This document shows, one piece after another, positions 1 through 64,000 of a stretch of 64,000 nt of DNA. The stretch lies in the NCBI GenBank assembly GCA_016839165.1, contig CP069300.1, positions 2,976,001 to 3,040,000 of the forward strand. The letters run 5' to 3'. Positions within the stretch are counted from its first letter, which is position 1. Each line of letters begins with the position of its first letter. The translations under genes and the position numbers were made by a program. Under the pieces are notes generated by a model, which saw nothing but the letters and a program-made list of their open reading frames with translations, did not search any database and was not told the origin of the DNA. The DNA is from Bradyrhizobium sp. PSBB068. Lineage in GTDB: Bacteria; Pseudomonadota; Alphaproteobacteria; Rhizobiales; Xanthobacteraceae.

Positions 1-435
1 GGCGGCAACGACGCGCAGAAGACCATGGGCATCATCGCCGTGTTGCTCTATTCGCAGGGCCATCTCGGCGACAGCTTCGAAATCCCGTTCTGGGTGGTGC
101 TGGCCTGCCAGAGCGCGATGGCGCTGGGCACCCTGATGGGCGGCTGGCGGATCGTCCGTACCATGGGGCTGCGGATCACCAAGCTGACGCCGATGCAGGG
201 GTTTTGCGCCGAGACCGGCGGCGCCGCGACGCTGTTCATCGCGACCTATCTCGGGGTTCCCGTGTCGACCACCCACACCATCACCGGCGCCATCGTCGGC
301 GTCGGCGCCGCACGGCGTCTCTCCGCCGTGCGCTGGAACGTGGCGAGCTCGATCGTCTATGCCTGGGTGATCACGATCCCGGCGTCCGCCGCGGTCGCGG
401 CTGCGAGCTATTGGGCCGTGCAGGTATTGAAGTGA
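1..435 (+). CDS. Inorganic phosphate transporter, Pit family (C-terminal part, cut by window edge)
   Basis: The frame is open from the first base and begins GGNDAQKTMG, the conserved N-D-x-x-K loop of the second half of Pit/PHO4 low-affinity phosphate permeases. It also carries the family pattern PVSTTHTITGAIVG. About 144 residues remain, with four or so membrane segments, so the N-terminal half lies outside the window. Pit proteins are inner-membrane symporters taking up metal-phosphate with protons. Its TGA stop directly abuts the stop codon of the convergent sugE gene, leaving no intergenic base. The family call is secure; the exact substrate is inferred from the family. Confidence 0.9.
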   Translation, partial: GGNDAQKTMGIIAVLLYSQGHLGDSFEIPFWVVLACQSAMALGTLMGGWRIVRTMGLRITKLTPMQGFCAETGGAATLFIATYLGVPVSTTHTITGAIVGVGAARRLSAVRWNVASSIVYAWVITIPASAAVAAASYWAVQVLK

Positions 436-750
436 TCAGCTGACCAGCTTCAGCCCGACGATGCCGGACACGATCAGCCCGATGCTTGCGAGCCGCATCG
501 CGGTCGCGGGTTCGCCGAGAAGGATGATGCCGAGCGCCGCGGTGCCGACCGCGCCGATGCCGGTCCAGACCGCATAGGCGGTTCCGATCGGCAGCGTCTT
601 CAACGCGATGCCGAGCAGGAGGATGCTGCCGGCCATCGCCGCCAGCGTCAGCACCGACGGCACCAGCCGAGAGAACCCCTCGGTGTATTTCAGCCCGATC
701 GCCCAGCCGATCTCGAGCAGGCCTGCGGTGAACAGAATGGCCCAAGCCAT
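436..750 (-). CDS. sugE: Guanidinium exporter of the small multidrug resistance family (Gdx/SugE)
   Basis: This is a 104-residue protein with four hydrophobic segments, the normal size for an SMR dimer subunit. The conserved membrane-embedded glutamate is seen in [11 protein letters not shown] (Glu13), and the stretch [12 protein letters not shown] is typical of the Gdx/SugE branch. These proteins exchange guanidinium ions for protons across the inner membrane. The start is set by a GGAGG at 758-762, seven bases before the ATG. The paired ACGA hairpins upstream (770-818) match a guanidine-II riboswitch, which independently points to guanidinium as the substrate rather than general quaternary ammonium drugs. 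Confidence 0.92.
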
Positions 751-769
751 AACAAACCCTCCGGATTAG

Positions 770-818
770 GCAGGGTCGTCCCCGCAGATGGTATGGTGAG
801 GAGAAGGTCGTCCCTCTC
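770..818 (-). promoter_or_regulatory. Guanidine-II (mini-ykkC) riboswitch upstream of sugE
   Basis: Read on the minus strand there are two short hairpins, each with an ACGA tetraloop. P1 (818-801) has a 7-bp stem GAGAGGG/CCTTCTC including one G-U pair. P2 (785-770) has a 6-bp stem GCGGGG/CCCTGC including one G-U pair. A 15-nt linker separates them, and P2 ends seven bases before the Shine-Dalgarno GGAGG of sugE. Two small stems with identical ACGR loops just before a ribosome-binding site is the defining architecture of guanidine-II, in which guanidinium drives loop-loop pairing and turns translation on. I see the structure directly; ligand response is inferred from the class. Confidence 0.88.
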
Positions 819-905
819 ATGCCTATATGGGGTGGTGTGGCCACGGCGCATTGCGACAAAACGCCCTTGATTGCGCCCGTTTTCCCTGTCAAACGCTGCC
901 CCGCC

Positions 906-2525
906 ATGTCCGATACCGCTGCAACCACCGAATCGCCGTCCCGCTCGCCGCTGTCAGAAGAAGTAGCGCGACGGCGCACCTTTGCGATCATCTCGCACCC
1001 GGACGCCGGCAAGACCACGCTGACGGAAAAGCTGCTGCTGTTCGGCGGCGCCATCAACCTCGCGGGCCAGGTCAAGGCCAAGGGCGAGCGGCGCAACACG
1101 CGTTCGGACTGGATGAAGATCGAGCGCGAGCGCGGCATCTCAGTCGTCACCTCGGTGATGACCTTCGAATTCAACGAGCTGGTGTTCAACCTGCTGGACA
1201 CGCCGGGCCACGAGGACTTTTCGGAAGACACCTACCGCACGCTGACCGCGGTCGACTCCGCGGTCATGGTGATCGACGCCGCCAAGGGCATCGAGGCGCG
1301 CACCCGAAAGCTGTTCGAGGTGTGCCGGCTGCGCGACATCCCGATCATCACCTTCATCAACAAGATGGACCGCGAGAGCCGCGACACGTTCGAGCTTTTG
1401 GACGAGATCGAGAAGACGCTGGCGCTCGACACCACGCCGATGACCTGGCCGGTCGGCCGCGGCCGCGACTTCCTCGGCACCTACGACGTCGTCAACGGCG
1501 GCGTCCGGCTGCTCGAGGGCGGCGGCGCCAAGACCGGCGCCACCGAGCAGATCGACATCGCCGATCTCGGCAAGCGCAACCCCAATCTCGACGTTGCCGA
1601 AGTCAAGGACGAGCTCGCGCTGGCGTCGGAGGCCTGCAAGCCGTTCGAGCTCGCGGCGTTCCGCGAAGGCCATCTGACGCCGGTCTATTTCGGCAGCGCG
1701 CTGCGCAATTTCGGCGTCGGCGACCTGCTTGAGGGGCTCGGTAAGTTCGCGCCCGCGCCGCGCGCGCAGGATTCCGATCTGCGCAAGGTCGAGGCGGCCG
1801 AGCCGCGCATGAGCGCGTTCGTGTTCAAGATCCAGGCCAACATGGATCCGAACCACCGCGACCGCATCGCGTTCGCCCGGCTGTGCTCGGGTAAGCTCAG
1901 TCGCGGCATGAAGGCCAAGCTGGTGCGCACCGGCAAGAACATGAGCCTGTCGAGCCCGCAATTCTTCTTCGCGCAGGACCGCTCGGTGGCGGACGAGGCG
2001 TTCGCCGGCGACGTCGTCGGCATTCCCAATCACGGCACCTTGCGGATCGGCGACACCCTGACCGAAGGCGAGGATCTGACCTTCGTCGGCGTGCCGAGCT
2101 TTGCGCCGGAAATCGTCCGCCGTGTTCGCCTCACTGATGCGATGAAGGCGAAGAAGCTCAAGGAAGCCTTGCAGCAGATGTCGGAGGAGGGCGTCGTGCA
2201 GGTGTTCCGCCCGCGCGACGGCGCGCCGGCGCTGGTCGGCGTGGTCGGTCCGCTGCAGCTCGACGTGCTGAAGGCGCGGCTCGATGCGGAATATTCGCTG
2301 CCGGTCGAGTTCGAGGTCTCTGAATTCTCGCTGGCGCGCTGGATCTCATCTGACGACCGCAAGGCGCTCGACGCTTTCATCTCCGCCAACAATTCCGGCA
2401 TCGCCGACGACGTCGACGGCGATCCGGTGTTCATGGCCAAGAACGAGTTCTATCTCGGCTACACCCGCGAGCGCGCCGAGGGCATCACCTTCTCCAACGT
2501 CAAGGACGTGAAGAAGAAGGCGTGA
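906..2525 (+). CDS. prfC: Peptide chain release factor 3
   Basis: RF3 is the GTPase that recycles RF1/RF2 from the ribosome after termination. The 539-residue product is close to the usual 530. The G-domain motifs are present in order: P-loop SHPDAGKTT near residues 30-38, the switch region RGISVVTS, DTPGHEDF, and NKMDRE. The C-terminal half follows the RF3 layout (FRPRDGAPALVGVVGPLQLDV). An in-frame ATG exists 87 bases earlier at 819, but it would add a leader unlike RF3 and would begin at the edge of the oppositely oriented riboswitch, so I use the ATG at 906 (MSDTAATTES). The gene stands alone and is followed by repeats. Confidence 0.95.
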   Translation: MSDTAATTESPSRSPLSEEVARRRTFAIISHPDAGKTTLTEKLLLFGGAINLAGQVKAKGERRNTRSDWMKIERERGISVVTSVMTFEFNELVFNLLDTPGHEDFSEDTYRTLTAVDSAVMVIDAAKGIEARTRKLFEVCRLRDIPIITFINKMDRESRDTFELLDEIEKTLALDTTPMTWPVGRGRDFLGTYDVVNGGVRLLEGGGAKTGATEQIDIADLGKRNPNLDVAEVKDELALASEACKPFELAAFREGHLTPVYFGSALRNFGVGDLLEGLGKFAPAPRAQDSDLRKVEAAEPRMSAFVFKIQANMDPNHRDRIAFARLCSGKLSRGMKAKLVRTGKNMSLSSPQFFFAQDRSVADEAFAGDVVGIPNHGTLRIGDTLTEGEDLTFVGVPSFAPEIVRRVRLTDAMKAKKLKEALQQMSEEGVVQVFRPRDGAPALVGVVGPLQLDVLKARLDAEYSLPVEFEVSEFSLARWISSDDRKALDAFISANNSGIADDVDGDPVFMAKNEFYLGYTRERAEGITFSNVKDVKKKA

Positions 2526-2540
2526 GTCCACATTCACCGC

Positions 2541-2664
2541 CGTCGTCCCGGCGAAAGCCGGGGACCCATAGCCACCGATGGTCATTGTTGCGCGATGGTG
2601 GGACGACGAGTCCCTTCAACAGCATCGGCCGCGGCGTATGGGTCCCGGCTTTCGCGGGACGACG
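2541..2664. repeat. Palindromic intergenic repeat, family A, copy 1
   Basis: The left arm TCGTCCCGGCGAAAGCCGG is mirrored on the right by CCGGCTTTCGCGGGACGA, with ACCCAT/ATGGGT continuing the pairing inward. About 70 bases of centre contain a partly complementary spacer. A second copy with a changed but still self-complementary core (TCCTGGCGAAAAGCCAGGA) lies at 21991-22112. The compensating changes suggest that RNA or DNA pairing, not sequence, is kept. Confidence 0.8.
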
Positions 2665-2700
2665 CGTGGAACAAGCCGTGCACTTGCGCACAATCCACTC

Positions 2701-2804
2701 GTCGGCCCCGGCTCGACCGGGGGACCCAGTACGCCTCGGCTTCTCCCTTCAATCACCGCCGTCTCTGGAATACTGGATCGCCCGGTCGAGCCGGGCGAAG
2801 ACAG
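2701..2804. repeat. Palindromic intergenic repeat, family B, copy 1
   Basis: The element begins CCCCGGCTCGACCGGGGGA then CCCAGTACGCC, and ends TCTCTGGAATACTGGATCG followed by CCCGGTCGAGCCGGGCGA. The outer arms are complementary to each other and each arm is itself a small hairpin. The phrase TCTCTGGAATACTGGATC recurs in the copy at 15478-15587. With family A it fills most of the 380-base gap between prfC and the next gene. Confidence 0.75.
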
Positions 2805-2907
2805 TTGAGGATGGGGCTGACGCGCGCAGGGAATTGAACACGGCCCCGCTTGCTCCGGTTCGGCTGCGGTACCATTTTCCCCGGAACGCATCCCGGGTTT
2901 TGGCCGC

Positions 2908-3540
2908 ATGTTCCGACGCGTCGTCATCTGCCTCGCTTTTGCCGTGTTGGTCTTCGGCCTCGCGGGCACCGCCGGCGCCCAGCAACGGCAGCAGACCAAC
3001 CCGGCGCCGTTCGCGCACACGCCTTGCAGCGTGCTCGACGAAGGGCCCTGCACGCCGTCCACTTGCAGCGTGCTCAATCACGGGCCCTGCTTTCCCGAGA
3101 TGGATTATCCGTACGGCGAAAATCTTCAGCTCACGATCCTGACTGTGCCGCCCGAGGGGCAGGCCGAGAAGTACCGCAAGCCGGATCATGATCTCGATAC
3201 CATCGGCGATCTGTTTGCCGCGCTGCGCGCCTGCTGGGCGCCGCCGCCGTCGGACGACGCGCGCGAGGGCATGCAGATGTCGGTGCGCTTCAGCTTCAAG
3301 CGATCGGGCGAGATGATCGGCGCGCCGCGGCTGACCTTCTCAACGCGGGGCATCTCGGCAGGCACCCGAACGACGTACCTCAACGCCATCAACGCCTCGC
3401 TTGACGCCTGCCTGCCGCTCAAATTCACCGGCGGGCTCGGCGGCGCGCTGGCCGGCCGGCCGATCATGATCCGCTATGTCGACAATCGGGAGCTTGCCAA
3501 GCCGGCCGCCGATCCCTCCAAGCCTGCCGGCAACCCGTGA
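2908..3540 (+). CDS. Secreted hypothetical protein with Cys-Pro-rich N-terminal repeat
   Basis: I do not recognise a named family. The 210-residue product starts with a clear Sec signal peptide (hydrophobic residues 5-20, then AGAQ), so it should be periplasmic. Just after cleavage there is a small tandem motif, CSVLDEGPCTPS followed by CSVLNHGPCFPE. The remainder contains AALRACWAPPPSDDAREG and a region of alternating polar/hydrophobic strands (MSVRFSFKRSGEMIG), reminiscent of TonB-C-like energy-transducer folds. That resemblance is weak and is my inference. The gene is flanked by repeats upstream and NnrU downstream, and no operon partner is evident. Confidence 0.6.
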   Translation: MFRRVVICLAFAVLVFGLAGTAGAQQRQQTNPAPFAHTPCSVLDEGPCTPSTCSVLNHGPCFPEMDYPYGENLQLTILTVPPEGQAEKYRKPDHDLDTIGDLFAALRACWAPPPSDDAREGMQMSVRFSFKRSGEMIGAPRLTFSTRGISAGTRTTYLNAINASLDACLPLKFTGGLGGALAGRPIMIRYVDNRELAKPAADPSKPAGNP

Positions 3541-3620
3541 ACCGCGACCCGGCGTGACGCATTGCGTACCGCCCGGCGAAGATGTTACGCGAAGGCATTA
3601 ATCAATCAGGGAGGAACATC

Positions 3621-4205
3621 GTGGGACTGCTCGTCATGATCCTGGGTCTCGTGCTGTTCCTCGGCATCCACGTGCTGAGCAGCCTGCGCGACCTGCGCGG
3701 CAGCATCGTCAATGCGATGGGCGAGGGGGCCTACAAGGGCGTCTATTCGCTGGTATCGTTCGCCGGCCTCGCCCTGATCATCTGGGGCTTCGGCCACTAC
3801 CGCGCGACCGGCTGGATCGACGTCTGGACGCCGCCAACCGCGTTCAAGCACATCACGGTGGCGCTGATGCTGCCCGCCGTCATTCTCCTCGTCGCCGCCT
3901 ATATCCGCGGCCGCATCTACACCATCGTGAAGCATCCGATGCTGACGGCCGTGAAGCTGTGGGCGTTCGCGCATCTGCTCGCCAACGGCGACCTCGGCTC
4001 GATCATCCTGTTCGGCTCATTCCTCGCCTGGGCGGTCTATGACCGCATCTCGCTGAAGCGCCGCACGGATGCCGGCGGCCCGCCGATCCCGGTGGGCGGC
4101 CCGACCAACGACCTGATCGCGATTGCGGTCGGTATCATCGCATATCTGGCGCTGGCGTTTGCGTTCCACCCGGTCGTGATCGGCGTGCCTGTCATGGGAG
4201 CCTGA
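3621..4205 (+). CDS. NnrU family integral membrane protein
   Basis: This 194-residue protein has about five or six membrane segments and matches the NnrU family. NnrU was first described beside nitric-oxide reductase genes but is widespread; its biochemical role is unknown. Telling stretches are [37 protein letters not shown] and [16 protein letters not shown]. An upstream in-frame ATG at 3582 exists, but a GGAGG at 3610-3614 placed seven bases before the GTG at 3621 argues for the GTG start. The stop codon is followed after two bases by the panB ATG, so the two are probably co-translated. Confidence 0.85.
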
Positions 4206-4207
4206 CG

Positions 4208-5029
4208 ATGTCTGTTCAATCCGCCATCAAGCGCAAGACCGCGCCGGATCTGCGCGCCCGCAAAAATGGCGAGCCGATCGTGATGCTGACCTCATACCAC
4301 GCGCACACCGCGGCGTTGGTCGACCGTCACTGCGACGCGATCCTGGTCGGCGATTCCCTCGGCAACGTCATGCACGGTTTCGAGACCACCGTGCCGGTCA
4401 CGCTCGACATGATGATCCTGCAGGGCCGCGCCGTGATGCGCGGCTCGCAGGCCGCGCTCGTGGTCGTGGATATGCCGTTCGGCTCCTATGAGGGCTCGAA
4501 GGAGCAGGCGTTCCAGTCCGCGGTGCGGATCATGAAGGAAACGCTGTGCGGCGCGGTCAAGCTCGAGGGCGGCGCGCGGATGGCGGAGACCGTGGCGTTC
4601 CTGTCCGAGCGCGGCATTCCGGTGATGGGGCATATCGGGCTGACGCCGCAGTCGATCAACACGCTCGGCTCGTTCCGCGCGCAGGGCCGCGAGGAGGAGA
4701 CCTGGGCGCCGATCGAGAACGACGCTAGGGCGATCGCGGAAGCCGGCGCCTTCTCGATCGTGGTCGAGGCGGTCGCCGAGCCGCTCGCGCGCAAGATCAC
4801 GCAATCGATCGCCGTCCCCACCATCGGCATCGGCGCAAGTGCTGCCTGCGACGGCCAGGTGCTGGTGCTGGAAGACATGCTCGGCCTGTCGCCGCGCGCG
4901 CCGAAATTCGTCCGCCGCTACGGCAATCTCGGCCCGGCGATCGAGGAAGCCATCGCGGGCTATGCGCGCGACGTCAAGAGCCGCGCCTTCCCGGGGCCGG
5001 AGCACGTCTACGGAATGAAGAAGAGCTGA
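4208..5029 (+). CDS. panB: 3-methyl-2-oxobutanoate hydroxymethyltransferase
   Basis: PanB makes ketopantoate from 2-oxoisovalerate and methylene-tetrahydrofolate, the first committed step to pantothenate and CoA. The 273-residue length is normal. The metal-binding pair is visible in [13 protein letters not shown] and [11 protein letters not shown]. The (beta/alpha)8 barrel motifs [18 protein letters not shown] and [20 protein letters not shown] are intact. It is not next to panC as in many bacteria; it follows NnrU by two bases and precedes an acyl-CoA ligase by ten, suggesting a three-gene transcript. Confidence 0.96.
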
Positions 5030-5039
5030 CGAGGGGCGC

Positions 5040-6632
5040 ATGGACTGGTCGCAACACGCACTGCCGCCGATGCGGCCCGAGCCGCGCTTCGGCGATCGCG
5101 TCGTGCCGGCATTCGCCGAGCGGCCCGGCAGCCTGTGGGCGATGATCGCGGACGCGGTCGCAGAGAACGGTGACGGCGAGGCGCTGGTCTGCGGCACGAC
5201 GCGGCTATCCTGGCGCGAGGTCGCCGAGCAGTCAGCGAAGGTCGCGGCGGGTTTTTCAAAACTCGGCCTTGCGCCCGGCGACCGCGTCGCGATCCTGCTC
5301 GGCAACCGCATCGAATTCGTGCTGACGATGTTCGCCGCCGCCCATGCCGGGCTGGTGACGGTGCTGCTCTCGACGCGTCAACAGAAGCCCGAGATCGCCT
5401 ATGTGCTGAACGATTGCGGCGCAAGGTGTCTGGTCCATGAGGCCACGCTTGCCGATCGCATCCCCGATGCCGCCGGCGTTCCCGGCCTTGCGCATCGCAT
5501 CGCGGTCAGCGACGACGGCGCGTCGCAATTCGCTCGTCTGCGCGACAGTGCAAAGGCGCAGGCGCCGGCGGAGGTGAGGGAAGAGGACACCGCGATGATC
5601 CTCTACACCTCGGGCACCACGGGCCGGCCGAAGGGCGCGATGCTCGCTCACTGCAACATCATCCACTCCTCGATGGTGTTCGTTTCCTGCCTGAAGCTGA
5701 CCAAGGCCGATCGCTCGATCGCCGCGGTGCCGCTTGCGCATGTCACCGGCGCGGTCGCCAACGTCACCACGATGGCGCGCTGCGCCGGCGCGCTGATCAT
5801 CATGCCGGAGTTCAAGGCGGCGGAATACCTGAAGGTCGCGGCACGCGAGCGCGTCAGCTACACGGTGATGGTGCCGGCGATGTACAATCTCTGCCTGATG
5901 CAGCCGGATTTCGACAGCTACGATCTGTCGAGCTGGCGCATCGGCGGCTTCGGCGGCGCGCCGATGCCGATTGCAACCATCGAAAAGCTCGACGCCAAGA
6001 TCCCCGGGCTGAAGCTCGCCAATTGCTACGGCGCGACCGAGACCACTTCGCCCTCGACGTTGATGCCGGGCGAACTCACCGCCGCCCATATCGACAGCGT
6101 CGGCCTGCCGTGTCCCGGCGCCGAGATCGTTGTCATGGGACCCGACGGCCGCGAGGTGCCGCGCGGCGAGATCGGCGAGCTCTGGATCCGCAGCGCCTCC
6201 GTGATCAAGGGCTATTGGAATAATCCGAAGGCGACCGCGGAGAGCTTCACCGCCGGCTTCTGGCATTCCGGCGATCTCGGCTCGGTCGATGCCGACAATT
6301 TCGTCCGCGTGTTCGATCGCCAGAAGGACATGATCAACCGCGGCGGGCTGAAGATCTATTCCGCCGAGGTCGAGTCGGTGCTGGCGGGCCATCCGGCCGT
6401 GGTCGAGAGCGCGATCATCGCAAAACCCTGCCCGGTGCTCGGCGAGCGCGTGCACGCCGTGATCGTGACGCGCGCTGAGGTGAATGCCGAGAGCCTGCGC
6501 GCCTGGTGCGCCGAACGCCTGTCGGACTACAAGGTGCCGGAGACCGTGGCGCTGACGGCGGAGCCGCTGCCGCGCAACGCCAACGGCAAGGTGATCAAGC
6601 GGCAGCTGCGGGAGGGCTTGTCTGTGTCCTAG
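5040..6632 (+). CDS. Class I adenylate-forming acyl-CoA synthetase
   Basis: The 530-residue protein has the ANL-superfamily layout. The ATP-binding loop YTSGTTGRPKG lies near residues 187-197, the A5 motif is NCYGATETT, the A7/A8 region is HSGDLGSVDADNFVRVFDR then DMINRGGLKIY, and the C-terminal lysine is in PRNANGKVIKRQL. Such enzymes activate a carboxylic acid as the acyl-AMP and then form the acyl-CoA. The sequence alone does not fix the acid; medium/long-chain fatty or aryl acids are both possible. It starts ten bases after panB, within the same apparent transcript. Confidence 0.85.
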   Translation: MDWSQHALPPMRPEPRFGDRVVPAFAERPGSLWAMIADAVAENGDGEALVCGTTRLSWREVAEQSAKVAAGFSKLGLAPGDRVAILLGNRIEFVLTMFAAAHAGLVTVLLSTRQQKPEIAYVLNDCGARCLVHEATLADRIPDAAGVPGLAHRIAVSDDGASQFARLRDSAKAQAPAEVREEDTAMILYTSGTTGRPKGAMLAHCNIIHSSMVFVSCLKLTKADRSIAAVPLAHVTGAVANVTTMARCAGALIIMPEFKAAEYLKVAARERVSYTVMVPAMYNLCLMQPDFDSYDLSSWRIGGFGGAPMPIATIEKLDAKIPGLKLANCYGATETTSPSTLMPGELTAAHIDSVGLPCPGAEIVVMGPDGREVPRGEIGELWIRSASVIKGYWNNPKATAESFTAGFWHSGDLGSVDADNFVRVFDRQKDMINRGGLKIYSAEVESVLAGHPAVVESAIIAKPCPVLGERVHAVIVTRAEVNAESLRAWCAERLSDYKVPETVALTAEPLPRNANGKVIKRQLREGLSVS

Positions 6633-6640
6633 TCTTTCAC

Positions 6641-6779
6641 CTCTCCCGCTTGCGGGGGAGGTCGGATCGCATCGCCAGATGCGATCCGGGTGGGGGCTCT
6701 CTCAACATCGTGGCTCTCTCAGCAATCCCATGTGCGGAGCTACCCCCACCCCAACCCTCCCCCGCAAGCGGGAGAGGGA
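6641..6779. repeat. Palindromic intergenic repeat, family C
   Basis: The left end reads CTCTCCCGCTTGCGGGGGAG and the right end CTCCCCCGCAAGCGGGAGAG, an almost perfect inverted repeat whose arms are each hairpins. The interior holds the further palindrome GGATCGCATCGCCAGATGCG and complementary GGTGGGGG/CCCCCACC tracts. Only one copy is present in this window. The remainder of the gap to the next gene (6780-6951) shows nothing I can name. Confidence 0.75.
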
Positions 6780-6951
6780 GCCCACGCAGTCCCGTCGCAG
6801 CTACGTCAAACGTCCCCGGTTAACGCTTTGATCCGCCTTGCTTTGCCTTGCCTCTGCCACACCGTTAGGGTAACGCCGCCGCGACGTGGGGATCGGGTAG
6901 GGGCCAGGCTCCACCGAGATTCGCGGTCCCGAGGGGATGGGATAGCTTTAA

Positions 6952-7608
6952 GTGTCTGAATTATTTGACGAAGTAGACGAGGAAGTCCGTCGCGATCAGC
7001 TCAAGAAGCTGTGGGACAAGTACTCGATCTTTATCATCGCGCTGGCGCTCCTGGTGGTCGCCGGCGTCGGTGGCTGGCGCGGCTACCAATATCTCGAGGC
7101 CAAGAAGGCCGCCGAGGCCGGTGCGGCGTTCGACCGCGCCGTCGAACTGTCGGACCAGAACAAGCATACCGAGGCCGAGGCCGCCTTTGCCGATCTGATC
7201 ACCAAGGCGCCGTCCGGCTACCGCAATTTGGCACGGCTGCGCATGGCCGCCGAGGTCGCGACCCGCGATCAGCCGGCCGCTGCGAAGCTCTATGACGAGA
7301 TCGCAGCCGACCGCAGCGTCGGCGGTCCCGGGCAGGACCTGGCGCGGATCCGCGCCGCGCAGATTCTGATGGACACCACGACCTATCCGAACATGCAGCA
7401 ACGGCTCGAGGGAATGGCGACGTCGAAGGACTCGACGTTCCGCCATTCCGCGCGCGAGTTGCTGGCGCTGTCGGCGTGGCACGCCAACGATGCCACCGCC
7501 GCGCGGCAGTGGCTGGACCAGATTGCCAATGACGGCGAGACGCCGCCGAGCCTGCGTTCTCGCGCCGAAGCGCTGCAGGCCTTGTTGCCGCCAGTTGCGA
7601 AAAGCTGA
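6952..7608 (+). CDS. YfgM-like membrane-anchored TPR protein
   Basis: The 218-residue product has a charged cytoplasmic N-terminus (EEVRRDQLKKLWDKYS), one membrane segment at about 27-46 and a periplasmic helical-repeat region, the layout of the YfgM/ancillary SecYEG family. YfgM works with PpiD at the Sec translocon as a periplasmic chaperone and sits in the yfgM-bamB-der neighbourhood of proteobacteria. Here der follows two genes later, which supports the call. The start codon is GTG (MSELFDE). The repeats are degenerate TPR helices (LARLRMAAEVATRDQ, RHSARELLALSAWHA). Confidence 0.8.
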   Translation: MSELFDEVDEEVRRDQLKKLWDKYSIFIIALALLVVAGVGGWRGYQYLEAKKAAEAGAAFDRAVELSDQNKHTEAEAAFADLITKAPSGYRNLARLRMAAEVATRDQPAAAKLYDEIAADRSVGGPGQDLARIRAAQILMDTTTYPNMQQRLEGMATSKDSTFRHSARELLALSAWHANDATAARQWLDQIANDGETPPSLRSRAEALQALLPPVAKS

Positions 7609-7645
7609 GCTGGCGCGAAACCCGAGTTTGAGTGAGAGATCGACC

Positions 7646-8200
7646 ATGCGCCGCTCGCAACGCCTGATCGCAGCCGCAGTTCTCACCGCGCTTTGCAGCG
7701 CGTTGGCCGGCTGCGGCGGTGGCGGTATGGCCAATTTCGATCCGAGCGACATGCTCGACTTCCTCGACACCAAGAAGAAGCTGGCTGGCGACCGCAAGCC
7801 GGTATTCCCCGAAGGCGTGCCCGGCCTCGAGCAGGGTGTGCCGAAGGAATTGTACAAGGGCTCGCAGCAGGAGCAGCTCGACCAGCAGAACGCCGCGGCA
7901 GCCGCCGCCCAGCCGGCTCCGCCGCCGGAGCCGCCGAAGGGCGCCAAGAAGCACACCAAGCGGGCCGCGCCGGCAGCGGATCAGGCGGCCGCTCCCGACG
8001 CCGCGACCGAAGAGGGCGCGCCCGCCGCGGTGCCGCCGGACCCGAAGCCGAAGAAGATCGTCCGCCGCCGCACCACCGCGCCGCCCGCCGACGACCAGCA
8101 GGCGCAGCCTGCGGCACCGGCCCAGCAGCAGACCCAGACCACGCAACAATCCGGCGGCGCGTTCCCCGCGCCGCTACCGAGCGGCGGATTTAGCCGCTAG
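7646..8200 (+). CDS. Pro/Ala-rich lipoprotein between YfgM-like protein and Der
   Basis: Starting at the ATG at 7646 the 184-residue product has a lipoprotein signal with lipobox SALAGC (Cys23). It continues with a short acidic segment ([18 protein letters not shown]) and [17 protein letters not shown], then a low-complexity tail rich in Pro, Ala, Gln and Lys/Arg to the C-terminus. It lies 37 bases after the TPR gene and 53 before der, exactly where bamB normally lies, but it has none of the PQQ-like beta-propeller repeats of BamB and is less than half as long. I cannot assign a function; an outer-membrane or periplasmic tether is plausible from the build. Confidence 0.7.
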
Positions 8201-8253
8201 TCTCTTGCCTCATTTTCATTGACGTGCGCCGCGCCGCGGCGCCTGGATCATCC

Positions 8254-9636
8254 ATGTCTTTTACCATCGCCATCATCGGCCGGCCCAATGTCGGAAAGTC
8301 GACGCTGTTCAACCGGCTGGTCGGCCAGAAGCTAGCGCTGGTCGACGACGAGCCCGGCGTGACGCGCGACCGACGCGAGGGCCAGGCCAAACTCTACGAC
8401 CTCGACTTCACCATCATCGACACCGCAGGCCTCGACGAGGGCGCCAAGGGCTCGCTGACGGCGCGGATGCAGGAGCAGACTGAAACCGCGATCGAGCTCG
8501 CCGACGCGCTGATGTTCGTGATCGACGCCCGCGTCGGCCTGACCCCGACCGACCGCGCCTTCGCCGACTTCGCCCGCAAGGCCAACAAGCCGGTGGTGCT
8601 GGTCGCCAACAAGGCCGAAGGCAAGCATGGCGAGATCGGCGCGATGGAGTCCTACGCGCTCGGGCTCGGCGATCCCGTGCAGATCTCGGCCGAGCACGGC
8701 GAGGGCATGGGCGATTTGCACGAGGCGCTGAGTGCGCTGGTGCCCGAGACACCAGGGGAAGACGACGAGGTCGAGGACGACGAGGACATCTCCGAGGAGG
8801 AGGCCGCGCAGCGCCCGATCCGCGTTGCCATCGTCGGCCGGCCCAATGCCGGCAAGTCGACGCTGATCAACCATCTGCTCGGCGAGGAGCGGTTGTTGAC
8901 CAGCCCCGAGGCCGGCACCACGCGCGATTCCATCGCGGTCGAGATCACCTGGCAGGGCCGGCAGTTCCGGGTGTTCGACACCGCCGGCCTGCGCCGCCGC
9001 TCGCGGATCGAGGAGAAGCTGGAGAAGCTCTCGGTCGCCGACGCGCTGCGCGCGGTGCGCTTCGCCGAAGTCGTCGTCATGATGATGGATGCGCAGAACA
9101 AGTTCGAGGAGCAGGACCTGCGCATCGCCGACCTGATCGAGCGAGAAGGCCGCGCCATCGTGCTCGCGGTCAACAAATGGGACCTCGTCGAGCGCAAGCC
9201 CAACCAGATTTCGCAGCTGCGCACCGATGCCGACCACTGGCTGCCGCAGGTCAAGGGCGCGCCGATCGTTGCCGTCTCCGGCCTGATGGGCGAGGGCATC
9301 GACCGCCTGATGATTGCGATCCAGGAGGCCTATGCGGTCTGGAACCGGCGCCTGCCGACCTCGGCGCTCAATCGCTGGTTCGAGCAGGCGATCCAGGCCA
9401 ACCCGCCGCCGGCGGTCTCGGGGCGCCGGCTGAAGCTGAACTACATCACGCAGGTGAAGGCGCGCCCGCCGAGCTTCGTGCTGTTCTGCTCGCGTGCGGA
9501 TGCGATCCCGCGATCCTATCTGCGCTATCTCATCAATTCGCTGCGCGAGACCTTCGACCTGCCAGGCACGCCGATCCGGATCACGCTGCGTGAGAAGGCC
9601 AACCCGTTCGCCCACAAGCGCAAGCGTCCGTCGTGA
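8254..9636 (+). CDS. der: Ribosome biogenesis GTPase Der (EngA)
   Basis: Der has two GTPase domains in tandem plus a KH-like domain and acts in 50S subunit maturation. Both P-loops are visible: GRPNVGKS at residues 9-16 and GRPNAGKS near 195-202. Each is followed by DTAGL motifs, with NKAEG and NKWDLVE as the G4 loops. An acidic linker ([16 protein letters not shown]) separates the two G domains. The C-terminal KH-like part ends [18 protein letters not shown] use the ATG at 8254 (MSFTIAIIG), giving 460 residues, rather than an in-frame GTG ten codons earlier. The stop overlaps the GTG start of the MFS gene by four bases. Confidence 0.96.
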
Positions 9637-10883
9637 ACGGAGACGTGGGGGCTGAAACGGCCACCGCCGCCGGTCCGCAACCGCGCCGCGGCGCGGTGGT
9701 CTTCATCTTCATCACTCTGCTGCTCGACATGCTGGCGCTCGGGATCATCGTGCCGATCCTGCCCAAGCTGATCGAAGGCTTCGTCAGCAACGACACCGCC
9801 AACGCGGCGCGCATCTTCGGCCTGTTCGGCTCGATCTGGGCGCTGATGCAGTTCGTCTGCTCGCCGATCCTGGGCGCGCTGTCGGATCGCTTCGGCCGCC
9901 GGCCGGTGGTGCTGCTGTCGAATTTCGGCCTCGCCGCCGACTATGTGCTGATGGCGCTGGCGCCGAACCTGATCTGGCTGTTCATCGGGCGGGCGATCTC
10001 GGGCATCACCTCGTCGAGCATCTCGACCGTATTCGCCTACATCGCCGACGTCACCGCGCCGGAGCAGCGCGCCGCGATGTTCGGCAAGATCGGCGTCGCG
10101 TTCGGCGCCGGCTTCATCATGGGGCCGGCGCTGGGCGGCCTGCTCGGCGAGATCGATCCGCGGCTGCCGTTCTGGGCGGCGGCGGGCCTGAGCTTCGTCA
10201 ACGGACTCTATGGCCTGTTCATCCTGCCGGAATCGTTGCCGGTGGAGCGGCGCGCGCCGTTCAAATGGAAGAGCGCCAATCCGATCGGTGCGCTGCGTTT
10301 CCTGCGTTCGAACCGGACGCTCGCCGGGCTGTCGCTGGCGACGTTCTTCGGCCAGCTCGCCCATGTCGTGCTGCCGTCGGTGTTCGTGCTCTACGCCACC
10401 TATCGCTACGGCTGGGACACCGGCACGGTCGGCGCGACGCTGGCGCTGGTCGGCCTCTGCGGCATGATCGTGCAGGGCGCGGCGATCGGCCCGATCGTGC
10501 GGCGGCTCGGCGAGCGCAACGCGCTGTTCCTCGGGCTCGTTTGCGGCGCCCTGGGCTTCGTGATCTTCGGCGCGGCGCCGTCGGGCCAGCTGTTCTGGAT
10601 CGGCATTCCCGTGATGGCGCTGTGGGGGATTTCCGGCGCCGCGACCCAGGCGCTGACGACGCAGCTCGTCGCCGCCGACCAGCAAGGCCAGTTGCAGGGC
10701 GCGACCTCGAGCGTGCAGAGCATGTCGGAGTTGCTCGGCCCGTTTTTATTCACGCTGACGTTTGCCTATTTCATCGGCGACGACGCGCCGCTCAAGCTGC
10801 CCGGCGCGCCGTTCTATCTGGCCGGCGCGCTGCTGCTGCTGGCGCTCGCCATTGCTGCGCGGGCGACGAGGACGACCACTTAG
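9633..10883 (+). CDS. MFS transporter of the TetA/DHA1 type
   Basis: This is a 416-residue, twelve-segment major facilitator. MFS motif A is seen in [16 protein letters not shown] after the second membrane segment, and the motif-C-like [15 protein letters not shown] lies in segment 5. This organisation is that of tetracycline/drug-proton antiporters (TCR family), but close relatives move many compounds and no resistance is implied. The GTG start overlaps the der stop codon (GTGA), so the gene is translationally coupled to der, an unusual partner for a transporter. Confidence 0.82.
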
Positions 10884-10901
10884 CTAGGTGGTGCACCCCC
10901 G

Positions 10902-11543
10902 CTACAATCCCGGCGATCGCGCCGCCCAAGCCTTGGTGGCCTGGCAGCTTTCCATCGCCCTGACATAGGCAGGGCGCGCCGTCGTGCGGGCGAGATAGTC
11001 CCGTTCGGCAGGACCAGGGACGTAATGGCCAGTGCGCAGGCCGAGCAGCAAGGCGTAGCTCACCGAGATATCGGCGGCCGTGAAGCGATTGCCAGCGAGA
11101 TAAGGGCAATCGGCGAGGCGGCGGGTCACCAGACCCAGCCGGCTCTCGAAGGTCTCGAGGGCCCAGCGGGTCACCCGGACGTCTCGCTCGGCCTCGGGCG
11201 CCAGGTTGCGACCGACAATGACGCCGTTCATCGGCCCAGCGAGCCCGGCCTCGCCCAAATGGAGAAATTGCAGATAGGAAGCGAAGGCGGGCTCGTCCGG
11301 TGCGACCGCAAGCGAAGCTGAGTCGTGGCGGGCGAGCAGGTACTGAAGAATCGCGACCGACTCGACCATGATCGTCTCGCCGTCCTGCAGGACGGGAATG
11401 AAGCCGGCGGGGTTGATTGCGAGGAAATCGCGATCATGCTCGACCGCAAACAGATCGACTGGGCGCAGCCGGTAAACCAATCCCAATTCCTCGAGCAGCC
11501 AGACAACACGGAAGCCGCGACCTTCGCCATAGACGGTGAGCAT
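10902..11543 (-). CDS. Glutathione S-transferase family protein
   Basis: The 213-residue product has an N-terminal thioredoxin fold (LEELGLVYRLRPVDL, then the cis-proline region NPAGFIPVLQDGE and the glutathione-contacting VESVAILQYL). An all-helical C-terminal domain includes FTAADISVSYALLLG, the N-capping box typical of GSTs. Cytosolic GSTs conjugate glutathione or reduce/isomerise small electrophiles; the substrate is unknown here. It is convergent with the MFS gene 19 bases away and upstream of the SnoaL-like gene on the same strand. Confidence 0.85.
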   Translation of the reverse strand: MLTVYGEGRGFRVVWLLEELGLVYRLRPVDLFAVEHDRDFLAINPAGFIPVLQDGETIMVESVAILQYLLARHDSASLAVAPDEPAFASYLQFLHLGEAGLAGPMNGVIVGRNLAPEAERDVRVTRWALETFESRLGLVTRRLADCPYLAGNRFTAADISVSYALLLGLRTGHYVPGPAERDYLARTTARPAYVRAMESCQATKAWAARSPGL

Positions 11544-11632
11544 CGTTGAGTATTCCTGGATTGGGTTAGATATACCAACTCGTAGGGGTCAGCCCGTCGA
11601 AGCGGGTGCTTCCCGTTTGATGGGTTCGCGAT

Positions 11633-12025
11633 CTAATCCGTCGCCGGCACCGAATGGTGCTCATGCGTGATGCGCCATTCGCCGCCGACCTTGCGCAATC
11701 CGATCGTCAGCCTGAACTGGAACGTGGCGTCGGGCGGGCCGCACCGCATCACCATCACCGCGAACGCCACGTCATCGCCGGCCGTGATCGCGATCTCCTC
11801 GATATTGAAGGCGTGGGACGGGCGGTAACAGCTGTAGAACAGGTCCCACGTCTTCCTGTACGCGTCCAATCCGCGCGACTGCAACGGCGGCGGAACGTCG
11901 AACATCACGATATCCTGATCGTGATGGGCGAGAATGCCCGGATAGTCCTGTCGGCGGACCGCGGCCGCCCAGGCGTCGATGAGTGACCTGATTTCGGTTT
12001 CCGCCGTCGGTTTCTGCTGTGTCAT
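11633..12025 (-). CDS. SnoaL/NTF2-like domain protein (DUF4440 type)
   Basis: A 130-residue single-domain protein with the NTF2-like cone fold pattern: N-terminal helices (EIRSLIDAWAAAVRRQDYPGI), the strand HHDQDIVMFDVPPPLQSRG, and C-terminal strands RLTIGLRKVGGEWRITHEH. These are ketosteroid-isomerase-like proteins with varied ligands. It is divergent from the degraded TetR gene at 12130, so the two probably formed a regulator-target pair before the regulator decayed. Confidence 0.8.
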   Translation of the reverse strand: MTQQKPTAETEIRSLIDAWAAAVRRQDYPGILAHHDQDIVMFDVPPPLQSRGLDAYRKTWDLFYSCYRPSHAFNIEEIAITAGDDVAFAVMVMRCGPPDATFQFRLTIGLRKVGGEWRITHEHHSVPATD

Positions 12026-12129
12026 CGCTTGCGGGTTCCAAGTTGATGTGGATCGATGCTTCGAGGACGAATGCGACTGCGCCGGTCCGACACAAGCGGA
12101 CAGGCCGCCTCGATGACGATTGCGTTATC

Positions 12130-12474
12130 TTGGCTATTTACAAACCATCCGATAATCCTTCCCGCTTGGAACGCTCCCGCAAGGCCGCGCTCGATGCTGC
12201 CATCACCATCGTGACGCGCGACGGGTCGGGATGCCTGACGCCGGATGCGATCGCGCGCGAAAGCGGGCTCAGCAAGGGCGGCGTGATGCATCAGCTCCGC
12301 ATCAAGGAAGCGGTGCGGCGCGCCTCTTCTCGAACAGCGGATGACGCATTTCGAGGCGTTCTCGAACCGCTACCTCGAGAAGGTGCGCGCACGCGCCGCA
12401 AAGTCGGCCTCGGCGCGCATGCGGAGCCGAACTTCTCGACCTGGAAAACGCAACGCCGTCCAAGCGGAATATGA
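12130..12474 (+). pseudogene. Decayed TetR-family regulator (frameshifted)
   Basis: The first frame encodes a clear TetR helix-turn-helix start (NPSRLERSRKAALDAAITIV, then LTPDAIARESGLSKGGVMHQ). It then runs into nonsense at about 12312-12325. The continuation appears one frame over from 12323 (PLLEQRMTHFEAFSNRYLEK), and a further TetR-like scrap (AHAEPNFSTW) returns in the first frame at about 12418 before a stop at 12474. No ligand-binding domain follows. The likely original start is a TTG near 12130 or lies further upstream. At least two indels plus loss of the 3' half make this a pseudogene. Sequencing error could explain one shift but not the missing half. Confidence 0.75.
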
Positions 12475-12752
12475 TCGCTTGGCGGCGTTGGATCGGCACC
12501 GGGCCCCTGAAATCCCCCGGCAATCGGTCCGGTATCACAAGAGATATCTCGGGTTTGTGACAGCGCGGGGCCGTCATTCGCGAGGCCGCCCCGACAGGCT
12601 TCCCCCGGCGCGCCTTTCCCCGGCGTTTCGGCCCCCGAATTTTCTGACGAGTTTCCCAGCGATGGCCCAACTTTACAAACCGCCTGGCGACAAGGAATGG
12701 GCGGCGTTGCCCGCGCAGGCGAAAGCGAAGTCGGCGGCGAAGTGAGAGAGTC

Positions 12753-12835
12753 GGGTGGGCAAAGAGCAAGCGTGCCCACCATCGCGAGCACGCCGCAAAT
12801 GGTGGGCACGGGGCTGGCGCGCCTTTGCCCACCCT
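12753..12835. repeat. Palindromic intergenic repeat, family D
   Basis: The outer arms GGGTGGGCAAAG and CTTTGCCCACCCT are complementary, and within them CGTGCCCACCAT pairs with ATGGTGGGCACG. The region 12475-12752 before it carries no gene I can support, only a 27-codon frame beginning MAQLYKPPGDKEW that may be chance. The solute-binding-protein gene ends just after, at 12857. Confidence 0.75.
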
Positions 12836-12856
12836 ACGATAGTTACGATAGCTCGC

Positions 12857-14083
12857 TTACTTCTTCACCAGCGGACAGTCGCTGGCCTCGAGCGGCTTGG
12901 CGGCGTCTTCCGGCGAGATGGTGGCGATCAATTTGTAATAGTCCCACGGATATTTCGACTCTTCCGGCTTCTTCACCTCGAACAGGTAGGCCGGGATGAT
13001 GCGGCGGCCGTCGATCCGCAAGGGACCCTTGCCGAACAGCGGGTCGTCGGTCGGGATCTCCTTCATCTTGGCGACGACCTTGGCGCCGTCATGGGGATTG
13101 ACGCCCATCGCGTCGAGCGCCTTCAAATAATGCAGCACGCCGGCATAGACGCCGGCCACCGTCATCGACGGCATCGAGCCCTTCGGCGAGACCTTCTGGA
13201 AGCGCTTCGACCAGGCGCGGGTCTGGTCGTTCGCGTCCCAGTAGAACGACTCGGTGAAGGTCAGGCCCTGGGCGATCTTGAGGCCCAGCGCGTGCACGTC
13301 GTTGACGAACAGCAGCAGCGCCGCGAGCTTCTGTCCGCCGGTGGTGATGCCGAATTCGGACGCCTGCTTGATCGCATTGGTGGTGTCGCCGCCGGCATTG
13401 GCGAGGCCGATGACCTTGGCCTTGGAGGCCTGCGCCTGCAGCAGGAACGAGGAGAAGTCGGCGGTGTTGAGCGGGTGCTTGACGCCGCCGAGCGACTTGC
13501 CGCCGTTGGCAGTGACGACCGCCGTGGTGTCGCGCTCCAGCGCATGGCCGAAGGCGTAGTCGGCGGTGAGGAAGAACCAGGTATCGCCGCCGGCCTTGGT
13601 CAGGGCCTGGCCGGTGCCGTGGGCCAGCATATAGGTGTCGAACGTGTAGGAGATCGTGTTGGCGTTGCAGGCCTTGCCGGTGAGATCGGCAGTGGCGGCG
13701 CCCGAGTTGAGCACGATCGAGTTCTTCTCCTTGGCGAGGTTGCTCACCGCCAGCGCAACGCCGGAGTTCGGCGTATCAGTGATGATGTCGACCTTCTCGT
13801 TGTCGATCCAGTTGCGCGCGATGTTGACGCCGACGTCGGGCTTGTTCTGGTGATCGCCGCTGACCACCTCGATCTTCCAGCCCTTGGCGCGGAGGCCGGA
13901 ATCCTCCACCGCCATGTTGGCCGCAGCCACCGAGTTCGGGCCGCCGATGTCGGCATAGAGGCCCGACATGTCGTTCAGCACGCCGATCTTGACGTTCTTG
14001 TCCTGGGCGAAGGCAGGGGTTGTAAGGCCGAGTGCAGCGCAAGCAAAAAGCACGGCGTGGCGCCGCGCGAGCGTCGTCGTCAT
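12857..14083 (-). CDS. ABC transporter substrate-binding protein, branched-chain amino-acid (LivK/HAAT) type
   Basis: The 408-residue periplasmic protein has a Sec signal peptide ending about residue 26 (GLTTPAFAQ). Its mature start KIGVLNDMSGLYADIGGP is classic for type I periplasmic binding proteins of the hydrophobic amino-acid transport family. A GGAGGG precedes the ATG. No permease or ATPase gene is near, so it is an orphan binding protein that must use a distant Liv-type transporter. Many paralogues of this kind bind aromatic acids, amides or other ligands, so branched-chain amino acids are not assured. An NHL-repeat gene lies 150 bases upstream on the same strand. Confidence 0.88.
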   Translation of the reverse strand: MTTTLARRHAVLFACAALGLTTPAFAQDKNVKIGVLNDMSGLYADIGGPNSVAAANMAVEDSGLRAKGWKIEVVSGDHQNKPDVGVNIARNWIDNEKVDIITDTPNSGVALAVSNLAKEKNSIVLNSGAATADLTGKACNANTISYTFDTYMLAHGTGQALTKAGGDTWFFLTADYAFGHALERDTTAVVTANGGKSLGGVKHPLNTADFSSFLLQAQASKAKVIGLANAGGDTTNAIKQASEFGITTGGQKLAALLLFVNDVHALGLKIAQGLTFTESFYWDANDQTRAWSKRFQKVSPKGSMPSMTVAGVYAGVLHYLKALDAMGVNPHDGAKVVAKMKEIPTDDPLFGKGPLRIDGRRIIPAYLFEVKKPEESKYPWDYYKLIATISPEDAAKPLEASDCPLVKK

Positions 14084-14233
14084 CAGACATTCCCTCCACT
14101 GTGATTTTTCCGGACGGCCCTCTTGCGGGGCCTCGCGCCGGTCGTTCGAGTTCCCGCTTACCCTGTCCGGGCGGACGCGGCAATCCGCATAAAGCCGGAT
14201 GAACTGCGTCCAAGCGTCATCCTTTGGTCATCT

Positions 14234-15370
14234 CTACTTCAGCGCGTCCGAGGTCAGCTTGAACTTCTGGATCCGCTTGCCCTCGACCTCGCCGGTGTAG
14301 ACATTGCCCTTCTGGTCGACCGCCATGACATGGAGCAGGGCGAATTGCCCGGCATTGCGGCCGCTATGGCCGAAAGTGCCGACCACACTGCCGTCGTCGC
14401 GCTTGAGCACGCGGATCTCGTTGTTGGCGCCGTCGGCGTTGAGCAGATAGGTCTGCTTCGGATCGGGCCACAGCGCGAGATCGAACACCGCGCCGTCGCC
14501 GCGGGTGTTCTTCTCGTAGAACCATTCCCTGACAAAGGTGCCGTTCTTCTGGAACACCTGGATGCGGTCCTGGCTGCGGTCACAGACATAGACCAGCCCG
14601 TCATTGGCGATCTTGATGCAATGCACGGGATTGCCGAACTGCTCCTGCACCGCGGCGCTCGGATCGTATGGCGGCTGCTTGTCGTCGGTGGGCAGCTTGC
14701 CATAGCCGCCCCAGTGCCGCTTGTAGGCGAGCGTGGTGGCGTCGAACACGATGACGCGGCGGTTGCCGTAGCCGTCGGCGATGTAGAGTTCGTTGGCATC
14801 CTTGTCGATCGCCATCTCGGCGGGGCGGCCGAGCTGCGTGGTGTCGTTGCTGTTGGTGCGGGTTGCGATCTTGCCGATCTGACCGAGATATTTGCCGTCG
14901 AGCGTGAACTTCAGGATTTCGCTGTCGTCATCGGCATTGCCGCCGATCCACACGAAGCCGCGCTCGTCGACCTCGATGCCGTGCTCGCGGCCGACCCATT
15001 GATAGCCGTCGCCGGGGCCGCCCCACGATCGCAGCAGGTTGCCGTCGACGTCGAACTCCAGCACCGGCGGCGCCGCTACGCAGCATTTCGCGCGCGGCGG
15101 CGTGAGGCTCGCCGCCTTCTCGCCGTCGGTCAGCGAGCGTGGCCGGTGCACCACCCAGATGTGGCCCTGCCAGTCGACGGTGATGCCGCCGACCTGGCCG
15201 ATGATCCAGTTGTTGGGCAGTTGCTTCGGCCATGACGGGTCGACCGCGAAGGTCGGGACGTCGCCCGCCCGGGCGGGCGCGGGCGGCATGAGAAGCGCTG
15301 ATGATGCGATGCCGGCGGAGAGAAACAATCCAGTGAGAATGGAGCGCGCGCGATTGAACGTCGGCGTCAT
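14234..15370 (-). CDS. Secreted NHL-repeat beta-propeller protein
   Basis: Using the ATG at 15370, preceded by GGAGG, the product is 378 residues with a signal peptide (about 1-32, ending APARAGD). Repeated beta-propeller blades follow, for example GGITVDWQGHIWVVHRP, HGIEVDERGFVWIGGN, EMAIDKDANELYIADGYGN and HCIKIANDGLVYVCDRSQDR. NHL propellers of this class resemble the peptidylglycine alpha-amidating lyase domain. In bacteria they are usually periplasmic binding or lyase proteins of unknown substrate. The run QVFQKNGTFVREWFYEKN is typical. It lies upstream of and codirectional with the solute-binding protein. Confidence 0.78.
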   Translation of the reverse strand: MTPTFNRARSILTGLFLSAGIASSALLMPPAPARAGDVPTFAVDPSWPKQLPNNWIIGQVGGITVDWQGHIWVVHRPRSLTDGEKAASLTPPRAKCCVAAPPVLEFDVDGNLLRSWGGPGDGYQWVGREHGIEVDERGFVWIGGNADDDSEILKFTLDGKYLGQIGKIATRTNSNDTTQLGRPAEMAIDKDANELYIADGYGNRRVIVFDATTLAYKRHWGGYGKLPTDDKQPPYDPSAAVQEQFGNPVHCIKIANDGLVYVCDRSQDRIQVFQKNGTFVREWFYEKNTRGDGAVFDLALWPDPKQTYLLNADGANNEIRVLKRDDGSVVGTFGHSGRNAGQFALLHVMAVDQKGNVYTGEVEGKRIQKFKLTSDALK

Positions 15371-15477
15371 GATGCCTCCCGAGATTTTTCTTGGCGGTGG
15401 TGCCGCTGGGAGGGCAGTCAATCGCGGGGCGGGGACGGAGTCAATTGCATGGCAGAGGCAAGCCGACGCGTCACAGG

Positions 15478-15587
15478 TGTCATCGCCCGCTCGACCGGGC
15501 GATCCAGTACGCCGTGGCCCATCGGCTCAAGCACGGACGTCTCTGGAATACTGGATCACCCGCTTTCGCATGCGCGGGTGATGACAG
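15478..15587. repeat. Palindromic intergenic repeat, family B, copy 2
   Basis: The left end is GTCATCGCCCGCTCGACCGG followed by GCGATCCAGTACGCCG. The right end is TCTCTGGAATACTGGATCAC then CCGC...GCGGGTGATGAC. It shares the TCTCTGGAATACTGGATC block and the CCAGTACGCC block with 2701-2804. The right hairpin arm has diverged but kept its self-complementarity. Confidence 0.78.
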
Positions 15588-15613
15588 TCGAAGGCGCGCT
15601 CGCTGTAACCGAC

Positions 15614-16354
15614 TCACGCCGGCGGCTGAAATGTCCGCAGCGTGCGTGCCTTGTAGTCGTAGAGCTTGCCGGTTTCGGTCCACTCCGGCGAGCACATCGG
15701 GACGATGAATTCGGCGGCCATGTCGGGCGTATCGAGCGTCATCGGGTCTTCGCCGGGAAATACCTGCGCGCGCATCCGGGTGCGGATCGGGCCGGGGCTG
15801 AACAGATTGACGCGCAGCGCCGTGTTGGCGGTCTCGTTGGCCCAGGAGCGCACCAGCGCGTCCAGGGCGGCCTTCGAGGCGGCATAGGGCCCAAGATAGG
15901 CGCTGGCCTTGTGCGCCACGCCCGAGGTCACGAACACCGCGCGGCCGGCGTCGGACTGGCGCAGCAGCGGGTCCATGCAGCGGATCAGCTGGAAGTTGGC
16001 GGTGACGTTGATCGCCATCACGTCGTTCCACGGCTTCAGCTCGATATGGCCGAGCGGCGACGACGGTCCGGCCGTGCCGGCATTGCCGACCAGGATGTCG
16101 AGCTTGCCGTGGCGCTCATGCAGCGCGAGCCCGAGCCGCGCGATGCCCTCGTAATCGGTCAGCGACAGCGGCACCAGCGTGGCGCTGCCGCCGTCCTTGC
16201 GGATCTCGTCGTCGAGCTCTTCCAGCCCGCCCTGCGTGCGCGCCACCGCCACCACATGCGCGCCGGCTTTTGCAAGGGCGACTGATGTCGCATAGCCGAT
16301 GCCGCGCGATGCGCCGGTCACGAGGGCAATCCGGGAGGCGAGGGGTTTTGTCAT
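15614..16354 (-). CDS. Short-chain dehydrogenase/reductase
   Basis: A 246-residue classical SDR. The Rossmann motif TGASRGIG lies at about residues 14-21, the NAG motif is VGNAGTAG, and the catalytic Ser and Tyr-x-x-x-Lys are in FVTSGVAHK and YAASKAALDA. These enzymes use NAD(P)(H) to oxidise or reduce alcohol/keto groups; the substrate is not readable. It lies 90 bases downstream of the 47-residue peptide gene that follows purF, so read-through from the purF transcript is possible. Confidence 0.88.
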   Translation of the reverse strand: MTKPLASRIALVTGASRGIGYATSVALAKAGAHVVAVARTQGGLEELDDEIRKDGGSATLVPLSLTDYEGIARLGLALHERHGKLDILVGNAGTAGPSSPLGHIELKPWNDVMAINVTANFQLIRCMDPLLRQSDAGRAVFVTSGVAHKASAYLGPYAASKAALDALVRSWANETANTALRVNLFSPGPIRTRMRAQVFPGEDPMTLDTPDMAAEFIVPMCSPEWTETGKLYDYKARTLRTFQPPA

Positions 16355-16443
16355 GTCTGTCTGTCCGCGTCTTTGCCGGGGGTATTACAGACAGAAATGG
16401 CCGGGACAAGCCCGGCCATGATGAATTCCAACACCACCGAAGC

Positions 16444-16587
16444 TCACAAACCGCCGCCTTGATCCATATTGGCGCTGTTGGTCCCGTTGCCCGAGCTGTC
16501 GGGTGTCACCTTCATGCCCTGGCGGAAGGCAAATACGATGAAGCCAACCAGCAGCACCCCACAGAGAATGCCGATGATCGGTTGCAT
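16444..16587 (-). CDS. 47-residue single-span membrane peptide downstream of purF
   Basis: The ATG at 16587 opens 12 bases after the purF stop and encodes one hydrophobic helix (PIIGILCGVLLVGFIVFAF). A polar tail follows, rich in Asn, Ser and Gly (TPDSSGNGTNSANMDQ) and ending GGGL. It has good codon usage and a clean membrane profile, but the ribosome-binding site is weak (GGA/AAGG). Its placement suggests co-expression with cvpA-purF. I do not recognise a family; conservation in relatives would decide whether it is real. Confidence 0.5.
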   Translation of the reverse strand: MQPIIGILCGVLLVGFIVFAFRQGMKVTPDSSGNGTNSANMDQGGGL

Positions 16588-16599
16588 GGCCTTGTTCCG

Positions 16600-18150
16600 T
16601 CAGCTGGCCTCCGCCAGCAGCGAGAGCTGGCGCGGCGAGGGCTCGGTCTCGCTCTGGTCGGTGAGATGGGTCGGATAGGCGCCGGTGAAGCAATGGTCGG
16701 CGAACTTCGGGCTGGCGGGATCGCGTCCCTCATAGCCCATCGCGCGGTACATGCCGTCGATCGACAGGAAGGCGAGCGAGTCGGCGCCGATGATGTCGCG
16801 CATTTCCTCGAGCGAATGGGTCGCAGCCAGCAGGCCACCGCGATCGGGGAGGTCGATGCCGTAATAGTCGGGATAGAGGATCGGCGGCGAGGCGAGGCGG
16901 AAATGCACCTCGCGGGCACCGGCGTCGCGCATCATGCGCACGATCTTCTTCGAGGTGGTGCCGCGCACCAGGCTGTCGTCGATCAGGATGATGCGCTTGC
17001 CCTCGATCGCGGCGCGGTTGGCCGAATGCTTCATGCGCACGCCGAGCTCGCGCACGGTCTGGGTCGGCTGGATGAAGGTGCGGCCGACATAGTGGTTGCG
17101 GATGATGCCGAGCTCGAACGGCACGCCGGAATACTGGCTGTAGCCGACCGCGGCGGGCACGCCGGAATCCGGCACCGGCACCACGACGTCGACCTCGGGA
17201 TGGCTCTCGCGCGCAAGCTGGGCGCCGAACGCCTTGCGCACGTCGTAGACCGAGCGGCCGCCGACGATCGAATCCGGCCGCGCGAAATAGATGTATTCGA
17301 AGATGCAGGGCCGCGCCGGCTTCGGCGGGAACGGCTTGTGGCTGTGCGCGCCTTTCTCGTCGAACACGATGATCTCGCCGGGCTCGATGTCGCGGACGTA
17401 TTTGGCGCCGATCATGTCGAGCGCGCAGGTCTCCGAGGTCAGGATCGGATGGCCGTCGAGATCGCCGAGCACGAGCGGTCGGATGCCGAGCGGGTCGCGC
17501 GCGCCGACCAGCTTCTTGTTGGTCAGCGCCACCAGCGCATAGGCGCCCTCGATGGCGCGCAGCGCCTCAATGAAACGATCGATGAAGCGGGTGCGCTTGG
17601 ACTGCGCGACCAGATGCAGGATCACTTCGGTGTCGGTGGTCGACTGCATCAACGCGCCGCCCTTCACCAGCTCGCTGCGCAAGGTCAGGCCGTTGGTCAG
17701 GTTGCCGTTGTGGCCGACCGCGAACCCGCCGGCATTGAGCTCGGCGAACAACGGCTGCACGTTGCGCAGGCCCGTGCCGCCGGTCGTGGGATAGCGGACG
17801 TGGCCGACCGCGGCGCTGCCGGGCAGACGATCGATCACCTCACGGCGGGAGAAGGCGTCGCCGACCAGGCCGAGGCGGCGTTCACTGTGGAAGCGGCTGC
17901 CGTCGAACGAGACGATGCCGGCGGCTTCCTGGCCGCGGTGTTGCAGAGCGTGCAGGCCGAGCGCGGTGATCGCGGCGGCCTCGGAGTGGCCGAAGATGCC
18001 GAACACGCCGCATTCCTCGCGGAGCGTGTCGCCATCGAGATCGGGGTGGTAACGGAAATCGTTGTCCCGGAGATGTTCCTGCAATTCCGTCGGGCCGAGG
18101 TCGAGATCCATCTGGTCGGCATGATCGGAAGGGGTTTGCATCTCGTTCAT
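16600..18150 (-). CDS. purF: Amidophosphoribosyltransferase
   Basis: PurF makes phosphoribosylamine from PRPP and glutamine, the first step of purine synthesis. The N-terminal nucleophile cysteine is in REECGVFGIFGH (Cys47), and the PRPP-binding loop is IILIDDSLVRGTTSKK near residues 380-395. CIFEYIYFARPDS matches the Fe-S-containing B. subtilis-like branch. The 46 residues before Cys47 form a long, acidic leader that must be removed for the Ntn-hydrolase site to be active; an in-frame ATG exists at codon 4 but none close to the cysteine. The gene follows cvpA by 25 bases, the same pairing as in E. coli. Confidence 0.96.
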   Translation of the reverse strand: MNEMQTPSDHADQMDLDLGPTELQEHLRDNDFRYHPDLDGDTLREECGVFGIFGHSEAAAITALGLHALQHRGQEAAGIVSFDGSRFHSERRLGLVGDAFSRREVIDRLPGSAAVGHVRYPTTGGTGLRNVQPLFAELNAGGFAVGHNGNLTNGLTLRSELVKGGALMQSTTDTEVILHLVAQSKRTRFIDRFIEALRAIEGAYALVALTNKKLVGARDPLGIRPLVLGDLDGHPILTSETCALDMIGAKYVRDIEPGEIIVFDEKGAHSHKPFPPKPARPCIFEYIYFARPDSIVGGRSVYDVRKAFGAQLARESHPEVDVVVPVPDSGVPAAVGYSQYSGVPFELGIIRNHYVGRTFIQPTQTVRELGVRMKHSANRAAIEGKRIILIDDSLVRGTTSKKIVRMMRDAGAREVHFRLASPPILYPDYYGIDLPDRGGLLAATHSLEEMRDIIGADSLAFLSIDGMYRAMGYEGRDPASPKFADHCFTGAYPTHLTDQSETEPSPRQLSLLAEAS

Positions 18151-18175
18151 CGCCTCTCGTAAGGGCCCAAATAAG

Positions 18176-18811
18176 TTATCGGCCCGCGGGTTTCTCGATC
18201 AGCTTTTTCAAGCTGTCACGCGCAGGTTTGCTATAGCCATCACCCGACGCCGGCGTCGCCTGATCGTTGGTATCGGCCGCAGAATCGTCGTCTGGCTTAT
18301 TCTTCTTGAACTTCTTTAAGATGGTGTTCTCGGGGTCGTCAGGCAAGAGCGACATCAGCCAATCCCCGGTTCCCTGCAGCACCACCCGGGACTTCGCCCC
18401 CGTGACCCAGTCGGGCCGCTGCTTGTCGGGAACCAGCCAGGTGAAGAACATGAACGCCACGACCACGATCAGCAGGCCGCGGGCGAGGCCGAACAGGAAG
18501 CCGAGGGTGCGGTCGAGCGCGCCGATCCGGGAATCCAGGATCATGTCCGAGATCCGCACCGTGATGATCGAGACCACGATCAGCGTGCCGATGAACACGC
18601 CGGCGACCACGACCACGGCGGCGACCGTGTCGTTATTGAAGTAAGTCTTGGCGGTGGGCAGCAGCTTCGAGAAAGCATACAGCGTGACCAGCGCGGCGGC
18701 GCCCCAGGCCGCGATCGACAGGATCTCGCGCATGAAGCCACGCACCATGGCAAGCAGGCCCGAAATCAGCATCACGCCGAGCAGGACGAGATCGAGTATC
18801 GTTATGGGCAT
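18176..18811 (-). CDS. cvpA: CvpA family inner-membrane protein
   Basis: The 211-residue protein has four membrane helices in the first 150 residues (starting ITILDLVLLGVMLISGLLAM). The family signature GFMREILSIAAWGAAALVT is present, followed by a soluble, charged C-terminal tail (KKFKKNKPDDDSAADTND). CvpA is needed for colicin V production and envelope stress tolerance in enterics. The cvpA-purF pair is conserved widely, and here cvpA ends 25 bases before purF. A 16-bp tandem duplication sits 31-62 bases upstream of its ATG. Confidence 0.92.
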   Translation of the reverse strand: MPITILDLVLLGVMLISGLLAMVRGFMREILSIAAWGAAALVTLYAFSKLLPTAKTYFNNDTVAAVVVVAGVFIGTLIVVSIITVRISDMILDSRIGALDRTLGFLFGLARGLLIVVVAFMFFTWLVPDKQRPDWVTGAKSRVVLQGTGDWLMSLLPDDPENTILKKFKKNKPDDDSAADTNDQATPASGDGYSKPARDSLKKLIEKPAGR

Positions 18812-18841
18812 CGGCTGGTCAGGTCCGCTGGTGCGTTTCGG

Positions 18842-18873
18842 TACGCTGTTAAGGGCTTACGCTGTTAAGGGCT
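18842..18873. repeat. Perfect 16-bp tandem duplication in the cvpA-purF promoter region
   Basis: The unit TACGCTGTTAAGGGCT occurs twice without a gap or mismatch at 18842-18857 and 18858-18873. It lies 31-62 bases upstream of the cvpA start codon, where promoter or operator elements would be expected. It could be a duplicated regulator site or a recent slippage product. Confidence 0.9.
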
Positions 18874-18998
18874 CTCGCGAATCGGCGTCTCGGTGCCGTC
18901 CTAACTGAGGCGCATCGGGGGCATCCGGCAAGGCCGGAGCGCCGCCTGTCCCGCGCGGCGGATGTATAGCGGCGGGGCGCTGTTACGTCACGCCCGCT

Positions 18999-20480
18999 TT
19001 AGCTGGTCTCGCGACGGAATCGGGCCGGTGTGGCATTTTTCTCAACGGCATCAGTGCCCCCCGAGGCACCTTGGTCGCCTCTCGGCGTAGCCCGGCCGCC
19101 GCGAGGCGTCCCGCGCGCGGCAATTTCGGCCACCAGCGTGGTCAGATTGCCGACGGTGTTGAGCGTGAGGGCGGCGTCGCCGCCGCCATCGCCGCGGGCC
19201 GATTCGGGCAGAATGGCGCGGCCGAAGCCGAGCTTGAGCGCCTCCTTGAGCCGGGCCGGGGTCTGCGCCACCGGGCGGATCGCGCCGGACAGCGAAATCT
19301 CGCCGAAATAGACCGCGTCGGTCGGCAGCGGCGCATTCACCAACGAGGACACCAGCGCGGCGGCAGCGGCGAGGTCCGCAGCCGGCTCCTGGATGCGCAG
19401 GCCGCCGGCGACGTTGAGATAGACGTCATGTCCGGACAATTTGACGCCGCAATGCGCTTCCAGCACCGCCAGCACCATCGATAGCCGGCTCGGGTCCCAG
19501 CCGACCACGGCGCGGCGCGGCGTGCCGAGCGAGGTCGGCGCCACCAGCGCCTGCAGCTCGACCAGCACCGGGCGGGTGCCCTCGATGCCGGCGAAAACCG
19601 CCGTGCCGGGACTGCCGAGCTCGCGTTCACTGAGGAACAGTTCGGAGGGGTTGGTGACCTCGCGCAGGCCGAGCCCGGTCATCTCGAACACCCCGATCTC
19701 ATCGGTCGCGCCAAAGCGGTTCTTCGCCGAGCGCAGGATGCGGAACTGCTGCGAGCCTTCACCCTCGAACGACAGCACCGCGTCAACCATGTGCTCGACC
19801 ACGCGGGGGCCGGCGATCTGGCCGTCCTTGGTGACATGGCCGACCAGGATGATCGTTGCCCCCGTCTTCTTGGCGAAACGAATGAGCGCCTGCGCCGAGG
19901 CGCGGACCTGGGTCACGGTGCCCGGCGCTGATTCCACCGTGTCGGTCCACATGGTCTGGATCGAATCGATCACGATCAGCCGCGGCACCGCGCCTTCCGA
20001 CAGCGTCGAGACGATGTCCTCGACCGAGGTCTCGGACGCCAGCTGCACCGGCGCATCGGCGAGCCCGAGCCGCTCGGCGCGCAGCCGCACCTGCGCGACC
20101 GCCTCCTCGCCCGAGATGTAGACCGCGCGATGGCCGGCGCGCGCCATCATGGAGGTCGCTTGTGTAAGGAGCGTCGATTTGCCGATGCCGGGATCGCCGC
20201 CAACCAGCAGCACCGAGCCGCGGACAAAGCCGCCGCCGGTGACGCGGTCGAGCTCGGTCATGCCGGACGACAGCCGCGGCGCGTCCTGGGTCTTGCCGGA
20301 CAGCGATTCCAGCGCAAACGTCCGTCCCTTGCGCTTGCTGCGGATCGAGACCGGCACCGAGCCCGTGGTGTCCTCCTCGGCCAGCGTGTTCCACTCGCCG
20401 CAGGAGTCGCATTTGCCCTGCCAGCGATTATACGCCGCGCCGCAGTTCTGGCAGACGAAGGAGAGGGTGGATTTGGCCAT
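18999..20480 (-). CDS. radA: DNA repair protein RadA
   Basis: RadA is a RecA-like branch-migration helicase used in recombinational repair and natural transformation. From the ATG at 20480 the product is 493 residues. It has a four-cysteine zinc finger (Cys10, 13, 24, 27 in CQNCGAAYNRWQGKCDSC), Walker A GGDPGIGKS near 94-102, the RadA-specific KNRFG motif and a Lon-like C-terminal domain (YFGEISLSGAIRPV). The C-terminus carries an extra Gly/Arg-rich extension (ARGTPRGGRATPRGDQG). The earlier in-frame start at 20516 lacks support. Confidence 0.95.
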   Translation of the reverse strand: MAKSTLSFVCQNCGAAYNRWQGKCDSCGEWNTLAEEDTTGSVPVSIRSKRKGRTFALESLSGKTQDAPRLSSGMTELDRVTGGGFVRGSVLLVGGDPGIGKSTLLTQATSMMARAGHRAVYISGEEAVAQVRLRAERLGLADAPVQLASETSVEDIVSTLSEGAVPRLIVIDSIQTMWTDTVESAPGTVTQVRASAQALIRFAKKTGATIILVGHVTKDGQIAGPRVVEHMVDAVLSFEGEGSQQFRILRSAKNRFGATDEIGVFEMTGLGLREVTNPSELFLSERELGSPGTAVFAGIEGTRPVLVELQALVAPTSLGTPRRAVVGWDPSRLSMVLAVLEAHCGVKLSGHDVYLNVAGGLRIQEPAADLAAAAALVSSLVNAPLPTDAVYFGEISLSGAIRPVAQTPARLKEALKLGFGRAILPESARGDGGGDAALTLNTVGNLTTLVAEIAARGTPRGGRATPRGDQGASGGTDAVEKNATPARFRRETS

Positions 20481-20579
20481 GGGGGAGAGCTCGATTCCGT
20501 GTCTCCTCCATAGCACGGATCAACAGGGCGCAACGTGCGACGGCGCAGCCGTGCCCTGGCATGTTCGGTCAAAATCGAG

Positions 20580-21053
20580 TCAGTCGGCCGGCGCCGGTCG
20601 CTGCTTCAAGACCCGCACCGCGATCGAGGGGGCAGGCCAGAGTTGCAGCCGGTAGTGATCGTCTCCCTCCAGTCCGTCCTCCGACAGCGTATCGAGCGCG
20701 CCGTACGAGACCCGCAGCCGGTAGGTCCCCGGAGCGACGTCGATGCGCGCGGCATCGGGGAAGTAGTCGGTGCAACCGGCAATCGCGATGCGCCCCGATG
20801 CGACGTCCAGGCTGGCTTCGACGATGTGATCCCAGCCGGCGGAGTCATCGTCCGGCTCGCGTTCGAGGATCTGCACGGAGACCGGGACATGCATGTTCCG
20901 CGCGGTACCGATCCTGACGATGCCCGATCCTGCTGCAAGCATCCGGTCGGTCGTCTCCGGCGTCCACTCCGCTGAAAGCTCGTCGGCTGTGGATTCATCC
21001 TGGATGTAGAATTGGGAGTAGTCGGCGAACAGCGAGAGTTCGAGAGATTTCAT
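20580..21053 (-). CDS. Hypothetical protein, distantly ComJ-like
   Basis: The 157-residue acidic protein has no signal peptide. Its pattern is short strand SLFADYSQFYIQDE, then WTPETTDRMLAAGSGIVRIG, RNMHVPVSVQILE and CTDYFPDAARIDVAPGTYR. This order of motifs recalls B. subtilis ComJ/Nin, the inhibitor of the DNA-entry nuclease, but only loosely. I offer it as a possible fold relation, not a function. No nuclease gene accompanies it. It lies 99 bases upstream of radA on the same strand. Confidence 0.5.
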   Translation of the reverse strand: MKSLELSLFADYSQFYIQDESTADELSAEWTPETTDRMLAAGSGIVRIGTARNMHVPVSVQILEREPDDDSAGWDHIVEASLDVASGRIAIAGCTDYFPDAARIDVAPGTYRLRVSYGALDTLSEDGLEGDDHYRLQLWPAPSIAVRVLKQRPAPAD

Positions 21054-21165
21054 GATTCAGTTGCGCCTTGGTGGAACAGTCTATCGGTAGCGTTGAAAAG
21101 TGACAATGGTTCGCGTGTTGCCGCTTCCTTGGTTCAGCCGGACGTGGCGTTCGTGGGGCAGTCCT

Positions 21166-21891
21166 CTAATGCGCGGCCGCCGACCACAGCAGCGCAGTGC
21201 CCGCCGCCAGCATGATGCCGTCCATGATCAGGCGGAACGCCTCCGGCTTCATCTGCAGCACGAAACGCTTGGCGATGAAGGCGCCGGCCATCAACGAGGC
21301 GCCGGCGATCAGGCCTTTCAGCGCGATATCAGGCGTCAGCGCGCCGAAGCGTTCGAACGTCACCGACTTGCTGACATAGAGCCCGAGCGAGCTTGCCGCT
21401 TCGGTGGCGAGGAAGGCGCCCTTGTCGAGGCCGTAAAACAAGAATAGCGGCACGCTGAGCGGGCCGGTCGAGGCGACGATGCCGGTGAGATAGCCGATGA
21501 GCGCGCCGCCGATCATCAGATGCCAGAGACTGGCCTTGAGTTTGTGTTTGGCCAGCCAGTGCCGCACCGGCACCATTGCGATCAGGAACACGCCGATCGC
21601 GATATCGACCGCGCGCGAGGGCAATGCGAGCAGGGTGCGCGCGCCGAGGGCGGCGGCCGGAATGCCGGTGATCGAGTAGGCGAGGCAGGCGCGCCAGTCG
21701 ACCTCGCGCCACCACGCCAGGATGCGCGACAGATTGGCCATCACGGCGGCGACCGCCATGATCGGCACCGCCTGCTTCGGCCCGTACTGATACACCAGCA
21801 CCGGCATCAGCATGATCGACGAGCCGGTGCCGACGATGCCTGAGATGGTGCCGGCGACCAGGCCGACGACGAGGACGAAGAGGAAGCCCAC
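21166..21891 (-). CDS. Sulfite exporter TauE/SafE family membrane protein
   Basis: From the GTG at 21891 (GGAG seven bases upstream) the product is 241 residues with about seven membrane segments. It carries the family motif GLVAGTISGIVGTGSSIMLM near the N-terminus and its counterpart GALIGYLTGIVASTGPLSVP in the second half. TauE/SafE proteins export sulfite, sulfoacetate or other organosulfur anions; the substrate here is unknown. The reading frame stays open further upstream to 22125, but that extension would run through repeat A2 and has no ribosome-binding site. Confidence 0.8.
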   Translation of the reverse strand: MGFLFVLVVGLVAGTISGIVGTGSSIMLMPVLVYQYGPKQAVPIMAVAAVMANLSRILAWWREVDWRACLAYSITGIPAAALGARTLLALPSRAVDIAIGVFLIAMVPVRHWLAKHKLKASLWHLMIGGALIGYLTGIVASTGPLSVPLFLFYGLDKGAFLATEAASSLGLYVSKSVTFERFGALTPDIALKGLIAGASLMAGAFIAKRFVLQMKPEAFRLIMDGIMLAAGTALLWSAAAH

Positions 21892-21990
21892 CTGCGCGCT
21901 CCGGTGAGGTGCGATAGACGAAATGTAAAACTCGGGCGCATCGCGCGCGATTGCGGATTTTTGTCCCGCGGTTGCGCAACATACTCGCTG

Positions 21991-22112
21991 TCGTCCTGGC
22001 GAAAAGCCAGGACCCATTACCCCAAACATTAGGCGTTGTACGACGCTGGAGCCACGATCCCATTTACAATCAAATGCGGTGGTTATGGGTCCTGGCTTTC
22101 GCCAGGACGACG
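21991..22112. repeat. Palindromic intergenic repeat, family A, copy 2
   Basis: The left arm TCGTCCTGGCGAAAAGCCAG then GACCCAT pairs with the right arm ATGGGTCCTGGCTTTCGCC followed by AGGACGA. Compared with 2541-2664 the core CCCGG/CCGGG has become CCTGG/CCAGG on both arms, a compensatory change. It sits between the TauE/SafE start and the xth stop. Confidence 0.82.
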
Positions 22113-22169
22113 ATGGTGTGTGCACCGTGACCCCGAACGCTGATTGTTACGAGGCTTGGCAACCACCGA

Positions 22170-22940
22170 TCACTTCAACATCACCCACGCCGGCGCATGA
22201 TCGCTGGCACCTTCCTCGCCGCGGATGTCGCGGTCGACGCCGGCTTTCTGAAGCCGCGCCGCGACCTGTGGACTGAGCAGGAGATGATCGAGCCGCAGGC
22301 CGGCATCGCGCGGCCAGCGCTGGCGCTTGTAGTCCCAGAAGGTGAACATCGGATCATCCGGATGCAGCGTGCGGATCGCATCGCACCAGCCCTGGTCGAC
22401 CAGCGCCTTGAACGCGGTGCGGCTCTGCGGCTGGATCAGCGCGTCCTTGTCCCAGGAGCGGGTCGGATAGATGTCGAACGGCGTCGGCGCGACATTGTAG
22501 TCGCCGGCGAGCACCACCGGCACGTCCTGCTTGAGCAGCTTGGCGGCATGCGCACGCAGCCGCTTGAACCAGGCGAGCTTGTAATCGAATTTCGGTCCGG
22601 GCTGCGGATTGCCGTTCGGCAGATAGAGGCTGGTCACGACGATCCCGCGGACCGCGGCCTCGATGTAGCGCGCCTCGTGATCGGCGGCGTCGCCGGGCAG
22701 GGCGGTGCGGATCAGCACGGGATCCGCCTTGCGCGCGAGGATGGCGACGCCGTTCCAGGTCTTCTGGCCTTGCCACACCGCGCCGTAGCCGGCTTGCTCG
22801 ATCGCGGCTTGGGGAAACTCGGCGTCGCTGGCCTTGAGCTCCTGCAGGCTGACGACGTCGGGCTTGGCCGATTTCAGCCAGCGCAGCAGGTTCGGCAGCC
22901 GGCGGTTGACGTTGTTGATGTTGAATGTCGCGATCTTCAT
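22170..22940 (-). CDS. xth: Exodeoxyribonuclease III
   Basis: The 256-residue enzyme belongs to the AP-endonuclease/EEP family that cleaves abasic sites and trims 3' blocked ends. Metal- and substrate-binding residues are visible: MKIATFNINNVN (Asn7), SLQELK (Glu34), GDYNVAPTPFDIY, and the C-terminal SDHAPAWV with the catalytic histidine. I use the ATG at 22940; a GTG two codons earlier is also possible. It ends 57 bases before repeat A2 and starts 30 bases after the alr stop on the same strand, so alr-xth may be co-transcribed. Confidence 0.94.
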   Translation of the reverse strand: MKIATFNINNVNRRLPNLLRWLKSAKPDVVSLQELKASDAEFPQAAIEQAGYGAVWQGQKTWNGVAILARKADPVLIRTALPGDAADHEARYIEAAVRGIVVTSLYLPNGNPQPGPKFDYKLAWFKRLRAHAAKLLKQDVPVVLAGDYNVAPTPFDIYPTRSWDKDALIQPQSRTAFKALVDQGWCDAIRTLHPDDPMFTFWDYKRQRWPRDAGLRLDHLLLSPQVAARLQKAGVDRDIRGEEGASDHAPAWVMLK

Positions 22941-22970
22941 GCGCACTTGCAGTCGCGACCGGCCATGTCG

Positions 22971-24254
22971 TCAGGTGGACGGAAGTGGCGGCGGTGCCGC
23001 CGCGGGCGCGGCTGTCGGCAAGGTCGGCGGTGCGGCTTGGGCCGCGGCCGGCTCGTTCTTCTCGGCGACGCTGTCGCTCGCCGCGACCGCGTCGCCGCCC
23101 TTGTAGATGCGCACGAAGCGGCGGCCGAGGCTGGTCAGCACCTCGTAGCCGATGGTGCCGAAATGATGCGCGAGCTCGTCGACAGTGATGCCTTCGCCGA
23201 TCAGCGTCACCATGTGGCCGCGCCGGACCGCATTCTTGTCGAGGTCGGTGACGTCGACCGCGATCAGGTCCATCGAGACCCGGCCGGCGATCGGGCAACG
23301 CTTGCCGGCGACCACAACCTCGGCACCACGGGTGCCGTCATTGGCGCTGGCGGCGCGGAAATAGCCGTCGGCATAGCCGGCCGCAATGATCGCAAGCCGG
23401 GTCGGCCGCCGCGCGGTCCAGGTGCCGCCATAGCCGACGGTCTCGCCGCGATCGATGTTGCGGATCTGCACGATGCGGGCCTTGAGGTCGACCACAGGCT
23501 GCATCGGGTTGTCGGCCTCCGGCGTCGGATTGACGCCGTAGAGCGCGCAGCCCGGCCGCACCATCTCGAACTGGAACTGGGCGCCGAGAAACACGCCGGA
23601 GGAGTTCGCCAGCGAGGCCGGCACGCCGGTGAACAGGCTCGCGATCTCGCGGAAGCTCGCCAACTGCTTTGCATTGGCGGGATTGTTGAGAAGCTCGGCG
23701 GAGGCGAGGTGGCTCATGACCAGGGTGATGCCGTGGTCGCCGGCATTGATGCGAGGGATGATGCCCTGCGCCTCGCTGACCGTGAGGCCGAGGCGGTTCA
23801 TGCCGGTGTCGATATGGATGGCGGCGCCGCCGGACCAGCCGGAGCGGCGGCAGAACACGTCCCATTCGGCGAGCTCGTTGAGATCGCCGATCACCGGCTT
23901 GCAGTCGATCTTGGCGTAGGCGTCGCCGGTCTGCTGGAAGAAGCCGCCGAGCGCATACACGGTTGCCTGTGGAACGGCCGCGCGCACCACGGCGGCCTCC
24001 TCGACGGTGGCGACGAAGAAGGTCTTGCAGCCGGCCTTGGCCAGCGCCCGCGACACCTGCTCGGCGCCGCAGCCATAGGCGTTGGCCTTGACCACGGCGG
24101 CGCATTCCGCCGGTACCGCGGTCTTCTCGAGTTTGCGCCAGTTGGCGATGATGGCGTCGAGGTCGACGGTCAGGATGCCGGTGGCGGTCGGATAGGCCGC
24201 CAGCAGATTGGCTTCAGGCGTCAGCTGCGATTTCGCGTCGGTCACGATGTTCAT
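22971..24254 (-). CDS. alr: Alanine racemase with Pro/Ala-rich C-terminal tail
   Basis: Alr interconverts L- and D-alanine for peptidoglycan. The PLP lysine is in VVKANAYGCG (Lys56) and the second catalytic base is the tyrosine in ETVGYGGTW; the barrel and C-terminal beta domain are complete by about residue 387 (LTSLGRRFVRIYKGG). A further 40 residues of Ala/Pro-rich low complexity follow (for example AAPPTLPTAAPAAAPPPLP), which are not part of the fold. No signal peptide is seen, so the protein is cytoplasmic. It lies 48 bases downstream of dnaB, an arrangement also found in gamma- and other proteobacteria. Confidence 0.95.
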   Translation of the reverse strand: MNIVTDAKSQLTPEANLLAAYPTATGILTVDLDAIIANWRKLEKTAVPAECAAVVKANAYGCGAEQVSRALAKAGCKTFFVATVEEAAVVRAAVPQATVYALGGFFQQTGDAYAKIDCKPVIGDLNELAEWDVFCRRSGWSGGAAIHIDTGMNRLGLTVSEAQGIIPRINAGDHGITLVMSHLASAELLNNPANAKQLASFREIASLFTGVPASLANSSGVFLGAQFQFEMVRPGCALYGVNPTPEADNPMQPVVDLKARIVQIRNIDRGETVGYGGTWTARRPTRLAIIAAGYADGYFRAASANDGTRGAEVVVAGKRCPIAGRVSMDLIAVDVTDLDKNAVRRGHMVTLIGEGITVDELAHHFGTIGYEVLTSLGRRFVRIYKGGDAVAASDSVAEKNEPAAAQAAPPTLPTAAPAAAPPPLPST

Positions 24255-24302
24255 GGCGCAGTTGTACGCGTCGCGCTTGCGGCGTTCAACCGCGCTGCGG
24301 AA

Positions 24303-25805
<1,503 letters not shown>

Positions 25806-25912
25806 GGACGAGCTTATTCTTCTGATTTCGTCGTTACTGAGATTTTCGGCTGTGGGGCGGCGATCAAGCGCCAGCCCCGCACGAAGCGAAAGGACGGATG
25901 TTTCTTATGCAC

Positions 25913-25938
25913 GATTCACACAACGCGAGGTGTGAATC
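25913..25938. promoter_or_regulatory. 9-bp perfect inverted repeat upstream of dnaB
   Basis: GATTCACAC (25913-25921) and GTGTGAATC (25930-25938) are exact complements around the eight-base centre AACGCGAG. It lies 108-133 bases before the dnaB start on the minus strand and about 155 bases from the small frame at 26093. It may be an operator or an RNA hairpin in the dnaB leader; nothing else in 25806-26092 is recognisable. Confidence 0.55.
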
Positions 25939-26092
25939 CGCGACGGCCGGGTGCATTCCGCTTGACGCGGTTTTGCCCGCAACCGGGCGAAGCCGGGCCG
26001 GTCAACGATGTGATTGGCAAAAATCCGGCGCGGCCTGAACCTTTTTCCGGGCTGCCGCGCCCAACCAGCAGCGAGGTCGGTGCTGGCCTTGC

Positions 26093-26191
26093 TCAGATGA
26101 GGATGAGAAAGGCCAGCGCGATCAAGGCGGCCGCGACGCCCGTTGCGATCAAGGCGTAGTCGGTCACGAGGTCGCGCTGCGGATCCAACAT
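26093..26191 (-). CDS. Possible 32-residue membrane peptide upstream of dnaB
   Basis: The ATG at 26191 opens MLDPQRDLVTDYALIATG and continues into a hydrophobic helix (VAAALIALAFLILI) that ends at the stop. A short polar start plus a single C-terminal helix is a common build for small membrane proteins. No clear ribosome-binding site precedes it and no family is recognised, so it may be chance; codirection with dnaB is the only context. Confidence 0.33.
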   Translation of the reverse strand: MLDPQRDLVTDYALIATGVAAALIALAFLILI

Positions 26192-26590
26192 CGTCTGATG
26201 CGTTTCTGGGGTCATTCCGGACCACTACGACAGCCCGGAACGGACCTCTGTGAAGCAGATCACATCTGCCGCATTTTCTTTGCGGCGGCTTCGCGGGAAC
26301 GACCCGGCGGATTCCGGGTTGTCTTCGCCCACGGAAGATACGGCGTCGATGGCTCAAGAGTTTCGGACTGCGCGATCAGGACTTGGCCGGGCGGGCGGCA
26401 TCGACCGCCGCTGGCTGGCGGCGCTTGTCGACACGATGGAGCAGGCGGCGCGTCCGGAGATCCGGAACGTTCCCTGCGATGTCGGCCTGGTTTCCGCCGC
26501 CGCGGCCCATCTGGCGCGTCCAGCCCCAAGCTTTGCCCATTGCGGGTCGGCTTACAGCCTGCGCAACTAGCAGCACCATCTGTCGCGCAT
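26192..26590. other. Intergenic stretch between dnaB and cfa regions, no gene supported
   Basis: A 73-codon plus-strand frame begins at 26349 (MAQEFRTARSGLGRAGGIDR) with GGAAG ten bases earlier. It has no domain, signal or membrane pattern and its neighbours give no context, so I do not call it. Both adjacent genes run leftward on the minus strand: cfa ends at 26591 and dnaB starts further left. I see no terminator hairpin with a T-run here. Confidence 0.4.
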
Positions 26591-27844
26591 TCACTCGCCG
26601 GCGAGTTGCAGCCGGGGTTTCGCGGCGCCGGCTTCCTTGAGCCGCAGCCGGCCTTCCTCGCGCCCGATATAATCGCGGGTCATCGGCACGATGCCCTGGC
26701 GCTTGGTGAGTTGCAGCTGGAAGTTCATCATGTTCTGGACGCGGAACGACATCTCGGAGGCCGCCAGATAGAACTCCCACATCCGGGCGAAGGCCTCGTC
26801 GTAGAGCCGGACAGCCTCCTCGCGCCGCGCCATGAAGCGGTCGCGCCACGCCTTCAGGGTCTCGGCGTAGTGCAGGCGCAGGATCTCCATGTCGCAGATC
26901 AGCAATCCGGCCTTCTCGATTGCTGGCATGACTTCGGAGAGCGCCGGGATGTACCCGCCGGGGAAGATGTATTTCCGGATCCAGGGGCTGGTGACGTCGG
27001 GACCGGTCGAGCGCCCGATCGAGTGCAGCATCATGATGCCGTCATCGCTCAGCAACTCGGCGCAGCGCTTGAAAAAGGTTTCGTAATAGGCGACGCCGAC
27101 GTGCTCGAACATGCCGACCGAGACGATGCGGTCGAACGGGCCGGGGATATCGCGGTAGTCCTGCAGCACAAAGCGCGCCGACTGCGTCAGGTTCCGCTCG
27201 GCCGCCCGGGCGTTGGAAATCTGCAGCTGCTCGGTCGACAACGTGACGCCAGTGACGTCGGCGCCGCCCATCTCGGCGAGATAGAGCCCAAGACCGCCCC
27301 AGCCGGAACCGATGTCGAGGACCCGGTGGCCAGGCTCGAGCAGGAGTTTTGCGGCAAGATGGCGCTTCTTGGCGAGTTGGGCATCGTCCAGGGTCGCGTC
27401 CGGCGTCTCGAAATAGGCGCAGCTGTATTGCTTGTCCGCGTCGAGGAAGAGGGAATAGAGGCGGCCATCGAGATCGTAGTGCCGGGCGACATTGCTTCTG
27501 GACCGGCCGCGCACATTGATCTGCTGGGCGCGCCGTCCGAGGAAGCGCAGCCAGGCCTGCAGCCTGGCGAAGTTCGGCAACATCGCCGCCTGGCCCATCA
27601 GGACAGCCAGCACATCGGCGATGCTGCCTTGCTCCACCACGAACGTGCCGTCCATGAAGGCTTCGCCGAGATAAAGTTCGGGATCGACCAGGACGCGGAC
27701 TTCGGCCGCCCTGGACATGAAGCGCGCGGCGACCGGAACACCGGTGCCGTCACCACAAGTGAATTGAGCGCCGCTCGCGGTCGTGAACGTGATCGAACCG
27801 CGGCGGATGAAGCGCCCCAGGAAATATCGCAACAATCGGTCCAT
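26591..27844 (-). CDS. cfa: Cyclopropane-fatty-acyl-phospholipid synthase family methyltransferase
   Basis: The enzyme adds a methylene from SAM across cis double bonds in membrane lipids. From the ATG at 27844 (MDRLLRYFLGRF) it has 417 residues. The SAM-binding motif is HRVLDIGSGWGGLGLYLAEM, followed by GVTLSTEQ and DRIVSVGMFEHVG as in Cfa proteins. C-terminal features such as GGYIPALSEV and HYAETLKAWRDRF are also typical. The frame runs 28 codons further upstream without an expected start. Several Cfa paralogues are usual in Bradyrhizobium, so which lipid it acts on is open. Confidence 0.9.
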   Translation of the reverse strand: MDRLLRYFLGRFIRRGSITFTTASGAQFTCGDGTGVPVAARFMSRAAEVRVLVDPELYLGEAFMDGTFVVEQGSIADVLAVLMGQAAMLPNFARLQAWLRFLGRRAQQINVRGRSRSNVARHYDLDGRLYSLFLDADKQYSCAYFETPDATLDDAQLAKKRHLAAKLLLEPGHRVLDIGSGWGGLGLYLAEMGGADVTGVTLSTEQLQISNARAAERNLTQSARFVLQDYRDIPGPFDRIVSVGMFEHVGVAYYETFFKRCAELLSDDGIMMLHSIGRSTGPDVTSPWIRKYIFPGGYIPALSEVMPAIEKAGLLICDMEILRLHYAETLKAWRDRFMARREEAVRLYDEAFARMWEFYLAASEMSFRVQNMMNFQLQLTKRQGIVPMTRDYIGREEGRLRLKEAGAAKPRLQLAGE

Positions 27845-28102
27845 CGAAACACCAACGGAACGGCGAGCTGCACACCGACACCACCGGAGCTGATCACTCC
27901 GATGTGTCCCCAAACAAAACATAGGCAAGGAATTGGATCGCGCTATTGCGTTGTGCTCAAAGCCGATATTCCAAAATGTGACAATTGCGTGGATGCGTCA
28001 CGGGCGCGCTTCCATTCGCGCGATAATCGTCTAAAAGGTGACCGCCGCGGCCGATCCATGAGGCGCAGGCGGCGATTTTTCCGGAATCTGGAGACTTAAG
28101 GA

Positions 28103-29035
28103 ATGTTGAGCCGAGCCCTCAGTCTGGCGACGGTCGCGCTTCTGATCGGCCTGTCGGCCGGATTGGCGCGTGCGCAAAACCTCGAGGCCGGCAAGAGCCC
28201 CTCCCAGATTTTCGGGAGCACCTGTACGGCCTGCCACAAGAGCCCGCGCGGCCTCTTGAAGACGGTGCCGGCCGGTTCGCTGCCGGGCTTCCTGCGCCAG
28301 CACTATACGACGTCGAGCGACATGGCCGGCGTGCTGGCTTCCTATCTGATTTCGAACGGCGCCAACGACCCGCGCTACCAGGCCAAGGATCAGCCCAAGG
28401 GCGCCAAGCAGGGCGCGAGGGACGGCCGCCAGGAGGCGAACCAGTCTCCGGAGCAGCCGGCCGAACGTCCGTCTCGCCGGCAGCACCAGGGTGCGGCGCC
28501 GCAGGAAGGCGCCAAGGATGGGGCCAAGGACGGATCGAAGCCCGACGCCGACGGTTTGAATCCCGAAGGACGTCCCGCCCACCGCGGCAAGCGCATGGCG
28601 CGCCCGAGCGAGACGCCGGAAGGTGCCAAGCCGGACGATGGTCAGATCCCGCAGGCCGCCGGTGAAGCCAAGCCGTCGCGGCAGAAGCACGGCCGTCGCG
28701 GCAAGCCGGTCGAGCAACAGGAGACGCCCAAGGGCGAGGCGGCAGGCGATGAGCCCAAGGCCGAGACGAGGCGCGACGACAGGGGCGAGGCCGTGAAGCC
28801 GGCGAAGCCTGCCGGCCAGCCCGACACGGCCAAGGTCGATGCGCCGAACAGCAGCAGCGAGCCTTCCGCTGTGCGTTCCGATCCGGTTCCGCAGGTCAGT
28901 CCGGCGCCAGCCGCGTCCGAGCCGGCCGCTGCGGCGTCTCCCGCACCAGCGCCCGGCGCGCCGGTGACCGCGACCGCACCGCCACCCCCGACGACGTCAG
29001 GCTCCGGTACGCCTGACGCTCCAAGCTCGAAGTAA
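28103..29035 (+). CDS. Secreted CxxCH (c-type heme motif) protein with long disordered tail
   Basis: The 310-residue product has a Sec signal peptide cleaved after LARAQ (about residue 25) and one heme-attachment motif, FGSTCTACHKSPRG (Cys41-Cys44-His45). A short helical segment follows, with a possible axial Met74 in TTSSDMAGVLASYLIS. From about residue 90 to the end the protein is low-complexity, rich in Pro, Ala, Lys, Glu and Gly (KDGAKDGSKPDADGLNPEG and similar). The N-terminal part thus looks like a minimal monoheme cytochrome c and the rest like a charged linker or wall-interacting tail. AAGGA precedes the ATG. It stands alone, with no oxidase or reductase genes nearby. Confidence 0.75.
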   Translation: MLSRALSLATVALLIGLSAGLARAQNLEAGKSPSQIFGSTCTACHKSPRGLLKTVPAGSLPGFLRQHYTTSSDMAGVLASYLISNGANDPRYQAKDQPKGAKQGARDGRQEANQSPEQPAERPSRRQHQGAAPQEGAKDGAKDGSKPDADGLNPEGRPAHRGKRMARPSETPEGAKPDDGQIPQAAGEAKPSRQKHGRRGKPVEQQETPKGEAAGDEPKAETRRDDRGEAVKPAKPAGQPDTAKVDAPNSSSEPSAVRSDPVPQVSPAPAASEPAAAASPAPAPGAPVTATAPPPPTTSGSGTPDAPSSK

Positions 29036-29080
29036 CTGCCGACGCCGGGCCAGTGAGGTCCGGCGTATTCATTTGACTGC

Positions 29081-29101
29081 CTCTAGAGTAAAACTCTAGA
29101 G
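29081..29101. promoter_or_regulatory. Palindromic operator upstream of TetR-thioesterase pair
   Basis: CTCTAGAGT and ACTCTAGAG are exact inverted repeats around AAA, 36-56 bases before the GTG of the TetR gene. A related half site ATGATCTAG follows at 29104. This position and symmetry fit autoregulation by the TetR protein; it is the most AT-rich stretch of the local intergenic region. Confidence 0.7.
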
Positions 29102-29136
29102 TAATGATCTAGTCAACGAAATGTCAGGCAGGCGCA

Positions 29137-29742
29137 GTGAGCACGGCGCGCGAAGATCTGCTGGCGGCGGGATTGGCGGTGTTCGACCGCGACGGCTTCG
29201 AAGGCGCGACGGTGGCCGAGATCCGCTCCCGCGCCCGTGCGTCCAACGGCAGCTTCTTCCATTTCTTCGCCTCGAAGAAGGAGCTCGCCGGAACCCTGTT
29301 CCTGGAGATCCTGCAGGCCTATCACGCGGCGATCATCACTTCGGTCGACGAGACCCGCGGCGCGGCTGAGGGCGTGGCGCGGCTGATCCACGCCCATCTC
29401 GACTGGGTCGTGACCTCCAGGCGCGAGGCGCGCTTCCTGTTCGAGATTTCACGCAGCGAGTGGAGCGCGGAGGTGCGCGGCGCTCAGCGCGCCGAGAATG
29501 CGCGGCTTGCCGACGGTATCGAGCGCTGGCGCGCGCCGCTGCTCGCGCGCGGCGAGTTGCTGCCGATGAGCGCGGTGCTGTTCTTCAGCCAGGTGATCGG
29601 GCCGGCGCAGATCTTCTGCCGCGCCTATCTGTCGGGCCGCGAGCACGGCGATCCGCGTGAACAGGTCGAAACGCTGATCGCCTGCGCGATCCGCGCGGTG
29701 GTGGCGCCGGGGGCGCCGGAGCGAACAGGAGGGACGTCATGA
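29137..29742 (+). CDS. TetR/AcrR family transcriptional regulator
   Basis: The 201-residue protein has the standard N-terminal helix-turn-helix (AREDLLAAGLAVFDRDGFEG, then ATVAEIRSRARASNGSFFHF). An all-helical ligand-binding domain with DWVVTSRREARFLFEISRSE follows. The start is GTG. Its stop overlaps the ATG of the thioesterase gene (ATGA), so both are made together, and the palindrome at 29081-29101 is the likely operator. The ligand is probably an acyl-CoA-like molecule given the partner, but that is inference. Confidence 0.88.
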   Translation: MSTAREDLLAAGLAVFDRDGFEGATVAEIRSRARASNGSFFHFFASKKELAGTLFLEILQAYHAAIITSVDETRGAAEGVARLIHAHLDWVVTSRREARFLFEISRSEWSAEVRGAQRAENARLADGIERWRAPLLARGELLPMSAVLFFSQVIGPAQIFCRAYLSGREHGDPREQVETLIACAIRAVVAPGAPERTGGTS

Positions 29743-30200
29743 GCGAGACCGATCCGGACTTTACGCCGATCGAAACGCGGATACGCGACAATGTCGGCCG
29801 TCAGGGCTTCATGGGCCTTGTCGGCGCTGAAGTGGCCGAACTGTCGCGCGGAACATGCACGCTCGCGGTCGATCGCCGGCCCGAATTGTTGCAGCAGCAC
29901 GGCCTGTTTCACGGCGGGGTGACGGCGTTCCTGGTCGACAACGCCACCACGATTGCGGCGGCGACGTCGCGCGGCCAGCCTGCGCTGACGGCCGAGTACA
30001 AACTCAACCTGCTGTCGCCGGCGTCGGGTGATCGGCTGATCTGCCGGGCGCGGGTGATCAAGCCGGGCCGTCAGGTCGCCGTCGTGGCCGCCGATGTGTT
30101 TTGCATCATCGACGGCAAGGAGAAGCACACCGCGACCGCGCTGGCGTCGATCGCGATGCTCGACGATCAGGCCGCGGCACGAATCCAAAGCCCGGCCTGA
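29739..30200 (+). CDS. PaaI-type hotdog-fold thioesterase
   Basis: The 153-residue single hotdog domain carries the PaaI/YdiI pattern: GLVGAEVAELSRGTCTLAV, then the active-site helix QQHGLFHGGVTAFLVDNATT (HGG plus a catalytic acidic residue) and LTAEYKLNLLSPASGDRL. These enzymes hydrolyse acyl- or aryl-CoA thioesters. It is translationally coupled to the TetR gene. Its TGA stop lies in the loop of a 10-bp terminator-like hairpin. Confidence 0.88.
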   Translation: MSETDPDFTPIETRIRDNVGRQGFMGLVGAEVAELSRGTCTLAVDRRPELLQQHGLFHGGVTAFLVDNATTIAAATSRGQPALTAEYKLNLLSPASGDRLICRARVIKPGRQVAVVAADVFCIIDGKEKHTATALASIAMLDDQAAARIQSPA

Positions 30201-30213
30201 TGGGGCCGGGCTT
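30188..30213 (+). terminator. Hairpin over the thioesterase stop codon
   Basis: AAGCCCGGCC (30188-30197) and GGCCGGGCTT (30204-30213) form a perfect 10-bp GC-rich stem with the loop TGATGG, which contains the stop codon. There is no long T-run, only CTTCG, so termination efficiency is uncertain. Confidence 0.55.
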
Positions 30214-30216
30214 CGT

Positions 30217-30302
30217 AGCGTTTTCGAGCGAAGTGGATACCGGTTCGCGTGAAGAAAGCGCGTCAAAACCAGAATCGAAAGCATCGGTTCTGAACCGATG
30301 CT
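30217..30302. repeat. Intergenic repeat, family E, copy 1
   Basis: It begins AGCGTTTTCGAGCGAAGTGG, continues with ACCGGTTCGCGTGAAGAAAG and CGCGTCA, and ends in the small palindrome AGCATCGGTTCTGAACCGATGCT. The first 55 or so bases match the copy at 38717-38809 at nearly every position; the terminal palindrome differs in sequence but is again self-complementary. Confidence 0.82.
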
Positions 30303-30329
30303 CTCGTCGGTCGGACGATCGCGAGAAGC

Positions 30330-30932
30330 TTACTTCTCTTCGGCGGCCGGAGCCGGCGCGGCTTCGTCGTCGTGCTGGGCTTCCGGATCGAAGAACTCGC
30401 CTGCGGCGGCGAGCGCCTCGGCGGCCGCGTCCTGGTCTTCCTGGCGGGTCGAGATGTCCTCGCCGCGCTTGATCCGCTCGGCCTCTTCGGCGGAACGGGC
30501 GACCGTCACGGTGACGCTGGTCTCGACCTCGGGGTGAACCGCGATCGTCACCTTCTGCTGGCCGATCACCTTGATCGGCGAGTCGAGCCAGACCTGCGGA
30601 CGGGCAACGGTCACGCCGTCGGCGGCGAGCGCGGTGACGATGTCGCGCACCGTGACCGAGCCGAACAGCTGGCCGGATTCGGAGGCCTGGCGGATGATGA
30701 CGACGTCGCGGCCGTCGATCTTCTCGGCGACCACGGCGGCTTCGCCCTTGGCCTTGATGTTGTTGGCCTCGAGCTCGGCCTTCATGCCGTCATACTTGGC
30801 GCGGTTCGCCTCGGTGGCGCGCAGCGCCTTGCCGCGCTTGAGCAGGAAATTGCGGGCGAACCCGTCCTTGACGCGCACGACTTCGCCCATCTGGCCAAGC
30901 TTGGCAACGCGTTCCAGCAGAATGACTTCCAT
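30330..30932 (-). CDS. rplI: Ribosomal protein L9
   Basis: L9 binds 23S rRNA near the L1 stalk and restrains forward slippage. The N-terminal domain is textbook ([19 protein letters not shown], then [20 protein letters not shown]), followed by the long linker helix and C-terminal domain ([19 protein letters not shown]). The 200-residue length exceeds the usual 150 because of an acidic C-terminal tail ([19 protein letters not shown] and onward, ending [10 protein letters not shown]), typical of Rhizobiales. It is the last gene of the rpsF-rpsR-DUF2232-rplI operon. Confidence 0.97.
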
Positions 30933-30983
30933 TTTCGTTCTCCTTTAGAGGCTAAGTATCGGTTTGAGTGGTTGGATCGAATG

Positions 30984-31952
30984 TCAGGCCGCGGGCAGAG
31001 GCGGCGGTCGTGTTTGCAGATAGCGCTGGCGCAGTCCGAATACGGCGTCGGCAATGCCAAGCGCGAAGATGGCGACGATCGGCCAGCCGAACATGACGAC
31101 GACGGCGTAGATGCCGCCGAGCCAGAAGCCGCGGCTGTTGAGCGACAGGGTCAGCGTGTGGAGGACCGCAAAGCCGACCAGGGCATAACCGATCACGAGC
31201 GCTGCGGTGACGATCTGGGCGAGCAGCGCAAGCATGCCGCCGACGAAGCTGAGCGCCGCCGCCACCAGCAGCGCGACCAGCGTCATGGAGGGAAGCGCGG
31301 TGCTGCGCAATTCCGGCCAGGGTCGGTTGAGCCGCCCGGAGGTCTGCGTGATCTTGCCGGCCAGCCATAGGTTCAGTGTCAGCGTGACCATCGAGAGGAT
31401 CGTCGCGGCCAGCGGCGCGAGGATCACCAGCATGTCGACCAGCCGTTCAATCTCGACGCTGCCTTGGCCGTCGCCGGCGCTGAGCACCTTCAGCAGGCCG
31501 CGTCGCAAAGCTGCGGTGATGGTGTCGGTGTCCGCGCCGAGCGTGAGCAGCGTTGCCGTGGTGGTGATCACCGCAAAGGCCGCGATCCAGAGCAGGATCC
31601 TGCCGACGGGATACCATTCGAGCGCAGGCGGCTGCTGGGTGGCGCCATCGCCGGCTGCGCCCTCGATCGGCCGTCCGAGCAGGGCGAGGTGGCCGAGCCA
31701 CCAGCCGGGAACGGCCACCATCATGGCAAACGCGATGCTGTAGGGAAGCCCGAAGATCGCCCCGAGCACGGATGCCGCACCGACGCCACCAATCGCGGCG
31801 GCGAGGGGGCCCCAGCCGAACGCCGCCACCATGATCGGCAGCGGGGAGAGATAGAACAGCAATATCGAGATCAGCGCGCCCGAACTGATCGAGGCGAACA
31901 TCAGCGCCGACGCGGCGCCGGCTGCAAGTGCAACAATGAGGATCGCGATCAT
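30984..31952 (-). CDS. DUF2232 integral membrane protein
   Basis: From the ATG at 31952 the product is 322 residues with about eight hydrophobic segments (MIAILIVALAAGAASALMF at the start; LIVSFLYLSPLP-like second segment; SFVGGMLALLAQIVTAAL later). Alphaproteobacterial DUF2232 proteins are nearly always found between rpsR and rplI, as here; a role in membrane transport (S-component-like) has been suggested, but the function is unknown. A 10-bp hairpin between rpsR and this gene may lower its expression relative to the ribosomal genes. Confidence 0.82.
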   Translation of the reverse strand: MIAILIVALAAGAASALMFASISSGALISILLFYLSPLPIMVAAFGWGPLAAAIGGVGAASVLGAIFGLPYSIAFAMMVAVPGWWLGHLALLGRPIEGAAGDGATQQPPALEWYPVGRILLWIAAFAVITTTATLLTLGADTDTITAALRRGLLKVLSAGDGQGSVEIERLVDMLVILAPLAATILSMVTLTLNLWLAGKITQTSGRLNRPWPELRSTALPSMTLVALLVAAALSFVGGMLALLAQIVTAALVIGYALVGFAVLHTLTLSLNSRGFWLGGIYAVVVMFGWPIVAIFALGIADAVFGLRQRYLQTRPPPLPAA

Positions 31953-32046
31953 CAGCTGTCCCGCCCCCTTTGAGCGGTTAGGGGTCCTCAATCGAGAACC
32001 CCAACCATCGGCGACCGGACGACCCGGAAGCCTTATGAGAATGAGC

Positions 32047-32070
32047 GGCCGGCGGGGTATCCCGCCGGCC
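32047..32070 (-). terminator. Strong GC hairpin after rpsR (attenuator-like)
   Basis: GGCCGGCGGG and CCCGCCGGCC pair perfectly (10 bp) around the tetraloop GTAT, starting nine bases after the rpsR stop. On the minus strand only a loose pyrimidine stretch follows, so this is probably a partial terminator or an mRNA-end stabiliser inside the operon. Confidence 0.6.
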
Positions 32071-32078
32071 GGAAACGC

Positions 32079-32318
32079 TTAGCGAATGACGTAGGGCAGC
32101 AGGCCGAGGAAGCGCGCGCGCTTGATGGCGCGGGCGAGCTCACGCTGCTTCTTGGCGGACACGGCCGTGATGCGGCTCGGCACGATCTTGCCGCGCTCGG
32201 AGACGTAACGCATCAGCAGCTTGGAATCCTTGTAGTCGATCTTCGGCGCATTCGCGCCCGTGAACGGGCAGGACTTGCGACGACGGAAAAACGGACGGCG
32301 GGCACCAGCATCAGCCAT
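32079..32318 (-). CDS. rpsR: Ribosomal protein S18
   Basis: The 79-residue basic protein matches S18 throughout ([50 protein letters not shown] at the C-terminus). S18 pairs with S6 on the platform of the 30S subunit. It starts six bases after rpsF. The single Cys in KSCPFTG is the usual remnant of the zinc-binding form. Confidence 0.97.
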
Positions 32319-32324
32319 GATTCA

Positions 32325-32792
32325 TTACTCCTCGGTCGCAGCTTCTTCGTCGCGCGGACGGCGCGGACCACGGTCGCCACGGAAGCCACCTTCGCGATCG
32401 CCACGGAAGCCACCGCCTTCGCGGTCGCCACGGAAGCCACCGCCACGATCGTCGCGCTCGCGATCACGGTCGGCCTTGCGCATCATCGCGGACGGGCCTT
32501 CCTCGTGCTCTTCGACGCGCACGGTGAGGTAGCGGATGACGTCTTCGTTGATCCGCTCCTGGCGCTCGATCTCGGTGACGACAGCCGACGGAGCGTCGAT
32601 GTTCATCAGCACGAAATGCGCCTTGCGGTTCTTGTTCATGCGGTAGGTGAGGGAGCGCACGCCCCAGCTCTCGGTCTTGGTGACCTTGCCGCCGCCCTGT
32701 TCGACGATACCCGTCATCTGGGCCGTCAGTTCATCCACCTGCTGGGTGCTCGCATCCTGACGCGCGAGAAAAACATGCTCATAAAGAGGCAT
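32325..32792 (-). CDS. rpsF: Ribosomal protein S6 with Arg/Gly repeat tail
   Basis: S6 is an early-binding 30S protein. The globular domain is standard ([39 protein letters not shown]) and ends near residue 110. The remaining 45 residues form an extended tail with repeated GGFRGDRE units followed by an acidic end (EEAATEE). The underlying DNA is a tandem repeat of about 27-30 bases. The gene opens the operon; a promoter at 32982-33009 implies an untranslated leader of about 180 bases, long enough for S6:S18 autoregulation, which is known in other bacteria. Confidence 0.96.
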
Positions 32793-32981
32793 GGTTGTCC
32801 TTTCCTGTGTTGGCGCGGGTTTCCGGCGACAAGCCCTTCGAGACCTTCGGAAAGGACTCGAGCTGCTCAGAAGGCGGGAGCACGGGACGACGGGCCGACT
32901 GGCCCTGCCACATCAAAATCAGCGGGTGAGTTTGCTGAGACCGTCCGTTCAGCTCCCGGCCGGAGCCCACGAATGGCGCGC

Positions 32982-33009
32982 TTTATACGGATTTTGGCCG
33001 CGAAGGCAA
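32982..33009 (-). promoter_or_regulatory. Candidate housekeeping promoter of the rpsF operon
   Basis: On the minus strand TTGCCT (33009-33004), a 16-base spacer and TATAAA (32987-32982) form a reasonable sigma-70-type promoter. The predicted start near 32975 leaves about 180 bases of leader before rpsF. The leader contains the hairpin GGGCC-AGTC-GGCCC; I could not identify a specific S6:S18 binding motif in it. Confidence 0.5.
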
Positions 33010-33105
33010 GGGTCCAGGCAGGTCTGGACCCCGGGGATTTGCAAGGCGGCGTAGCCTGTCAGCGCTATCAACGCAAGTTCCGGCCGTTTTCGGTTGTTTT
33101 CTTTG

Positions 33106-33122
33106 TTTGTATGTCATACAAA
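33106..33122. promoter_or_regulatory. 17-bp palindromic operator before TetR-desaturase operon
   Basis: TTTGTATG and CATACAAA are exact inverted repeats separated by a single T. The site ends 20 bases before the TetR start codon at 33143 and lies between it and the divergent rpsF promoter. It is an AT-rich island in GC-rich DNA, as expected of a TetR operator overlapping its own promoter. Confidence 0.75.
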
Positions 33123-33142
33123 TATCTCAGGGAGGACACCAG

Positions 33143-33859
33143 ATGGGTTCGGAGACCGCCGGCGGCATGTCTGCGCCCGATCCGAAGCACGCGGTGCGCG
33201 CGACGCGGTCGGCGGGGCGCAAGATGCGCTCGCTGCTGCTTGATGCCGCAAGCCGCCTGTTCAAGGAGCGTGGGCTCTCCGGCACCTCGATCTCCGACAT
33301 CGCGGCCGCTGCGGACGCCTTTCCGAGCCAGATCACCTATTACTTCCGCACCAAGGAAGCGCTGTTCGTCGAAGCCGCCAGCCGCGACATGCTTTATCTC
33401 GCGCGCGCGACCGAGCAGGCTGCCCTGAAGGCCCACACGCCGCGCGAATACAGCCATGCTTTGGCCGAGACCGTGACCGCGACCGACACGGTCGCCTTCT
33501 TCGCCGAGGCCCTGACCCTGACGCGGCGCCGGCAGGATCTCGCGCCATTGGTCGAACGCACCATCGAGCGTCTGCACAGCGAAGGCGCGCGCGCCTATGC
33601 CGGCCAGGTCGAGCGGCACGGCTGGCGCTCGCTGCGCGCGCCCGAAGAGAGCTCGCGGCGGTTCTGGGCGATCGCGATCGGCGTGATCGTCGAAGGTTTT
33701 GCGATGGGCCGCGGCGCCGAGGAGATGTGCCGCGAATTGCTGCGCGCGCTCGGCGAGCAGGCCACCGCGACAACGGCGTCGGCCAATGATGGATCGCGCC
33801 TGCGCCTGGTCGGCGACCGCGATATTTCACCCTCAACGGACGGGGAGACAAGCTCATGA
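33143..33859 (+). CDS. TetR family regulator of the adjacent fatty-acid desaturase
   Basis: GGAGG at 33131-33135 lies seven bases before the ATG at 33143, giving 238 residues (an ATG ten codons further in is an alternative). The helix-turn-helix is KMRSLLLDAASRLFKERGLS then TSISDIAAAADAFPSQITYY. The ligand domain includes EFAEALTLTRRRQ-like helices and RFWAIAIGVIVEGFAMGRG. The stop overlaps the desaturase ATG (ATGA). By position it resembles lipid-responsive TetR regulators of desaturases (DesT-like), but that link is inferred from context only. Confidence 0.87.
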   Translation: MGSETAGGMSAPDPKHAVRATRSAGRKMRSLLLDAASRLFKERGLSGTSISDIAAAADAFPSQITYYFRTKEALFVEAASRDMLYLARATEQAALKAHTPREYSHALAETVTATDTVAFFAEALTLTRRRQDLAPLVERTIERLHSEGARAYAGQVERHGWRSLRAPEESSRRFWAIAIGVIVEGFAMGRGAEEMCRELLRALGEQATATTASANDGSRLRLVGDRDISPSTDGETSS

Positions 33860-34881
33860 CCACGCTGCGCATGCGTGCCCGCGATTTCCTCACCGAAGAC
33901 GAACTGGTGGCGGTGCGCGAGCGCACGACGTGGAAGGGCGTGGCCCTGATCGTGCACGCCTGGGCGCTGATCCTGGGCGCGATCGCGCTGGTGGCGTGGT
34001 GGCCCAATCCGCTGACCTACCTGCTGGCGGTTGCGATCATCGGCTCGCGCCAGCTCGGCCTTGCCATCCTGATGCATGACGGTGCGCATGGCTGTCTGTC
34101 GGCCGACGAGAAGACCAATCTGGCGCTGAGCCAGTGGTTCTGTGCCTACCCGATCTTCGCCGAAACCCGCGGCTATCGCCGCTATCATCTGCAACATCAT
34201 GCCCGCACGCAGCAGGAGGACGATCCGGATCTCGTGCTGTCGGCGCCGTTCCCGATCACGAGGCTGAGCTACCGCCGGAAATTCCTCCGCGACATCACCG
34301 GGCAGACCGGCTACCAGCAGCGCAAGGCGCAACTGCTCAATGCGATCGGGCCGAAGGAGTGGTCGCTGTCGCGGCGTGCCGCCAATTTCTGGCAGAAGCT
34401 CGGGCCGCAATGCGTCACCAATGCGCTGCTGTTCGCGGGCCTCGCCGCCGCCGGCGTGTGGTGGGCCTATCCGCTGCTGTGGCTGGTGCCCTTGCTGACC
34501 TGGATGATGGTGATTACGCGGATCCGCAACATTGCTGAGCACGCCGTCGTGCCCGACAGCGCCGATCCGCTGCGCAACACCCGCACCACGCGGGCCAACG
34601 TCCTCGAGCGGCTGTTCATCGCGCCGTACTACGTGAACTATCACCTCGAGCATCATCTGCTGTTCTACGTGCCGTGCTACAACCTGCCGCGCGTCCACCG
34701 TATCCTCTGCGGAAGCCGTTATGCCGAGCGGATGGAGGTGCAGCCGGGCTACGCCGCCGTGCTGCGGCTGGCGACGGCCAGGCCCGCCCACGAGGACCGC
34801 CCGGGGCAATTGGTCAACAGCGCCCGCCGGGCGCAGGCCGGCGCCAGGGTTAACGCCGACCAGAATGCCGGTGGATTCTAG
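33856..34881 (+). CDS. Membrane fatty acid desaturase family protein
   Basis: The 341-residue protein has four or so membrane helices and the three histidine boxes of di-iron desaturases/hydroxylases in order: HDGAHG, HLQHHARTQ and NYHLEHHLLFYVP. Such enzymes insert double bonds or hydroxyls in acyl chains using O2 and an electron donor. It is translationally coupled to the upstream TetR gene and lies 220 bases before the fatty-acid synthesis cluster. Which acyl position it acts on cannot be read here. Confidence 0.9.
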   Translation: MTTLRMRARDFLTEDELVAVRERTTWKGVALIVHAWALILGAIALVAWWPNPLTYLLAVAIIGSRQLGLAILMHDGAHGCLSADEKTNLALSQWFCAYPIFAETRGYRRYHLQHHARTQQEDDPDLVLSAPFPITRLSYRRKFLRDITGQTGYQQRKAQLLNAIGPKEWSLSRRAANFWQKLGPQCVTNALLFAGLAAAGVWWAYPLLWLVPLLTWMMVITRIRNIAEHAVVPDSADPLRNTRTTRANVLERLFIAPYYVNYHLEHHLLFYVPCYNLPRVHRILCGSRYAERMEVQPGYAAVLRLATARPAHEDRPGQLVNSARRAQAGARVNADQNAGGF

Positions 34882-34924
34882 GGCCGAACCGGTTCGGCAT
34901 CCCCAGGGGTTCCGCCCGCGCGGC

Positions 34925-34954
34925 TTGACATCGCGCCCCCCAACGGTGTCTTAC
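34925..34954 (+). promoter_or_regulatory. Weak candidate promoter for fabD
   Basis: A perfect -35 hexamer TTGACA (34925-34930) is followed after 18 bases by TCTTAC (34949-34954), a poor -10. It lies in the 223-base gap before fabD, in which I find nothing else. Treat as tentative. Confidence 0.3.
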
Positions 34955-35104
34955 GGCCCGGTCTGAGGCCGTTTGCACGACTTGGTGCAGGCGATTGGCC
35001 CGGACCCGCTGTGGCGCGTTTGGCGCAACGCGGATACCGTTTTCCCCTGCGGCAGGCGCGAAGCGCTTGCGCGGAGATCACGCTCAACAAGGTAGGGATC
35101 GCCG

Positions 35105-36058
35105 ATGACGGCAGCATTTACGTTTCCCGGGCAGGGCTCGCAGGCGGTTGGCATGGGCAAGGCGCTGGCCGACGCCTTTCCGGCCGCGAAGGCGGTGTTC
35201 GACGAGGTCGATGCCGCACTGGGCGAGAAGCTGACCGCGATCATCTGGGATGGTCCGGCGGAGACGCTGCAGCTCACCGAGAATGCCCAGCCGGCCCTGA
35301 TGGCGGTCTCGATCGCCACTTTGCGCGTGCTGGAGAGCGAGGCCGGCTTCTCGGTCGGCCGCAATGCGGCTTTCGTGGCCGGGCACTCGCTCGGCGAATA
35401 TTCGGCGTTGGCCGCCGCGGGCAGCCTGACCGTCAGCGACACCGCGCGGCTGCTGCGCACCCGCGGGCTTGCGATGCAGAAGGCGGTGCCGGTCGGCGCC
35501 GGTGCGATGGCCGCGCTGCTCGGCCTCGATTACGAGGCGGCGGTGGCGGTCGCCAATGAGGCGGCGCAGGGCCAGGTCTGCCAGGCGGCCAATGACAATG
35601 GCGGCGGACAGGTGGTGGTCTCCGGCGACAAGGCCGCGGTCGATCGCGCCGTCGAGATCGCCAAGACCAAGGGCGCCAAGCGCGCCATGCTGCTGCCGGT
35701 GTCCGCCCCGTTTCACTGCAAGCTGATGCAGCCGGCGGCCGATGCGATGGCAGAGGCGTTGTCCGGCGTCACCATCAAGGCGCCGGCGGCGCCGCTGGTC
35801 TCCAACGTGCTCGCTTCCGCCATCACCGATCCCGACGAGATCCGCCGCCGCCTGATCGAACAGGTCACCGGCACCGTTCGCTGGCGCGAGTCGGTTGCCT
35901 ATATGGCCGGGCAGGGCGTGATGCGGTTCTTCGAGATCGGCGCCGGCAAGGTGCTGAGCGGCCTCGTCAAACGCATTGCGGACGGCGCGGTCGGCGTGTC
36001 CGTCGGCGGTCCGAACGATATTGCTGCGGCCAAGGATGCGCTGGCAGCGTCGGCTTGA
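35105..36058 (+). CDS. fabD: Malonyl-CoA:ACP transacylase
   Basis: FabD loads malonate onto acyl carrier protein for fatty-acid elongation. The 317-residue length is normal. The catalytic serine is in the GHSLGE motif (Ser95), the partner histidine in SAPFHCKLM (about His203), and the oxyanion region is FPGQGSQAVGMG at the N-terminus. It heads fabD-fabG-acpP-fabF, with fabG starting 18 bases later. Confidence 0.97.
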   Translation: MTAAFTFPGQGSQAVGMGKALADAFPAAKAVFDEVDAALGEKLTAIIWDGPAETLQLTENAQPALMAVSIATLRVLESEAGFSVGRNAAFVAGHSLGEYSALAAAGSLTVSDTARLLRTRGLAMQKAVPVGAGAMAALLGLDYEAAVAVANEAAQGQVCQAANDNGGGQVVVSGDKAAVDRAVEIAKTKGAKRAMLLPVSAPFHCKLMQPAADAMAEALSGVTIKAPAAPLVSNVLASAITDPDEIRRRLIEQVTGTVRWRESVAYMAGQGVMRFFEIGAGKVLSGLVKRIADGAVGVSVGGPNDIAAAKDALAASA

Positions 36059-36076
36059 AGCCGGGAGGGGAATTCG

Positions 36077-36814
36077 ATGTTTGATCTGACTGGCAAGACC
36101 GCGCTCGTGACGGGCGCAACCGGCGGCATCGGCGGCGCGATCGCGCAGGCGCTGCATGCGCAGGGCGCGACGGTGGCGATCTCGGGGACCCGGCGCGAGG
36201 TGCTGGACGGCTTCGCCGCCAGGCTCGGCGAGCGCGTTCACGTGCTGCCGTGCAATCTCTCCAGCAAGGAGGATGTCGAGGCGCTGGTGCCGGCGGCGGA
36301 AGCTGCGATGGGCCAGGTCGACATTCTGATCGCGAACGCCGGCATCACCCGCGACAATCTGTTCGTGCAGCTGCGCGACGAGGATTGGGACGACGTGATC
36401 GCGGTCAACCTGACCGCGACGTTCCGCCTGGCGCGCGCGGCGACCAAGTTGATGATGCGCAAGCGCTTCGGCCGCATCATCGCGATCACCTCGATCGTCG
36501 GCGTCACTGGCAATCCGGGGCAGGGCAATTACACCGCGTCGAAGGCCGGCATCATCGGGCTGATCAAGACGCTGGGCGCCGAATACGCCAAGCGCGGCGT
36601 GACCGCCAACTGCATCGCGCCGGGCTTCATCAAGACGCCGATGACCGACGCGCTGAACGACAAGCAGCGTGAAGCCATCCTGGCGAAGGTTCCGGCGGCG
36701 CGGCTCGGAACGCCCGAGGATATCGCTGCGGCAGCGGTCTATCTGGCCTCGAACGAGGCCGCCTACGTCACCGGACAGACGATTCACGTCAACGGCGGGA
36801 TGGCGATGATTTGA
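36077..36814 (+). CDS. fabG: 3-oxoacyl-ACP reductase
   Basis: The 245-residue SDR reduces beta-ketoacyl-ACP with NADPH. Motifs are GATGGIGGAIA near the N-terminus, NAGITRDNL, the catalytic Tyr-x-x-x-Lys in QGNYTASKAGII, and the FabG-typical ITSIVGVTGNPGQGNY. The C-terminal YVTGQTIHVNGGMAMI is the classic FabG ending. GGGAGGGG precedes the ATG. Confidence 0.97.
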   Translation: MFDLTGKTALVTGATGGIGGAIAQALHAQGATVAISGTRREVLDGFAARLGERVHVLPCNLSSKEDVEALVPAAEAAMGQVDILIANAGITRDNLFVQLRDEDWDDVIAVNLTATFRLARAATKLMMRKRFGRIIAITSIVGVTGNPGQGNYTASKAGIIGLIKTLGAEYAKRGVTANCIAPGFIKTPMTDALNDKQREAILAKVPAARLGTPEDIAAAAVYLASNEAAYVTGQTIHVNGGMAMI

Positions 36815-37103
36815 GCTATTTGCCGGTTCTCGCAATGCGGCGAAAGGCCGTTTTCGGGAGCCGGTTCAGGCGTGTAGTCAAGGCTTTGGAAGTATGGTAG
36901 CTGAACCCCCCGTGGATGGGCGAAGAACGCCATTGCAGGATTTTGAAACCCTGTATATTGGCGTGGCGACGCCTGCCGTTCGCCGGGGCTTTAGTCGGCT
37001 ACGACCGGGCCGAATCAAGACTATGCGCGATTGAGTAATCGAGACGACCACGATGGCTCGTATCGTCTTGGGGTCGGGTCCAATGGAACAACGAGGTTGA
37101 ACG

Positions 37104-37343
37104 ATGAGTGAGATTGGCGAGCGGGTTAAGAAGATTGTGGTCGAGCACCTTGGTGTCGAACCCGAGAAGGTGGTCGATAGCGCGAGCTTCATCGATGACC
37201 TCGGCGCCGACAGCCTCGACACGGTCGAGCTCGTGATGGCCTTCGAAGAAGAATTCGGTTGCGAGATTCCGGACGACGCGGCGGAGACGATTCTGACCGT
37301 CGGCGACGCGACCAAGTTTCTTGAGAAGAACGCGAAGAGCTGA
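37104..37343 (+). CDS. acpP: Acyl carrier protein
   Basis: The 79-residue acidic protein carries the phosphopantetheine-bearing serine in [19 protein letters not shown] (Ser37) and matches primary-metabolism AcpP throughout. The 289-base gap after fabG is longer than elsewhere in the cluster and probably holds an additional promoter (TATATT at 36954 with a TTGCAG 15 bases upstream is a weak candidate). A stable hairpin follows the gene, consistent with acpP being expressed above its neighbours. Confidence 0.98.
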
Positions 37344-37372
37344 CGCCGATCGCGAAGTTGACGGGGCCGGAC

Positions 37373-37392
37373 GGACCGCGATCGAGCGGTCC
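37373..37392 (+). terminator. Hairpin between acpP and fabF
   Basis: GGACCGC and GCGGTCC pair perfectly around GATCGA, 30 bases after the acpP stop, followed by the pyrimidine-rich CCCGGCTTCTTACTATT. It looks like a partial terminator separating abundant acpP mRNA from fabF. Confidence 0.5.
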
Positions 37393-37439
37393 CCCGGCTT
37401 CTTACTATTAGCCGCGCATTGTTGGCCGGAGACGTGGAA

Positions 37440-38705
37440 ATGAGACGGGTTGTCGTCACGGGGCTGGGCATGCTTACACCGCTCGGCTGCGGCGTTGACG
37501 CAACCTGGGCGCGCATTCTCGCCGGCGACAGCGGCGGCAAGAAGATCGACACCTTCGAGGTGTCGGACCTGCCGAGCCAGGTCGCCTGCTACATTCCGCG
37601 CGGCGACGGCTCCAATGGCACCTTCAATCCCGATCAGTGGATGGAGCCGAAGGACCAGCGCAAGGTCGACGATTTCATCCTCTATGCGATGTGTGCGGCC
37701 AAGCAGGCGCTCGACGACGCCGACTGGCATCCGAAGTCGGACGAGGACCAGTTCGCCACCGGCACCATGATCGGTTCCGGCATCGGCGGTCTCACCGGCA
37801 TCGCCGACACCGCCGTGCTGCTGAAGGAGCGTGGACCGCGCAGGGTTTCTCCGTTCTTCATTCCGGGCCGCCTGATCAATCTGGCGTCCGGTTACGTCTC
37901 GATCGAGCACGGCCTGAAGGGCCCCAATCATTCGGTCGTCACGGCGTGCTCGACCGGCGCGCATGCGGTCGGCGACGCGGCGCGGCTGATCGCGCTCGGC
38001 GATGCCGACGTGATGGTCGCGGGCGGCGCCGAATCGCCGATCTCCCGCATCGGCATTGCCGGCTTCTGCGCGGCGCGCGCGCTGTCCACCGGCTTCAACG
38101 ACACTCCGGAAAAGGCATCGCGGCCCTACGACAAGGATCGCGACGGCTTCGTGATGGGCGAGGGCGCCGGCGTTCTCGTGCTCGAGGAGTATGAGCACGC
38201 CAAGCGGCGTGGTGCGAAGATCTACGCCGAGGTCACCGGCTACGGCCTGTCGGGCGACGCCTTCCATATCACCTCGCCGCCGCCGGACGGCAATGGCGGC
38301 TTCCGCAGCATGAGCATGGCGCTGAAGCGCGCCGGCCTTGCGGCGTCCGATCTCGACTACATCAACGCGCACGGCACCTCGACGCTGGTCGGCGACGAGA
38401 TCGAGCTCGGTGCCGTCGAGCGCCTGCTCGGCAATGCAGCCTCGAAGGTCTCGATGTCGTCGACCAAGTCCGCGACCGGACATCTGCTCGGCGCCGCCGG
38501 TGCGATCGAGGCGATCTTCGCGATCCTGGCGATTCGCGATAACGTCGTGCCGCCGACCATCAATCTCGACAACCCGTCGGTGCAAACCGCGATCGATCTC
38601 GTGCCGCACACGTCGCGCAAGCGTGACGTAAACGTGGCGCTGTCCAATTCCTTCGGTTTCGGCGGCACCAACGCCTCCGTGATCGTGCAACGCGTGATCA
38701 ATTAG
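37440..38705 (+). CDS. fabF: 3-oxoacyl-ACP synthase II
   Basis: FabF condenses malonyl-ACP with acyl-ACP. From the ATG at 37440 (GGAG nine bases upstream) it has 421 residues. The Cys-His-His triad is visible: Cys170 in VVTACSTGAH, His311 in NAHGTSTL and His348 in SATGHLLGA. The C-terminal NSFGFGGTNASVIVQ is typical. A frame extension of seven codons to 37419 is possible but unsupported. Confidence 0.97.
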   Translation: MRRVVVTGLGMLTPLGCGVDATWARILAGDSGGKKIDTFEVSDLPSQVACYIPRGDGSNGTFNPDQWMEPKDQRKVDDFILYAMCAAKQALDDADWHPKSDEDQFATGTMIGSGIGGLTGIADTAVLLKERGPRRVSPFFIPGRLINLASGYVSIEHGLKGPNHSVVTACSTGAHAVGDAARLIALGDADVMVAGGAESPISRIGIAGFCAARALSTGFNDTPEKASRPYDKDRDGFVMGEGAGVLVLEEYEHAKRRGAKIYAEVTGYGLSGDAFHITSPPPDGNGGFRSMSMALKRAGLAASDLDYINAHGTSTLVGDEIELGAVERLLGNAASKVSMSSTKSATGHLLGAAGAIEAIFAILAIRDNVVPPTINLDNPSVQTAIDLVPHTSRKRDVNVALSNSFGFGGTNASVIVQRVIN

Positions 38706-38716
38706 TAGGTCTTTGG

Positions 38717-38809
38717 AGCGTTTTCGAGCGAAGCGGGGACCGGTTCGCGTGAAGAAAACGCGTCAGAATAAGAATCCAAAGTCGCGTTCCGATGCGATCG
38801 GAACGTGAC
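38717..38809. repeat. Intergenic repeat, family E, copy 2
   Basis: The unit starts AGCGTTTTCGAGCGAAGCGG, continues with ACCGGTTCGCGTGAAGAAAA and CGCGTCAGAATAAGAATC, and ends in the palindrome CGTTCCGATGCGATCGGAACG. It matches 30217-30302 closely in the first 60 bases. It lies right after the fabF stop, as copy 1 lies right after a stop. Confidence 0.82.
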
Positions 38810-38930
38810 TTTAGAACTAGTCCACCGTTTTGCCGTATTCCGCGGTGACTCCTAATAGCGGGCGTATGCTATTGGCAGGGCAGGGGTTTGTCCGGCCACG
38901 ATTCAACCGGCAGGATATTGGTTTGCATCG

Positions 38931-40190
38931 ATGAGTGAGAGGCCGCCCATTTCACCGAGGAGTCCACGTGCCGCGCTGGAGCCCGAACAGGTTCCGCCGC
39001 CGCCCAAGCGCTCGGATCGCGCCCGCAATCCATTCGTGATCGTCGGCAATGCCATCTTCACCATCCTGATCATCCTGATGATCGGCGCCGGCGCGACTTA
39101 CTATTACGGCAAGCAGACGCTGGAAGCGCCGGGGCCGCTGCAGGAAGATAAGATCGTCAACATCCCCGCGCGCGCCGGCAAGCGCGACATCGCCGACGTG
39201 CTGTCGCGTGAGGGCGTGATCAACGTCAATCCGTGGATCTTCATCGGCAGCGTGTTTGCGCTGAAGGCGAGTTCCGACCTGAAACCCGGCGAATACTCGT
39301 TCCAGAAGAACGCCAGCCTGCGCGACGTCATCGCCACCATCGTCGACGGCAAGGTGGTGCAGCACGCGATCACGATTCCGGAGGGGCTGACCTCCGAGCA
39401 GATCGTGTCGCGGCTCTCCGACAATGACATCTTCACCGGCTCGGTGCGCGAGATTCCGCGCGAGGGCACGCTGCTGCCGGAGACCTATAAATTCCCGCGC
39501 GGCACTACGCGCGACCAGGTGATCCAGCGCCTCCAGCAGGCGCAGAAGCGCGTGCTTGCCGAGATCTGGGAACGCCGCAACACCGATACGCCGCTGAAGT
39601 CGCCGGACCAGCTGGTGACGCTGGCCTCGATCGTCGAGAAGGAAACCGGCCGCGCCGACGAGCGCAGCCGCGTCGCCGCCGTGTTCGTCAACCGCCTGCG
39701 GCAGCGGATGAAGCTGCAATCCGATCCGACCATCATCTATGGGCTGGTGGGCGGCAAGGGAACGCTGGGGCGTCCGATCAAGCGCAGCGAGATCACGCAG
39801 CCGTCGCCCTACAACACCTATGTGATCGACGGCCTGCCGCCCGGACCGATCGCCAATCCCGGCCGCGCCTCGCTGGAGGCGACCGCCAATCCGGCGCGCA
39901 CGCGCGACCTGTTCTTCGTTGCCGACGGAACCGGCGGCCACGCCTTCACCGAAACCTACGACCAGCACGCCAAGAATGTCGCCAAGCTGCGCGCGTCGGA
40001 AAAGCAGATCCAGAACGACACCGTCGAGCCCGTGGACGATCCGGCGCCTGCCGCCGCGGCACCCGGGACGGCGGACACCAATCCGACGGCGACCACGCCG
40101 CCGAAGCCCACCAATCAGAAGAAGCCGCCGCGCAGCGGTCGCCAGGGCGCAGCCCAGCAGACCATCTCGCCGCCCGTCGTGCAGCGCTAG
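38931..40190 (+). CDS. mltG: Endolytic murein transglycosylase
   Basis: MltG cleaves nascent glycan strands and sets their length. The 419-residue protein has a Pro/Arg-rich cytoplasmic start and one membrane helix at about 36-60 (FVIVGNAIFTILIILMIGAG). A LysM-like YceG domain follows, with the catalytic glutamate in LASIVEKETGR (about Glu236) and the signature LPPGPIANPGRASLEATANP. The final 60 residues are a low-complexity Pro/Lys tail (PKPTNQKKPPRSGRQ). It lies between fabF and yicC as in many Rhizobiales. Confidence 0.95.
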   Translation: MSERPPISPRSPRAALEPEQVPPPPKRSDRARNPFVIVGNAIFTILIILMIGAGATYYYGKQTLEAPGPLQEDKIVNIPARAGKRDIADVLSREGVINVNPWIFIGSVFALKASSDLKPGEYSFQKNASLRDVIATIVDGKVVQHAITIPEGLTSEQIVSRLSDNDIFTGSVREIPREGTLLPETYKFPRGTTRDQVIQRLQQAQKRVLAEIWERRNTDTPLKSPDQLVTLASIVEKETGRADERSRVAAVFVNRLRQRMKLQSDPTIIYGLVGGKGTLGRPIKRSEITQPSPYNTYVIDGLPPGPIANPGRASLEATANPARTRDLFFVADGTGGHAFTETYDQHAKNVAKLRASEKQIQNDTVEPVDDPAPAAAAPGTADTNPTATTPPKPTNQKKPPRSGRQGAAQQTISPPVVQR

Positions 40191-40316
40191 CTTCTCGTTT
40201 CCCGGAGGTGGACGTAATTCCACTTTCACGGAATCCGTTTTAAGATCGCATCGGCCCCTCACGAGTCCCGCAGGCTCGGGGTGAGCCTCAAATCATTCTG
40301 TTGGAGAGTTCACGCG

Positions 40317-41204
40317 ATGGCGCTGTCGAGCATGACTGGCTTTGCCCGGAGCCATGGCGCGAGCGGTCCCTATACGTTCGAGTGGGAGCTGAAATCGGTC
40401 AACGCCAAGGGCTTTGACTTGCGGTTGCGGCTGCCGCCCGGCTGGGACGAACTGGAAGCCCTGGCCAAGAAGCGCGCCGGCGAGCTGCTGTCGCGTGGCA
40501 CGGTCTACGCCAATCTCACCGTCAAGCGCAGCGATGCGGCGCAGACCATCCGCATCAACGAGGACGTGCTCGCGGCCGTCGTGAAGGTCGCGGGTGAACT
40601 CGCGCAGCGGATCGACGCGGTGGCCCCGAGCATCGACGGGCTGCTCGGCATCAAGGGCGTCATCGAGGTGGTCGAGCCCGAGAGCAACGAGGACGAGGAC
40701 AAGGCGGCACGCGAGGCCGCCGCGAAGGCCTTCGAGCAGGCGCTGACGAGCCTCGTCGAGATGCGCCGCCGCGAGGGCGATGCGCTCGGCCAGATCCTGA
40801 TGCAGCGGATGGACGAGATCGAGCGGCTCGCCAAGCGCGCCGAGACGGCGCCCGGCCGCAAGCCCGAGGCGATCAAGGCGCGGCTCGCCGAGCAGATCGC
40901 CGCGCTGCTGGAGACTTCCGATCGCTTCGATGCAGACCGGCTCAGCCAGGAGGCGATCCTGATCGCCACCAAGGCCGATATCCGCGAGGAGCTCGATCGC
41001 ATCGCTTCCCACATCGGCCAGGCGCGCGAGATGATCGGCAAGGGCGGCCCGGTCGGGCGGCGGCTCGACTTCCTCGCCCAGGAGTTCAATCGCGAGGTCA
41101 ACACCTGCTGCTCGAAATCGAACGATGTCGAGTTGACCAACACCGGGCTCGAGATGAAGAACGTGGTCGAGCAGTTCCGCGAACAGGTCCAGAATCTGGA
41201 GTGA
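40317..41204 (+). CDS. YicC family endoribonuclease
   Basis: From the ATG at 40317 (GGAG ten bases upstream) the product is 295 residues. The YicC N-terminal start LSSMTGFARSHG and the DUF1732 C-terminal stretch DFLAQEFNREVNTCCSKSND are both present. The metal-coordinating Glu/His/Cys region near the C-terminus is characteristic. YicC proteins are recently recognised RNases acting on small RNAs and mRNA. The gmk ATG follows the stop immediately. Confidence 0.93.
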   Translation: MALSSMTGFARSHGASGPYTFEWELKSVNAKGFDLRLRLPPGWDELEALAKKRAGELLSRGTVYANLTVKRSDAAQTIRINEDVLAAVVKVAGELAQRIDAVAPSIDGLLGIKGVIEVVEPESNEDEDKAAREAAAKAFEQALTSLVEMRRREGDALGQILMQRMDEIERLAKRAETAPGRKPEAIKARLAEQIAALLETSDRFDADRLSQEAILIATKADIREELDRIASHIGQAREMIGKGGPVGRRLDFLAQEFNREVNTCCSKSNDVELTNTGLEMKNVVEQFREQVQNLE

Positions 41205-41861
41205 ATGATGACGGCGCAGGGTTTTGACGGCGTCGAGCGGCGCGGACTGATGTTCGTCCTGTCGTCGCCCTCGGGCGCCGGCAAGACGACGCTGTCGCGC
41301 ATGCTGCTCGAGCGCGAGCCGGGCCTGAAAATGTCGGTGTCGGCGACGACGCGTCCGAAGCGGCCGGGCGAAGTCGAAGCCCGTGACTATTTCTTTGTCG
41401 ACAAAAAGAAGTTCGAGACCATGGTCGAGCAGGGTGAGCTGCTCGAATGGGCGACGGTGTTCGACAATCTCTACGGCACGCCGCGTGCGCCGGTCGAGGC
41501 GGCGCTATCGGTGGGACAGGACGTTCTGTTCGACATCGATTGGCAGGGCACGCAGCAGTTGCACCAGAAGGCCAGCGTCGACGTGGTGCGGGTCTTCATC
41601 CTGCCGCCGTCGGCCGCCGATCTGGAGAAGCGGCTACATACGCGGGCGCAGGATTCGGAAGAGGTCATCCGCGGACGGATGAACCGCGCCAGCCACGAAC
41701 TCAGCCACTGGGCGGAATACGACTACATCGTCGTCAACCAGAACGTCGACGACGCCTTTGCCGAGGTGCAGTCGATCCTGAAGGCTGAGCGGCTGAAGCG
41801 CGAGCGCCGCACCGGCCTCACCGAATTCGTGCGCGGCTTGCAGCGTCAGCTGGAGAAGTAG
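41205..41861 (+). CDS. gmk: Guanylate kinase
   Basis: The 218-residue enzyme phosphorylates GMP to GDP. It has the P-loop SSPSGAGKTTLSR near residues 20-32, the GMP-binding SATTRPKRPGEVEARDYFFV, and NRASHELSHWAEYDYIVVN. The gene begins with tandem ATGs (41205 and 41208), either of which may be used, directly after yicC. Confidence 0.97.
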   Translation: MMTAQGFDGVERRGLMFVLSSPSGAGKTTLSRMLLEREPGLKMSVSATTRPKRPGEVEARDYFFVDKKKFETMVEQGELLEWATVFDNLYGTPRAPVEAALSVGQDVLFDIDWQGTQQLHQKASVDVVRVFILPPSAADLEKRLHTRAQDSEEVIRGRMNRASHELSHWAEYDYIVVNQNVDDAFAEVQSILKAERLKRERRTGLTEFVRGLQRQLEK

Positions 41862-41868
41862 TCCCGGA

Positions 41869-41900
41869 GTCATGATGCGATCCGCCGAGCGCATCATGAC
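41869..41900. terminator. Bidirectional-type hairpin after gmk
   Basis: GTCATGATGCG (41869-41879) and CGCATCATGAC (41890-41900) pair perfectly over 11 bp around ATCCGCCGAG. It lies between convergent gmk and the 41922 gene. No strong T-run follows on either strand, so it may act mainly as a 3' end stabiliser. Confidence 0.55.
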
Positions 41901-41921
41901 TTCTGCGTTTCTGAGCGCCGT

Positions 41922-42962
41922 TTAATTCGCCGCGCTGCGCGCCAGCCGCTGCAACATCGCCGCGATCTGCTTGTTGTCCTGCTCCGTTTGATCAGGCTCA
42001 CGCGGCATCTCGCGGCGAGCGACAGGTGTCTCGGCGCGGCGAGGAACCGGTGTCTCTGATCGGCGCGGCGCTGCCTCCGACAGGCGCAGCGGGCGGTCGC
42101 GGCTGACGACCGCCATCGGCGGCGCCGGCTCGGTGTGCAGCGAATCCCAGGGCGCCTGCCACTCGTCCTTGATCTCGTAGGGCGGCGTCCGCGTGCGCGT
42201 CAGGCGGAACACCAGCGCGCTGACGAGGCCAGCCAGTGCGAGCGCGCCGACCATCACGATCAGCAGCATCTGCGTCGAGGACGATGTCTTGTCCGTGCCC
42301 GCCTCGGCCGCGGCAGGGGCGGCTGGTGCCGGTGCGGCGGCTTGCTGCGGTGTCGTGTCCGCCTGCGCGACCGCGGTCGGCTGGTCTGCGGCATGCCGAG
42401 TTCCGTTGGTTCCGGCCATGCTCGATGCGTCCAGCCACCTGGCGTTCACGTCCGACGGCTGGGCGTTGGCGCCGGCGGGCGCGGCAGACCCCACCGGATT
42501 TGTCGTGGCCGCGCCGGCCTGACCGGCATCGGGGCTTGCGACGACGGGCGCCGCGGCGGGTTGCGGCGATGGCCACTCGGCATGGGCATTGGCAACCGAT
42601 TTGCGCATCGCCGGCTGCGGCGCCGGCGCCGGCTGGCTCTGCGGCAGCGCTGCGTCGGCTGTCGCGGTGTCGGGCGCGGCTGCGGGCTGCTGCTGCGCCG
42701 CGGTGGTCTTGGCGACGACCTTGTTCCTGGCGTCACCGAGGTACCAGCACTTCTTCTGGGTGCTGCGGTCGAGGTGGTAGAACCAGTGGCTTCCCGCTGG
42801 CGCGATTCCCTTCGGCGCGGACTGACAGGCGTCGGCCGTCTTGGTATTCGCCGTATCGGTTGCCGCCGGAGCGGCGGCGTTCTGGGCTACGGCGCCGAAG
42901 TTGGCACCAGCCAGCAGGCTGACGGCAAGCGCCGCAGCGAATTTCGCTGAACGATTTGACAT
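41922..42962 (-). CDS. Exported single-span protein with Ala/Pro-rich linker, function unknown
   Basis: The 346-residue protein has a signal peptide (residues 1-26, ending GAVAQNAA) and a small conserved-looking extracytoplasmic motif with cysteines (ACQSAPKGIAPAGSHWFYHL, then DRSTQKKCWYLGDAR). A 130-residue Ala/Pro/Gln-rich linker follows, then a membrane helix at about 232-252 (MLLIVMVGALALAGLVSALV) and a cytoplasmic Arg/Pro tail with repeats RRSETPVPRRAETPVARRE. I do not know the family. The Trp/Tyr/Cys module resembles a small carbohydrate- or wall-binding domain only in composition. Confidence 0.65.
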   Translation of the reverse strand: MSNRSAKFAAALAVSLLAGANFGAVAQNAAAPAATDTANTKTADACQSAPKGIAPAGSHWFYHLDRSTQKKCWYLGDARNKVVAKTTAAQQQPAAAPDTATADAALPQSQPAPAPQPAMRKSVANAHAEWPSPQPAAAPVVASPDAGQAGAATTNPVGSAAPAGANAQPSDVNARWLDASSMAGTNGTRHAADQPTAVAQADTTPQQAAAPAPAAPAAAEAGTDKTSSSTQMLLIVMVGALALAGLVSALVFRLTRTRTPPYEIKDEWQAPWDSLHTEPAPPMAVVSRDRPLRLSEAAPRRSETPVPRRAETPVARREMPREPDQTEQDNKQIAAMLQRLARSAAN

Positions 42963-43295
42963 ACGCGTCCCCGGTATTCTTTTTTACGCAAACGCTGGTG
43001 ACGCCAATCTCGGTAAAGAGTTGGGTGGCAATGCGCCGCAAATCCGGAACGGGTAGGGCTTAATTGAGGCTCGCGGCGTGCCGCAATTGCGGCGAGCCGG
43101 TGGCAGGAGCGCGCGCTTGATGATTGCGCCGTCCACGGTCGGGTTCCGCGGGACGATCATTGCGTTGGGGCTTTTAAAACGTTACGTCCCGGCGGCGATG
43201 GCAACGCCGGCGGGACGTCTTGTCTGTACATGATCTTCGTGGAAGCGCTGCGTGTCGGTCGTGGGCAAACCGCGGCCCACGTTCCCCGATCATGC
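42963..43295. other. Intergenic region with two hairpins
   Basis: No gene is supported. A nested hairpin lies at 43068-43098 (outer arms GGCTCGC/GCGAGCC, inner GCCGC-AATT-GCGGC), and a second, terminator-like one at 43184-43218. The promoter of the 41922 gene should lie near 42963-43020. Confidence 0.5.
43184..43218 (-). terminator. Terminator-like hairpin downstream of the alcohol dehydrogenase gene
   Basis: ACGTCCCG and CGGGACGT form the outer arms, and the pairing extends inward across one mismatch to GGC/GCC. On the minus strand the hairpin is followed by AACGTTTTAAAAG, giving a short U-tract. It lies 78 bases past the stop of the dehydrogenase gene. Confidence 0.55.
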
Positions 43296-44354
43296 CTAGT
43301 TCTTCAGTACGATGCGTCCCACGACTTTTCCGGCGCGCAACTCGTCGATCCATTTCTGGACGTCGGCCATCGGCTCTTCCTTCATCGGCGTCGGCTTGAT
43401 CTTGCCGGCGCGGGCGAGTGCCATCAGCTCCTGGCCTTCGGCCAGCGTCCCGACCATGAAGCCCTCGATGGTCATGCGCTTGTAGACCCACTGCACCATC
43501 GGCAGCGAGAAGTTGCCGCCCATCAGTCCGGACACCACGATCTTGCCGCCGCGTGCCACCGTCGACACCGCAAACGCCATCGACTTCTCGTTGCCGGCAA
43601 AGTCGACGACGCCGTCGAAGCCGCCGTCGCTCTCCTTCAGCATGCGCTTGACGACGTCGGGCTCTGCGGGATCGTAGGCGGCGGCCGCGCCGTTCTTCAG
43701 CGCGGTCTCACGCGCCGCGGGGCTGAGATCGGCAACCGTGATCGGCTGCTTGAACATCGCCTGCGCGAACGACAGGCCCATCATGCCGACGCCGCCGAGG
43801 CCGATCAGCAGCAGGTTGCGCTGGCGCGGACGATCCACCAGGCGCTTCAGCGCGCCATAGGCGGTGACGCCGGAGCACATCAGCGTGGCGGCCTGGTTGA
43901 CCGGCAGCGGATCGTAGTCGAGCAGGTACTTTGCGTCGGGCACCAGCACGTGGGTCGCAAAGCCGCCGTCGATGGAGACGCCGAGGAAGCGCTGCTTGAC
44001 GCAGAGATTCTCGTCGCCGGCGAGACAGTCGCGGCACTGGCCGCAGCCGATCCAGGGGAAGACCGCCTTATTGGTCCCGACCAGATCCTTCGCCGCATCG
44101 GGGCCGACCTCGTCGACAACGCCTGCGATCTCATGGCCGAGCGTGAAGGGCAGCGTCATGCCGCGGGTGGTGTCGAGCTTCTTGCCCCCGCCGAGATCGG
44201 CGTAGCCGTCCTGGATGTGGAGATCGGAATGGCACAGGCCGCAGCGCTCGATACGCACGAGCACTTCGCGTCCCTGCGGCTTCGGCGTGTCCACGATGGT
44301 TTCGCACAGCGGTGCATCGAACTTGACGAGGGATTGGCGAACCATACGCGCCAT
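43296..44354 (-). CDS. Zinc-dependent alcohol dehydrogenase (MDR superfamily)
   Basis: From the ATG at 44354 (GGAG nearby) the enzyme is 352 residues. Catalytic zinc ligands appear in RCGLCHSDLH and GHEIAGVV; the structural zinc is held by four cysteines in CGQCRDCLAGDENLC. The NAD(P)-binding motif is LLIGLGGVGMMG. These enzymes oxidise or reduce alcohols/aldehydes; substrate unknown. It lies only 19 bases after rsmA, apparently the last gene of the long lpt-surA-pdxA-rsmA transcript, though a metabolic link is not evident. Confidence 0.92.
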   Translation of the reverse strand: MARMVRQSLVKFDAPLCETIVDTPKPQGREVLVRIERCGLCHSDLHIQDGYADLGGGKKLDTTRGMTLPFTLGHEIAGVVDEVGPDAAKDLVGTNKAVFPWIGCGQCRDCLAGDENLCVKQRFLGVSIDGGFATHVLVPDAKYLLDYDPLPVNQAATLMCSGVTAYGALKRLVDRPRQRNLLLIGLGGVGMMGLSFAQAMFKQPITVADLSPAARETALKNGAAAAYDPAEPDVVKRMLKESDGGFDGVVDFAGNEKSMAFAVSTVARGGKIVVSGLMGGNFSLPMVQWVYKRMTIEGFMVGTLAEGQELMALARAGKIKPTPMKEEPMADVQKWIDELRAGKVVGRIVLKN

Positions 44355-44373
44355 TACGTTTTCTCCTGTTGTT

Positions 44374-45228
44374 CTATTTTGTGGACCGTATATCGGCCAA
44401 TTCACGTGCCATGGCAACAAAGCCTGTGACCGGAATGGTCTCGGCGCGCCGCGTCGCGTCGATACCGGCTGCGGCCGCAAGCCGCGCCGGATCGACCGAC
44501 AGCGATTTCAGGCTCTGGCGCAGCATCTTGCGGCGCTGGCCGAAGGCGGCGGCCGCAACCTGTTCGAGCATGCGGCGGTCGCACGGCTCGGGCGCAGCGC
44601 GCGGGATCAGGCGGACCACCGAGGACGTGACTTTCGGTTGCGGCACGAAGGCCGCGGGCGAAATGTCGAACAGGATCTTGGTCTCGGCGCGCCAGTTGGC
44701 GAGCACCGCGAGCCGGCCATACGCCTCCTCGTCCTCGTGGGCTGTGATGCGCTCGGCGACCTCGCGCTGAAACATCAGCACCATGGTGTCGTACCAGGGC
44801 GGCCATGGCTCGATCGACAGCCAGTCGACCAGAAGCTGGGTTGCGATGTTGTAGGGCAGGTTGGCGACGATCTTGGCCTTGCCGCCGTCAAGCAGGGGAC
44901 GAGGATCGAAATGCTGCGCATCGCCATGCACGATCTCGATGCGGCCGGGGTAGCGCTTGACGATATAGCCCAGTGCGTCGATCGCACGCTCGTCGCGCTC
45001 GACCGCGATCACGCGCCTGGCGCCCATCGCAAGCAACGCGCGCGTCAGTCCGCCGGGGCCGGGCCCGACCTCGATCACGGTGCAGTCTTCCAGCGGGCCC
45101 GCGGCGCGGGCGATCCGCGCGGTGAGATTGAGATCGAGCAGGAAATTCTGGCCGAGCGATTTGCGCGCCGACAGCGAGTGCTCGCGGATGATGTCGCGCA
45201 ACGGCGGCAGATCGTCGATCGCGCTCAC
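44374..45228 (-). CDS. rsmA: 16S rRNA (adenine1518/1519-N6)-dimethyltransferase
   Basis: RsmA (KsgA) dimethylates two adenines near the 3' end of 16S rRNA late in 30S assembly. The 284-residue protein has the start [19 protein letters not shown], the SAM motif [16 protein letters not shown] and the catalytic [14 protein letters not shown]. Its ATG lies directly against the pdxA stop codon, reproducing the surA-pdxA-rsmA order of E. coli. Confidence 0.97.
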
Positions 45229-46230
45229 TCAGCTTGACGCCGCGGCCATCCGCGCGGCGAGCCGCAGCGCGGCGATCAGGCTCGAGGGATTGGCCTTGCC
45301 GGTGCCGGCGATGTCGAATGCAGTGCCGTGATCGGGCGACGTCCGGACGAACGGCAGGCCCAGCGTGACGTTGACGGCGTCCTCGAACGCGACGGTCTTG
45401 ATCGGGATCAGCGCCTGGTCGTGATACATGCAGAGCGCGCAGTCATAGGTTTTTCGCGCCGCGGCGTGGAACATGGTGTCGGCCGGCAGCGGGCCACGGG
45501 CGGCGATGCCTTCGCGGCGCAGGATCTCGACCGCGGGCGCAACGATCTCGACATCTTCCATGCCGAGCGTGCCGTCTTCACCGGCATGCGGGTTGAGGCC
45601 GGCGACGGCGAGCCGCGGCGAGGCGAGGCCAAACCGCGCCTTCAGGTCCGCAACCACGATCCGCGCGGTCGACACGATCAGGTCGGTCGACAATTGCGCC
45701 AGCGCCTCGCGGACCGACACATGGATCGTCACCGGCACGACGGCGAGCGCCGGCGACCACAGCATCATCACCGGCTGCGGCGCGGCTCCGCCGCGGGCGG
45801 CGAGCTCGGCGAGGAATTCGGTGTGGCCGGGATGACGGAAGCCGGCGCGGTACAGCACGTTCTTGGCGATCGGATTGGTGACGACGGCGCTGGCCTTGCC
45901 GGCGGTGACGTCGGCGACGGCCTGACGGATCGACGCCAGCGCGGCATCTGCGCTGCTCCCGTCTGGCTTGCCCGGTCGTGCCGTCGCCGCGTTGCCGGTC
46001 GGAACGACGGGCAGGGCCCGTTCAAATGCCGCGGAGGCCTCTTCGGCGCTGACCTCGGCCAGCTCCACGGCAAGCCCGAGCGTCTTGGCGCGCTCGGCCA
46101 GGGATGCGAGGTCCCCAAGCAGATAGAACGGCGGCAGATCGAGTTCGCGGCGGCGCAACCATGCGGCGAGCGTGATGTCGGGGCCGATGCCTGCGGGCTC
46201 GCCGGATGTCAGTGCAAGAGGTTGAGCCAT
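45229..46230 (-). CDS. pdxA: 4-hydroxythreonine-4-phosphate dehydrogenase
   Basis: PdxA oxidises 4-phosphohydroxy-threonine in the DXP-dependent vitamin B6 route. The 333-residue enzyme shows [18 protein letters not shown] at the N-terminus, the metal-binding HPGHTEFLA, and the C-terminal signature [20 protein letters not shown]. It ends where rsmA begins and starts 17 bases after surA. Confidence 0.97.
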
Positions 46231-46247
46231 GCGTCAACGATAGTCGA

Positions 46248-47204
46248 TCACCGCCCGCCTGGATATTCGATCATCGCGGCTTTTCGCACTTCCTGCAGGT
46301 AGGCCTTCGACTTCGCCTCGTACTTCTGCACGTACATCTTGTCCCGCATTTCACGCTTCTTCGGCGTGTCCACCGTGGTTGCCTTCCGACCACAAAGGGC
46401 GACCATCTCGATGCCCTGCTTGGTGAGTTCGGGCGGGGTAAGGTGGCCGACCGGGGTCTTGTCCAGGATGTCGCGCAGCGACTGCGGCAGGTCCGCCGAC
46501 GTCTTCACGACGATCTCGCGGATCGCTGCGTTGCGCATCGACTTGAAGAAGGTGTTGGCTTCCTCGCAACTGGTCACGCGCTCGCGCAGGGAGTCCGCTT
46601 CCTTGCGGCGAGCCTCGAACTCGGATTGCGGCGAGCCGCGGGGCACGATCAGCACGACCGGCTGCATCCTGTATTCGAAAGCTTCGGCGTCGGGGGCCTC
46701 GCCGGTCCCCTTGACCGCGGTGTCGACATCCTTTTCTCCGACCTGAAGGCTCTCCTTGAAACGGCCGCGGACCAGGCTGGTCCAGACCATGTCGGCCCGG
46801 ATGCGCTGCTTCAGCGTATCGGGCCTGATGCCCTTGCTCTCCAGCACCTTGGTCAGCTGATCGTTGTTCAGTCGCATCCGCTGCGCCATGCCGCCATAGG
46901 ACTGTTCGATGTCGTTGGCAGTGGGATCGACGCCGAATTTCTTAGCTTCCTTGATCTTCAGCTTCTCGTCGATCAGCTCGTCGAGGATGGCCTTTCGATC
47001 GGGGGACTTGCCGCCGGTCAGTGCGTTCAGCTTCGCGCGCTGCTCGATGTCGAAATTGGTGATGGGTTCGCCATTGACCATCACGGCGATGGTCTGGGCA
47101 TGCAGGCGCGCGCCGCCCCCCAGCAGGAGGAAAAGAGCCAGCAAGAAACTCAACAGGAGCGAGTGGCGGCGCGTCGGCGGGCTAGCGGTCGTTGGTGTGG
47201 TCAT
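46248..47204 (-). CDS. surA: SurA-type periplasmic chaperone/peptidyl-prolyl isomerase
   Basis: SurA escorts unfolded porins and LptD to the outer membrane. The 318-residue protein has a signal peptide (LLLSFLLALFLLLGGGARLH, then AQT) and the SurA N-terminal chaperone domain (VNGEPITNFDIEQRAKLNAL). One rotamase-like region follows (SADLPQSLRDILDKTPVGHL), against two parvulin domains in the 428-residue E. coli protein. Its position beside lptD and pdxA supports the name. Which of the two parvulin domains was lost is not clear by eye. Confidence 0.87.
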   Translation of the reverse strand: MTTPTTASPPTRRHSLLLSFLLALFLLLGGGARLHAQTIAVMVNGEPITNFDIEQRAKLNALTGGKSPDRKAILDELIDEKLKIKEAKKFGVDPTANDIEQSYGGMAQRMRLNNDQLTKVLESKGIRPDTLKQRIRADMVWTSLVRGRFKESLQVGEKDVDTAVKGTGEAPDAEAFEYRMQPVVLIVPRGSPQSEFEARRKEADSLRERVTSCEEANTFFKSMRNAAIREIVVKTSADLPQSLRDILDKTPVGHLTPPELTKQGIEMVALCGRKATTVDTPKKREMRDKMYVQKYEAKSKAYLQEVRKAAMIEYPGGR

Positions 47205-47281
47205 GTCAGCCGTTTAAACCAATTCAAGCCGGGGCCAAGGCCCGCGGGCAATACAAGCCCCCCTGATAGGCCCCTCACGCA

Positions 47282-49777
47282 CTACTGCATGCCAGCCGAA
47301 CTGCTGGTCGTGGAGGTCTGGGCGATCGTCCGCAGCCCGATCTGGAACATGAACGCGTGGCTGAGGACGGGCGGCTGCGAACCGGCTTGGTAGGTATAGG
47401 ACGTGACATAGTTGGCAGCCAGCACGAAGCAGTCGTCCACATAGCCCGCGCCCAAGGCATACTGGTTGATCTTGTTCGCTTCAAGGTCCCAGCGCGCCGC
47501 ACCCTGAACCACCCAGTTCGACGCCACCTTGATCGAACCGCTGGTGAGGATGCCCTCGCGGCGCGTCAGATAGCCGAGTTCCGGCTGCGCCGCATAATCG
47601 CCGTACGTCACGGCGACCGACCAGCGGTCGAAGTTCGCGCTTGCCGTCGCCTCGAACCGGTTGATGTTCCAGGTCGCCTCATCCATCCGCGTCCGGACGC
47701 TGAACGTATAGGTGCGGTTGGGCGAATAGGCGAGGCTTGCGACATAATCCGAGCGCGGGTTCTGCAAGCCGGAGTCGATGCCTGTGTTGGTGACGTCGGC
47801 GACCGCGAACGAGTTCAGGCCGAACATCTGGTAGGACTGTCCGAACATCCCCTTGATGCTGCCGCCATGGTCGAACTGCGTGGTGGCCTGCACGCCGACA
47901 TTGGCGCGGCTGCCGCCTTCGACGCGGTCATAGCCGGAGAACTTGTCGACCGAGAACAGGTTCGAGGTATCGAACACCAGGCTCTGCGCGTCCTCGTTCG
48001 GAAGCTTGCCGGCATTGGGCTCGTTGGGCCGGATGATGACCTGCGCGATCGGCTCGACCGTGGTCGTGCCCCACGGCTGCACATTGATGAACGGGTAGCG
48101 GTATTCGAGGCCGACGGTCGGCATCAGGCGGACCGTCTGGGTGTCGCCGACCGGCAGATAGCTGGAAACGCCCGGCTGGTTCGAGACGTCGGCGTTGATC
48201 GCATCAGCGCGGACGCTGGCGAACGGCGTCCAGATCTGGCCGAACGGGTCGGTGTAGGACTTGCGCCACTGCGCCTCGGCGGTCAGGCGGGTGTAGGTGC
48301 CCGGCATGCCACGCAGCAGGCACTGCGACGGCGTTCGCGCCATCGGATCGGCCGACGTGGTCAAGCACAGGCTGTTGGTGTTGGCGGTCGTCGTGATCGG
48401 ATCGAATACCGCGGTCTCGCGGGTCAGGTTGACGAAGTTCGTCTTGTAGCTGAACTCGCCGCCCAGGATATTCTGGTTGATCACGTTGTTGTAGTCGATG
48501 ACCGGCGCGACCACCGGAACCTGGTTCTGGTTACCCGAGTAGCTGAGATAATAGATCGCGCGCGCATCGAAGAAGCTGCGGTTGCCGACCCCGGTCAGAT
48601 AGAGCTGCGAGATCGCTTCCGTCGGCAGCGACAGGAACGATCCGAACGGGTCCTTGTACTGGGCGAGCCGGTAATCGGACATGAAGAAGTAGTCGGACAG
48701 CAGCACGCCGTCCCAACCCCAGACCCATTTGTCGTTCAGCGCGAACTGGCCCTTGGTGTCGACGCCCCAGCGGAACTGGCGGTCACCCGGCTGGCCGGTA
48801 AACTGCTTCTGGTCGAGCTGGTCGATGCCGTAAAGCCGGATCTGATAGGCGCCGTCATTAAAGCGTTGGCGGAATTCGGTCTGCAGCAGCACGCCCTGCT
48901 TGGACGTGATGCGCGGAGTGAAGGTCGCATCCATGTCAGGCGCGATCGCCCAGTAATAGGGCATTTCGACGCCGTAGCCGAATGCCGTGTAGCTGGTGAA
49001 GCCCGGCATCAGGAAGCCGCTCTTGCGCTTCACGGTCGGGTCGGGCGTCGAGAAGTAGGGCAGATACGCCATCGGAACGCCGAAGAATTCGAGCTGGGCG
49101 TTCTCGAAATAGAGCATCTTCTCGGTCTGGTTATGGATGATGCGCGCGCCCTTGACCTGCCAGAGCGGTGGCTTCTTCGGATCATCCTTACAGGGTGCGC
49201 AGGCGGTATAAACGCCGTTGTCGAACACCGTGTAATTGCCGCTCGACCGATCGGCGCGGGTCGCCGCCATGCGGGTCTGGTCTTCGGTGTCGACGCGCAG
49301 CGAATCGACGAACCCGTCGCGGTAGTCGTCGCTAAGGTCCATGATGTTGGCGTAGGTGATCTTGCCTTCCGCATCGGTCATGCGGATGTTGCCTTCGGCA
49401 TGAAGACGCTTGGTCTTCTGGTCGTAGATGACCTTGTCGGCCTCGACGCTGGTGCCGTTGTAGAACATCTGGACGTTGCCGACCGCCGAGATGCGCGAGT
49501 TGTTGTAGTCGTAATCGACCTCGGTCGCCTGAACGAGCATCTGCCCGTCATTCTTGGCCGGCGGACGGACCGGCTTCGGCGGACGCGGATTGTAGGTGAA
49601 CGCCTGCGCAGCAGCCGGCGTCGACACGACCACGTCGAGCGCGCTGACCACGACGAACGCGGCAAGCAGAGCGGAAATCGAAACGCCAAACGCGGCCATG
49701 CGGCTCCGTTGACGGCGCAGGGCACTGCGCCGCCCGAATGCAGGCGACATCAACTGGCGGGCGGCGACGGTAGCCAC
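47282..49777 (-). CDS. lptD: LPS-assembly protein LptD
   Basis: LptD is the outer-membrane beta-barrel that places LPS in the outer leaflet. The 831-residue product has a signal peptide (ending about AAAQAFTYN), an OstA-like periplasmic jellyroll (GQMLVQATEVDYDYNNSRIS, then AVGNVQMFYNGTSVEADKVI) and a long aromatic-rich barrel. The start is GTG at 49777: AGGAGG lies seven bases upstream and the GTG shares one base with the lptG TAG stop, so the genes are coupled. A later ATG would lose that ribosome-binding site. Confidence 0.95.
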   Translation of the reverse strand: MATVAARQLMSPAFGRRSALRRQRSRMAAFGVSISALLAAFVVVSALDVVVSTPAAAQAFTYNPRPPKPVRPPAKNDGQMLVQATEVDYDYNNSRISAVGNVQMFYNGTSVEADKVIYDQKTKRLHAEGNIRMTDAEGKITYANIMDLSDDYRDGFVDSLRVDTEDQTRMAATRADRSSGNYTVFDNGVYTACAPCKDDPKKPPLWQVKGARIIHNQTEKMLYFENAQLEFFGVPMAYLPYFSTPDPTVKRKSGFLMPGFTSYTAFGYGVEMPYYWAIAPDMDATFTPRITSKQGVLLQTEFRQRFNDGAYQIRLYGIDQLDQKQFTGQPGDRQFRWGVDTKGQFALNDKWVWGWDGVLLSDYFFMSDYRLAQYKDPFGSFLSLPTEAISQLYLTGVGNRSFFDARAIYYLSYSGNQNQVPVVAPVIDYNNVINQNILGGEFSYKTNFVNLTRETAVFDPITTTANTNSLCLTTSADPMARTPSQCLLRGMPGTYTRLTAEAQWRKSYTDPFGQIWTPFASVRADAINADVSNQPGVSSYLPVGDTQTVRLMPTVGLEYRYPFINVQPWGTTTVEPIAQVIIRPNEPNAGKLPNEDAQSLVFDTSNLFSVDKFSGYDRVEGGSRANVGVQATTQFDHGGSIKGMFGQSYQMFGLNSFAVADVTNTGIDSGLQNPRSDYVASLAYSPNRTYTFSVRTRMDEATWNINRFEATASANFDRWSVAVTYGDYAAQPELGYLTRREGILTSGSIKVASNWVVQGAARWDLEANKINQYALGAGYVDDCFVLAANYVTSYTYQAGSQPPVLSHAFMFQIGLRTIAQTSTTSSSAGMQ

Positions 49778-50874
49778 TACCCGTCCTCCTGGTACAGCAA
49801 GGCTAAGAAGCCGGTGAGGCTACCCACAACGACAGGCAACCACGCCGCAGCGATGGGATGCATCAACTCAGCCTTGCTCAAATCTTCAGTTACTTTCGAC
49901 AGCACGTAGAGCAGAAAGCCTGCGCCCACGCCACTCAAAACCATCTTCTGCACGCCGCCCATCCGAAAGAAGCGGAGGCTCACAGAAGCCGCCAACATCA
50001 CCATCGCAGCCAGCAAAAACGGCTGTGCGATCAGCTTGTGATACTGCAAGCGATAGCCAGCCGTCGCGAACCCTGAGCTCTCCGACGAGCGGATGTAGTT
50101 CGGCAGTTGCCAAAAGGACACAGTTTCGGGGGTGGAGAAACTGTTGCGCACCTGTGCCGGGGTGAGAGTGGTGGTCAAATAGAAGGTGTCCTGGTCCACC
50201 GGCGCCTTGTCGAGGGTGTATCGACGTACTCCCGTGAACACCCAGCGGCCTTCTTCGAGCGTCGCTTCGCGCGCTTCGATTCGCTCCTTGAACTGCAGCG
50301 CCGTATCGAATCGGAACACCGTCAGGCCGGTCAGCCGGACGCCCTGCTGCTCGCTGCGGGCCGCATTGATGATCGCCTGACCCTCGTCATTGATCTGGTT
50401 GAGCCAGAAGCCCGACGCGTCCTGAATGCCGCCGCCCGGCGCCGAGCCGAACAGTTCGGCCTCCATCCGTTTCGAGAGTTCGCGCAGATTGGCCGACACC
50501 GGATTGTAGGCGGTGGTCGCAAAGATGCCGAGTACGATCGCGCTGGCCAGCGCCGGCGAGATGAATTGCCAGGCCGAGACGCCGGCGGCGCGCGCCACGA
50601 CGAGCTCCAGCCGCCGCGACAGAGCGAGATAGCAGGTCATCGCGCCGATCAGCACGCAGAACGGCATCAGCTTTTCAAGCAGTTGCGGCACGCGAAACAG
50701 CGAAGTCTCGGCGACGGTGATGGCGGATGCGCCGACCAGGCTGGATGTCTTGCGCACCATCTCGATGTAATCGACCAGCACGAGCAGCACGAAGATGCCC
50801 GCGAACACGCCGACCGCCGCGATCACGAATCGGCCGGCGAAATAGCGCCCGAGCGTATTTGTGACCATGCTCAT
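49777..50874 (-). CDS. lptG: LPS export ABC transporter permease LptG
   Basis: LptG and LptF form the inner-membrane channel that extracts LPS, driven by LptB. The 365-residue protein has the family start NTLGRYFAGRFVIAAVGVFA, three plus three membrane helices and a periplasmic jellyroll between them. DYIEMVRKTS and the C-terminal GVGAGFLLYVLSKVTEDLSK are typical of LptG. Its ATG overlaps the lptF stop by four bases. Confidence 0.95.
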   Translation of the reverse strand: MSMVTNTLGRYFAGRFVIAAVGVFAGIFVLLVLVDYIEMVRKTSSLVGASAITVAETSLFRVPQLLEKLMPFCVLIGAMTCYLALSRRLELVVARAAGVSAWQFISPALASAIVLGIFATTAYNPVSANLRELSKRMEAELFGSAPGGGIQDASGFWLNQINDEGQAIINAARSEQQGVRLTGLTVFRFDTALQFKERIEAREATLEEGRWVFTGVRRYTLDKAPVDQDTFYLTTTLTPAQVRNSFSTPETVSFWQLPNYIRSSESSGFATAGYRLQYHKLIAQPFLLAAMVMLAASVSLRFFRMGGVQKMVLSGVGAGFLLYVLSKVTEDLSKAELMHPIAAAWLPVVVGSLTGFLALLYQEDG

Positions 50875-52037
50875 GCGGTTGCCTGCCTCCGGAACAGCCG
50901 CGCAATGCGCTCGTTGTTTCTGTTGATGGCTTCCATCAGCCGCGGCGGCGGCTCGACGACGACGCCGCCGATGATCATCCAGAGGCCGACGCCGATGCCG
51001 GCGAACAGCATCAGATATTGCACGAGGGCCGCGATCGGCGTTTTCACCGCCATCACCGAGCAGGCGAATCCGACCATGCGCAGGCCGAACACCGCAAACA
51101 CCGAGCCGCCGATCGAGAAATTGCGGCTCTGGCGCGTGGTGCGCGGCGCGCCGAGAAAGGCAAAGGTGAGGGCCGCGAACGCAAACGGATAGATCGGCGC
51201 CATGAAGCGATCATGCAGCTCCGCGAAGAACTGGCCTGACAGCTGCTGATAGGTCTGATCGTTCTCGTCCGGCCACATCAGCTCCCAGAGATAACGCTCG
51301 CGAATTCCGAGCGTGACGTCGCGCCCTTGCGAGAATTTCGACATGTCGAAGGCGTAGCGCTGAAACACCACCAGCGTCGGATCGCGCTTGCCGGCTTCGA
51401 ATCGCTCGAGATTGCCGTCCTCCAGCACGAGATATGAGCCGCTCTCGTTCTTCAGCACGGTGCCGTGGTCGGCGACGATGGTAACGCGCTGCTGCGGATC
51501 GCGGCGATCGTCGACGAAAACGCCGCCGAGCACGCCGCCGGGCAGCCGTTCGCGGATCCGAATCGTCAGGTTCTGATCGAGTTGGGCGAAGCGGCCGGGT
51601 TGCAGGATGTTGGTGAGGACGTCGGCGGTGATCTCGGCATCCCATTGCTTGATCCGGCGCATGCCGTCGGGGGCGAGATAGGCGCCGATGAAGGCGACCA
51701 GCGCGGCGACCACGCAGGTGGCATAGAAGAATGGGTAGAACAGCCGGAACGGCGAGAAGCCGGCTGCGTTCATCACGATGATCTCGGAATCGGTCGCGAG
51801 CTTGTTCAGCGTGTGGGAGATCGCGATCATCAGTGCGATCGGGGCGATGATCAGGACCAGGGCCGGGATCACGAGGCCAGTGATGCCGAGGAAGGTGAGG
51901 ATGGTCTGACCCTGGCTGGTCATCAGGTCGATGCCGCGCAACGCCTGGGTAATCCAGATCACCCCGGTGAGGCTGACCAGGACAAGCGCAAACGACGACA
52001 GCGTCGTTTTGAAGATGTACTTGTCGATCGACCCCAT
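50871..52037 (-). CDS. lptF: LPS export ABC transporter permease LptF
   Basis: From the ATG at 52037 (MGSIDKYIFKTTLSSFALVL) the product is 388 residues, with LptF/G membrane topology and the periplasmic domain containing GVFVDDRRDPQQRVTIVADH. It leads the lptF-lptG-lptD-surA-pdxA-rsmA run. The frame is open another 37 codons upstream, but that segment is Arg/Gly-rich and lies in the divergent promoter region. Confidence 0.94.
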   Translation of the reverse strand: MGSIDKYIFKTTLSSFALVLVSLTGVIWITQALRGIDLMTSQGQTILTFLGITGLVIPALVLIIAPIALMIAISHTLNKLATDSEIIVMNAAGFSPFRLFYPFFYATCVVAALVAFIGAYLAPDGMRRIKQWDAEITADVLTNILQPGRFAQLDQNLTIRIRERLPGGVLGGVFVDDRRDPQQRVTIVADHGTVLKNESGSYLVLEDGNLERFEAGKRDPTLVVFQRYAFDMSKFSQGRDVTLGIRERYLWELMWPDENDQTYQQLSGQFFAELHDRFMAPIYPFAFAALTFAFLGAPRTTRQSRNFSIGGSVFAVFGLRMVGFACSVMAVKTPIAALVQYLMLFAGIGVGLWMIIGGVVVEPPPRLMEAINRNNERIARLFRRQATA

Positions 52038-52407
52038 CGCTACCGCACGACCCCCACGACCCCCCTGGCGCAACCAAGCGCGCGGCTTTCGACCAATCCC
52101 GTCAACCCGGGTTCCCCTATGGTCGAGCCGCGGACCCGTCCGGCTCACTCTCGCTTCACACTCTCACTACCATCCCTTTGATCCGTCAACAAAATGGCCG
52201 AGCCAAGGCACGCTAAATTTATGGTTAATTAATCGCTTTTGTGGCCTTCCGGCCACTCCGGCGCTTGGCAGCGGCGCAGCCGGCAGGTCATAGTGTGGTC
52301 ACAAGCCCGGTCCGGGGTGTTCCGGACCGCCATCGCAATGCTCACCCCGCGTGCCGGAAGGACCGCCTCAGGTCCGAGCAACACCCTGAGTTCTGGAGGA
52401 TTTTCCT
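52038..52407. other. Divergent promoter region between lptF and pepA
   Basis: No gene is supported. The AT-rich block TAAATTTATGGTTAATTAAT (52214-52233) is the likely core promoter zone for one or both directions. A small perfect hairpin GTGGCC-TTCC-GGCCAC lies at 52241-52256, within the predicted pepA leader. Confidence 0.45.
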
Positions 52408-53910
52408 ATGTCCGACGCCGTCAAGGTCGGCTTTGTCCCATTCTCCGCGTCCGCTCGCGGCATCCTGGTCGCCTTTTGCGACGAGCAATTGAAGCTGGGG
52501 GCTGCCACAAGGAAGGCGCTGGGAGCTGCCGCGGAGACGGTCAAGCGGGCTGCTGCCGCCAACCAGTTCAAGGGCAAGAGTGGGGGAGCGCTGGATATCC
52601 TGGCTCCGGAGGGAATCAAGGTCGAGCGGCTGATCGTGATCGGCACCGGCAAGGCGGCCGACCTCAAGGAGAAGGATCTGCTCAAATTCGGCGGCGTGGT
52701 GGCCGGCAAGCTCAACGCCGGCAGTGCTGCGATGACCGTCCTTGCGGAACTGCCCGATGCGGCGATGACCGCGGGGCAGGCAGCTTCAATCGCCACCGGC
52801 ATCCGCCTGCGCGCCTACAAGTTCGACCGCTACAAGACCAAGAAGAAGGACGGCGAGGACGGCGCCGTGCGGGCCGACGTCTCGATCGCCGTCGACGACG
52901 TCGCTGCCGCCAGAAAGGCCTTTGCGCCGGAATCGTCGATCGTCGACGGCGTGAATCTGGCGCGTGAACTCGTCAACGAGCCGCCGAACGTGCTGTACCC
53001 CGAAGAGTTCGCACGCCGCGCCAGCCAGCTCCGTAAGCTCGGCGTCACCGTCGAGGTGCTCGACGTCAAGGCGATGACCAAGCTCGGCATGGGCGCGCTG
53101 CTCGGTGTCGGGCAGGGCTCGGCGCGGCCGAGTCGCACCGTGATCATGCGCTGGAACGGCGGCAAGAAGAGCGAGGCGCCGGTCGCGTTCGTCGGCAAGG
53201 GCGTCTGCTTCGATACCGGCGGTATCTCGATCAAGTCGGCGGGCGGCATGGAGGACATGAAGGGTGATATGGGCGGTGCAGCCTGCGTCGTCGGCCTGAT
53301 GCACGCGCTCGCGGCGCGCAAGGCACGCGTCAACGCGGTCGGCGCCATCGGCCTTGTCGAGAACATGCCCGATGGCAACGCACAGCGTCCCGGCGACATC
53401 GTCACCTCGATGTCGGGCCAGACCATCGAAATCATCAACACCGACGCCGAGGGGCGGCTCGTGCTCGCCGACGTGCTCTGGTACGTCGCCAAGAAGTGTA
53501 AGCCGAAATTCATGGTCGATCTCGCGACGCTGACCGGCGCGATCATGGTCGCGCTCGGCACCGATCACGCCGGCCTGTTCTCCAACAATGACGAGCTTGC
53601 CGAGCGCCTCGCCAAAGTCGGCGTCGAGACCGGCGAGAAAGTCTGGCGCATGCCGCTCGGTCCCGAATACGACAAGCAGATCGACTCGCAATTCGCCGAC
53701 ATGAAGAATACCGGCGGACGCAACGGCGGTTCGATCACGGCAGCGCAGTTCCTTCAGCGTTTCGTCGACGGCACGCCCTGGGCCCATCTCGACATCGCCG
53801 GCACCGCGATGGGCGCTCCGAAGACCGAGATCAACCAGAGCTGGGGTTCGGGTTACGGCGTCCGGCTGCTCGATCGGCTGGTTTCAGAGTATTATGAAGC
53901 CAGGAAGTAA
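52408..53910 (+). CDS. pepA: Leucyl aminopeptidase (M17)
   Basis: PepA is a cytosolic hexameric di-zinc aminopeptidase that in E. coli also binds DNA. The 500-residue protein carries the M17 signature NTDAEGRL (residues 344-351) and metal ligands in [15 protein letters not shown] and [29 protein letters not shown] and [10 protein letters not shown] complete the active site. GGAGGATTTTCCT precedes the ATG. It is divergent from lptF and followed by holC, matching the E. coli pepA-holC / lptFG arrangement. Confidence 0.97.
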
Positions 53911-53928
53911 GAGAGTGTCGGCGCGCGC

Positions 53929-54381
53929 ATGACCGAGGTTCTGTTCTACCATTTGCAGAACATGACGCTGGAGAGCGTGTTACCGCCGCTGCTCGAGAAG
54001 TCTCTCGAGCGCGGCTGGCGCGTGGTCGTGCAATCGACGTCGCAGGAGCGTGCCGAGACGCTCGACGCGCATCTGTGGACCTACAGCGACGATTCGTTCC
54101 TGCCGCACGCGAGCGCGCGCGTAGCCGACGCCCAGGACCAGCCGATCGTCCTGTCGATCGAGGAGAGCAATCCGAACCGGGCCAATGTCCGCTTCCTGGT
54201 CGACAACGCGGCGCTCCCGGCCGATTGCGACAGCTACGAGCGCCTGGTCCTCGTGTTCAACGGTGACGACCCCGATGCGGTCGCCGCGGCCCGGGAGAAC
54301 TGGACCGCTTGCAAAGCCCGCGGCTTCGAGGTCACCTATTGGCAGGCCGACGAGCGGGGACGCTGGCAGCGGCGCCAATAG
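53929..54381 (+). CDS. holC: DNA polymerase III chi subunit
   Basis: Chi links the clamp loader to single-stranded DNA-binding protein at the replication fork. The 150-residue protein has the family start VLFYHLQNMTLESVLPPLLE, then QERAETLDAHLWTYSDDSFL-type sequence and LVLVFNGDDPDAVAAARENW. It begins 18 bases after pepA. Confidence 0.93.
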   Translation: MTEVLFYHLQNMTLESVLPPLLEKSLERGWRVVVQSTSQERAETLDAHLWTYSDDSFLPHASARVADAQDQPIVLSIEESNPNRANVRFLVDNAALPADCDSYERLVLVFNGDDPDAVAAARENWTACKARGFEVTYWQADERGRWQRRQ

Positions 54382-54456
54382 CGATATCGACTAATTAATG
54401 ATAATTCGACCTTTCCCGGGGCGGGTCACGGTCATGCCGCAAAGTGATGTTCGGAC

Positions 54457-54477
54457 AACCCCTTAGGTAAAGGGGTT
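54457..54477 (+). promoter_or_regulatory. Hairpin over the ribosome-binding site of the BamE-like gene
   Basis: AACCCCTT (54457-54464) and AAGGGGTT (54470-54477) pair perfectly around AGGTA. The right arm is the best Shine-Dalgarno (AAGGGG) for the TTG start at 54485, so the hairpin would hide it. If the GTG at 54494 is used instead, AGGAG at 54478-54482 is the ribosome-binding site and sits just outside the stem. Confidence 0.5.
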
Positions 54478-54484
54478 AGGAGCC

Positions 54485-55051
54485 TTGTCGATCGTGCGAG
54501 ACGGAACATTCAGTCGGAATTCGCTGCTGGCCTTGCTGGTGCTTGCACCTGGCCTTGCCGGTTGCTCGGGCGCATCCGACATTTTTTCGCGCGATGCAGA
54601 CTGGTTCTCGCGTCCGGGGCGCGTGTTCATCCGCAACATCTCGATCGAATCGCCGCCGCTGACGCCGGACAAGCCGGTCACCAACGACGATCTCGTCAGT
54701 GCTGACGGCAGCTGTCCGGGCATGGCGCCGCCACCGGGCGCCGCCGATGCGAATGCGCAGGCGACCGGTGCACCGCCGCCGCAGCCGACCGGCGGCAGTG
54801 TCGCACTCGGGCACACCGAATGCGACGTCGTGCGCGGCATCGGCGCCCCCGACAGTGTGAACCTGTCCAGCGGGCCGGGCGGCGAGCGCGTTGCGGTCGT
54901 GACCTGGTCGCGCGGAGCGCGCGCCGGCATCTATACCTTCAGTTCAGGGCGCCTGACGTCGGTCGAGCGCGGCCCGGATGCTGCGCCGGAGCCGAAGCCC
55001 GCAAAGCCGAAGAAGAAGCCGAAGAAGCCGGCGACAACCTCGAACGGTTGA
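54485..55051 (+). CDS. Lipoprotein with a BamE/OmlA-like domain
   Basis: Translation from the TTG at 54485 (or GTG at 54494) gives about 188 residues with a lipoprotein signal and lipobox GLAGC (Cys27). After a Pro/Ala-rich stretch comes GHTECDVVRGIGAPDSVNLS followed by strands VAVVTWSRGARAGIYTFSSG and RLTSVERGP. This glycine-Thr/Glu-DV-GxPD, W-Y/F strand pattern recalls the SmpA/BamE/OmlA fold. A Lys/Pro-rich tail closes the protein. BamE is part of the beta-barrel assembly complex; the relationship is inferred from motif order only. Confidence 0.6.
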   Translation: MSIVRDGTFSRNSLLALLVLAPGLAGCSGASDIFSRDADWFSRPGRVFIRNISIESPPLTPDKPVTNDDLVSADGSCPGMAPPPGAADANAQATGAPPPQPTGGSVALGHTECDVVRGIGAPDSVNLSSGPGGERVAVVTWSRGARAGIYTFSSGRLTSVERGPDAAPEPKPAKPKKKPKKPATTSNG

Positions 55052-55070
55052 GTTGTAAGTCCGCAGAGCT

Positions 55071-56936
55071 CTAGTTCGCGGCCTCGTCAAGTTCGGCGCT
55101 GGCTTCCAGCCATTCTTCCTCGGCGCGTTGCAGCGCGGCCTCGGCGCCGGCGCGCGCTTTCGTCAACTGCGCGGCCTGCTTGGGATCGCGCGTGAAAATA
55201 TCGGGCAGGGCGAGCGCGGTATCGATTTTGGCAATGATGCCGTTGATGCGCTCGATCTCGGACTCGGCTTGGGCGATCCGCTGCCGCGGTGAAACGCGCC
55301 TTTCGTTGCGGATTCGCTCGGGCTTTGCGGCGACCTCCTTGGCGCGCTCGCGCGCGGCCGCGCGGCCGTCATTCGCCGACAGGATCATGCGGCGATATTC
55401 GTCGAGATCGCCGTCATAGGCCGTGACGGTCTGGTTCACCACGACCCACAACCGGTCGGCGCAGGCCTCGATCAGATAGCGATCGTGCGAGACCATGATG
55501 ATGGCGCCGGGGAATTCGTTGATCGCCTCCGCGAGCGCCGCGCGGCTGTCGATGTCGAGATGGTTGGTCGGCTCGTCCAGGATGATCATGTTGGGGCCGT
55601 AGAACGTCGCAAGCCCGAGCAGCAGCCGCGCCTTCTCGCCGCCCGACAGGCTCTTCACCAGCGTGTCGCCCGCCTTGCCGGAGAAGCCGATCGCGCCGAC
55701 GCGGCCGCGCACCTTGCTCTCCGGCGCCTCGGGCATCAGCTTGCGGATGTGATCATAGGGCGAACCGTCGAGATTGAGCTCGTCGACCTGGTGCTGGGCA
55801 AAATAGCCGACCGACAATTTGTCGGCTTTGGTGATCCTGCCCGCGAACGGCGCGAGCTTGCCCGCCAGCAGCTTGACCAGCGTCGACTTGCCGTTGCCGT
55901 TGGAGCCGAGCAGCGCGATGCGGTCGTCGGGATCGACGCGCAGCGTCACGCGGTTGAGCACGGGCTTGCCCGGCTCGTAGCCGACCGAGACGTCGTCGAC
56001 CGCGATGATCGGCGGCGACAGCAGCTTCTCCGGTGCCGGAAAGGAGATCTCGTGAACGTCCTGGGTCACCAATGCGGTGACCGGCTTCATCCGCTCCAGC
56101 ATCTTGACGCGCGACTGCGCCTGCCGTGCCTTGGACGCCTTGGCCTTGAAGCGGTCGACGAAGTCCTGCAGGCGCTTGCGCTCATCGGCCTGCCGCTTGG
56201 CGTGCTTGGCGTCGAGCAATTCGCGCGCGGCGCGCTGTTCCTCGAAGGAGGAGTAGGTGCCCTTGTAGAGCGTCAACCTGCCGCGATCGAGGTGCAGGAT
56301 CTGGTCGACCGACGTGTCTAAGAGATCGCGGTCGTGGCTGATCACGATCACCGTGCGCGGGTAGTTGGCGAGGTGGTTCTCGAGCCACAACGTGCCTTCG
56401 AGATCGAGATAGTTGGTCGGCTCGTCCAGCAGCAGCAGGTCGGGAGCGGAGAACAGCGTCGCGGCCAGGGCGACGCGCATCCGCCAGCCGCCGGAAAATT
56501 CCGCACATGGCCGCGCCTGGTCTGATGTCGAGAAGCCGAGGCCGGAGAGGATCGCCGCCGCCCGGGCAGGAGCGGAGTGGGCGTCGATGTCGACCAGTCG
56601 GGTCTGAATCTCGGCGATCCGGTGCGGATCGTGCGCGGTCTCGGCCTCGCGCAGCAGCGCGTCGCGCTCGAGGTCGGCCTTCAACACGACGTTGATCAGG
56701 CTTTCCGGCCCGTCGGGCGCTTCCTGCGCGAGGCTGCCGATCCGCCAGCGCGGCGGCAGCGCGATGCTGCCGCTTTCGGTCGGGATGTCGCCGCGGATGG
56801 CATGAAACAGCGTCGATTTGCCGACGCCGTTGCGGCCGACAAATCCGACGCGGGCTCCGGGCACAATCTGCACAGAACTGTGATCAATCAGCAGCCGTCC
56901 GGCGATCCGGACCGAGATGTCAGTGATGGAGAGCAT
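55071..56936 (-). CDS. ABC-F family ATPase
   Basis: The 621-residue protein has two ABC domains and no membrane part, the ABC-F plan of ribosome-associated translation factors (Uup/YheS/Ettlike). Walker A motifs are GRNGVGKS and GSNGNGKS; signature motifs are FSGGWRMR and LSGGEKAR. The linker (P-tract-like) region is basic, KQADERKRLQDFVDRFKAKA. A coiled-coil C-terminus ends EAALQRAEEEWLEASAELDE. It resembles the YheS group more than Uup, but the subgroup is uncertain. Confidence 0.93.
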   Translation of the reverse strand: MLSITDISVRIAGRLLIDHSSVQIVPGARVGFVGRNGVGKSTLFHAIRGDIPTESGSIALPPRWRIGSLAQEAPDGPESLINVVLKADLERDALLREAETAHDPHRIAEIQTRLVDIDAHSAPARAAAILSGLGFSTSDQARPCAEFSGGWRMRVALAATLFSAPDLLLLDEPTNYLDLEGTLWLENHLANYPRTVIVISHDRDLLDTSVDQILHLDRGRLTLYKGTYSSFEEQRAARELLDAKHAKRQADERKRLQDFVDRFKAKASKARQAQSRVKMLERMKPVTALVTQDVHEISFPAPEKLLSPPIIAVDDVSVGYEPGKPVLNRVTLRVDPDDRIALLGSNGNGKSTLVKLLAGKLAPFAGRITKADKLSVGYFAQHQVDELNLDGSPYDHIRKLMPEAPESKVRGRVGAIGFSGKAGDTLVKSLSGGEKARLLLGLATFYGPNMIILDEPTNHLDIDSRAALAEAINEFPGAIIMVSHDRYLIEACADRLWVVVNQTVTAYDGDLDEYRRMILSANDGRAAARERAKEVAAKPERIRNERRVSPRQRIAQAESEIERINGIIAKIDTALALPDIFTRDPKQAAQLTKARAGAEAALQRAEEEWLEASAELDEAAN

Positions 56937-57015
56937 GCAGCGTTGTCACCGGACCCGCTGCCAAACGCAACCCGTCTGTTGGTAAAATCTGTCCGGGCGA
57001 CGGCCCCGGAAACGC

Positions 57016-57042
57016 GTTTTGGGCTGCCGGTCAGCCCAAAAC
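57016..57042 (-). terminator. Perfect 11-bp inverted repeat after the 60-residue protein gene
   Basis: GTTTTGGGCTG and CAGCCCAAAAC pair exactly around CCGGT, beginning two bases past the stop of the gene at 57045. The A/T pairs at the stem base supply U residues on the transcript, so it can act as an intrinsic terminator despite lacking an external U-run. Confidence 0.55.
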
Positions 57043-57044
57043 AT

Positions 57045-57227
57045 CTAGTGGCGATCGCCTTCCCGTCGATGCATCTCGTCGAGGAGTTGCTGCAGGCGGG
57101 ACGACAGCGCGGGCTCCGGCCGCATGTCTTTCTGAAGCCGTTCACCCACCGCATCGCAGATGTAACGGCAGGTCTTGTGGTCGATCTGATCGGCGTCGTT
57201 GTCGATCTTGGTCATTGTCATCGTCAT
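57045..57227 (-). CDS. 60-residue acidic/basic small protein, weakly NepR-like
   Basis: The frame starts with repeated Met-Thr codons (MTMTMTKIDNDADQ), so the exact start is uncertain. The core CRYICDAVGERLQKDMRPEP followed by SSRLQQLLDEMHRRE has the helix-proline-helix spacing of NepR anti-sigma factors, but no ecfG or phyR gene is near. I therefore call it a small cytoplasmic protein of unknown function. It is upstream of and codirectional with the ABC-F gene, and the hairpin just after its stop separates them. Confidence 0.5.
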   Translation of the reverse strand: MTMTMTKIDNDADQIDHKTCRYICDAVGERLQKDMRPEPALSSRLQQLLDEMHRREGDRH

Positions 57228-57395
57228 GGCTGATCTCTTGGCAAACCTCTTGGATGTTTCTTGGCGAGTTCCACCTCGCGTCTTCGGTCAATCGTTGCCA
57301 TGACAAGTCGCGACCCCGAATTTGGTTCGGTTCCGCCTTACTCTCGCCTTCAGGTGGTGGGGCGCATCGCGCCGCCGGGTTCCCGGGTGGGCATG

Positions 57396-57423
57396 AAAAA
57401 AGCCCCGGCGCGAGGCCGGGGCT
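57396..57423 (-). terminator. Intrinsic terminator of the Gly/His/Trp-rich protein gene
   Basis: AGCCCCGGC and GCCGGGGCT pair perfectly (9 bp) around GCGAG, followed on the minus strand by a run of six U residues. It lies 39 bases past the stop of the gene at 57462. This is the clearest rho-independent terminator in the window. Confidence 0.85.
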
Positions 57424-57461
57424 GAGTCAGTCAGGGGAGCAGGCGATAGAGACCAGATGGA

Positions 57462-57728
57462 TCAGTAGCAGCGGTTGACCAGGCGCCAGCGCGGACCCCA
57501 AGGGGTCGGCACCACGCGGCGCACGTAGCAGCCGCCATAGCCATATCCGTACCCGCCGTAATAGGCCGGACCACCGACGATGACGCGCGGGCCACCCCAC
57601 CAGCCGTGGTGCCATCCACCGTGCCAGCCGCCGTGCCAACCGCCCCACGCAGAGGCAGAGGTCGGGGCGAGAGCGGCGGCACCGAGCGAAATCGCGGCAA
57701 CGGCGGCGAGCGAAATTTTGCGTAACAT
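57462..57728 (-). CDS. Secreted Gly/Trp/His/Tyr-rich small protein
   Basis: The 88-residue product has a signal peptide (LRKISLAAVAAISLGAAALA, cleaved after SASA). The mature part is built from GGWHGGWHGGWHHGWWGG and YYGGYGYGYGGC segments, ending with RLVNRCY. Proteins of this composition are common in Bradyrhizobium and may bind metals through histidines or sit in the envelope. No function is known to me. A strong terminator follows. Confidence 0.75.
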   Translation of the reverse strand: MLRKISLAAVAAISLGAAALAPTSASAWGGWHGGWHGGWHHGWWGGPRVIVGGPAYYGGYGYGYGGCYVRRVVPTPWGPRWRLVNRCY

Positions 57729-58006
57729 GATCGTCTCCTCGAGCTATGGGCGCGCGTGGCGCGCCGCGGTGACATCGTTTCCCGAGACGTCCTGTGAAGC
57801 TTGCGGATGGGTCAGCAAGGCGTCCGATCGATGCAGAGCCTAGGCGGCGACAGCTGAACGGCGGCGGCACGGCGCTGACAGAATGGGTTCACCTAGGTGA
57901 AATCGCGGTAAGCCAGCCGAGCCGGTGGCGCTCGCGAGACCGCCCGGATGACGGTTTTCGTCGTGAAAATCCATCAAAACTAAAGGCTAACGCGTCACAG
58001 GGTCGC

Positions 58007-58035
58007 TTGCCGTTGTCCCATCGCGTCGATATAAG
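58007..58035 (+). promoter_or_regulatory. Candidate sigma-70-type promoter of ndk
   Basis: TTGCCG (58007-58012), a 17-base spacer and TATAAG (58030-58035) give a good match to the rhizobial housekeeping consensus. The predicted start near 58042 leaves a 33-base leader with AAGGA before the ATG. The rest of the 57729-58074 gap shows no other feature I can name. Confidence 0.6.
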
Positions 58036-58074
58036 CCCCGGCAACTCCCAGCCACCGTTTACAAGGACGAAATC

Positions 58075-58497
58075 ATGGCGATTGAACGCACCTTTTCGAT
58101 CATCAAGCCCGATGCCACCGAGCGCAACCTGACCGGCGCAGTTAATGCGGTGATCGAGAAGGCGGGCCTGCGGATCGTGGCGCAGAAGCGCATCCAGATG
58201 ACCCGCGGCCAGGCCGAGACCTTCTACGCGGTCCACAAGGCGCGCCCGTTCTTCGGCGAGCTGGTCGACTTCATGACCTCGGGCCCCGTGGTGGTCCAGG
58301 TGCTGGAAGGCGAGGGCGCCATCCCCAGGTATCGCGACGTGATGGGCGCGACCGATCCATCGAAGGCCGCCGAGGGCACCATCCGCAAGCTCTATGCGAA
58401 GTCGATCGGCGAGAACTCGGTGCATGGTTCGGATGCGCCGGAGACCGCGGCGATCGAGATCGCGCAGTTCTTCGCCGGCAACGAAATCGTCGGCTAA
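58075..58497 (+). CDS. ndk: Nucleoside diphosphate kinase
   Basis: Ndk equilibrates nucleoside di- and triphosphates. The 140-residue protein starts [17 protein letters not shown] and carries the catalytic histidine in [10 protein letters not shown] (His117). The length and all motifs are standard. It has its own promoter and a terminator-like hairpin downstream. Confidence 0.98.
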
Positions 58498-58517
58498 CGA
58501 CGTACAACTGAAAGTGA

Positions 58518-58541
58518 CACGGTCTCCTTCAGGAGACCGTG
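58518..58541 (+). terminator. Terminator-like hairpin after ndk
   Basis: CACGGTCTCC and GGAGACCGTG pair perfectly (10 bp) around TTCA, starting 20 bases after the ndk stop. No U-run follows. It could equally lie in the leader of the TerC-family gene. Confidence 0.6.
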
Positions 58542-58591
58542 CCGGAATAACTGGGGAGCAGGGGCGGCCGCAAGGCCGAATAGGACGCGCT

Positions 58592-59431
58592 GTGGACTGG
58601 CTGTGGCAGATCTTTGATCCGGCGTACATCGGCGCGTTCTTCACCCAATTCAAGAACGAGATGGCGACACCGACCTTCTGGGTCGCCGTCGGCAAGATCA
58701 TCTGGATCAACGTCCTGCTGTCGGGCGACAACGCGCTCGTGATCGCGCTCGCCTGCCGCGGGCTGGCGCCGCGCCAGCGCCTGTGGGGCATGATTCTCGG
58801 CGCCGCCGCGGCAGTGCTGCTGCGCGTCATCTTCACCGGCATCGTCGCCAGCCTGATGGAGCTGCCCTACCTGAAGCTGGTCGGCGGACTGGCGCTGATC
58901 GTGATCGCCGCCAAGCTGCTGGTGCCGGAGCAGGAGGACGAGGACGGCGTGCAGACGGCCTCGCATCTGTGGGCCGCGGTGCAGATCGTCGTCGTCGCCG
59001 ACATCGTGATGAGCCTCGACAATGTGATCGCGGTGGCCGCGGCCGCCAATGGCAGCGTGCCGCTGCTGGTGCTTGGGCTCGCGATCAGCGTTCCCCTGAT
59101 CGTTGCCGGTGCGGCGCTGATCATGGCGCTGCTCACCAAGCTGCCGGTCCTGGTCTGGGCCGGCGCCGCGCTGCTCGGCTGGATCGCGGGCGACGTCATC
59201 GCGACCGATCCGGCCGTGCATCCGAAGCTCGATGCGCTGTTCGCCGGATCGCTCGGCGCCAAACTCGATTCCTGGCTGACGTCGATCGGGATGTCGCCGC
59301 AATTCGCGCATGGCGGCAATGGCGGCGAGATCACGCTCGCGGTGCTCGGCATCGTCGTGGTGCTGGTCGTCGGATCGCTCTGGCGCCGTCACGCGCTCCG
59401 CAAGGCCAAGCACGCCGCCAAGGCGGCGTGA
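58592..59431 (+). CDS. TerC family (YjbE-type) membrane protein
   Basis: From the GTG at 58592 (AGGA six bases upstream) the product is 279 residues with about seven membrane segments. The family's paired acidic motifs are INVLLSGDNALVIALA and ADIVMSLDNVIAVAAA. TerC/Alx/YjbE proteins export manganese or other divalent cations or assist metal loading of exported proteins. An ATG at 58661 is an alternative start. The YjbE-type assignment is inferred from the order of motifs. Confidence 0.85.
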   Translation: MDWLWQIFDPAYIGAFFTQFKNEMATPTFWVAVGKIIWINVLLSGDNALVIALACRGLAPRQRLWGMILGAAAAVLLRVIFTGIVASLMELPYLKLVGGLALIVIAAKLLVPEQEDEDGVQTASHLWAAVQIVVVADIVMSLDNVIAVAAAANGSVPLLVLGLAISVPLIVAGAALIMALLTKLPVLVWAGAALLGWIAGDVIATDPAVHPKLDALFAGSLGAKLDSWLTSIGMSPQFAHGGNGGEITLAVLGIVVVLVVGSLWRRHALRKAKHAAKAA

Positions 59432-59439
59432 TTCTTCCT

Positions 59440-59541
59440 AAAGCGCGATGAGATTGGGTCGAATCGTCATCGCGCTTCAGCTCTTTGTTTGAGCATGATC
59501 TTTTCGAAAAACCGCTTCGCACTTTTCCGGATCATGCTCTA
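59440..59541. repeat. Palindromic intergenic repeat, family F
   Basis: Two hairpins in series: AAGCGCGATGA/TCATCGCGCTT (59441-59477) and GAGCATGATC/GATCATGCTC (59491-59540), the latter enclosing CTTTTCGAAAAACCGCTTCG. The right end supplies the stop codon of ppx (59539-59541). This element type is familiar from Bradyrhizobium intergenic regions. Confidence 0.8.
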
Positions 59542-61041
59542 ACGCCGCACGATCGAGCCGACGCGGCCGACCAGCCGGGCCAACTGCCTGAAGCGGCTGC
59601 CGACCCGGTCGGCGACCAGATCCACCATCCGATGTTCGAACACCAGCATCAGCTTGCGGCCCTGGGTGCGGAAATGGGTCAGCGGCAGCACGCCGGTGCG
59701 TGCCGCCGTGATCAGATGCGCGACGCGGAACGCAGCGCCGAGCACGCGCGCGCGCTCGTCCATTGCGGGCGTCACCAGCGCGCGGATCTGCGGCGGCGGT
59801 TCGTTCTCCTCGCTGAGGCCGGCGTAGCGATAGAACACCGACAGCGCGACGAAGGCGCGGCCCTGATGCGTGATCGAGCCGAAATTGCCGTTCATGATCA
59901 GGCTGAGGGTTTCCTCGCCGCGATGATCCGGATGCACCCGCCAGCCGATATCCGAGAGCAGGCAGGCGACGTGCCGCAGCCTGCGGTCTTCCTCGGTCTC
60001 GCGCAGCCTGACGACGCGCACCAGGCGGTCGGTCCAGGCGGTCAGCTCCTGGGCATGGCGGGCGGAGCGCGACAGCAATTCGTTGAGGTTCTGTGCAGCG
60101 CAGGCGAGGCCGTCCTTGACCCGCTCGGCCGGCGGCAGCATCTCGTAGAGCAGGCCTTCGCGCACGCCGAAGGTCGAGAACACGATGGTCTTCGGCTGGG
60201 CCACGCGGATGATGTATTCGAGCACGAGCGCGGCGTAGGCCAATAGCGGCCGCCGCGCATCGGCGATCGATTCGATGTTGGCGAGCATGTTGGTGGCTGC
60301 CAGCCGCCGCAGCCGCTGCGCGAAGTCGAGCGCGTCCGCGGCCGGGATCGAATAGCCGTGCATCACCTTGAGCGGGTAGCCGCTCTGGATGATGTGGATG
60401 CGCGCCAGCGCACGCCAGGTGCCGCCGACCGCGTAGAAGGTGCGGCCGCGGCCGGTCTTGAGCTGGGCGACGCCGAGCAGCTCGTTCTTGACGATGCGTT
60501 CGGCACGCTTGAGCGACTTGTTCGAGAGGTCCTGCAGCGCGAGGCTGCCGAGCGGCAGCGTCACGCCGCTGCGCACGCGGCTGCCCTTGACGTCGATCAG
60601 TTCGAGCGAGCCACCGCCGAGATCGCCGACGATGCCGTTCGGATTGTGCACGCCCGAGACGACGCCGAGCGCAGACAGCTTCGCTTCACGCGGTCCGGTG
60701 AGAATCTCGATCTTAGCGCCGCAAATGCGCTCGGCCTGGGCGATGAAATCCGGACCGTTCTTGGCGTCGCGGCAGGCCGCGGTCGCGATCGCGTAGACGC
60801 GGCCGACCTGCTGGATCCGGCACAGCGCGCGGAACCGGCGCAGCGCGGTCAGCGCCTTGTTGACCGCATCGGTCGCGAGCAGGCCGGTGCTCTGCACCTC
60901 GCGCCCGAGCCCGCACAGCGCCTTCTCGTTGAAGATGGTGATGAGGCTGCGCGCCATCGACTCGTAAACCACGAGACGAACCGAGTTCGAGCCGATGTCG
61001 ATCACAGCGACGCTGGAAGCGCGCTTCCGCGGCCGCTTCAC
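59539..61041 (-). CDS. ppx: Exopolyphosphatase, Ppx/GppA family
   Basis: The enzyme trims terminal phosphates from polyphosphate. The 500-residue protein starts with GTG; its first ATPase-fold motif is VIDIGSNSVRLVVYE and the second is VGDLGGGSLELIDVKGS. An HD-like C-terminal domain includes LLSDIGWRVHPDHRGEE. It begins 12 bases after the ppk stop, so ppk and ppx are one transcript. The stop codon lies inside repeat F. Confidence 0.94.
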   Translation of the reverse strand: MKRPRKRASSVAVIDIGSNSVRLVVYESMARSLITIFNEKALCGLGREVQSTGLLATDAVNKALTALRRFRALCRIQQVGRVYAIATAACRDAKNGPDFIAQAERICGAKIEILTGPREAKLSALGVVSGVHNPNGIVGDLGGGSLELIDVKGSRVRSGVTLPLGSLALQDLSNKSLKRAERIVKNELLGVAQLKTGRGRTFYAVGGTWRALARIHIIQSGYPLKVMHGYSIPAADALDFAQRLRRLAATNMLANIESIADARRPLLAYAALVLEYIIRVAQPKTIVFSTFGVREGLLYEMLPPAERVKDGLACAAQNLNELLSRSARHAQELTAWTDRLVRVVRLRETEEDRRLRHVACLLSDIGWRVHPDHRGEETLSLIMNGNFGSITHQGRAFVALSVFYRYAGLSEENEPPPQIRALVTPAMDERARVLGAAFRVAHLITAARTGVLPLTHFRTQGRKLMLVFEHRMVDLVADRVGSRFRQLARLVGRVGSIVRR

Positions 61042-61053
61042 CGGTAGGCCCCC

Positions 61054-63258
61054 TTAAGAGGATGGCTGCTGACGTTCGTTGCGACGCGTGAGACGGCGCG
61101 GTGAAGATTCCTTGAGAGACTTACCACGGCCGGACAGACTCGGATTTGTCATAAAATAGTCATGCAGGTTGAAAGGCTCTTCGCCTTTCGCGGCCTTCAT
61201 ACGCGTTGACGATCCGTCCGGCAACAATTGCCAGCTTTGCTCGGTGTCCTTCAGGTTCGCGACCATGATCTGTTCGAGAACCTGCTGATGCACCGTGGGA
61301 TTTTGCAGCGGACAGAGAACCTCGACGCGGCGGTCGAGGTTGCGCGGCATCATGTCGGCGGACGAGATATACACAGCAGCTTTTGTGCTCGGCAGGCCCT
61401 GACCCATGCCGAAGCAGTAGATTCGGCCGTGTTCCAGGAACCGGCCGATCACCGATTTCACGCGGATATTCTCCGACAATCCGGGCAGGCCGGGCCGCAG
61501 GCAGCAGATGCCGCGCACCACGAGCTCGACCGAGACGCCGGCCTGCGAGGCCTCGTACAGCGCGTCGATGATGTCGGGATCGACCAGCGCATTCATCTTC
61601 ATCCAGACCGCGCCGGGACGACCGTGTTTGACGTGGGCGATCTCGTCACGGATGTGCTCGATGATCCGCTTGCGCAGCGTCAGCGGCGACACCGCCATCT
61701 TCTCGATGTCGCTCGGCTCGGCATAGCCGGTGATGTAGTTGAACACCCGTGCGACGTCGCGGCCGATGATCGGATCCGAGGTGAAGTAGGAGACGTCGGT
61801 GTAGATGCGTGCGGTGACCGGATGATAGTTGCCGGTGCCGGTGTGCACATAGGTCGTGAGATTGCCGCCTTCGCGGCGCACCACCATCGACAGCTTGGCG
61901 TGCGTCTTCAGTTCGATGAAACCGTAGACCACCTGCACGCCGGCGCGTTCGAGATCGCGCGCCCAGCGGATATTGGCTTCCTCGTCGAAGCGGGCCTTCA
62001 ATTCGATCAGCGCGGTCACCGACTTGCCGGCCTCGGCGGCATCGGCGAGCGCGCGCACGACCGGCGAGTTGTTCGAGGTGCGATACAGCGTCTGCTTGAT
62101 CGCGACCACGTCGGGATCGCGCGCTGCCTGTTGCAGGAACTGGACGACGACGTCGAAGGATTCGTAGGGGTGGTGGACCACGAGGTCCTTCTGGCGGATG
62201 GCGGCGAAGATATCGCCGCCATGGTCGCGCACGCGCTCGGGGTGGCGCGGCACGTAGGGCGGGAATTCGAGGTCTGGGCGATTGAGGCGGGTGAGCTGCG
62301 ACAGCTCGTTCATCGCGAGCACGCCGTCGACCAGGATCACTTCATCGTCCGCCGCCGACAATGCGTGCTGCACGAAGACGCGCAGCTCTTCGGGCATCGA
62401 GGCCTCGATCTCGAGCCGGATCACCGATCCGCGCCGGCGCCGCTTGAGTGCGGTCTCGAACAGGCGAACGAGGTCTTCGGCCTCTTCCTCGATTTCGAGT
62501 TCGGAGTCCCTGATGATGCGGAACGCGCCCTGGCCCTTGACGGTGTAGCCGGGGAACAGGCGGCCGATGAACAGGCCGGTGGCCTGTTCGAGCGTGATCA
62601 GCCGCGCCGGCGCGCCTTCCTTGTTGGAGGGGATGCGGATGAAGCGGTCGATCTTGCCGGGCATGCGGATCAGCGCGTTCATCGCCTTGCCGTCGGAGAT
62701 CCGCGACAATTGCAGCGCGACCGTGAAGCCGAGATTCGGGATGAACGGGAACGGATGCGCCGGGTCGATCGCCAGCGGGGTCAGCAGCGGGAAGATGTTG
62801 TGGAGGAAGTGATCCTCGATCCAGGTGCGTTCGGACTTGGTGACGTCGCGGCCATCGACCAGCTGGATGCCGACCTTGGAGAGGATATCCCGCAGGTCGC
62901 TCCAGATCGCCTGCTGGTCGGAGGCGAGCTGCGACACGGTCTTGTTGATCATCACGAGCTGCTCGGCCGGCAGCAGCCCGTCCGGGCTGCGCTCGGCGAT
63001 GCCCTCGCGGACCTGCGCCTTGATGCCGGCGACGCGGACCATGAAGAACTCGTCGAGGTTGTTCGCCGAAATCGACAGGAAGCGGACCCGTTCCAGCACG
63101 GGATGGCCCGTGTTGACCGATTCCTCGAGCACCCGGCGGTTGAAGTGCAGCCAGGAGAGCTCCCGGTTGATGAAACGCTCGGGGCTGGTCGCGATCGCGG
63201 GGACGGGCGGGAGTTCCGCCTCTTTCTCTTTGATTTCAGGAGCTTGTGCCGAGTCCAT
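61054..63258 (-). CDS. ppk: Polyphosphate kinase 1
   Basis: Ppk1 builds polyphosphate from ATP. From the ATG at 63258 it has 734 residues; a TTG five codons earlier is possible. The N-terminal domain reads [20 protein letters not shown]. The autophosphorylated histidine is in [18 protein letters not shown] and the second active-site histidine in [19 protein letters not shown] [18 protein letters not shown]. The basic C-terminal tail ([19 protein letters not shown]) is an extension. Confidence 0.96.
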
Positions 63259-63390
63259 CAAGTGCTGGTCCAATTCGGGGCAGGGGGCCGGAGCGGTCTA
63301 GCCGAAGGCCGCAGAGACCATGTGATATTGCGATGACGTTTCGATGACATTGATGTTCCGCCAGCCCGCGCCGTCAAGCCGCAGGTCGGC

Positions 63391-64000
63391 TCAGGCGTCC
63401 CGCAATAGCTCCGCCGCCAGCGCCCGCGTGACCGGCCGGCCGAGCCGCAGCGCCTCGGTATCGAGCAACTCGACCGCCTGGCGGACGGCGGCATAGGAGC
63501 GCTCGATCCGGCTGGTCAGGTAGCTGACCAGCGGCTCGTCCACGCTCATCTGGCGATCGGCGCAGAATTTGACGATCAGGCCGCGGAACAGCTGGTCGTC
63601 GGGCGGCAGCAGCGTCACGGTCGGCACCGCGCGAAGCCGCGACCTCAGATCGCGCAGCTCGATCTCGAATGCCGACGGCGGGACGCGCGCCGTGATCAAA
63701 ACGAAAGCATCGTCCTGGCGCGCCAGATTCATCAGGTGAAACATCGCGCGCTCGTCGAAATCCGATGGCCGCAGATCCTCGATCACCAGCGCGCCGGTCG
63801 CAAGGGCCGTGGGCACCGCCTCAGCGGTCAGCGCATGCGCGGCGGTCGAGCGGGCGCCGGCGCTCTCGGCCCAGATCGCAGCGAGGTGGCTTTTGCCGGA
63901 GCCGTCGGGCCCGATCAGCAGCATGATTCGGTTCGGCCAGTCGGGCCAGCCGTCGATCAGCGCCAGCGCGGCTTCGTTGGCGGGCCCCTCGAGGAAATCG
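63391..64000 (-). CDS. hdaA: DnaA-related regulatory inactivator HdaA (partial at window edge)
   Basis: The minus-strand frame is open to the last base and reads DFLEGPANEAALALIDGWPD before IMLLIGPDGSGKSHLAAIW, a Walker A of the DnaA-like AAA+ fold. Later motifs are RPSDFDERAMFHLMNLARQD and ALVIEDL (Walker B). HdaA stimulates ATP hydrolysis by DnaA bound to the sliding clamp, preventing re-initiation. The N-terminus with the clamp-binding motif lies outside the window. The ppk gene follows 132 bases downstream, a common order in Rhizobiales. Confidence 0.92.
   Translation of the reverse strand, partial: DFLEGPANEAALALIDGWPDWPNRIMLLIGPDGSGKSHLAAIWAESAGARSTAAHALTAEAVPTALATGALVIEDLRPSDFDERAMFHLMNLARQDDAFVLITARVPPSAFEIELRDLRSRLRAVPTVTLLPPDDQLFRGLIVKFCADRQMSVDEPLVSYLTSRIERSYAAVRQAVELLDTEALRLGRPVTRALAAELLRDA

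Follow-up and report, generated by a model that had tools for sequence, protein, structure and literature searches.

For other guanidine-II RNAs, earlier studies establish or propose that guanidinium is bound by means of a kissing loop and that translation is thereby switched on (PMC5486947, PMC9561414, PMC9094411, PMC7544219). The published models differ in the partner which masks the Shine-Dalgarno sequence, this being the linker (PMC9094411), a P0 helix (PMC9561414) or a stem-loop that overlaps hairpin P2 (PMC5486947). A deletion of 20 bp that takes in P2 was associated in E. coli with constitutive expression of gdx (PMC13064478). In the literature at hand, masking by the ligand-binding loop is described for other members of the class only as a model or as a remark on single sequences, and titles and abstracts of the open-access literature showed no study of a guanidine-II or mini-ykkC element from Bradyrhizobium.

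The element considered here lies on the minus strand at 818-770 of a window of 64,000 nucleotides from Bradyrhizobium sp. PSBB068, and it precedes a gdx/sugE gene. It shares with the riboswitch of E. coli sugE/gdx both the class of RNA and the family of the gene. The two may differ in the anti-Shine-Dalgarno sequence, which has been modelled in the linker for E. coli (PMC9094411) and may be formed in Bradyrhizobium by the loop and 3' arm of P2. For Gloeobacter violaceus, Huang et al. similarly proposed a potential stem-loop over P2 and the ribosome site which is mutually exclusive with the aptamer (PMC5486947); that proposal is a remark on one sequence, whereas 77 related sequences are compared here.

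The guanidine-II element and the gdx gene

In the defining respects tested, the element is an ordinary member of the guanidine-II (mini-ykkC) riboswitch class. Hairpin P1 (818-801) has seven base pairs (818-812 with 807-801) and an ACGA loop at 811-808, as read from the sequence, the alignment with Rfam family RF01068 and covariation in 90 same-genus orthologs. Hairpin P2 (785-770), apparent in the sequence, the RF01068 match, folds and duplex tests, has six pairs (785-780 with 775-770) and an ACGA loop at 779-776. Both loops belong to the ACGR type and are closed by G-C pairs, as the class requires, and the loops, closing pairs and stems are all intact. The linker of 15 nt (800-786) falls inside the range of 7-40 nt given for the class (PMC7544219). 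A gap of 7 nt (769-763) separates P2 from the Shine-Dalgarno sequence GGAGGG (762-757), which together with the spacer to the start codon occupies 762-751 (based on sequence, fold and genus comparison), and the ATG of gdx follows at 750. The features shared with RF01068 are thus the two ACGR hairpins, the GG/CC closing pairs, the short linker and a position adjoining the ribosome site of gdx. A preliminary description of the locus had already given the identical tetraloops, the 15 bases between the hairpins and the seven bases before the Shine-Dalgarno sequence, and its coordinates and spacings are right for the minus strand. It had also placed G-U pairs at matching depths in the two stems. 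The G-U pairs are the third pair of P1 (814-805) and the fourth pair of P2 (783-772), so the argument for a real RNA that was built on their depth falls.

A cmscan search with Rfam 15 matched RF01068 (Guanidine-II) at 819-771 on the minus strand with 34.4 bits (E 0.0037), over the gathering score of 32 bits, which is the outcome that the preliminary description had anticipated for the covariance model. This was the sole Rfam match at gathering thresholds in the whole window. The two strands of the window together have a single instance of two GGACGRCC copies spaced 16-49 nt apart, and such a pair arose in 2 of 100 dinucleotide shuffles of the window. Folding energy gave no signal (z -0.35, with 70 of 200 shuffles at least as stable), and the z-score was dropped as proof of a real RNA. 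Transcription attenuation was rejected as a mode of control, as no terminator-like site was found on the gdx strand between the element and gdx.

The gene downstream (750-436, minus strand) encodes a protein of 104 amino acids which, as judged from its sequence, is a Gdx-type SMR exporter and a predicted exporter of guanidinium. The product matched PF00893 with 95.1 bits (cut-off 23.7) and NF008512, the NCBIfam equivalog for SugE, with 145.2 bits (cut-off 126). The nearest solved chain is that of the SMR guanidinium exporter Gdx-Clo (PDB 6wk5, E 1e-30), as compared with E 6e-9 for the best EmrE chain. In an ungapped comparison with Gdx-Clo, 58 of 103 residues are identical and E13, W16, S42, Y59 and W62 are kept. 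These five have been described as residues of the guanidinium site, and W16 is conserved in Gdx where Qac proteins have Gly or Ala (PMC7695847). The preliminary description took the architecture of the riboswitch to fix guanidinium as the likely substrate. The riboswitch alone does not do so, but the residues of the protein add to the case. Among the best 80 of 553 matches, the nearest named relatives are from Bradyrhizobium, with 98% identity to B. tropiciagri. The same genome has a second SMR gene which is without the hairpins.

Divergent from gdx is prfC (906-2525, plus strand), which encodes peptide chain release factor 3 (NF001964/TIGR00503). Its N-terminus was found inside the roughly 3-kb locus for each of the 30 best gdx loci in the genus. 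An additional in-frame ATG of prfC lies at 819, at the very edge of the antisense riboswitch. Since the family matches begin downstream of both candidate starts, the start at 906 is an assumption.

Conservation within Bradyrhizobium

A protein search of 98 genomes of the genus found a match in at least 94. Every listed match with at least 72% identity was taken in along with a sample of weaker ones, and the 130 nt before each start were examined. Among the matches listed, 90 same-genus orthologs have at least 74% identity; by a strict stem rule, both hairpins are present in 77 of these, one in 12 and none in one, and both loops are ACGR in 83 of the 90. No such hairpin was found before any of the 17 sampled SMR paralogs with less than 74% identity. 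The two-hairpin element travels with the gdx ortholog group. Of the next nine orthologs, which are 95-98% identical, eight have both hairpins by the strict rule and the other (L036) has a single mismatch in P1. A genome-scale Rfam search with stricter filters placed 28 of 60 relatives over the cut-off, and two genomes with no reported match in that search (G005 and G018) have both hairpins (L073 and L061). The sequences of the genus are related by ancestry, so the 77 do not represent 77 independent events.

Pairing in P1 is supported by covariation. Pairs 3-7 are paired above the level of shuffled alignments, the observed count being reached by 0, 0, 8, 4 and 1 of 500 shuffles, and changes on both sides were seen 10, 14, 2, 4 and 6 times, respectively. 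Variation at pairs 1 and 2 is of no use for this test, and covariation at pair 8 is unsupported among the 90 orthologs (409 of 500 shuffles reach the count). P2 hardly varies among the 90 orthologs and therefore cannot covary, which leaves it uninformative in this respect. At its fourth position (783-772 in the window), 86 of the 90 orthologs have a G-U pair, whereas the pairs of P1 vary. The U of this pair would also pair with the A of GGAGGG in the OFF helix proposed below. The length of the linker ranges from 10 to 22 nt across the orthologs of the genus, and the linker is largely common to the closest of them. Among the natural orthologs, L072, L046, L056, L060, L082, L089, L095, L100 and L113 have a loop or closing pair of P1 or P2 that is changed. 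The changes among these upstream regions include ACGC loops, for example, and L072 is altered in both hairpins. The genomes of L089, L095 and L100 carry another copy of gdx.

A possible -10 element, CATATA (829-824, minus strand), would place the transcript start at about 818, where P1 begins. Among the 77 orthologs with both hairpins, CATAT is found 18-22 nt ahead of the P1 loop in 63 and 33-36 nt ahead of it in 8, and it does not occur within 45 nt in 6. TTG stands exactly 17 nt before CATAT in 63 of the 77 orthologs and 16 nt before it in one, and it was found at none of the spacings 14, 15 or 18-21. The two features coincide in 53 of the 63 orthologs that have CATAT near the P1 loop. In orthologs with CATAT/TTG the transcript would, on the strength of these motifs, start at the first bases of P1. 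The window reads AATGCG (852-847) at the place of the -35 element and is without TTG, and a consensus promoter scan of this region of the window found no promoter.

Carboxylase operons and PACE exporters

A second guanidine-II match in the same genome (G000:C1:828063-828111; L001 1501-1549) has 45.6 bits. It precedes genes for UAAP1, UAAP2 and a urea/guanidine carboxylase of the urea carboxylase family (L064 5319-13162) and follows a putative ABC transporter of the urea type. The upstream ABC-ATPase gene contains this riboswitch within its 3' coding end, and the stop codon of the ATPase overlaps the next start codon as ATGA. The loci examined include 24 with the ATPase tail motif; in 19 of these the frame of the ATPase continues across both hairpins, and in 5 it stops before P2. 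Because 34 of 48 other frames are open as well, openness alone is not evidence, and the idea that the ATPase frame is open unusually often across this riboswitch (19/24 as opposed to 34/48) was rejected. The ATGA overlap is present in 8 of the 24 loci (L001, L005, L006, L011, L015, L154, L290 and L291), four of them in the genus of the window, and it places the RNA within coding sequence in those eight. A stop-to-start offset of 4 was found in 11 of the 24 loci, which are the 8 with ATGA, L283 with a possible GTGA, and L158 and L167, where the GTG is probably not a start. Different clades retain the RNA but encode the tail in different frames (GTT, RDDP).

In several rhizobial families, PACE-family genes (PF05232, 'chlorhexidine efflux') are also preceded by guanidine-II elements; PF05232 was matched by the proteins of L023, L164 and L018. 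For the L023 protein, 28 matches are listed, in 26 of 198 genomes of the order. L311, L326 and L327 represent the same gene of one tandem array, so that the 28 entries correspond to 26 distinct PACE genes. Two ACGR hairpins were found upstream of the PACE gene in 14 of the 28 loci scanned; for random stretches taken from these loci the figure was 7 of 1120. The loci with two upstream hairpins are L300, L301, L303, L305-L310, L312, L313 and L317-L319; L306, L307, L312, L313 and L318 among them were recognised solely by the hairpin scan, the last three with a long linker. Further PACE-linked loci are L013 (G052), L018, L023, L164 and L292. Ten PACE genes begin 17-25 nt after a match to RF01068 (in G040, G050, G052, G498, G795, G803, G835, G864, G884 and G889), of which four matches are near the cut-off (G498, G803 and G864 are among the matches of this kind) and that of G835 is below it. 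Chlorhexidine is a bisbiguanide. The arrangement of these loci suggests that guanidinium or a guanidinyl compound is the natural cue, and perhaps the cargo, of the riboswitch-linked subgroup of PACE proteins. Titles and abstracts of the open-access literature showed no study that links guanidine-II RNAs to PACE genes.

Proposed masking of the ribosome site

The element very probably acts as a guanidine-II translational ON switch for the export of guanidinium by Gdx. The preliminary description had proposed a guanidine-II riboswitch in front of a Gdx/SugE exporter gene, and that identification is supported by the RF01068 score, the Gdx-type gene, the retention of the element with orthologs and the covariation in P1. 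In the proposed mechanism, rising guanidinium would turn on translation of the guanidinium/H+ antiporter Gdx. Based on what is known of the class, two guanidinium ions would be held by a loop-loop kiss between P1 and P2, and the Shine-Dalgarno sequence would thereby be freed. Comparison within the genus suggests that, when ligand is absent, the P2 loop and 3' arm (GACGACCCUGCC) may pair with the ribosome site (GGAGGG..GUY, up to AUG); in the window this OFF helix would join 762-751 with 780-769 and would contain one bulged U and one bulged G. As the P2 loop would then serve both the ligand and the masking of the ribosome site, the two would compete. Were the transcript to begin at P1, as the possible promoter implies, little 5' flank would be left for a masking helix of the Pseudomonas type.

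The commonest ribosome site, GGAGGGUCGUC, occurs in 36 of the 77 riboswitch-associated gdx genes and is complementary to the P2 loop and 3' arm. The mean duplex energy with the consensus P2 string is -16.5 kcal/mol for the 77 riboswitch gdx genes, which have 36 distinct 14-nt sites in this comparison, as opposed to -6.3 for the 17 SMR paralogs and -8.4 for 224 other genes. When each distinct combination of P2 and ribosome site was considered, 25 of 26 did better than the mean obtained with the spacers of other genes, and 25 of 26 did better than the mean obtained with shuffled spacers. The spacer ends in YGUB in 21 of the 26 distinct combinations and in 13 of 202 control genes. Pairing of the site with P2 has a probability above 0.5 in 61 of the 71 transcripts modelled from the possible start; L120, L122 and L123 differ in that P1 is the partner of the site in the model. 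If the 5' flank is folded as well, the main partner of the site is the 3' arm of P2 in 55 of the 77, that of P1 in 14, the linker in 4 and the flank in 4. These data for the genus favour a model of the G. violaceus type, in which P2 and the ribosome site form a stem-loop, extended here into the loop.

Several results point the other way. In the window's own copy, the loop and 3' arm of P2 are partly complementary to the ribosome site in folds and duplex tests, and the pairing has an energy of only -11.2 kcal/mol, a value reached by 18.8% of other genes. In the minimum-energy fold for the transcript that begins at 818, P2 is retained and the linker masks the site, whereas a fold that includes the 5' flank and 12 nt of coding sequence shows P2 pairing with the site. 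When P1 and P2 were imposed on the 71 modelled transcripts, in a nearest-neighbour model that is without kissing and ligand energy, mean pairing of the site went from 0.96 to 0.72 and was below 0.3 in none of the 71. Clean release of the ribosome site by the aptamer was thus not seen in this model.

Complementarity was also sought outside the genus. For 30 SMR loci the values were -10.7 versus -9.6 (p 0.08), with 3 of the 30 in the top 5% of controls; the 30 are an incomplete set, since at least three SMR loci (L174, L182 and L184) were classed as 'other'. For gdx genes outside Bradyrhizobium, 29 with hairpins and 29 without gave -9.0 versus -8.5, and of the 80 start positions in that comparison 4 are neither ATG nor GTG and hence misplaced. 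Over all 62 loci, from which L149 was left out for want of a motif pair and in which starts were set by a first-residue pattern that may be wrong for some (L166), none of the four regions considered (5' flank, P1, linker and P2) gave better pairing with the ribosome site of its own locus than with those of the other loci. A general rule that the ribosome sites of guanidine-II genes are complementary to the P2 loop is therefore unsupported outside the genus, and Bradyrhizobium differs from RF01068 loci elsewhere in that its ribosome site is more complementary to the P2 loop than are those of gdx genes in other genera. Given the weak pairing in the window copy, the incomplete release in the model, the lack of an effect outside the genus and the shared ancestry of the sequences, the proposal that the P2 loop and 3' arm serve as the anti-Shine-Dalgarno sequence in Bradyrhizobium has, from sequence comparison, about an even chance of being right, and it is less certain for the window's own copy than for the genus.

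The same counter-results make masking by the linker a serious rival for the window copy. It is possible that the riboswitch is held OFF by an anti-Shine-Dalgarno sequence in the linker next to P2, as proposed for E. coli (PMC9094411), rather than by the P2 loop. Part of the linker can pair with the ribosome site in the window copy, as it does in the minimum-energy fold from 818, and the closest orthologs largely share this linker. Across the genus, however, linker length ranges between 10 and 22 nt, only 4 of the 77 have the linker as the main partner of the site, and the site pairs with P2 in 61 of the 71 modelled transcripts; masking by the linker thus stands as a plausible reading which, on present evidence, is somewhat improbable. 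Masking by a P0 helix, in which the 5' flank pairs with the Shine-Dalgarno sequence as modelled for Pseudomonas aeruginosa (PMC9561414), is quite unlikely here. The flank is the main partner in 4 of 77 when it is folded, but in 53 of the 77 orthologs a CATAT/TTG pair at 17-nt spacing, 18-22 nt ahead of the P1 loop, puts the transcript start at P1, so that little of the flank would be transcribed; the window copy is without the TTG.

Least probable, and very unlikely, is that the element is a decayed relic which no longer responds, leaving gdx constitutive or silent. Its score of 34.4 bits is below the 45.6 bits of the second copy in the genome, a canonical -35 element is missing from the window copy, and the strict rule finds altered hairpins in 13 of the 90 orthologs. 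The loops, closing pairs and stems of the window copy are nevertheless intact, and eight of the nine next orthologs (95-98% identity) keep both hairpins, with one P1 mismatch in L036.

A gene which NCBIfam names as a quaternary ammonium pump is here assigned guanidinium as its cue and, very probably, as its cargo, and the Bradyrhizobium genome has guanidine-II elements at two places, one at this exporter and the other at a carboxylase operon for assimilation. As for masking by the P2 loop, the ribosome site of Bradyrhizobium gdx may have evolved into an antisense copy of the ligand-binding loop, as the commonest site GGAGGGUCGUC set against GACGACCCUGCC would have it, a tentative reading that is rather less than an even bet. 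If it is true, the masking helix is in competition with guanidinium for the same four bases of the loop, and the switch does without a separate anti-Shine-Dalgarno sequence. The comparison within the genus would then offer a testable expression platform with the ligand loop itself as the mask over the ribosome site.
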